NCBI GenBank assembly: GCA_902520645.1
Contig: CABYOP010000008.1
Location: 1-37,468, forward strand
Length of the DNA: 37,468 bases
Direction of reading: 5' to 3'
Source: an uncultured Pelagibacteraceae bacterium
GTDB taxonomy: Bacteria; Pseudomonadota; Alphaproteobacteria; Pelagibacterales; Pelagibacteraceae
Part shown: positions 1 to 37,468 of the stretch, piece after piece
Position numbering within the stretch: position 1 is the first letter of the stretch
How the letters are laid out: each line of letters starts with the position of its first letter
The notes under the pieces: generated by a model
Databases searched by the model: none
Seen by the model: the letters and a program-made list of their open reading frames with translations, nothing else
What the model was told of the DNA's origin: nothing
Translations under genes and position numbers: made by a program

Positions 1-1
1 A

Positions 2-121
2 ACAAGGGCAATTGAAATCTTTCCTTATTATTCATCTCATCTTTCTAGAAAAAAAGATTCTAATAAGGCAGATGCTATTCTAATTGCTAGTTTTTTCTTT
101 GAAACATACAAAGAAGAGTAA
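2..121 (+). CDS. C-terminal fragment of an unidentified protein (partial at window edge)
   Basis: Frame 2 is open from the window start to TAA at 119-121: ...TRAIEIFPYYSSHLSRKKDSNKADAILIASFFFETYKEE*. The KADAILIA end is faintly resolvase/RNase H-like, but identity is not established. Confidence 0.5.
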   Translation, partial: TRAIEIFPYYSSHLSRKKDSNKADAILIASFFFETYKEE

Positions 122-174
122 TATCAGTATAATTCAAGTCAAATTCATGACACATTTAAGTGTGAATAGTAATT

Positions 175-849
175 ATGGAAGCAGACATAGCAGCAAAAGC
201 TGTAGAATTAGGCACAAACACAGATTTTTCGTTATTTAGCCTATTTTTTAGAGCTGACATAATAGTAAAATCAGTCATGATTATCTTGATACTTTGTTCA
301 GTGTATTCTTGGGCAGTTATAATAGACAAATTTAGGTTATTTAAAAAAATAAATAAATCCTCAGAAGAATTTGAGGAAAAATTTTGGAATTCTAAGTCTG
401 CTGAAAATTTATATAATAGTTTACCTTCTAAACTTGAAGATCCTATGGCTTTAGTTTTTCAAAATGCAATGGAAGGGTTGTTAAAGAAAAAAACAAGAAA
501 TAATTTAAGTGAGAGGATGAATGCACTTTTAGAAAATGGGATTGAGAAACAAATGGCAAAAATTGATAAAGGGTTTACTTTTTTAGCTACAGTTGGTTCC
601 ACTGCACCTTTTATAGGTTTATTCGGAACAGTTTGGGGGATCATGAATTCTTTCCAATCAATAGCAATTTCAAGAAATACTAGTCTTGCTATAGTAGCAC
701 CGGGGATTGCCGAAGCATTATTTGCAACTGCATTAGGTTTATTAGCAGCAATACCTGCAGTTGTTGCTTATAATAAATTTAATAACGACTCTAAAAAATA
801 TTCTGAAAAATTAGAAAATTTTTCAAAAAGGTTTCTAACTATTATTTAA
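175..849 (+). CDS. tolQ: TolQ/ExbB-family proton channel protein
   Basis: ORF of 224 aa with the MotA/TolQ/ExbB pattern (FLATVGSTAPFIGLFGTVWGIMNSF, GIAEALFATALGLLAAIPAVVAYN); followed directly by tolR and tolB. Confidence 0.95.
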   Translation: MEADIAAKAVELGTNTDFSLFSLFFRADIIVKSVMIILILCSVYSWAVIIDKFRLFKKINKSSEEFEEKFWNSKSAENLYNSLPSKLEDPMALVFQNAMEGLLKKKTRNNLSERMNALLENGIEKQMAKIDKGFTFLATVGSTAPFIGLFGTVWGIMNSFQSIAISRNTSLAIVAPGIAEALFATALGLLAAIPAVVAYNKFNNDSKKYSEKLENFSKRFLTII

Positions 850-1266
850 ATGGCGTTTAAATTAAATCGTTCTTCAAAAGAACCCATGAGTGAAATTAAT
901 GTTACTCCATTTGTCGACGTAATGTTAGTTTTGTTGATTATTTTTATGGTAACAGCACCTTTGTTAACCGTTGGTGTTCAAGTAGATTTACCAGAAAGCT
1001 CTGCAGACTCTCTTCCTGAAGAAACAGAACCATTAACATTGTCTATAAATGCAAAAGGGGAGATATTTATTCAAGAGTCAAAAGTTGAGTACAATAATAT
1101 TATTGCAAAAGTCTTGGCAGTTTCAAAAAATAGAACTGATACCAGAATTTATGTTAGAGGTGATAAAACTATAAATTATGGAAGAGTGCTTGAAATAATG
1201 GGACTTCTTTCTGGATCAGGTTTTACAAAGGTAGCGTTAATATCAGAACCTTACAAACAGAGGTAG
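850..1266 (+). CDS. tolR: TolR/ExbD-family protein
   Basis: 138 aa; SEINVTPFVDVMLVLLIIFMVTAPLL motif; starts immediately after the tolQ stop. Confidence 0.95.
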   Translation: MAFKLNRSSKEPMSEINVTPFVDVMLVLLIIFMVTAPLLTVGVQVDLPESSADSLPEETEPLTLSINAKGEIFIQESKVEYNNIIAKVLAVSKNRTDTRIYVRGDKTINYGRVLEIMGLLSGSGFTKVALISEPYKQR

Positions 1267-1271
1267 ATAAA

Positions 1272-2132
1272 TTGAATAGAAGTATAATTATCTCTTCAGT
1301 TTTTCATACGCTATTAATTCTTGTTACAGCAATGAGCCTACCTTTTTTAACAAAAAAACCCTTAGATATCCCTCCTATCGTATCAGTCGAATTAATTCAG
1401 ATTGCTGAAAAAACAAATGTTCCTTTTGCTCCAAAAGCAAAGAAAATTTTAGAGAAAGTTAAAGAAAAAGAAAAACTTGTTTCTGAACAAGCTCCACCAA
1501 AAAAAGTAAAAAAAACAAAAACTAAAACTGTAGTTTCTCTAGACCAAAATAATAAAAAAATTGAAGATCAAACTCCAGAGGCAATTCCTCTTCCAGATAA
1601 AACTGTAAAAAAAATTAAAACTAAAGAAGAAAATAAGCAAAATCCAGAAAAAGTTGACAAAGAAGTGAAACAGGTTTCAGAGTTTGAAAAAAAAGATTTA
1701 TTTGATCCGAATAATATTGCGGCTTTAATTGACAAATCTAAAGAAGAAACTGCTGAAGTAATAAAGAAAAATAATGATATAACTCAAGATCAAGAGAGAA
1801 ATATTGAGAATACAGGACTTACATTAAGTGAAGAGGATGCACTTAAAGCTCAAATTTTTGGATGTTGGAGTATTCCATTGGGCCTACCTTATAACGAGAA
1901 CTTGCTTGTAAGAATTAAATTAAAATTAAAACCAGATGGATCAGTAACAAAAACTGAGATATTAGATCATGCAAGAATGAATAAACCAGGACAAGGTTTT
2001 TATAAAGTCTTAGCAGAAAGTGCTTTAAGAGCTGTAAAGTTATGTCAACCTTTAAGAGTTCCAACAACAGGTTATGAAAGGTGGAAGGAATTACAGTTAA
2101 ATTTTGATGCAAGAGAGATGCTAGAAGGCTAA
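1272..2132 (+). CDS. tolA: TolA-like energy transduction protein
   Basis: N-terminal TM segment, Lys/Glu-rich middle, C-terminal domain ([29 protein letters not shown]); located between tolR and tolB. Confidence 0.8.
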
Positions 2133-2145
2133 TATAAATATTAAT

Positions 2146-3486
2146 ATGATAAAAAAAATTATTACTTTATTTTTAATTTTAATCCCAATCAACTCACATG
2201 CATTAATTGAGGTTGATATTACCCGAGGTAATCTTGATCCTCTTCCAGTAGCAGTATCACCTTTATCTATTGATGAAAAATCAAGAAAAAGTTTTGAAAA
2301 AGTTTTAAAAAAAGAAAATATTGGAGAAGAAATCTCAAGTATTGTAGAAAATAATTTAAGTACATCAGGATTATTTAATCCTTTAAGTAAAGATGCATTT
2401 TTACAAGCTCCTGATATTGCCAATCTTAAACCAAGATTTGAAGATTGGAATTTAATTAAAGCACAAGCACTTATAACAGGAAAAGTAAATTTTGTGGATG
2501 ACAAATTAAGAGTTGAGTTTAGATTATGGGATGTGCTTGCGGCTAAAGAGATGATGGCTTTAGCATTTACTACAGTTCCAACTAATTGGAGAAGAGTAGG
2601 TCATATCATTTCTGATAAAGTTTATGAGAGATTGACTGGAGAAAAAGGGTACTTCGATACCAGAATTATTTATGTTGCTGAAGAAGGTCCAAAGACACTA
2701 AGAGTAAAAAAATTAGCAATTATGGACCAAGACGGATTCAATAATAAATTTTTAACTCTAGGAAATGAATTAGTGCTCACTCCAAGATTTAATCCAACTA
2801 GCCAAATGGTTACATATTTGTCTTATTTTAAAAATCTCCCAAGAGTTTATTTATTAGATATTGAGACAGGGATACAGGAGGTCGTAGGAGATTTTCCTGG
2901 CATGACATTTGCACCAAGATTTTCTCCAGACGGAAAGAAAATTATCATGAGTTTTGCAAAAGATGGTAAATCCGATATTTACACAATGGATTTGGAAAAC
3001 AGAATTGTAGAAAGGATTACAAATCACCCATCTATCGATACCTCACCGTCTTACTCACCTGATGGAAAATATATAACATTTAATTCTGACAGAAGTGGCT
3101 ATCAGCAGATTTATATAATGAAAAGTGACGGCAGTGATGTAAAAAGAATTTCATTTGGAAATGGGCTATATGGAACTCCAGTTTGGTCTCCAAGGGGAGA
3201 TTTAATTGCATTTACCAAATTGCATAAAGGTAAATTTTATATTGGTGTCATGAGAACAGATGGAAAAGGTGAGAGACTCTTAACTGAAAATTACTATCAA
3301 GAGGCTCCTTCATGGTCACCAAATGGAAGAGTGTTAATTTTTTATAGAGAAACAAAAACCAACGACAAAGGTGAAGGATTTACCGCAAAGTTGTGGTCTA
3401 TTGATTTGACTGGTTATAATGAGCGTAAAATAGAGACTCCCACCGATGCGTCTGACCCATCATGGTCATCTTTATTAAGCAATTAA
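2146..3486 (+). CDS. tolB: Tol-Pal system beta-propeller protein TolB
   Basis: 446 aa with signal peptide and repeated SPDGK / IYxMxxDGS / PSWSPNG propeller motifs. Confidence 0.95.
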
Positions 3487-3593
3487 TATAAATTTAACCT
3501 TATAATTATCTAAATTTCTTGATTTTTAGACTTGAAACCTCTAATTAGTTGTGAAAAAGTAACACTTTGAAATTAGCAGCAAGGAGCAATTTA

Positions 3594-4085
3594 ATGATAT
3601 TAAGCAAAATTTTAAAAAACACACTTTTAGTATTAACAGCATGCCTAGTTTTATCAGCTTGCGCAACCAAAAAAGAAATTGCAACTGATATAGAGGGATC
3701 AATGCAAGGTGATGTTTATACTGGAACAGAAACAGTAAAATATTTAGCTGAAGGAGTTCCTGACCGAGTATTCTTTGCAACAAATGAGTCAATTTTAACT
3801 ACAGCTTCTAGAGAGACTTTAAGAGCACAAGCCGCGTGGTTGAGAAAAAATTCAGGTATAAACGTAGTACTTGAAGGTCATGCAGATGAAAGAGGAACTA
3901 GAGAATATAATTTAGCTCTTGGAGAAAGAAGAGCTAATGCAGCTAAAGATTATTTAATGACTTACGGAATATCTTCTGACAGAATTTCAGTATTAAGTTA
4001 TGGAAAAGAAAGACCAGTCGACTCTGGTTCTAATCCGTTATCTTGGTCAAAAAACAGAAGATCAGTTACTGTTAAAGCAAATTAA
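3594..4085 (+). CDS. pal: Peptidoglycan-associated lipoprotein Pal (OmpA-like domain)
   Basis: Internal Met (MILSKILKNTLLVLTACLVLSACATKK) gives a canonical lipobox LSAC; OmpA-like core NVVLEGHADERGTREYNLALGERRA. The ORF track starts 27 nt upstream (3567). Confidence 0.95.
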   Translation: MILSKILKNTLLVLTACLVLSACATKKEIATDIEGSMQGDVYTGTETVKYLAEGVPDRVFFATNESILTTASRETLRAQAAWLRKNSGINVVLEGHADERGTREYNLALGERRANAAKDYLMTYGISSDRISVLSYGKERPVDSGSNPLSWSKNRRSVTVKAN

Positions 4086-4097
4086 AAATTTCAATTT

Positions 4098-4138
4098 AAA
4101 GACCCCAACTGCATTAGTATTTTTGGGGTCTTTTTTTT
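4098..4138 (+). terminator. Rho-independent terminator downstream of pal
   Basis: AAGACCCC ... GGGGTCTT inverted repeat followed by a T-run (ggggtctttttttt), 12 nt after the pal stop. Confidence 0.85.
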
Positions 4139-4169
4139 GCCATTTTTATAATCATAAGTTAAATATCTA

Positions 4170-5177
4170 ATGAGACTGTTATTAAAATTAATCCTATTAA
4201 ACATTATTTTTGTTTTTAATCTTGTCACAATCAGTAACTCCATTGCTGATAACCATAATATCTATGAAACTTTAGAAATTATTAAAAATGATCTTAAAAC
4301 TCTTGAAAGAGCAGTTTACTCTGGATCAATTGAAATGAAAAATACAGAAGTTAGTAGCACAGATTTAGAAATGGATACAAATTCAGAAGATGTTCTAACA
4401 AAACATTTACTCAAACTATCTGAAGTAGAGGGTCAGTTTAGGGAATTAACTAACAAATTTGAAGAAATAAATTTTAAATTAGATAAACTTTCCAATCGAC
4501 TATCAAAAATTCAAGCAGATAATCAAGTAAGATTTCAAGATATAGAGACAACTCTTGGCTCAGCAATAGTAAGCGAAAGCTCATCTAAATTAAGTTCAAA
4601 GCCTAAAATAGATGAAAATAAAATTCTTCCAGGAAGTTCTCAGCCTCAAGATCTTGGTTCTATTTCTTATAAAGACACAGAAACTAAAGATACATCTCAG
4701 CAAATTCAGTCCGTAGAAACTACCGCGTCAATTGTAACTGAAAATTTTCAATCAGAGGACAAAATATTACCTCAAGATGTCTCGCCAGAAAAACAATATG
4801 AATTTGCAACTAGTTTTTTAAAGGTTGGTGATTATACCACTGCAGAAAGAGCATTTAGGGAATTTGTTCTATCTAATACTGATCATGAACTAGCAGGAAG
4901 TGCACAGTATTGGTATGCGGAAACATTTAGAATAAGACAATTATATACCGATGCTGCATCTGCTTATTTAGAGGGATATCAAAAATATCCAAAAGGGAAA
5001 AAGGCACCTATAAATTTATTAAAATTAGGTGTATCAATGGTTCAAATCGGTGAAAAGGATCAAGGCTGTAAGATGATTAACGGTGTTGAACTTCAATATC
5101 CTAAGGCAAATCAATCAGTAATACAAAAAGCAAAATATGAGTCAAAAAAATTTGAATGCATCAAACAAGACTCATAA
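4170..5177 (+). CDS. cpoB: CpoB/YbgF-like cell division coordinator with coiled coil and tetratricopeptide C-terminus
   Basis: Signal-like N-terminus, coiled-coil region, C-terminal YEFATSFLKVGDYTTAERAFREFV...AQYWYAETFRIRQLYTDAASAYLEGYQKYPKGKKAP typical of YbgF; follows pal. Confidence 0.85.
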   Translation: MRLLLKLILLNIIFVFNLVTISNSIADNHNIYETLEIIKNDLKTLERAVYSGSIEMKNTEVSSTDLEMDTNSEDVLTKHLLKLSEVEGQFRELTNKFEEINFKLDKLSNRLSKIQADNQVRFQDIETTLGSAIVSESSSKLSSKPKIDENKILPGSSQPQDLGSISYKDTETKDTSQQIQSVETTASIVTENFQSEDKILPQDVSPEKQYEFATSFLKVGDYTTAERAFREFVLSNTDHELAGSAQYWYAETFRIRQLYTDAASAYLEGYQKYPKGKKAPINLLKLGVSMVQIGEKDQGCKMINGVELQYPKANQSVIQKAKYESKKFECIKQDS

Positions 5178-6171
5178 AAATTTACTTAATAATTTAAAAG
5201 ATAAAAGAATATTTAAATTTTATAGAAAATTTGAAAAAAATTTTAGCCTAAATGAAGATTTTATCGTTGGGGTTTCTGGTGGTCCTGATAGCTTGGCTTT
5301 ATGTTTCTTGACTAAAATTTATTCAATTAAAAAATCATTAAATGCGTATTATTATATCGTAGATCATAGACTAAGAAAAAATTCATCCATTGAAGCTCAA
5401 TCAGTAAAAAATTTATTAAAAAAAAATAATATCAAATTAGATATTTTAAATTGGTATGGCAAAAAACCAAAGACTAATATTCAGTCCTTAGCTAGAAATA
5501 AAAGATATATTCTTTTAATCAATCAAGCTAAAATATCAAATATCAAAATTATCTTAACAGCTCATCACATAGATGATTTGTATGAAAATTTTTTTATAAG
5601 AATTTCTAGAGGCAGTGGCCTTAACGGCTTAGTGTCTTTCAGTAAAAAAACTCAGAAAGATAAGATTACCATACTTAGGCCACTTATAAGTTTTGAAAAA
5701 AAACATTTAAATTATATCACTACAAAAGTTTTTAAGTCATATATTGAAGATCCTTCTAATGAAGACAATAAATTTAAAAGAGTTAGAATAAGAAAGTTAA
5801 TAAAAAACCTTCAGAACGATGGGTTAGATAAGAATAAATTTTTATTAACAATTAAAAATTTAACAGACTCTAATGAAACAATAAAGTTTTATGTTGCAAA
5901 AAATTTAAAAGAAAATTCATATATTTATAAAGATAAAAAAAAAATTATTTTAAATAAGCAATTTTTTAATCAACCTCATGAAGTAACTTTTAGATCTTTA
6001 TCCGAAATAATTAAATTTGTTGGTAACAAATATTACCCTGTAAGAGGAAAGAAAGTTGATAACATAATTGATAAATTGAAAGGTGAGCCTAGATCCAATT
6101 TTAAACTTACACTTGGTAATTGTATCATCCATAAAGTGAATCAATCAATCATTGTTGTAAAAGAGCATTAA
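5137..6171 (+). CDS. tilS: tRNA(Ile)-lysidine synthase
   Basis: PP-loop motif VGVSGGPDSLALC; RISRGSGLNGL; overlaps the cpoB end by 41 nt. Confidence 0.92.
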   Translation: MSQKNLNASNKTHKNLLNNLKDKRIFKFYRKFEKNFSLNEDFIVGVSGGPDSLALCFLTKIYSIKKSLNAYYYIVDHRLRKNSSIEAQSVKNLLKKNNIKLDILNWYGKKPKTNIQSLARNKRYILLINQAKISNIKIILTAHHIDDLYENFFIRISRGSGLNGLVSFSKKTQKDKITILRPLISFEKKHLNYITTKVFKSYIEDPSNEDNKFKRVRIRKLIKNLQNDGLDKNKFLLTIKNLTDSNETIKFYVAKNLKENSYIYKDKKKIILNKQFFNQPHEVTFRSLSEIIKFVGNKYYPVRGKKVDNIIDKLKGEPRSNFKLTLGNCIIHKVNQSIIVVKEH

Positions 6172-6185
6172 ATGTAATATTTTGG

Positions 6186-6216
6186 TTGATATTTTGTCAC
6201 TTGTTTAATTTATAAT
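6186..6216 (+). promoter_or_regulatory. Possible sigma70-type promoter upstream of ftsH
   Basis: TTGATA (6186-6191) and TATAAT (6211-6216) with a suboptimal 19-nt spacer in the tilS-ftsH gap; chance occurrence is likely in such AT-rich DNA. Confidence 0.3.
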
Positions 6217-6234
6217 AATTCTTATTTTAGATCT

Positions 6235-8127
6235 ATGAATTTAAAAAATCTTGCGATGTGGGGGATAATAGTTTTCCTGACTATCGGTCTCTACAATATG
6301 TTTAAAAGCCCTCAATCAAATCCTAGAGGAGGGAATCAAATAATTTTTTCAGATTTTTTAACTTCAGTTGATAATGGAGAAGTTTTAAAGGTTGAAATAC
6401 AAGGTAACAATATTAAAGGTGTTTACTCTAACGGTAATTCATTCTCTACTTATTCTCCTAGCGATCCTAATTTGATTGAAAAACTTTCTGAAAAAGGAGT
6501 GAGTATTTCAGCGGCTCCATTGGAGGAAAAAATGCCATCTTTATTTGGGGTGTTACTTTCTTGGTTCCCAATGCTGCTGTTAATTGCTGTTTGGATTTTC
6601 TTTATGAGACAAATGCAAGGTGGAAGAGGTGGTGCAATGGGCTTTGGAAAATCAAAGGCAAAAATGATGAATGAGCTGAAAGGGAAAGTTACATTTAATG
6701 ATGTTGCCGGGGTAGAAGAAGCTAAAGAAGAAGTTGAAGAGATTGTAGAATTTTTAAAAGACCCAAAAAAATTTAGTAGACTTGGAGGCAAGATACCAAG
6801 AGGTGCGTTGTTAGTTGGACCCCCTGGTACAGGAAAAACTCTTTTAGCTAGAGCAATTGCTGGAGAAGCAGGTGTTCCTTTTTTTACCATTTCAGGCTCA
6901 GATTTTGTTGAGATGTTTGTTGGCGTTGGCGCGTCAAGAGTAAGAGATATGTTTGAACAAGGAAAGAAAAATTCTCCATGTATTATATTTATCGATGAGA
7001 TTGATGCTGTTGGAAGAAGTCGTGGTGCAGGCTTAGGAGGAGGCAATGATGAAAGAGAACAAACACTAAACCAATTATTAGTTGAAATGGATGGTTTCGA
7101 TACTAATGAGGGAGTTATTATAATCGCTGCAACTAACAGACCAGATGTTTTAGATCCTGCATTATTAAGACCTGGCAGGTTTGATAGACAAGTAGTTGTC
7201 TCTAATCCAGATATTCTTGGAAGAGAAAAAATTCTCAAAGTTCATGTAAAGAAAATTAAGATGGCACCAGATGTTAACTTAAGAACAGTTGCAAGAGGTA
7301 CACCTGGTTTTTCAGGTGCAGATTTAGCAAATCTTGTTAATGAAGCAGCTTTATTAGCTGCTAGAAAAAATAAACGAATTGTTACTTTAGTAGAATTTGA
7401 AGACGCAAAAGATAAAGTAATGATGGGATCCGAAAGAAGATCGATGGTAATGACTGAAGAGGAAAAAACTTTAACAGCTTATCATGAGGCTGGACATGCA
7501 ATTGTAACTATTAATGAAAGTGCTGCTTACCCTATTCATAAAGCTACCATAATTCCACGAGGAAGAGCACTTGGTATGGTTATGCAATTACCTGAAAGAG
7601 ACGAATTATCGCAAACACGTGAACAGTTACATGCCCAACTAGCCATTGCAATGGGTGGAAGAGTTGCTGAGGAAATAATATTTGGTGAAGATAAGGTTAC
7701 TACTGGAGCATCTAGCGATATTGAACAAGCAACTAAACGAGCTAGAGCAATGGTTATGCGAGCAGGATTGAGCAAAGAGCTTGGTCCAGTTGCATATGGA
7801 GAAAACGAGGAAGAAGTTTTCTTAGGTAGATCAGTTGCAAGACAACAAAATATGTCAGAGGAAACGGCACAAAAAGTTGATTCTGAGATTAGAAAAATAG
7901 TCGACAAAGGTTATGAGAGAGCAAGAAAAGTACTAACAGAAAAAATTGATGATTTACATAAGTTGGCTAAAGCACTTTTAACTTATGAAACTTTATCAGG
8001 TGAAGAAATAGAAAATTTGATCAATAAAAATGTTTATCCAAAAGACAAAGAAGATATTAAAGTTGAGGATGATGATAAGGGTTCTGCATTAAGTTCATTG
8101 GGACTTAAACCAAAGATAGTTCACTAA
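6235..8127 (+). CDS. ftsH: ATP-dependent zinc metalloprotease FtsH
   Basis: 630 aa; Walker [12 protein letters not shown] region, zinc motif HEAGHA, two N-terminal TM segments. Confidence 0.98.
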
Positions 8128-8135
8128 GTTTGTAG

Positions 8136-9188
8136 ATGCAAAGATATTACACTAGGGCGTGTAATTTCTATTATGGTGCACAATCTAAAATTTTTGTAAA
8201 AAAAAAAAAATCACTGCCACTTAATGGTAATAAAGAAATCTCTTTTAATCAAATTGAAATAATTACAAGACAATCTAAAAAAATAATATTTATTGATCAA
8301 ATAAATAAATTACCAAAGATATTAAAAAAAAAAATTAATTCTGATTTAAAGAAAATTATTTCAAAAAAAAAAAGTTTTTGTAATTTGAAATTTAATGTAA
8401 TCCCTAACTTGATGGGTATATTGAATTTGACACCTGATAGCTTTTCAGATGGAGGAAAATTTAATAAAAAAGATCAAGCCATTCAGCAGGCTATAAAATT
8501 ATTTAACTCAGGTGCAAAACTAATTGATATTGGGGGAGAGTCTACTAGACCAGGATCTAAGTCTATAAATGAAAACTTAGAATGGAGAAGAATTAATAAA
8601 ATATTAAAAATATTAACTAAAAAAATGCCAATTTCTCTAGATACTAGAAAATCAAATATAATGAAAAAAGGAATTAAAACCGGAGTAAAGTTAATTAATG
8701 ATGTTTCGGGTTTGGAATATGATCCTGAAACTGCAAATGTATTAAAACAATACAATACTCCATTTGTATTACAGCATTCAAAAGGTCTCCCTGAGAATAT
8801 GCAAAATAATCCAACTTATAAAAATGAATTATTAGATATTTATGATTTTTTTGACAATAAATTAAAATTTTTAAGATTGATTGGAATAAATCATAATAAA
8901 ATAATCATTGATCCTGGAATAGGTTTTGGAAAAAATTTGAAACATAATATGAATTTAATGAAGAACATTTCTATTTTCCATTCACTAGGTTTTCCTGTAC
9001 TTGTGGGAAATTCAAGAAAAAGGTTTATTAAAGATATATCTAAAAATAATGATAGTAGGTTAAGGATTGGAGGCACGTTAGCTTCCACAATTTATTTGAT
9101 GACCCAAGGAGTTCAAATTCTAAGAGTTCACGATATTAATGAAATTATGCAGGGAATAAAAGTTTATAAGGAGATAATTAAAAATTAA
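8136..9188 (+). CDS. folP: Dihydropteroate synthase with about 80-aa N-terminal extension
   Basis: PNLMGILNLTPDSFSDGGKF, DIGGESTRPGS, VGNSRKRFI motifs; downstream glmM gives a folP-glmM pair. Confidence 0.93.
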   Translation: MQRYYTRACNFYYGAQSKIFVKKKKSLPLNGNKEISFNQIEIITRQSKKIIFIDQINKLPKILKKKINSDLKKIISKKKSFCNLKFNVIPNLMGILNLTPDSFSDGGKFNKKDQAIQQAIKLFNSGAKLIDIGGESTRPGSKSINENLEWRRINKILKILTKKMPISLDTRKSNIMKKGIKTGVKLINDVSGLEYDPETANVLKQYNTPFVLQHSKGLPENMQNNPTYKNELLDIYDFFDNKLKFLRLIGINHNKIIIDPGIGFGKNLKHNMNLMKNISIFHSLGFPVLVGNSRKRFIKDISKNNDSRLRIGGTLASTIYLMTQGVQILRVHDINEIMQGIKVYKEIIKN

Positions 9189-10519
9189 TGTCAAAAAAAT
9201 ATTTTGGAACTGATGGAATTAGAGGTGCAATAAATAGTAAAAATATTAATGGAGACATGTTTTTTAAATTTGGTCTGGCATCAGGAACTTTTTTTAGAAC
9301 ACAAAAAAAAAATAAACAAATTGCTATAATTGCCAAAGATACAAGATTATCTGGTTATATGCTTGAACCAGCTTTGGTATCAGGATTAACTTCAGCTGGT
9401 ATGCACGTCTACACTTTAGGCCCTCTACCAACAAATGGTTTAGCTATGCTTACTAAAGCCATGAAGGCTAATATGGGTATTATGATAACTGCATCACACA
9501 ATCCACATTATGACAATGGGTTAAAATTATTTGGTCCAGATGGAATGAAATTATCTGATAAAATTGAAAAGAAAATCGAATATCTAATAGATCAAAATAT
9601 TGAAAAAAATTTATCTCAGCCTAAAAAATTAGGAAGAGTAAAAAGATTAGAAACAGGAACAAGTGATTATATTAAAATTTTAAAAAAAAACTTTTCTGAG
9701 GATTTTAATTTAAGAGGCCTTAGGATTGTAATAGATTGTGCAAATGGAGCAGGCTATAAAGCTGGTCCAGAATTATTAAAATCACTTGGAGCGAAAGTAT
9801 TAGCTATTGGTGTGAAACCAAATGGTCTGAATATTAATAAAAATTGTGGTTCAGTGTATCCAAACAACATTAAAGTAGCAGTAAAAAAATATAAAGCTCA
9901 TATTGGTATCTCACTGGATGGTGATGCAGACAGAGTGATAATGTGTGATGAAAAAAGTAATATAATTGATGGTGATCAAATTGTTGCTGCTTTAGCCACA
10001 AGATGGAAAAATAAAAAAATGTTAAAAGGGGGAGTGGTTGGCACCTTAATGTCTAACTATGGTTTAGAGAAATATTTTAAAAATAATAATATTAAATTTA
10101 TCAGGGCTAATGTTGGCGATAGGTATGTGAAAGAAAAAATGCAAAAATATAAATTTAATTTAGGTGGTGAACAATCAGGACATATTATTCTTGGAAAATT
10201 TGCAACCACTGGTGATGGTCTATTAGTTGCTTTGGAAGCTTTATTTGCATTGAGAAAAGGTAAAAAAGCGAGTGTGTTTTTTTCGAAATTTAAAAAAATA
10301 CCTCAAATATTAAAAAATATAGAAATAAAAGATAAAAAAATAATAAGCAAATCAAACATAAAAAAATCTATTAAAATTGCAGAAAAATTAATCAAAGGAC
10401 ATGGGAGAATCCTTGTTAGGAAGTCAGGAACAGAGTCAAAGATTAGAGTGATGGGTGAAAGTGAAAACTTAGATCTTTTAACAAAGTGTATTAATATAAT
10501 TGTAAGAGAAATAAAATAA
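9188..10519 (+). CDS. glmM: Phosphoglucosamine mutase
   Basis: FGTDGIRG, active-site TASHNPHYDNGLK, SLDGDADR, RKSGTESKIRVM motifs. Confidence 0.96.
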   Translation: MSKKYFGTDGIRGAINSKNINGDMFFKFGLASGTFFRTQKKNKQIAIIAKDTRLSGYMLEPALVSGLTSAGMHVYTLGPLPTNGLAMLTKAMKANMGIMITASHNPHYDNGLKLFGPDGMKLSDKIEKKIEYLIDQNIEKNLSQPKKLGRVKRLETGTSDYIKILKKNFSEDFNLRGLRIVIDCANGAGYKAGPELLKSLGAKVLAIGVKPNGLNINKNCGSVYPNNIKVAVKKYKAHIGISLDGDADRVIMCDEKSNIIDGDQIVAALATRWKNKKMLKGGVVGTLMSNYGLEKYFKNNNIKFIRANVGDRYVKEKMQKYKFNLGGEQSGHIILGKFATTGDGLLVALEALFALRKGKKASVFFSKFKKIPQILKNIEIKDKKIISKSNIKKSIKIAEKLIKGHGRILVRKSGTESKIRVMGESENLDLLTKCINIIVREIK

Positions 10520-10520
10520 A

Positions 10521-11333
10521 TTGAAGCCAAAATCAAAAGTATTAATTATTGCAGGATCTGACTCTTCTGGAGGGGCAGGAATACAAGCAGACATAAAAAC
10601 TGTTACTGCATTAGGTTCATATGCAATGACTGCAATTACAGCAGTAACAGTTCAAAATACTACTGGTGTTAAATCAATAGTTCCAATTAATCCAAAGGAA
10701 ATTTCTAATCAAGTTATATTTACATCAAATGATATTAAGCCAGATGCTATAAAAATTGGAATGTTGCATTCAATAAAAGTAATAAGATCAGTTATTAAAT
10801 CATTAAATCAAATTAAAGTTAGAAATATTGTTTTAGATCCAGTTATGATTGCAAAAGGGGGGGCAAAATTAATAGATAATAAGGCAATAAATTTACTTAA
10901 ATCAAAATTGATAAAAAGAGTATTAATAATAACTCCAAATATTCCTGAGGCAGAAATTTTAACAAATAGAAAAATAAAGACAAAAGAGGACATGATTTTT
11001 GCTGCGCAAAAGTTAATTGAATTAGGGGCAAAAAATGTTCTTATTAAAGGTGGTCATTTAAAAGGAAAATTTGTTCATGATATTTATTTAAACAATAAAA
11101 ATATCAAAATTTTTAATAGTAAAAGAGTTAAAACAAAAAATACTCACGGAACTGGTTGTACATTATCCAGTGCTGTTGCAACATTTTTGTCATGTGGAAA
11201 ACCAGTAAAGAAATCTTGTGAGCTTGGAATTAAGTATGTAAGTTTAGCTATTAAATCTAACCCAAATTATGGTAAGGGTCATGGTCCTATAAATCATCTT
11301 AACTCTATGAGCATAAATAAAAAATTTAAATAA
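10521..11333 (+). CDS. thiD: Hydroxymethylpyrimidine/phosphomethylpyrimidine kinase
   Basis: [51 protein letters not shown]. Confidence 0.94.
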
Positions 11334-12625
11334 TGAAAAACATAGTAGTCGTTGGGTCGCAATGGGGAGACGAAGGAAAAGGTAAGATAGTTGATTGGCT
11401 ATCTGAACAAGCTGACGTTGTAATAAGATTCCAAGGAGGACACAATGCCGGACACACACTTGTTATTGATGGTGTAACTTATAAATTAAGATTACTACCC
11501 TCAGGAATAGTAAGAAAAAATAAGATTTCAATTATTGGTAACGGTGTAGTTGTTGATCCATGGGCACTACTAGACGAAGTAGAAGAAATAAAATTAAAAG
11601 GAGTAGACGTTAATGTTGATAATTTTATCATTTCAGAGTCTGCAAATTTAATTTTACCATTTCATAGAGAAATGGATGAAATAAGAGAAGACGCAGCTGG
11701 AAAAGGAAAAATTGGGACTACGAGACGAGGAATTGGACCAGCTTATGAGGATAAAGTAGGCAGAAGATCCATAAGAGTAATGGATTTAAGATCTGAACAA
11801 AATTTAGATCATAGGCTAGAGTCAGTTTTGATACACCACAATGCTATTAGAAAAGGTTTAGGAAAAAAAATTTTTGAAAAAGAAAAATTAAAAGAAGAAC
11901 TATTAAAAATTGCCCCAAAAATATTACAATTTTCTCAGCCTGTATGGCTTAAAATTGATCAATTTAAAAAACAAAAGAAGAAAATTTTATTTGAAGGGGC
12001 TCAGGGAATTTTATTAGATGTAGATCATGGAACCTATCCTTATGTCACCTCATCTAATACTGTAGCCTCAAGTGCTGCAACAGGAACTGGTTGTGGACCA
12101 AATTCAATTAATTACGTACTAGGAATAACCAAAGCATACACTACTCGTGTAGGAGAAGGACCTTTTCCAACAGAGTTAAAAGATGATATAGGAGAATTAT
12201 TGGGCACTCGAGGAAAAGAATTTGGAACTGTTACTAGCAGAAAAAGAAGATGCGGTTGGTTCGATGGTGTTCTGGTAAGACAAACTATTAAAATTTCTGG
12301 GATTGATGGAATTGCACTTACTAAATTAGACGTATTAGATGAATTAGATGAAATTAAAATTTGTACAGATTATGAGTTAGATGGAAAAAAAATTGGTTAT
12401 TTACCAGCAGCTGTTGAAGACCAATTAAAAATAAAACCGATATATAAAACTTTTCCAGGATGGAAATCTTCAACTAGTGGAATAAAAAATATGGATGCTT
12501 TACCAGAAAATGCAAAAAAATATATTTTTGCAATTGAAGATTTTATAGGTGCAAAAATTTCAAGTGTATCTACAAGTCCTGAGAGAGAAGATACAATATT
12601 AGTTGAAAATCCTTTTGTGATTTAA
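11333..12625 (+). CDS. purA: Adenylosuccinate synthetase
   Basis: [49 protein letters not shown]. Confidence 0.98.
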
Positions 12626-13515
12626 TTAGCCGGCAATAAATTTTTAGATTTTGCTAGAAGTAACATATGCTTTTGAAGTTTTTCAAATGCTTTATTTTCA
12701 ATTTGTCTTACTCGTTCTCGACTAATTTTATATTTCTGACTTAAATCTTCTAGTGTTGTTGGATTATCATTTAACCTTCTCGAGTATAAAATTTCTCTTT
12801 CTCTGTCATTAAGGACCTTAATTGAATCTTTTAATAAATCTTTTCTTTGCTCCATTTCCTCGTGTTGAGCAAACTTTAGATCATGATCTAATTCTTTATC
12901 AACCAACCAATCTTGCCATTCATCGCCATCTTCACCAACTTGAGCATTTAGAGAAAACTCTTTACCTGACAATCTTCTATTCATTGAAATAACTTCTTCT
13001 TTACTTACGTCAAGCTTGTTAGCAATATGATTAACATGTTCGTCTCTCAAATCCCCCTCGGTTTGAGGAGCAATTTGATTTTTAATCTTTTTTAAATTAA
13101 AGAATAATTTTTTCTGTGCTGTTGTAGTTCCAATTTTTACTAAGCTCCAAGATCTTAAAATATACTCTTGAATTGAAGCTTTAATCCACCACATAGCATA
13201 CGTTGCTAATCTAAAACCTTTTTCAGGTTCGAATTTCTTAACAGCTTGCATCAATCCAACATTACCTTCAGAAATCATTTCATTCACGGGTAAACCATAA
13301 CCTTTATATCCCATTGCAATTTTAGCAACTAATCTAAGATGGCTTGTAACTAACTTTTCGGCAGACTTAATATTACCTGTGGTTTTCCAGTTTTTAGCTA
13401 GCATATATTCTTCCTCAGCAGCTAACATTGGAAATTTTTTAATTTGGTCTAGATATGCCGATAGACCACCTTCATTTGATAGAATTGGCAGATTATTACT
13501 TATTGTTGTACCCAT
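12622..13515 (-). CDS. rpoH: RNA polymerase heat-shock sigma factor (sigma-32 family)
   Basis: Sigma70 region 2 ([72 protein letters not shown]) and region 4 ([27 protein letters not shown]). Confidence 0.95.
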
Positions 13516-13535
13516 AACAGGATTTATTTAATTAA

Positions 13536-14537
13536 TTATAATTTATTTTCAATAATTAATTCTTCAGTATTACTAAGCATTTTTATAATATTATTTAGCT
13601 CTTTTGGTAAAATTGAGGAGAAAAGCATTTTTTTTTTAGTTTTTGGATGAATAAAACCTAAAGTTTTAGCGTGTAAAAATTGTCTATTTAGTTTAGATAT
13701 TAATTCTTCGATTTTTTTTTCAACATTTTTAATTTTTTTATATCTTTTTTTGTATTTATCATCTCCAACTATACTGTTTCCCATGAAATTCATATGAACT
13801 CTTATTTGATGTGTTCTTCCTGTTTCTAATTTACAATCGACCAAACTAAAAGTTGGAATTTTTTTATTTTCAAAAATTTTAATAGTCTTATAATTTGTAA
13901 TTGCTTTTTTACCTTTTGATTGACTAACTTCCATAAGCTGTCTGTTTCTTGAACTACGTGTTATAAAAGTCTCTATTCTTCCAAATGAAGGTCTAAGTTT
14001 ACCCCAAATTAATAATTGATATCCTCTTTCAATTGTGTGACTACTAAATTGTTTTGATAAATTTTCGTGTGCTTGATTATTTTTAGCAATAACAACTAAT
14101 CCTGATGTATTTTTATCTATCCTATGTACAATACCAGGTCTTAGTTCATCACCTATGTTAGATAAGTTTTCTGGATTATAATTTATTAATGCATTAACTA
14201 CTGTCTCATCATAATTCCCAGCACCTGGGTGCATAATAATACCTGCTGGTTTATCAATAATTAATAAATCTTCGTCCTCATAAATAATTTTTAATTTAAA
14301 ATTATATGGTTTTAATGAGGTAACTTTTGGGTCAGGGATTTTAAGACTTAATTTATCACCTAGATTTACCTTTTTAGATGGATTATTAACAATTGATCCA
14401 TTTATTTTTAATTTCTCATCATTGATTAGATTTTTTATTCTATTTCTACTTAAAGATTTTTCTTTGTTATTTAAAATAATATCAATTCTTTGATTACTTT
14501 CCTCACTATTTACTAAAAAATTAATGACTTTTGACAT
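13536..14537 (-). CDS. rluD: RluD-family 23S rRNA pseudouridine synthase
   Basis: S4-like N-terminus, GIVHRIDKNTSGLVVIAKN catalytic motif, LETGRTHQIRVHM. Confidence 0.9.
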   Translation of the reverse strand: MSKVINFLVNSEESNQRIDIILNNKEKSLSRNRIKNLINDEKLKINGSIVNNPSKKVNLGDKLSLKIPDPKVTSLKPYNFKLKIIYEDEDLLIIDKPAGIIMHPGAGNYDETVVNALINYNPENLSNIGDELRPGIVHRIDKNTSGLVVIAKNNQAHENLSKQFSSHTIERGYQLLIWGKLRPSFGRIETFITRSSRNRQLMEVSQSKGKKAITNYKTIKIFENKKIPTFSLVDCKLETGRTHQIRVHMNFMGNSIVGDDKYKKRYKKIKNVEKKIEELISKLNRQFLHAKTLGFIHPKTKKKMLFSSILPKELNNIIKMLSNTEELIIENKL

Positions 14538-16353
14538 TCTTAAATTTCCTAAATATTTTTAATACTAAATAATAGATTATAAAAATAAATGTAAAAATTA
14601 AACTCATTAAGGATATGTTATTAAATATTTTCTGAGATGCACTCAAATTAAAATCAAATTTTTTATAGTTTAAAAATTTTTCTAAATCTTGAATTTGATT
14701 TTTTTTAAACAAATCTCCTGGAATACAATTATTTTCTTTTGGAAAAACAAAACAACTTGGATTAAAAAAATTTGTTTCGTTATTTTTAATAAGTTTAGGG
14801 TTTCCCTTATAGCTAATTAAATTGTCATTTATTTTAACCATACTATTAAAAGTAAATTTATTTTTTGGAAGTAATTCAAGATTATAACCAAATATTGGAT
14901 TATAACAAAAAAGTGGAGAAAAATTATAAACAAACATGTCATTTCTTTGATTTGTTATTACTGGTTTTTTCTTTTTGTCTAAAAATATAATTATTTCTTC
15001 AACTTTTAAATTATTATTTCTATTTTGATCTTTATAAAATTTTTCTAAATTTTTTGCATCATATGTCTGATTATCGTAATAAACTTTATTATAATTATAT
15101 TCTTGGTAAAGAATTATTATTAAAAAAAGATAAACAGTATATTTGAAATATTTTAAGTCGAAGTTTAAGCTGTTTAGTAAAAAACAGGAAATAAGTATTA
15201 TGGGAACAATATAAACAGCAACCAATCTATAATGAACCCATGTGCTTTTTATAACAGGTAACTTTCTTAAAGTTTCGCCAATATAATTATCAGACAAATT
15301 TAAAGATATAATAAACACAGTAATAGAAAAAAGAACAATTAAACAGAGCAACCTAACAAAGTTAAATTTAATGATGTTTGCTTTTTTAATAAAAACAATA
15401 AAAATTATAAAAATAATTAATGGAACAATACTCAAACCAAATTCTAGCTCATGTATTTGTAAATTACTTGTTACATTATTTACTGTTTTTGAATTAAAAC
15501 TATCTTCGTTAGGATAAAGATATAAAGATCTGATTATATTTTCAAAAAAATCAAAAGAGTTTTTAAATAATAATGGAGGATATTCTCTTGTAAAATTATT
15601 TAAAAAGGCAAATGAGGCATTAATTTTTGATGAAGAAATAATTAAACCAATTAATATTGAATGAGTTAATTTATAGATTATTTTTAGATCATCTTTTATA
15701 TAAATATATAAAGTCAAAACACTCAAAATTGATAAGCTTATTACTACTATCAAGGAAGCTGCTCCTGAATGAATAAAATTAGAAAATAATAAACTTGAAA
15801 TTAAAAGATAAAAAAAACTTTTTAATTTCTCTTCTCTTTTTTCATAGCAATGGATTAATATAAAACAATAAAGAGGAATAAAAATATAACTTAAAAAAGC
15901 ATAATGACCAATAATTGCTCGGTAATTAAAAAAACCGTTAAATAAAAACAGAGTTGCTGCAAGTAAAGACAAATATATATTAAGTTTAAAAGATTTGTTA
16001 ACAAGAAAAAAAAACCCAAAAAATGAAATTAATGAAAAAAAAAGAAAAGATAATTTTAGAGCTATTACAGGTGAAAAAAAAACAAATATCATTTGCTGCA
16101 ACGAATAGTAACCTGATTGTGGATCAGCAAAAAATGGAGTACCACAGCAAAAACTTGGAGAAAACCAAGGAATTGAAAACATATTTTTTTCAAACCAAAT
16201 TTTTCCAAATATCAAGTTGGGCAAAGATATGCTGTAGTCATGACCAAGATAAGAATTACTATTAGGAAAAAAATTTTGAAAAATAGCTTGATGTATAAAA
16301 ATTACCAATAAAAGTATTGTACAAAATAAATAATTTTTTTTTAAAAATTCCAT
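14521..16353 (-). CDS. Multi-spanning membrane protein, possibly YfhO/GT-C glycosyltransferase-like
   Basis: 610 aa, many hydrophobic segments, N-terminal loop GHDYSISLPNLIFGKIWFEKNMFSIPWFSPSFCCGTPFFADPQSGYYS; overlaps rluD by 17 nt. Product is inferred. Confidence 0.7.
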   Translation of the reverse strand: MEFLKKNYLFCTILLLVIFIHQAIFQNFFPNSNSYLGHDYSISLPNLIFGKIWFEKNMFSIPWFSPSFCCGTPFFADPQSGYYSLQQMIFVFFSPVIALKLSFLFFSLISFFGFFFLVNKSFKLNIYLSLLAATLFLFNGFFNYRAIIGHYAFLSYIFIPLYCFILIHCYEKREEKLKSFFYLLISSLLFSNFIHSGAASLIVVISLSILSVLTLYIYIKDDLKIIYKLTHSILIGLIISSSKINASFAFLNNFTREYPPLLFKNSFDFFENIIRSLYLYPNEDSFNSKTVNNVTSNLQIHELEFGLSIVPLIIFIIFIVFIKKANIIKFNFVRLLCLIVLFSITVFIISLNLSDNYIGETLRKLPVIKSTWVHYRLVAVYIVPIILISCFLLNSLNFDLKYFKYTVYLFLIIILYQEYNYNKVYYDNQTYDAKNLEKFYKDQNRNNNLKVEEIIIFLDKKKKPVITNQRNDMFVYNFSPLFCYNPIFGYNLELLPKNKFTFNSMVKINDNLISYKGNPKLIKNNETNFFNPSCFVFPKENNCIPGDLFKKNQIQDLEKFLNYKKFDFNLSASQKIFNNISLMSLIFTFIFIIYYLVLKIFRKFKNVKSH

Positions 16354-16407
16354 AATTTTAATTTATATCAGTGATTTTATAACAGAAACAATATAAAGTA
16401 CCTATAT

Positions 16408-16484
16408 GCGCTTGTAGCTCAATTGGATAGAGCGCCTGACTTCGGATCAGGAGGTTCTGGGTTCGACTCCTAGCAGGCGCACCA
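16408..16484 (+). tRNA. tRNA-Arg (anticodon TCG), CCA encoded
   Basis: GCGCTTGTAGCTCAATTGGATAGAGCGCCTGACTTCGGATCAGGAGGTTCTGGGTTCGACTCCTAGCAGGCGCACCA; 7-bp acceptor stem, anticodon loop CTTCGGA, T-loop GGTTCGACTCC-type. Confidence 0.97.
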
Positions 16485-16485
16485 A

Positions 16486-17277
16486 TTACTCACCTATATT
16501 TATCAAAGTTCCTTTATCTCTAGCTTTATCAAATGAATAATAAAAAACTGATATTGCAAGGACAAGATAAAAAATATTTAAATAAATAGCATTAAATATA
16601 TTTTCATAATCTACTTGACCGTTTACTAAAATATTTCTTGTTTCCTCAAATATATAAACTAGAGGTAAAGCATAGGCGATAGATTGAAAGATGCCTGGTA
16701 AAATTTCAACTGGGTAGTAAATACAACCAAAAGGAGCTAACAAAAACATCGTAGACCATGCAATGTTTTCAAACGAAGGACCAAATCTGAGTAAACCTGC
16801 AGAGACAAATAAGCCTAAGGTAATACCAAAAATATACAAACTTAAAAAAAGAAAAGCCAAAGGAATTCCTAATTCCAATAAAGATATTCCAAACAGAGGA
16901 GATGTAAGCAATATAGCTGGGACCAGTCCTATCAAGGCTCTTATTAATGCAGTAACGACTAAAGAAATAATAATTTCACTAATTTTCATAGGAGCGATGA
17001 ATAGGTTGGTAAAATTTCTACTCCATATTTCCTCTAAAAATAGCATGTTGAAACCAATACTTGTTCTGAATAAAAAATCGTAAAGAATTGCACATGATAG
17101 AATTACACCTACAGTACCACTATAGTAAGTACTATGCTCTGTAAAAAAATTTGAAATAAATCCCCATAAAGTTATTTGGATTGATGGCCAATATATTAAA
17201 TCAAGTATTCTGGGAAATGATCTAGTTATTAAGTAAAAATGTCTCAAAAAAAGTCCATAAATTCTGGTAAAATTCAT
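16486..17277 (-). CDS. ABC-2 type transporter permease
   Basis: 263 aa with six or so TM segments; YYPVEILPGIFQSIAYALPLVYIFEETRNI is typical of ABC-2 exporters; adjacent ATPase. Confidence 0.88.
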   Translation of the reverse strand: MNFTRIYGLFLRHFYLITRSFPRILDLIYWPSIQITLWGFISNFFTEHSTYYSGTVGVILSCAILYDFLFRTSIGFNMLFLEEIWSRNFTNLFIAPMKISEIIISLVVTALIRALIGLVPAILLTSPLFGISLLELGIPLAFLFLSLYIFGITLGLFVSAGLLRFGPSFENIAWSTMFLLAPFGCIYYPVEILPGIFQSIAYALPLVYIFEETRNILVNGQVDYENIFNAIYLNIFYLVLAISVFYYSFDKARDKGTLINIGE

Positions 17278-18002
17278 TTTGTATTTCTCGCTATTTCTAA
17301 AAAGACCTCTTCTAGATTTTTTCTACCATGTTTTAATATTAAATCATCAGGTGTTCCTCTATCCACAATCACTCCATCTTTCATCATCAAAACAGAGTTG
17401 CACAATCTTTTAACCTCATCCATATTATGTGAAGCAAGCAATACTGAAATTTTTTTTTCTTTTTTATAATTTTCTAAAAATGCTCTTACAAAATCTCCTG
17501 TTTCAGGATCCAATGAAGCTGTTGGCTCATCTAGTAGCAGTACTGTGGGATCATTTATTAAAGCTTTTGCCAAACTGACTCTATTTTTTTGTCCCGATGA
17601 AAGTTCACCTGTTATTTTATCTAAAAGATCAGATAGTCTTAGTTTATCCGAAAGATAATCAATTCGATTTTCTAAATCATCAACGTTATATAATTTTCCA
17701 TAAACAATTAAATTTTGTTTAACTTTCAATTTTTTTGGAAGCTCTATATAAGGTGATATAAAATTCATTCTATGTAGAAGAGAAATTTTATTAGTCTCGA
17801 TATTTTTTCCATTAATTAAAACTTCACCTTTAGTAGGTTTTAATAAACCTAATATCATTCCAATGGTGGTTGTCTTTCCACATCCATTAGGACCTAATAA
17901 GCCTACAATTTCATTTTCACCAATTTTAAAATTTATATTACTGACAGCATTCTTTGATTTATATTTTTTTGAGAGATTTATTACTTCAATTGAATTTGTC
18001 AT
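17274..18002 (-). CDS. ABC transporter ATP-binding protein
   Basis: Walker A GPNGCGKTT, signature ELSSGQKNRVSLAKAL, Walker B VLLLDEPTASLDPETG. Confidence 0.95.
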   Translation of the reverse strand: MTNSIEVINLSKKYKSKNAVSNINFKIGENEIVGLLGPNGCGKTTTIGMILGLLKPTKGEVLINGKNIETNKISLLHRMNFISPYIELPKKLKVKQNLIVYGKLYNVDDLENRIDYLSDKLRLSDLLDKITGELSSGQKNRVSLAKALINDPTVLLLDEPTASLDPETGDFVRAFLENYKKEKKISVLLASHNMDEVKRLCNSVLMMKDGVIVDRGTPDDLILKHGRKNLEEVFLEIARNTK

Positions 18003-18935
18003 TTAATATTTTGACGCTCTCTTCAGTCGATCATTAATTGTTTGTCCTATACCAATATTGGGGATTTTTTCAACAGCAATTTTTTTGTATCCTTTATTTT
18101 TGATTTTTCTTATGAGAGGATATAAATTTTTTGCAGCTTTGATTAAATTATTATTCTTACAAAGAAAGAAATAATTTTTTGAATTTATTTTTCTTTTTTT
18201 TATTAATACAAATGCTTCTCCTTCATTTGGTTTTTTTACATTCATCCTTAAAGGTATTCCAGGAGAATAATGAAGAGAAAACAGACCTGGTGAAATCTTG
18301 TTCTTAGATTTATTCTTAATTAATATTTCTTTTTTTATTGTTTTTTTTATTTTTGAAACACTTAAACCTCCAAGTCTTAGTATTGATGGATTATCTGCAA
18401 GGTTAATAATTGTAGACTCCACTCCAATTGAACATCTTCCCCCTTTAAGTATGTATTTTAATTTTCTTCCAAATTCTTCTTTTACATCGGAGGGCTGTAC
18501 TGAGCTCAGTTTTGAGGAAATATTTGCACTTGGTGCAGCTAACGGATAACTTAAAATTTTAAGTAATCTACGCAGCAGTGGATGTTTCGGAAATCTAACA
18601 GCAACCGTATTTTTATTATCGGTTACAAATTTTGATATTTTTGAGTCTTTCCTTAATTTTAATACATATGTAATTGGACCAGGTGAAAATTTTTTATACA
18701 GTTTTTTAAAATCTTCATTAATTATGCAATCCTCTTCGAGAGCCTTAAGATTATAGTAGTGAACAATTAAAGGGTTGTTTGTAGGTCTTTTCTTTAATTT
18801 GAATATTTTTTTTACTGAGAAATCAGAATAAGCATTCCCAGCTAATCCATAAACTGTTTCTGTTGGTACTGCTATACATTCGTTACTGTCTAAATATTTT
18901 TTTGCTTTTTTGATATTTGATTGATTAGATTTCAT
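18003..18935 (-). CDS. Threonylcarbamoyl-AMP synthase (Sua5/YwlC/YrdC family)
   Basis: IAVPTETVYGLAGNAY...IFKLKKRPTNNPLIVHY; APSANISSKLSSV; C-terminal Sua5 domain. Start trimmed to the internal Met (MKSNQSNIKKAKKYL) from the track start 18974, which would overlap xseB. Confidence 0.93.
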   Translation of the reverse strand: MKSNQSNIKKAKKYLDSNECIAVPTETVYGLAGNAYSDFSVKKIFKLKKRPTNNPLIVHYYNLKALEEDCIINEDFKKLYKKFSPGPITYVLKLRKDSKISKFVTDNKNTVAVRFPKHPLLRRLLKILSYPLAAPSANISSKLSSVQPSDVKEEFGRKLKYILKGGRCSIGVESTIINLADNPSILRLGGLSVSKIKKTIKKEILIKNKSKNKISPGLFSLHYSPGIPLRMNVKKPNEGEAFVLIKKRKINSKNYFFLCKNNNLIKAAKNLYPLIRKIKNKGYKKIAVEKIPNIGIGQTINDRLKRASKY

Positions 18936-18952
18936 GTAATAATTATTAATAT

Positions 18953-19195
18953 ATGAAAGAAAAAAATTTACCACTTGATTATCAACACAGCTCTTTAGAG
19001 GAGCTCACTGAAAAAGCAAATAGTATAATTGAGTCATTAGAGAATGAAAAAAATTTAAATAATTCTGTTGATACTTATCAAGAGTTATTAAAATTAAATA
19101 ATCTTATTGAAAAAAAATTTCAAAAAAATCTCAAATCTATAAGTGAAACTACAAATAATAAAATCAAGGAAATTATAAAAAAAAATGAAAAATGA
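18953..19195 (+). CDS. xseB: Exodeoxyribonuclease VII small subunit
   Basis: 80 aa, SSLEELTEKANSIIESLENEKNLNNSVDTYQELLKLNNLIEKKF; followed by ispA and dxs as in many Proteobacteria. Confidence 0.85.
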   Translation: MKEKNLPLDYQHSSLEELTEKANSIIESLENEKNLNNSVDTYQELLKLNNLIEKKFQKNLKSISETTNNKIKEIIKKNEK

Positions 19196-20057
19196 AGTTA
19201 ATAAAATTGCAAAAGATACAAATTATTTTTTAAAAAAATTTATTAATAATCAGAATAGCTCTCATCTTATCAACGCAATGAAATATGGTTTATTTCCTGG
19301 AGGAAAGAAAATTAGATCAAAAATACTAATAGACTTTGGTTCTTTATTTTCAATTAGATACAAAACTTTAATACAGATTGGTGCAGCAGTAGAATGTATA
19401 CACGCTTATTCTCTTATTCATGACGATTTACCTTGTATGGATAATGATAAAATTAGGCGGGGAAAAGCATCAACACATATAAAATATGGAGAGTCTACAG
19501 CGGTGCTAGCTGGTAATTCACTTTTGACAATGGCATTTGAAATTTTATCAAACAAAAATTTAGATTTATCTGAAAAGACTAAAATTAACTTAATAAAAAA
19601 ATTGTCAGAATGCTCAGGACATCTTGGTATAGCAGGTGGTCAATACCTAGATTTGAATTATGAGAAAAAAAAAGTATCAAGGAATAAAATTATTGATATG
19701 GAAATTAAAAAAACGGGAATGTTATTTAGTTTTTGTTGTGCAGCCCCAGCAATAATAAAAAATAAAAAAAATTTAGAGATTAGGTTTTTTGAAAATATTG
19801 GATCTGATATAGGCTTATTGTTTCAAATTTCTGACGATCTAATTGACCATAAGGGAAATTCAAAAATAGCTGGTAAAAAAACAGGAAAAGATCAAAAAAA
19901 AGGTAAAGCAACACTTATTGGTTTACTTGGTTATAATAATGCAGTTAAATATTGTAATAGTTTAATTATAAATATTAACAACAAATTGCAAAAATACAGC
20001 TCTAATTCAAAAAAAATAAAACAAACTTTAGAATATATTTTAAACAGAAATAAATGA
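19185..20057 (+). CDS. ispA: Farnesyl/geranyl diphosphate synthase-type polyprenyl synthetase
   Basis: GGKKIRSKI, first Asp-rich motif [10 protein letters not shown], second [10 protein letters not shown]. Confidence 0.93.
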
Positions 20058-21970
20058 TACACAAAAGCACATTTTTAAAAGATATAAATTTTCCATCTGA
20101 TTTAAGGAAAATTTCTGAAAAGGATTTACCAAAAGTTGCAAATGAAGTTAGAAATGAAATGATAGATGCCGTATCTCAAACAGGTGGTCATCTAGGTGCA
20201 GGTTTAGGTGTTGTAGAGCTAACTGTGGCACTTCATTATGTATTTGATACACCAAATGATAAATTAATTTGGGATGTAGGACATCAATCTTATCCACACA
20301 AAATTTTAACAGGAAGAAAAGATAAAATTAGAACACTAAGACAAGGTAAAGGATTATCAGGTTTTACAAAAAGAACTGAAAGTGAATATGATCCTTTCGG
20401 CGCTGCTCATAGTTCAACATCAATTTCTTCTGCACTAGGTATAGCTGAGGCAAATAAATTGGAGAACAAATCTTCAAATGTAATTGCAGTAATAGGAGAC
20501 GGTGCGATGAGTGCTGGTATGGCTTATGAGGCAATGAATAATGCAGGTGCTTCAAAAACAAAAATGATTGTTATTTTAAATGACAACGATATGTCAATTG
20601 CAAAACCTGTTGGAGCGATGAGAACATATCTTGCAAAATTATTGACTGGAAAAATATATTTTAGTCTTAGAGAGACTATTAAATTAATTACTTCTGCATT
20701 TTCAAAGAGGTTTAGTGCTAAGGCAGGAAAAGCAGAGGATTTTTTAAGATCTGCATTTACTGGTGGTACTATGTTTAATTCATTAGGTTTTTATTATGTG
20801 GGACCAATTGATGGACATGATTTATCAACCCTAATTCCAATTTTAAAAAATGCAAAAGACTCAAATCATGAAGGTCCAATTATGATTCATATTAAAACAC
20901 AAAAAGGTAAAGGGTATAGTTATGCAGAAAAAGCCAAAGATCATTATCATGGAGTTTCAAAATTCAATGTAGACACTGGAGAACAGAATAAAAGCGGATC
21001 TAATTTACCATCTTATACAAAAGTATTTGCAAATACTCTTGTAAAGCATGCAAAAAAAGATAGTAAAATAGTTGGAATAACAGCAGCAATGCCAGGTGGA
21101 ACAGGAATGGATATATTTGGCAAAGAGTTTCCAAAAAGAATGTTTGATGTTGGTATAGCTGAGCAGCATGCCGTAACATTTGCCGCTGGTATGGCAACAG
21201 AAGGATACAAGCCCTATGCTGCAATTTACTCAACATTTTTACAAAGAGCTTATGATCAGGTTGTTCATGATGTTGCTATTCAAAGCTTACCAGTAAGATT
21301 TGCAATTGATAGAGCTGGATTAGTTGGGGCTGATGGATCAACACACGCTGGTTCATTTGATATTACTTATTTATCAACTTTACCAAATTTTATTGTAATG
21401 GCTGCAAGTGACGAAGCTGAACTGGTTAAAATGATAAATACCTCAGTAGATATTGACGATAGACCAAGTGCAATCAGATACCCAAGAGGAGTAGGTGTTG
21501 GAGTTGAACTTCCATCAATAGAAGAAAAAATTGAAATTGGAAAAGGAAAAATAATTCAAAATGGAAGTCAAGTATGCCTTTTAAGCTTAGGAACAAGACT
21601 TGAAGAATGCAAACTAGCAGCGGAACATTTAAAACAAAAAGGAGTTTCAACTACTATTGTTGATGCAAGATTTGCCAAACCCTTAGACGAAGAATTAATT
21701 ATTAAATGTGCCAGAGAGCATGAAATTTTACTCTCTATTGAAGAAGGTTCAATTGGAGGATTCGGTTCGCACGTAAAGAACTTACTTGCTGAGAAAGGGA
21801 TATTTGACAAAGGTCTAAAATTTAGATCAATGAATTTACCAGACAAGTTTATTGAACAAGATACCCCGAACAAAATGTATGAAACTGCTGGATTAAATGC
21901 TTCTCAAATTTCCAAAAAAATTTTAGATATTTTATTTAACAAAAATTCTATCAAAGTTGTAAAAAATTAA
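20054..21970 (+). CDS. dxs: 1-deoxy-D-xylulose-5-phosphate synthase
   Basis: [86 protein letters not shown]. Confidence 0.98.
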
Positions 21971-21975
21971 TTATT

Positions 21976-23058
21976 CTACTGACACTGAGCTTTATTCATT
22001 AGATAGTGATCTAATAAAACACAATTCATCATTGCCTCACCAACAGGTACAGCTCTTATTCCAACACATGGATCATGCCTTCCTGTAACAGATATTGTTG
22101 TATTCTTTCCAAATTTATCGACAGTATTTCTTGTTGTTAAGATTGAAGATGTTGGTTTTACAGCAAATGAAGCAATAATTTCTTGTCCAGTTGAAATACC
22201 ACCCAATATTCCGCCGGCATTATTTGAATTAAACTTTAATTTTTTACCTTTTTGTGAAATTTCATCTGAGTTTTGTTCACCACTTAGTTGTGCAGAGTTC
22301 ATCCCTACACCAATATTAACTCCTTTAACAGCATTAATACTCATGAAGCTAGATGCAATATCAGAGTCTAGTTTTGAGTAAATAGGTGCACCCAATCCGA
22401 CCGGAATTCCTCTCGCTCTTATTTCAATCACTGCACCACATGATGATCCAGATTTTCTTACTCCTAATAAATATTTTTCCCAAAGTTTAATCATCGATTT
22501 GTCGGGACAAAAAAATGGATTTTTTGAAATTATTTTGTCATTCCATCTGTTAGTATTGCACCCCAATATACCTAATTGCGTAACTGCACCAACAACTTTG
22601 AATTTCTTACCTAATTTATTTTGCAATACCAATTTTGCTATTGCACCAGCTGCAACTCTTGATGCAGTTTCTCTTGCAGATGATCTTCCACCACCTCTAT
22701 AGTCTCTAATTCCGTATTTTTTGAAGTAAGTAAAGTCAGCGTGTCCAGGTCTAAATTTATCCTTAATATTTCCATAATCCTTAGATCTCATATCTTTATT
22801 ATAAATAATTAAGGATATTGGTGTACCAGTAGTTCTACCTTCAAAAACTCCAGACAATATTTGAACTTTATCATCCTCTTTTCTTTGTGTTGTAAATTTT
22901 GATTGTCCTGGTTTTCTCTTATCCAGTTCTTTTTGTATATCTTTTTCACTTAAATTAATATTTGGGGGGCATCCATCAACGATACAGCCAATAGCAGGAC
23001 CATGTGATTCACCCCAAGTAGAGAAACGAAATAGCTTTCCAAATGTATTAAATGACAT
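21976..23058 (-). CDS. aroC: Chorismate synthase
   Basis: [72 protein letters not shown]. Confidence 0.98.
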
Positions 23059-23091
23059 TATTTATATTATATAGATTATTTTGTTTAAATT

Positions 23092-23718
23092 ATGAATCAA
23101 AAAAACTCACTTGGGCTTAATAGTTGTTTTATGGATTTAGATGATCCAATACATTTATTCGATACTTGGATGGAAGAGGCAAAAAAAACTGAGCCAAATG
23201 ACCCAAACGCAGTAGCGTTGGCAACATCAAATAAAAACAACGTTCCTTCTGTAAGAATGGTCTTATTAAAAGACTTCAATCAAAATGGATTTGTATTTTA
23301 TACAAATTTAGATAGTCAAAAAGGACATGAATTAAAACAAAATCCAAATGTAGCAATGTGCTTTCATTGGAAAAGTTTACTAAGACAAATTAGAGTTAAT
23401 GGCACAGTTTCATTGGTGCCCAATGAGGTTGCAGATGATTACTATAATTCAAGAAGTTATGAAAGTAGAATTGGAGCATGGGCATCTAAACAGAGCAAAG
23501 AACTTAAAGACAGAGAACAGTTGGATAATTCTATCAAAGAATATAAAAAAAAATATGCAGATAAGAATAAGGTTCCACGACCAAATTATTGGTCAGGATG
23601 GAACTTATCTCCCTCAAGTATTGAATTCTGGCTTGATGGAGATAATAGAATTCATGAAAGATTAAAATATACAAAAAATTCTAAGGGAGAATGGATCAGA
23701 TCTCTTTTGAGCCCTTAA
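23092..23718 (+). CDS. pdxH: Pyridoxamine 5'-phosphate oxidase
   Basis: PNAVALATSNKNNVPSVRMVLLKDFNQNGFVFYTNLDSQKG; PRPNYWSGWNLSPSSIEFWLDGDNRIHERLKY. Confidence 0.96.
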   Translation: MNQKNSLGLNSCFMDLDDPIHLFDTWMEEAKKTEPNDPNAVALATSNKNNVPSVRMVLLKDFNQNGFVFYTNLDSQKGHELKQNPNVAMCFHWKSLLRQIRVNGTVSLVPNEVADDYYNSRSYESRIGAWASKQSKELKDREQLDNSIKEYKKKYADKNKVPRPNYWSGWNLSPSSIEFWLDGDNRIHERLKYTKNSKGEWIRSLLSP

Positions 23719-24728
23719 AAACTTCTAGATAAGCTAAATGTTGATAGATTTTTTAAAATTTCTTTTTCTTTAGTATCTTTAAAAACACTCAATGAATTTG
23801 AAGCAAGATTAATATAATGTTGAGCTTTCTGGTAGCACTCATTTATTATTTTGTGCTTGTTAATTAAAGAAATTATTTTATCTAAATCATCTTTATCTCT
23901 AATATCTTTACTGAACATATTAATTAAATTATTTTTTTGTTCGATCTCCAGCTTTTGATAAAGTAAAATTATTGGAAGTGTAATTTTTCCTTCAAAAAAA
24001 TCTTGTCCTATTTTCTTACCAAATGATTTAAGTTCAGCGTTGTAATCAAGTGTATCATCAGCAATTTGGAAAGTAAGTCCAAGATTTCTCCCATAAAATT
24101 CAAGTGCATCTTTTTCTTTTTTATTACTATCAGATAAAATTGCACCAACTTTTGTAGCTGCTGCAAACAATTCAGCAGTTTTTGCAGAAATAATTTTTAG
24201 ATAAGTCTCTTCCAACATATCTACTTCACCTTTATGTTGGAGCTGTAAAACTTCTCCTTGAGCTATTTTTGATGAAGTGGATGATAATAATTTCAGAACT
24301 TCTATGTTGCCATCTTCAACCATCATCTCAAAGCATCTACTTAGCAAATAGTCACCTACTAAAACTGACGAGTGATTATTCCAAATTTTATTTAAAGTTT
24401 CTTTTCCTCTCCTAACTTCACCCTCGTCTATAACGTCATCATGCATTAAAGTTGCACTATGAATTAATTCAACACATGCTGCTAAATTCACATCTCTTGA
24501 GCCTTTTGTATAACCACATAATTTTGCAGATCCTAAAGTTAGTAGAGCTCTAAGCCTTTTACCACCAGTTTTCATATGATAGTCAGTCATCTTTTGAACT
24601 AGCTCTACATCGCTAATTAATTTAGTTTTAATTTTTTCCTCAGTTAAAATAAGCTTGTCTTCAAGAGAATCCTTTAACTGAAAATATGAATTATTTATCT
24701 GATTTTTAAGCTGAACGACTGATCCCAT
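23715..24728 (-). CDS. ispB: Long-chain polyprenyl (octaprenyl-type) diphosphate synthase
   Basis: GGKRLRALLTLGSAKL, ATLMHDDVIDEGEVRRGKETLNKIWNNHSSVLVGDYLLSRCFEMM, FQIADDTLDYNA. Confidence 0.92.
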   Translation of the reverse strand: MGSVVQLKNQINNSYFQLKDSLEDKLILTEEKIKTKLISDVELVQKMTDYHMKTGGKRLRALLTLGSAKLCGYTKGSRDVNLAACVELIHSATLMHDDVIDEGEVRRGKETLNKIWNNHSSVLVGDYLLSRCFEMMVEDGNIEVLKLLSSTSSKIAQGEVLQLQHKGEVDMLEETYLKIISAKTAELFAAATKVGAILSDSNKKEKDALEFYGRNLGLTFQIADDTLDYNAELKSFGKKIGQDFFEGKITLPIILLYQKLEIEQKNNLINMFSKDIRDKDDLDKIISLINKHKIINECYQKAQHYINLASNSLSVFKDTKEKEILKNLSTFSLSRSF

Positions 24729-24842
24729 ATAAAATTTAAACTAGTATAATTAACTTTTATTTATTACTTATCAATTGACGCACCTTATTCTTCAATTATA
24801 AGTAGTCTTTATATTCAACTAATAAATCTATAAGAAATATTT

Positions 24843-25646
24843 ATGTTCTCTTTTTTTAAAAAGAAAAAAATAGTAGCTCATTTAAAACTCAGTGGTGTGA
24901 TAGGAAATGCAGGAAAATTTAAACAAGGGATAGATTTTGCTGGCCAAGAAGAGATAATTAAAAAAGCTTTTTCATTGAAAAAAGCTAAATGTGTTGCAAT
25001 TACTATAAATTCACCAGGTGGATCTCCTGTTCAATCCCATCTAATTTATAGCTTTATAAGGCAACAAGCAAAAAAAAATAACAAACAAGTAATAGTATTT
25101 GCAGAGGATGTAGCCGCGTCTGGAGGCTATCTTATTGCATGTGCTGGGGATGAAATTTATGCAAACTCAAGTTCTATTATAGGATCAATTGGAGTTATTT
25201 ATTCGTCATTTGGTTTTACAGAATTAATAAAAAAAATTGGTGTTGAGAGAAGAGTTCATACAGCTGGTAAAAATAAAAGCACTCTTGATCCTTTTCTTGA
25301 AGAAAAAAATGAAGATATAGAGAGACTTAAAAACATTCAGTTAGACTTACATAAAGATTTTATAGATGTTGTCGAAAAAAGTAGAGGTACTAAATTAAAA
25401 AAATCTGAAGTTGAACTTTTTTCAGGTGAATTTTGGTCAGGTAGTAAATCAAAAACATTAGGATTAGTAGATGGAATAGGAAACGCTCATGAAATTTTGA
25501 AAGAAAAATTTGGAGATGACGTGATAATTAAAAAATTTGAAAAGACCAAAGGATGGTTAAGTCAAAAACTTTCTTCCTCTAATCAAATAGATCAATTTGC
25601 AAATATTTTAGATGAGAGGTCAATCTGGCAAAGATATGGTTTCTAA
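24843..25646 (+). CDS. S49-family serine peptidase (SppA/SohB-like)
   Basis: [58 protein letters not shown]. Confidence 0.92.
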
Positions 25647-26520
25647 AAATAAAAAAAAACAAAAACCAAAATTTCAAACTTTTCAAGAAACTATTTTAAA
25701 TCTTCAAAAATTTTGGAGTAAACAAGGGTGTATTATTCTTCAGCCGTACGACATGGAAGTTGGAGCTGGTACGTTCCATCCTGCTACAACTCTAAGATCA
25801 TTGGGTTCTCAACCATGGAAAGCCGCTTATGTCCAGCCATCAAGAAGACCAACTGATGGTAGATATGGTGAAAATCCTAATAGACTTCAACATTACTATC
25901 AGTTTCAAGTTTTGATTAAACCTTCTCCTGAAAATATAAAAAAGCTATATCTAAATAGTCTTACTGCAATTGGAATTCATCACAATGATCATGATATCAG
26001 ATTTGTAGAAGATGACTGGGAAAGTCCTACATTAGGTGCAGCTGGTTTGGGTTGGGAAATTTGGTGTGATGGAATGGAAATTACTCAATTCACTTACTTT
26101 CAACAGATGGCGGGTTATGAATGTAAACCAGTCTCTGTGGAGATTACTTATGGTTTAGAGAGGATCTGTATGTTTACCCAGCAACAAAAAAATGTTTACG
26201 ATTTGTTGTGGAATGATGAGAATGTTAAATACAGAGAGGTTTTTCATCAGGCTGAAAAAGAGTTTTCTGCTTATAATTTCGAGCATGCCAATGTCGAGCA
26301 ATTATTCAAAATGTTTGATATGCATGAGTCAGAAGCAAAATCTTTAGTTGAAAAAAAAGTTTCACTACCTGCGTACGATCAATGTTTAAAAGCAAGCCAT
26401 GTGTTTAATGTATTAGATGCCAGGGGGGCAATAAGTGTTGCACAAAGAGCAGGTTATATTGGAAGAATTCGTGATATTACTAAATCTGCTGCTGGAATTT
26501 GGATAGATAGTCAAAATTAA
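25636..26520 (+). CDS. glyQ: Glycyl-tRNA synthetase alpha subunit
   Basis: [42 protein letters not shown]; start placed at the internal Met (MVSKNKKKQ); the track start 25612 gives only 8 extra residues inside the upstream gene. Confidence 0.96.
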
Positions 26521-26522
26521 AA

Positions 26523-28592
26523 ATGTCTGAATTTTTTTTAGAACTATTTAGCGAGGAAATACCTGCGAGTCTTCAAAAAAATTTAAGAGAAAACTTATTA
26601 AAATCTTTTAATGATTTTTTTGAAGAAAAATTTATTTCATTTAAAAGAAGTTCTTCATATTCTACACCAAATAGATTGGTGATATTGTTTGAGGGGGTCC
26701 AAAAACAAGCAGTTCTTAAATCTGAGGAAATTAGAGGTCCAAGCACAAAAGCCCCTGAATTAGCTATAGAAGGCTTTATACGTGCAAATAAAATTTTAAA
26801 ACAAAATCTCTATGAAAAAGAAACAGAAAAAGGTAGCTTTTTCTTCTTTAAAACAAAATCAAAAAAACTTTATACACATGAATTATTAGAGGAGTTTGTT
26901 CCAAAAATATTAAATAAAATTCAATGGAAAAAATCAATGCGCTGGGGAGATTTTGCCTTAAATTGGGGCAGACCATTGAAATCTATTTTGGCAATATTTA
27001 ATAAAAAAACATTAATTTTTAACTTTCATCACATTCAATCATCTAATTTAACCTATATAGATAAAGATTTTGAAGAAAATAGAAAAAAATTTTCTAATTT
27101 TAAGGAATATAAAAATTTCTTCAAAAAGGAAAAAATTACAATTGATCCTGTTGAAAGAAAAAAAATTATACAAAAAAAATTTCATTTAATTTTAAAAAAG
27201 AAAAATATTATTATAGAGCAAAATCCAAAGTTGTTAGAAGAAGTTGTTGATTTAATAGATCAACCTAATGTTCTTGTTTGTCAGTTTGATAAAAAGTTTT
27301 TAAAAATACCTAAAGAGATTTTAATAATCACTATGCAATACCATCAAAAATATTTCCCCACTTTTGATAATAAGGGAAATATTACTAACGAATTTTTAGT
27401 AGTTTCAAACAAAAAAGATCAAAAAGGTTTAATAAAGCTAGGCAACGAGAGAGTAGTAGAGGCAAGACTTACTGATGCAGAATTCTTTTGGCAAAAAGAT
27501 AAATCTCAAAACTTAGTAAAACAAGTCTCAAATTTAAAATCTATGAATTTTTTTAAAGGATTGGGAAGTTATTTTGATAAAGTTCAAAGAATGAGAAAGC
27601 TTGGAGGAATGCTTTCAGATGAACTATTAATAAGCAAAGAAAAAGTTGAGTTATCAGCATCAATTTCTAAAGTCGATTTATTATCGGAACTGGTAGGCGA
27701 GTTCCCTGAGCTTCAAGGGATTATGGGCGGTTATTTTTCTGAGGCACAAGGCTTTGAGAAGGACATAGCATTATCAATAAGTGAACAATATTTACCTTTA
27801 GGGTCAGGGTCTAAGGTTCCCAAAAAACCTTTTAGTGTAGCATTAGCACTATCAGATAAAATAGACACTCTAGTTGGTTTTTTTGGAATTAACCACAAGC
27901 CAACGAGTTCTAAAGACCCATTTGCTCTTAGAAGATTAGCTCTAGGAGTAATTAGAACAATTATTGAAAATAAAAATAACATTAAAATAAAAGCTTTGAT
28001 CAACTATTCAGCTTCACTTTATATAGATCAAGGCTTTAAATTTGAAAATAAACTTTTACAAAAAGAACTTTCTGAATTTTTATTGGACCGATTAAAATTT
28101 TATATGAAGGAGAAAAATATTCGAAATGATATTATTCAAGCATCCATTAATTCACATAATTTAGACCAACCCGTAATAATTTTTGAAAAGGCAAAATATC
28201 TAGACAAAATAATTTCTAAATCAAACGGATACGAACTAATATCAAGTTACAAAAGAGCCTCAAACATTTTGGAGAATGAGTTGAAAGGACAGAATTTTGA
28301 ACTTTCAAATACAACTGACCCTGGTATTTTTAAAACAGATTTTGAAAAAAATTTGTTTAAAAAAATAAATGATCTAAGGAAATATTTTTCTTCGATTAAT
28401 AAAGATGAAGTTTATTCTCAAACTCTAGATAATTTGATAGATTCAAAAAAGGTAATCAATGATTTTTTTGATAATGTAATAGTCAATGACATTGACCCTG
28501 GTATTCGAAAAAATAGACTAGAACTTATTCAAATCTTATGTAAAACCTTCAACAACTATGTTAATTTTTCTTTAGTAGACTCCCAAAAATGA
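26523..28592 (+). CDS. glyS: Glycyl-tRNA synthetase beta subunit
   Basis: MSEFFLELFSEEIPASLQ; EFPELQGIMGGYFSEAQG; DPFALRRLALGVIRTI; directly after glyQ. Confidence 0.97.
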   Translation: MSEFFLELFSEEIPASLQKNLRENLLKSFNDFFEEKFISFKRSSSYSTPNRLVILFEGVQKQAVLKSEEIRGPSTKAPELAIEGFIRANKILKQNLYEKETEKGSFFFFKTKSKKLYTHELLEEFVPKILNKIQWKKSMRWGDFALNWGRPLKSILAIFNKKTLIFNFHHIQSSNLTYIDKDFEENRKKFSNFKEYKNFFKKEKITIDPVERKKIIQKKFHLILKKKNIIIEQNPKLLEEVVDLIDQPNVLVCQFDKKFLKIPKEILIITMQYHQKYFPTFDNKGNITNEFLVVSNKKDQKGLIKLGNERVVEARLTDAEFFWQKDKSQNLVKQVSNLKSMNFFKGLGSYFDKVQRMRKLGGMLSDELLISKEKVELSASISKVDLLSELVGEFPELQGIMGGYFSEAQGFEKDIALSISEQYLPLGSGSKVPKKPFSVALALSDKIDTLVGFFGINHKPTSSKDPFALRRLALGVIRTIIENKNNIKIKALINYSASLYIDQGFKFENKLLQKELSEFLLDRLKFYMKEKNIRNDIIQASINSHNLDQPVIIFEKAKYLDKIISKSNGYELISSYKRASNILENELKGQNFELSNTTDPGIFKTDFEKNLFKKINDLRKYFSSINKDEVYSQTLDNLIDSKKVINDFFDNVIVNDIDPGIRKNRLELIQILCKTFNNYVNFSLVDSQK

Positions 28593-31264
28593 AAAAACTA
28601 ATTTTAAATTTTAAATCTAAAGATAGCAAAAAAATTAAAATCCCCAGAAATTTTTTGGGTGGAAAAGGTGCAAATCTATCAGAAATGGGTCGGATGGGAT
28701 TACCAGTTCCACCTGGATTTACTATTTCTACAAAAGTATGCGATATATTTTATAAAGATAAAAAAAAACTTAATAAAAGTGTAATCACATCAATTAAAAA
28801 AGAGTTAAAGTCTGTTGAAAAAGAAGTTTCAAAAAAATTTGGTGATTTAAAAAATCCATTATTACTATCAGTTAGATCTGGAGCAAGAGTTTCTATGCCT
28901 GGTATGATGGATACAATTTTAAATTTAGGATTAAATGATAAAACTGTTGAAGCACTTAAATCAAAAACCTCACATGGTCGATTTGCTAAAGATAGCTATA
29001 GAAGATTTATTCAAATGTATGGCAATGTAGTGATGGGTGTTGAAGGATATCATTTTGAGGAATTAATAGAGAATTATAAACTTACAAAAGGTGTCTTGCT
29101 GGACACTGATTTAGATGAAAATGACTGGGATGGACTAATTGAAGATTTTAAAAGGACAGTTAAGGAAAGAGCAAATAAAGATTTTCCACAAGATGTTCAT
29201 GAACAATTATTGGGAGCAATCAGTGCAGTATTTCTGTCTTGGGATAGTAAGAGAGCAAAGGTCTATAGAAAATTAAATCATATACCTGCAGAGTGGGGTA
29301 CAGCAGTTAATGTTCAATCTATGGTTTTTGGAAACATGGGCGATGACTGTGCAACAGGTGTGGTTTTCACTAGAAATCCATCAGATGGTGCAAACGAAAT
29401 TTATGGAGAATATTTAATTAATGCACAAGGAGAGGATGTTGTGGCTGGTACAAGAACACCACAATATATAACTAAAAAAGCAAGACAAAATGCTAAAGTT
29501 AAAGCTCCATCAATGGAGGAGTCTATGCCCAAAGTTTATAAGCAACTTTATAAGATCCTAAAAAAATTAGAAAAGCATTACAAAGATATGCAAGATGTAG
29601 AGTTTACAGTTGAAAATAAAAAACTTTGGATGCTTCAAACACGTTCTGGGAAAAGAACTGCAAAATCTGCAGTTAAAATTGCTGTTGACATGGTAAAAGA
29701 AAAATTAATTTCAAAAAAAGAGGCTGTGCTTAGAATTGATCCTCACTCACTTGATACACTCCTCCATCCAACTCTAGATGAAAAAAGTACAATTAAGGTA
29801 ATCGCAAAAGGTTTGCCTGCCTCACCAGGTGCCGCTAGTGGTAAAGTCGTATTTACATCTGAAGAAGCAGAAAGGCTAACATCAATTATGCAGGATACAA
29901 TATTGGTTAGGGTAGAAACCTCACCTGAAGATATACAGGGAATGCATGCAGCTAAAGGTATTTTAACTGCAAGAGGTGGTATGACAAGTCATGCGGCCGT
30001 TGTAGCAAGAGGAATGGGAAGACCGTGTGTTTCTGGATCAAGTGAAATTGATATTAATTATGAAAAGAAGTCATTTAAAACATCATCGATGGAAATTAAA
30101 GAGGGAGATATAATTACAATAGATGGTTCAACAGGAAGAATAATCGAAGGTAGTGTTGCAACTTTAAAGCCAGAAATATCTGGTGATTTTTCAAAATTAA
30201 TGTCCTGGGCAGATAGTTATAGAAAATTAAATATAAGAACAAACTCTGAGACTTCAAAAGATACTAAAACCGCAAAAGATTTTGGTGCTGAGGGCATTGG
30301 ACTTTGCAGAACTGAGCATATGTTTTTTGATGAGGAGAGAATTTTATCAGTAAGGGAAATGATTCTTTCTAAAACTAAAGAGGACAGAGCTAAAGCTTTA
30401 GATAAACTTTTACCTCATCAAAAAAAAGATTTTACTGAAATTTTTAAGATTATGAATGGCTTGCCTGTTACAGTGAGATTATTAGATCCTCCTCTACATG
30501 AATTTTTACCAAAAACAAATAAAGAAATAAATGAATTAGCTGAAACTGTTAATCTTTCAATAAAAGAAGTTGAAACAAGAATAGAGGAACTTCACGAACA
30601 AAATCCAATGTTAGGTCATAGAGGTTGCAGATTAGCTATATCATTTCCTGAGATATATGAAATGCAATGTAGAGCAATTTTCGAAGCACTATGTGAGCTT
30701 AAAAAAAACAAAATTAAATCAGCTTTTCCAGAAATTATGATCCCATTGGTTTCTACAGAAACTGAAATTAAACTAATGAAAGATTTAGTTAAAAAAGTAG
30801 CAATTAAAGTTCAAAAAGAAAATAAATTAAAAATAGAATTTACTGTAGGAACAATGATTGAGCTTCCAAGAGCAGCTATTAAGGCAAAAGAAATAGCAAA
30901 ACATGCAGAATTTTTTAGTTTTGGTACCAATGATTTAACACAAACTACATTTGGAATAAGCAGAGATGATAGCGGTAAATTTTTAAATGATTACTTAGAA
31001 AATAAAATATTTTCTGTTGATCCTTTTGTTTCAATTGATGAGGGAGTATCAGATTTAGTTGAAATAGCTGTAAAAAAGGGAAGAGGACAAAACAAGAAAC
31101 TAAAGCTAGGTATTTGTGGTGAACATGGTGGGGATCCAAAAAGTATATTTTTTTGTGTTAAGGCAGGATTAGATTATGTTTCTTGCTCTCCATACAGAGT
31201 TCCCGTAGCTAGATTAGCTGCTGCGCAAGCAGAGCTAAAAAATTTATACAAAAATAATAAGTAA
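28589..31264 (+). CDS. ppdK: Pyruvate, phosphate dikinase
   Basis: 891 aa; GGKGANLSEMGRMGLPVPPGFT; phospho-His region GGMTSHAAVVARGMGRPCVSG; C-terminal GICGEHGGDPKSIFFCVKAGLDYVSCSPYRVPVARLAAAQAEL. Confidence 0.98.
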   Translation: MKKLILNFKSKDSKKIKIPRNFLGGKGANLSEMGRMGLPVPPGFTISTKVCDIFYKDKKKLNKSVITSIKKELKSVEKEVSKKFGDLKNPLLLSVRSGARVSMPGMMDTILNLGLNDKTVEALKSKTSHGRFAKDSYRRFIQMYGNVVMGVEGYHFEELIENYKLTKGVLLDTDLDENDWDGLIEDFKRTVKERANKDFPQDVHEQLLGAISAVFLSWDSKRAKVYRKLNHIPAEWGTAVNVQSMVFGNMGDDCATGVVFTRNPSDGANEIYGEYLINAQGEDVVAGTRTPQYITKKARQNAKVKAPSMEESMPKVYKQLYKILKKLEKHYKDMQDVEFTVENKKLWMLQTRSGKRTAKSAVKIAVDMVKEKLISKKEAVLRIDPHSLDTLLHPTLDEKSTIKVIAKGLPASPGAASGKVVFTSEEAERLTSIMQDTILVRVETSPEDIQGMHAAKGILTARGGMTSHAAVVARGMGRPCVSGSSEIDINYEKKSFKTSSMEIKEGDIITIDGSTGRIIEGSVATLKPEISGDFSKLMSWADSYRKLNIRTNSETSKDTKTAKDFGAEGIGLCRTEHMFFDEERILSVREMILSKTKEDRAKALDKLLPHQKKDFTEIFKIMNGLPVTVRLLDPPLHEFLPKTNKEINELAETVNLSIKEVETRIEELHEQNPMLGHRGCRLAISFPEIYEMQCRAIFEALCELKKNKIKSAFPEIMIPLVSTETEIKLMKDLVKKVAIKVQKENKLKIEFTVGTMIELPRAAIKAKEIAKHAEFFSFGTNDLTQTTFGISRDDSGKFLNDYLENKIFSVDPFVSIDEGVSDLVEIAVKKGRGQNKKLKLGICGEHGGDPKSIFFCVKAGLDYVSCSPYRVPVARLAAAQAELKNLYKNNK

Positions 31265-31286
31265 ATACTAACATTATAAATTAGTT

Positions 31287-32195
31287 CTATCTTTTTTTTA
31301 AAATTATTCCAAGGGCAACATCAGATCTAGTAAAAATAGATATTAATATTTGAAGTGGAAATAGAATAATGTTTAAAAAACTAAATCTTAATTCTTTTTT
31401 AAATTTCAACATATTTTGAATTGAGGTACCTAAAATAGGTATATTCATAGAATGAAATGTCAATTTAAAATCTTTATTAAAAGCTTTTGTAAAATTTTCT
31501 TTATTGAAATGGTTTATATGATGAGGCAAACATAATTGTGCATAATTATTTCTAAAAATTTTAAGAAAGATATTTGATTTTATACTGTGATTAGGTATTT
31601 CAACATAAATTGTTCCATCTTTCGATATTTTTTTACTTAAATTTTTAATATATCTTTTTGGATTAGGACAGTGTTCCAACACATGTCTTAGTAAAATTAT
31701 GTCAAATTTTATTTTTTTTTTTTCTAACATTTTATAATTAAGATATTTAATATTTTTTTTTAAATTAGATGGTTTTTGTAAACTTATATCACTTGCAAAA
31801 AGTCTATTTTGATTTTTGCTAAAATAATTAATAAGATAACCATCTCCTACACCATAGTCCAGAATATTTAATTTTTTTTTTTTTATATTTAAAAAAACTA
31901 TTTTCTCAATTTTTTTTACTTGAAATATACGTAACTTATGAAAAAAATTAACTAAAAAATCAAACTTATATTTTATATCTTTTTTTTGATCTGAGCCTCC
32001 ATATTTATAAATTTCAGACCACGTAAAACTATTTGCTGGAATCTTATTTGTAAATTCACAATTACATTTTTTACATAAATTAATTCTAAATATATTTTTT
32101 AAAAATTTTTTTTCATAAATTGTTCTATTAAAATTATTTTCTTGATTACAATTAAAACATTTATATTTTGTAAATTTTAATTTATTGATCACCAT
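31287..32195 (-). CDS. SAM-dependent methyltransferase with N-terminal Cys-rich (putative zinc) motif
   Basis: N-terminal CFNC...CKKC; GxGxG-like ILDYGVGDGYLINYF; LLRHVLEHCPNPKRYIKNLSKKISKDGTIYVEIPN, as in Methyltransf_23-like proteins. Confidence 0.85.
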   Translation of the reverse strand: MVINKLKFTKYKCFNCNQENNFNRTIYEKKFLKNIFRINLCKKCNCEFTNKIPANSFTWSEIYKYGGSDQKKDIKYKFDFLVNFFHKLRIFQVKKIEKIVFLNIKKKKLNILDYGVGDGYLINYFSKNQNRLFASDISLQKPSNLKKNIKYLNYKMLEKKKIKFDIILLRHVLEHCPNPKRYIKNLSKKISKDGTIYVEIPNHSIKSNIFLKIFRNNYAQLCLPHHINHFNKENFTKAFNKDFKLTFHSMNIPILGTSIQNMLKFKKELRFSFLNIILFPLQILISIFTRSDVALGIILKKR

Positions 32196-32266
32196 AAGTT
32201 GTTAATTACATTTAAAAAAATTTAAGTCTATCGAAGATGTTCCTGCAACTATGTGGTGTGGCGTAA

Positions 32267-32353
32267 ATGGCATATATTAATTATGTGTCTTGTTCCCCTT
32301 ATAGAGTTCCAGTAGACAGATTAGCAGCAGCACAAGCAGAACTTAAAAAATAA
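32267..32353 (+). pseudogene. C-terminal relic of a second, divergent ppdK (about 28 codons)
   Basis: MAYINYVSCSPYRVPVDRLAAAQAELKK* matches the intact PpdK C-terminus DYVSCSPYRVPVARLAAAQAELKN; upstream reading frame is stopped (TAA just before the ATG). Confidence 0.88.
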
Positions 32354-32380
32354 TTATTTTTACGAGGGGGCATGTGTAGA

Positions 32381-32534
32381 ATGACTAATAAATCATTATT
32401 AACAGAAAATAAAGACTTTTGGAAACTTCAGAGTTGAAGTATTTGAAAGAGTTAGAGATTTAGGATTTAATAATAACCAATTGTATTTATTCATGGAAGA
32501 TAACCCTTCTATAGGTATGATAAATTTAAATTAA
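32381..32534 (+). pseudogene. Possible frameshifted remnant of a small ORF
   Basis: ATG at 32381 reads MTNKSLLTENKDFWKLQS*; another frame continues KTFGNFRVEVFERVRDLGFNNNQLYLFMEDNPSIGMINLN* to 32534, with protein-like composition but no good start. Suggestive only. Confidence 0.4.
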
Positions 32535-32596
32535 AACTAAACCCTAATATTAATATATTTGGATTATGAAAAATATATTTTAATTATTATCTTATA

Positions 32597-33937
32597 ATGA
32601 ACTTCCTAAAAAAAACATTTTCACCAACAATTTTAGTTATATCGTTTTTGTTATTTTTTTATACATTTTATAAATCAGAAATTTTTTGGCTTGGAGGCAA
32701 AAGAAGTTATTATTTAACTTATTATTTTATATCATCATTATTAATTTTTTTTTCTATCCTTACATTTTTTATTAATCAAAAAATAAAGGAATATTTAATT
32801 ATTACAGTTATAAGTTTATTAGCAAGTTTATATCTATTTGAGGGATATTTAACTTTTAAAGAGAAACCTTCAAATAAGGAATTTTTATATTCAAAAGATT
32901 TAATTTTAAAAGAAAAACTTTTTGAAAAACGAACTGGAAAAAAATGGGATAAAAGAAGCAGATTTGAAATTTACAATGATTTAAAAAAAAAAAATAATAA
33001 GGTTGTAGTAAGTGTTGGTCCAGAAATTTATCTTAAAAATAATTTCTCAATTTTTTCTTTATCAGCTATTTCAAATTCTGAAACAATCTTGTGCAATGAA
33101 AATGGATACTATGCGATATATCAAAGCGATAGATATGGATTTAATAACCCAGATACAGAATGGGATAAAAATAAAATTGAGTATATTTTAGTTGGAGATT
33201 CTTTCACTCATGGCTATTGTGTAAATAGACCAGATGATATCAGTTCTGTTCTGAGAACTTTATCAGGTAAATCAACATTAAATTTAGGACGATTGGGAAA
33301 TGGACCATTAAATCAGTACGCTACATTAAGAGAATATTTAAATTCAAATGTAAGAAAAGTCTTATGGATTTATTATGAAGGTAATGACTTAAAAGATTTA
33401 GAAAATGAAATGAATAACCAAATTTTAATTAATTATTTAAATGATTTAACTTTTACTCAAAATCTTAAATTAAAACAAAATGATATTAATATTTTAACAA
33501 AAAACTTTATAAAAAGATATAAGGATAGAGATAGAAATATAGACAAAGAAAAATTAAAATTTAAATTATTTAAATTTATTAAAATTTTTAATACAAGAAA
33601 TTTAATCTTTCCACCACCACCCGTACCAACACCAAAACTAGAATTTAAAAAAATACTTCAATCCACAAAAGAACTAACAGAAAAAAATAATTCAAAATTG
33701 TATTTTGTATATTTGCCTGAATACCAACGTTATAAATCAAATTATAATAATAAAGATTATAATTTGGTTAAAAGTATTGTAAGTGAACTAAACATTCCTT
33801 TCATTGACATACATAAAAAAGTTTTCGAAAAAGAAAAAAATCCTTTAAAACTTTTTCCATTTGGACTTTATGGTCATTACAATGTTGAAGGTTACAAAAA
33901 AGTTGGTGAAACTATTTTTCAATATACCAAAGATTAG
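32597..33937 (+). CDS. Membrane-anchored SGNH/GDSL-type hydrolase or acyltransferase-like protein
   Basis: N-terminal TM segments; GDSFTHG (block I), LGNGPLNQY (block II), YEGNDL (block III), GHYNVEGYKKVGETI (block V-like). Confidence 0.75.
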   Translation: MNFLKKTFSPTILVISFLLFFYTFYKSEIFWLGGKRSYYLTYYFISSLLIFFSILTFFINQKIKEYLIITVISLLASLYLFEGYLTFKEKPSNKEFLYSKDLILKEKLFEKRTGKKWDKRSRFEIYNDLKKKNNKVVVSVGPEIYLKNNFSIFSLSAISNSETILCNENGYYAIYQSDRYGFNNPDTEWDKNKIEYILVGDSFTHGYCVNRPDDISSVLRTLSGKSTLNLGRLGNGPLNQYATLREYLNSNVRKVLWIYYEGNDLKDLENEMNNQILINYLNDLTFTQNLKLKQNDINILTKNFIKRYKDRDRNIDKEKLKFKLFKFIKIFNTRNLIFPPPPVPTPKLEFKKILQSTKELTEKNNSKLYFVYLPEYQRYKSNYNNKDYNLVKSIVSELNIPFIDIHKKVFEKEKNPLKLFPFGLYGHYNVEGYKKVGETIFQYTKD

Positions 33938-33965
33938 ATCTTACTGTTCGTTGGGAAAGGAAATT

Positions 33966-34227
33966 ATAAGGGGCGTTCTGTTGCCAGGTGCCCCAGACCC
34001 CGTTTGCTTAATTAACTAAGTTAATTAGGCAGCAAGTGCATAACTTTCGTTAGCAATTATAAATTAGCCCGTTACGGTGGAACAATCCCGAACGAAAGAA
34101 TAGCCTTTAGTCATCCGTCGAATCTAATTCACCCCCATAAGTTGTAATGGTGGAGGTGGTGGGTACTGCCCCCACGTCCGCAATGTTTATTACGAAATTC
34201 GTTTATCGTCATAGTTGGAAAACCAAC
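33966..34227 (-). ncRNA. ssrA: Circularly permuted two-piece tmRNA gene: acceptor piece about 34227-34148, intervening segment about 34147-34137, coding piece about 34136-33966
   Basis: Minus strand: T-arm and acceptor GCGGACGTGGGGGCAGTACCCACCACCTCCACCA (CCA at 34150-34148), then GGGGGTGAATTAGATTCGACGG (tmRNA 5' end from 34136). GGGGGTG pairs with CACCTCC (7 bp, one GU). Tag frame GCT AAC GAA AGT TAT GCA CTT GCT GCC TAA (ANESYALAA*) at 34054-34025, with its stop in a hairpin. Outer ends are approximate. Confidence 0.93.
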
Positions 34228-34269
34228 ATTATTAATATAAAAGGAATTACAACAGATTCAATAACAATC

Positions 34270-35217
34270 ATGAAACTTACCAAAGAGCAAGCAGAAGAAA
34301 TAAAAAATCAACAATCTCAAAGTAACCAAACTAAAAGAGTTACTGCACCGGAGCTTGAAACTATTCTTTATGATGCAATTCCTGCATTAGATCATGGTTT
34401 CGTTCGGGTAGTAGATTATATGGGGGATGATACTTCAATTGTTCAATCTGCCAGAGTTTCATATGGAAAAGGAACTAAGCAAGTTTCAACTGACAAAGGT
34501 CTAATTAAATATCTTATGAGACATTGGCATAGCACACCTTTTGAAATGTGTGAGATAAAATACCATATCAAGCTTCCAATATTCATTGCACGACAGTGGA
34601 TAAGACACAGAACTGCAAATGTTAATGAATATTCTGCAAGATATTCAATTTTAGATAAAGAGTTTTATTTACCGTCTTCAGAAAATTTAGCTGCGCAGTC
34701 TACTAGTAACAGACAAGGAAGAGGAGATGTCTTAGAAGGAAAACAAGCTAAGGAAGTATTGGAGCTTTTAAAAAGTGATGCCGAAAGAACATATGATAAC
34801 TATGAAACCATGCTGAATGAAAGATTTGATGGATCTACTATTGACGAAAATAAAAAAGGTTTAGCAAGAGAACTTGCAAGAATGAATTTAACTTTAAACA
34901 CATATACCCAATGGTATTGGAAAACTGATCTATTAAATTTGATGAATTTTTTAAGACTTAGAGCTGACAATCATGCACAGTACGAAATAAGAGTATATGC
35001 AGATATTATGTTAAACACACTTAAAAAATGGGTTCCAATTACTTATGAAGCATTTATGGATTACAGAGTAGGGGGCACTGAAGTTTCATCAAAAGGAAAG
35101 TCAATTATTCAAAAACTTATTAATGGCAAGGAAATTAATTTAGAAAGCTCAGGATTATCTAAAAGAGAATGGAATGAGTTGATGGAAGCTTTTAATCTAA
35201 AAGACAAATTAGTTTAA
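34270..35217 (+). CDS. thyX: Flavin-dependent thymidylate synthase
   Basis: [21 protein letters not shown] is the ThyX RHRxxSxNxxSxRY-type motif. Start placed at [12 protein letters not shown]; the 41 upstream residues in the track (from 34147) translate the antisense of ssrA. Confidence 0.95.
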
Positions 35218-35314
35218 TAACCAAAATTCTTCAGCCAAAAAATTAAATGGTATCATACCTTTGTAGTTTTATATGCTAATTTAAATTTAAGTTTTTAAAT
35301 TAAATTCAATAACT

Positions 35315-37117
35315 CTATTTTTCCGAAATCATAATTTTTTTTAATTCATCTCTACTTATGAATGGATATAAATCCTCTAATGGAGAAGTTGACATTTTGC
35401 CATTCTTATTAATCTGAGAAGTTAGTTTAGGATATAAATGTTTTTTAGGATCAATTTTAACTTCTATTATCTCTGCTGTGTCTGTTCTGAGTATTTGACT
35501 TAACTTACTATTTATTTCTATATTATTTGAAATACTATTATATTTTAATCCATAGGATTTCACTATTTTTTTAATATTTGGCATTTTTACTCCACTAGAG
35601 TCTGATGAACCTACATATCTGTTTTTAAAGTAAGTTTCCTGCGTAACTCTAATAGCGTGATATCCTTTATTCTGAAATATGAAAATTTTTACTTTTAAAT
35701 TATTTGATTTTATAGTTTGAAGCTCTTGGACATTAAGTTGGAATCCCCCATCTCCAATGATTGTTATTGATCTTTTATTATTCATTGACAATGAGGAACC
35801 AATAGTACTTGGTAATCCAAATCCCATTGAGGCCATACCTTTGGCAGTAAAAACTCTTTGACTTTCTTTTGCTTTAAAAGTTTGACCTGATACTGTAAAA
35901 CATGAACCTGAAGAACCTAAAGGTACTAACTCATTTTTTTTTAATTTATCAGACAATTTATCAACAAAATAATATGGATTAACAAAATTATTATGTTTTA
36001 TTTGATCTAATTGGGGAGCTACTTGAAATTTTTTTTTTAAATTTTCACAATATGCTTTCCACTTTAAAATATTTTTTTTAAATTTTTTATTTTTTAGTCT
36101 TTTACTCAAATTATTAATAAATTTTTTTGCATCACTTTTAATAAACTTATCTATTTTAAGATTAGGCTTTTTAGACTCATTTTGATCTATATCCACCATA
36201 TGTAAAATTGCATTTCTAGCAAAAGCCCTGACATTATATCCTGTATGTTGGACACCAAGACGAGCTCCAATTGACAATATATAATCAGCGTTTTGTATTA
36301 TAAAATTAGCATATCTAGGACCATATGAGTTAGCTCGTCCAAAATAATATTTATTTTTTTCTGGTATTATGTCTATTGAGTTCCAAGTTGTCTGACATGG
36401 TAATTTAAAATCTTTAATAAACTTTCTTGCGATCGTTTTTGCACCAGATAAATAAACTCCATGACCAAATATTATCAAAGGCCTTTTTGACTTATTCAAA
36501 TTCTTAATTACATCGCCAATCGATTGTTCATTTGGTGGTGGGTTTATTTTTTTTATTTTTTTATTTTTGAAGAAAAAACTATTATTTTTTTTTAATTCAA
36601 TTTGCGCGTTTTGTATATCTAAAGGAATATCCACCCAAACAGGTCCTGGCCTACCACTCTTTGCTAAATAACAGGCTTTTTCTATTTCGTATTGAACTTT
36701 ATTTTTATCACTTAAATTTACTGCATATTTAGTAGTAGATTTCACTGAACTAATAATATCAAATTCTTGAAAGCCCAACTGTCTAATATTCATTTTTTTT
36801 TTTGAAAACAATGTAGATACTTGACCTGAAATAACAATCATTGGAACACTATCCATGTAAGCAGCTGTAACACCTGTTATAGCATTTGTTGCCCCAGGTC
36901 CTGATGTAACTAAACAAACACCTATAGAATTTATTGTTCTGCCATATGCGTTGGCAGCAATTGAAGCGGCCTGCTCATGATGCATTGGAATTAGTTTAAA
37001 CTTACTTTTACCAGCAGAGTCCAATAAGTGCATCATTCCACCTCCTGATAGTAAAAAAATATGCTTTGATCCTGTTGTCTTATATAAATAATTCCAAATA
37101 TAATCTGATACTTTCAT
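35315..37117 (-). CDS. Thiamine pyrophosphate-dependent enzyme, acetolactate synthase-like
   Basis: HHEQAASIAANAYGRTINSIGVCLVTSGPGATNAITGVTAAYMDSVPMIVISGQV; TPP-binding GDGGFQLNVQELQTIKSNNLKVKIFIFQNKGY. Confidence 0.88.
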   Translation of the reverse strand: MKVSDYIWNYLYKTTGSKHIFLLSGGGMMHLLDSAGKSKFKLIPMHHEQAASIAANAYGRTINSIGVCLVTSGPGATNAITGVTAAYMDSVPMIVISGQVSTLFSKKKMNIRQLGFQEFDIISSVKSTTKYAVNLSDKNKVQYEIEKACYLAKSGRPGPVWVDIPLDIQNAQIELKKNNSFFFKNKKIKKINPPPNEQSIGDVIKNLNKSKRPLIIFGHGVYLSGAKTIARKFIKDFKLPCQTTWNSIDIIPEKNKYYFGRANSYGPRYANFIIQNADYILSIGARLGVQHTGYNVRAFARNAILHMVDIDQNESKKPNLKIDKFIKSDAKKFINNLSKRLKNKKFKKNILKWKAYCENLKKKFQVAPQLDQIKHNNFVNPYYFVDKLSDKLKKNELVPLGSSGSCFTVSGQTFKAKESQRVFTAKGMASMGFGLPSTIGSSLSMNNKRSITIIGDGGFQLNVQELQTIKSNNLKVKIFIFQNKGYHAIRVTQETYFKNRYVGSSDSSGVKMPNIKKIVKSYGLKYNSISNNIEINSKLSQILRTDTAEIIEVKIDPKKHLYPKLTSQINKNGKMSTSPLEDLYPFISRDELKKIMISEK

Positions 37118-37274
37118 AATTTTATTTTATCAATGATGTTTAATATACATTATAACTTAATAAACAATAAGTTGTTTAAAATTTCAAATCGATAATAATA
37201 TTACTTACTGAATAAAACTATATGTTTTTCAAAACAAAAATTTATCTTCCAAAAATATTTCAAGTATATATTTA

Positions 37275-37468
37275 TTATACAGAGTAAATTTTCTTAATTT
37301 TTTCTGCAAAATTTAGATATATTTTTGAAATTTGATGAGATGGATTAGCTTCCACAATCGGCTTACCTTCATCGCTACAATTACCAACCTCAGGAAAAAT
37401 TGGTATTTCTCCTAAAAACTCTTTTTGAAATTCTTCAGCAGTTTTTTTAACTCCACCTTCACCAAAAA
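37275..37468 (-). CDS. C-terminal part of Mrp/ApbC/NBP35-family Fe-S carrier ATPase (partial at window edge)
   Basis: Reverse complement translates FGEGGVKKTAEEFQKEFLGEIPIFPEVGNCSDEGKPIVEANPSHQISKIYLNFAEKIKKIYSV*; IFGEGG...F.GEIP is the Mrp C-terminal pattern. Confidence 0.85.
   Translation of the reverse strand, partial: FGEGGVKKTAEEFQKEFLGEIPIFPEVGNCSDEGKPIVEANPSHQISKIYLNFAEKIKKIYSV

Follow-up and report, generated by a model that had tools for sequence, protein, structure and literature searches.

A circularly permuted tmRNA gene of the usual alphaproteobacterial form beside thyX in a Pelagibacteraceae genome

Next to thyX in the genome of an uncultured Pelagibacteraceae bacterium, the minus strand carries two segments that resemble the halves of a tmRNA placed in the reverse of the standard order. 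Is this a working ssrA gene? Would its transcript be cut into two pieces, and what becomes of the few nucleotides between them? Are its small dimensions out of the ordinary? The window in which these questions arise is the whole stretch of DNA analysed here, 37,468 nt of contig CABYOP010000008.1. A preliminary description had read the locus as a permuted two-piece tmRNA of a known class, encoded on the minus strand with the acceptor half first. The sequence agrees with this in both coordinates and order, and the identification is correct. The locus is almost certainly a working ssrA (tmRNA) gene of the Pelagibacteraceae (SAR11), in the circularly permuted form usual for alphaproteobacteria.

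The complete gene occupies 33966–34227 of the minus strand, on which the acceptor half comes first and the 5′ half second. The acceptor piece (34148–34227, 80 nt) is delimited by two Rfam models (RF01849 and RF04321), an alignment and pair counts, and its 5′ end is a predicted one. It starts with the hairpin GTTGGTTTTCCAAC (34227–34214), continues with TATGACGATAAACG... and GGAC, and then forms the T arm GTGGG GGCAGTA CCCAC (34175–34159). The acceptor 3′ strand CACCTCC (34158–34152), A73 (34151) and an encoded CCA (34150–34148) complete it. Next comes an intervening segment of 11 nt, TTACAACTTAT (34137–34147), located from the sequence and an anchored scan of related loci and not expected to remain in the mature RNA. 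The coding piece (33966–34136, 171 nt, from the Rfam match, with a predicted 3′ end) begins GGGGGTGAATTAGATTCGACGG..., and the GGGGGTG that opens it (34136–34130) is the acceptor 5′ strand. This strand pairs with CACCTCC in a 7-bp stem that includes the G3-U70 wobble, which is what alanyl-tRNA synthetase recognises (PMC3985003). Further on, a tag reading frame (34025–34054, GCT...TAA; ARAGORN coding part 190–219) encodes ANESYALAA, and on the 3′ side conservation in the order alignment drops just past GCCCC near 33970. A 7-bp acceptor stem across about 11 nt and fragments of about 75–80 and about 170 nt had been anticipated; the stem has 7 pairs, the spacer is exactly 11 nt long, and the predicted sizes agree with the conserved boundaries (80 and 171 nt).

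How secure is the identification? Scored against the covariance models, a check that the preliminary description had proposed together with ARAGORN, the locus matches alpha_tmRNA (RF01849) with 227.6 bits (E 6.7e-65, gathering score 50) over the whole model, 1–355, and tmRNA_permuted (RF04321) with 130.1 bits (E 2.1e-25). Both matches lie far beyond chance level, and the pseudoknots of the coding piece are outside the scoring of the models used. ARAGORN calls a tmRNA at the locus, with the tag ANESYALAA. Membership in RF01849 is borne out by a covariance-model score above the gathering score, by an acceptor piece that precedes the coding piece and pairs with it across the spacer, by the alanine identity pair G3-U70 together with a 3′ CCA, by a tag frame with resume codon and stop (GCT...TAA), and by the SmpB partner encoded in the genome. 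The SmpB gene (PF01668 at G000:C36:2-355, E 3.4e-47) is cut by a contig end; SmpB is also found in 16 of 16 near-complete relatives, and RNase P RNA is present in the same genome. The single-strand minimum-energy fold of the tmRNA gives a z of −3.27, a measure by which the tRNA-like domain is not judged. As for the origin of the locus, those nearest to it by thyX sequence all carry the name Pelagibacteraceae, Pelagibacter or Pelagibacterales, and blastn against 50,697 phage records returned no similar record that would link it to a phage tmRNA.

The pairing itself was followed through an alignment of 50 sequences from Pelagibacterales and other alphaproteobacteria, in which the acceptor, T and P2 helices were counted. 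Standard pairs account for 96.0% of cells, a share that drops to 37–50% when the partners are slid by 1–3 columns, and 9 of the 18 pairs vary on both sides (104 such cells, compared with a shuffled mean of 31). In the acceptor stem all 7 pairs are formed in 100% of cells, two of them with compensatory change, and the U-G pair corresponding to G3-U70 (columns 51/97) is invariant. These pair counts are biased towards structure because the loci were found by a helix-containing model and then passed through a pairing filter. The compensatory changes are clear despite this sampling bias, particularly in P2, a helix that played no part in the filter. At the level of aligned sequences, the covariation supports all three helices.

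How would such a gene give rise to a functional RNA? One short precursor would be transcribed from a promoter at 34261–34234. As in other alphaproteobacteria, tRNA-processing enzymes would then cut after the CCA and before GGGGGTG, so that the 11-nt segment is lost, and the 80-nt and 171-nt pieces would stay joined by base pairing in the acceptor stem and in P2, a pairing that covariation backs here. By homology, the RNA would be charged with alanine via the G3-U70 pair and would act with SmpB on stalled ribosomes, where a tag ending in ANESYALAA would mark the unfinished protein for proteolysis. In Orientia, Northern blot and RNA-seq have shown such a precursor to be cut to pieces of ~80 and ~240 nt (PMC7335160). 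The function of the permuted tmRNA of Caulobacter has been reviewed, and its processing is probably carried out by RNase P and tRNase Z (PMC3985003).

Is the spacer really removed? A single cut after the CCA could instead leave the coding piece with the spacer as its 5′ leader, and spacer conservation speaks for this: over its final 8 nt, 67 thyX-linked SAR11 loci show hardly any variation, with a mean pairwise identity of 0.99 compared with 0.81 for the promoter spacer. However, intact tmRNA copies displaced from thyX can bear different spacers, spacer length and sequence differ widely across the class, and the RNase P present in this genome is thought to share in processing (PMC3985003). Retention of the spacer is quite unlikely on this evidence, and we keep to its excision. 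Why, then, should a segment expected to be cut out have a core, CAACTTA, that is invariant in the 67 thyX-linked copies? The spacer might be selected beyond spacing, as a processing signal or a thyX element, a doubtful idea which draws on this invariance and on a core that can still be made out next to thyX in a small number of genomes with a displaced tmRNA. There, 4 of 10 loci retain AAGTTG (part of the complement of CAACTTA) at 81–96 nt upstream of thyX. The motif may be a simple residue of the lost gene, and the data in which the pattern was seen are those that gave rise to the idea.

The preliminary description had also held the 11-nt spacer and the compact coding piece to be noteworthy, but both are the norm in Pelagibacterales, and the locus is published for P. 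ubique. Among 147 Pelagibacterales loci from the anchored scan, after removal of three low-scoring false matches (L074, L105 and L128), the spacer has a median of 11 nt and a range of 4–16, so its length here equals the order median and was rejected as an outlier. The median for 67 other alphaproteobacterial loci is 34 nt (range 2–333), an approximate figure because this class sample combined score-based with manual selection. Two ~0.6-Mb genomes of another alphaproteobacterial family (L214, L217) have permuted tmRNA spacers of 2 and 3 nt. Measured to the end of GGCAACAGAA, the coding piece is 161 nt long, which is again the order median (range 156–162; class median 191.5) and removes it as an outlier too. 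An open tag frame is conserved across the order: all 146 order tags that were read have nine residues, ANESYALAA itself occurring in 72 order loci. Spacer, coding-piece and tag lengths are all ordinary for the order.

On the far side of the promoter lies thyX, a flavin-dependent thymidylate synthase gene (34270–35217, plus strand; Pfam Thy1, E 9.6e-56) that diverges from the tmRNA. The predicted sigma-70-type promoter of the tmRNA (34234–34261, minus strand) consists of TTGAAT, 16 nt and TATATT. A promoter pattern scan is at chance level by itself; in the order alignment, conservation extends over TATATT and a good part of TTGAAT, and TTGAA[TC]-16-TATATT is matched by 67 of 71 thyX-linked loci. 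Where does thyX begin? An in-frame ATG at 34147 on the plus strand yields a 356-aa ORF, the longest for thyX, which starts opposite the CCA end and runs antisense through the acceptor piece (34147–34269). Relatives align from 34270, and, judged from sequence, this is probably the true start and the ATG at 34147 is not. Of the 71 loci that have a tmRNA within reach, 68 keep a distance of 120–139 nt from the CCA to the thyX start. Since the predicted tmRNA promoter sits in the short gap before thyX, thyX would have to be transcribed from a promoter within the tmRNA gene or within that gap, or else by antisense read-through across the tmRNA.

The other flank of the gene is far less constant. Here the interval from the pyruvate phosphate dikinase gene to the tmRNA (31287–33937) holds a methyltransferase gene and then a GDSL/SGNH-like gene, and the content of this slot differs greatly across other SAR11 genomes. 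Across 58 loci, the gene on the side away from thyX falls into 31 clusters, pyruvate phosphate dikinase being the commonest (15). Direct repeats were considered as island ends around 31200–34320, and only AT-rich or chance-level repeats turned up. In 10 of 80 SAR11 thyX loci the tmRNA does not adjoin thyX, and for those with both ends on a single contig the interval spans ~1.4–11 kb; some of the genes in it resemble surface-polysaccharide or membrane genes, as judged by sequence starts only. Intact displaced copies (L263, L267, G330:C1:154-454) either lie beyond inserted genes or sit on a different contig. Loss of the tmRNA at such loci is not shown, because six of the seven genomes searched keep an intact copy elsewhere. 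Five SAR11 genomes with estimated completeness of 94–97% (G225, G278, G287, G267 and G275) have SmpB and no alpha_tmRNA match, perhaps because the assembly is broken at the variable region, or possibly through true loss.

Could the copy described here itself be decayed or displaced, the genome having its working tmRNA at another site? Such a case exists in L125, where a broken remnant upstream of thyX is without T arm, acceptor 3′ strand and tag and the intact copy is on another contig; fainter remnants are seen beside thyX in L074 and L128. The genome studied here is also incomplete: it has a single alpha_tmRNA match and no standard-form tmRNA above cut-off, and at ~65% completeness the absence of a second copy is not proven. 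Against this, the conserved helices, CCA, tag frame and 3′ end are all intact at our locus, its score is similar to that of the same gene in whole-genome relatives, and it is the lone match. A decayed or displaced copy is highly improbable, and a working ssrA gene is the reading we retain.

Has such a gene been described before? In 'Candidatus Pelagibacter ubique', a 2009 study of structured RNAs placed a split and permuted tmRNA beside thyX, in HTCC1062 in the intergenic region 10302–10518 next to SAR11_0010, and considered the thyX start probably misannotated so that it overlaps the tmRNA (PMC2704228). Likened by description, our locus is the same: permuted, divergent from thyX and with a thyX start misannotated into the tmRNA, and this description-level comparison found no difference. 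The same paper cites 75–125 bp between sections as a general range from tmRDB (PMC2704228), whereas Pelagibacterales spacers, at 4–16 nt, are far shorter. Compared with RF01849 and RF04321, the gene shares the piece order, helices, encoded CCA, G3-U70 and tag frame, and differs in its shorter spacer (11 nt, where the class median is ~34), a shorter coding piece and a nine-residue tag, all three being typical of Pelagibacterales. Because the P. ubique locus was described in 2009 and permuted tmRNAs are numerous in a 2025 database (11,946 unique sequences; PMC11915505), the SAR11 permuted tmRNA beside thyX is already known. The present locus adds no new mechanism; the measured spacer-length distribution for Pelagibacterales is a modest addition. 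For SAR11, the gene represents a housekeeping RNA prone to being overlooked in annotation, and it accounts for how the start of thyX can be called too early in these genomes.
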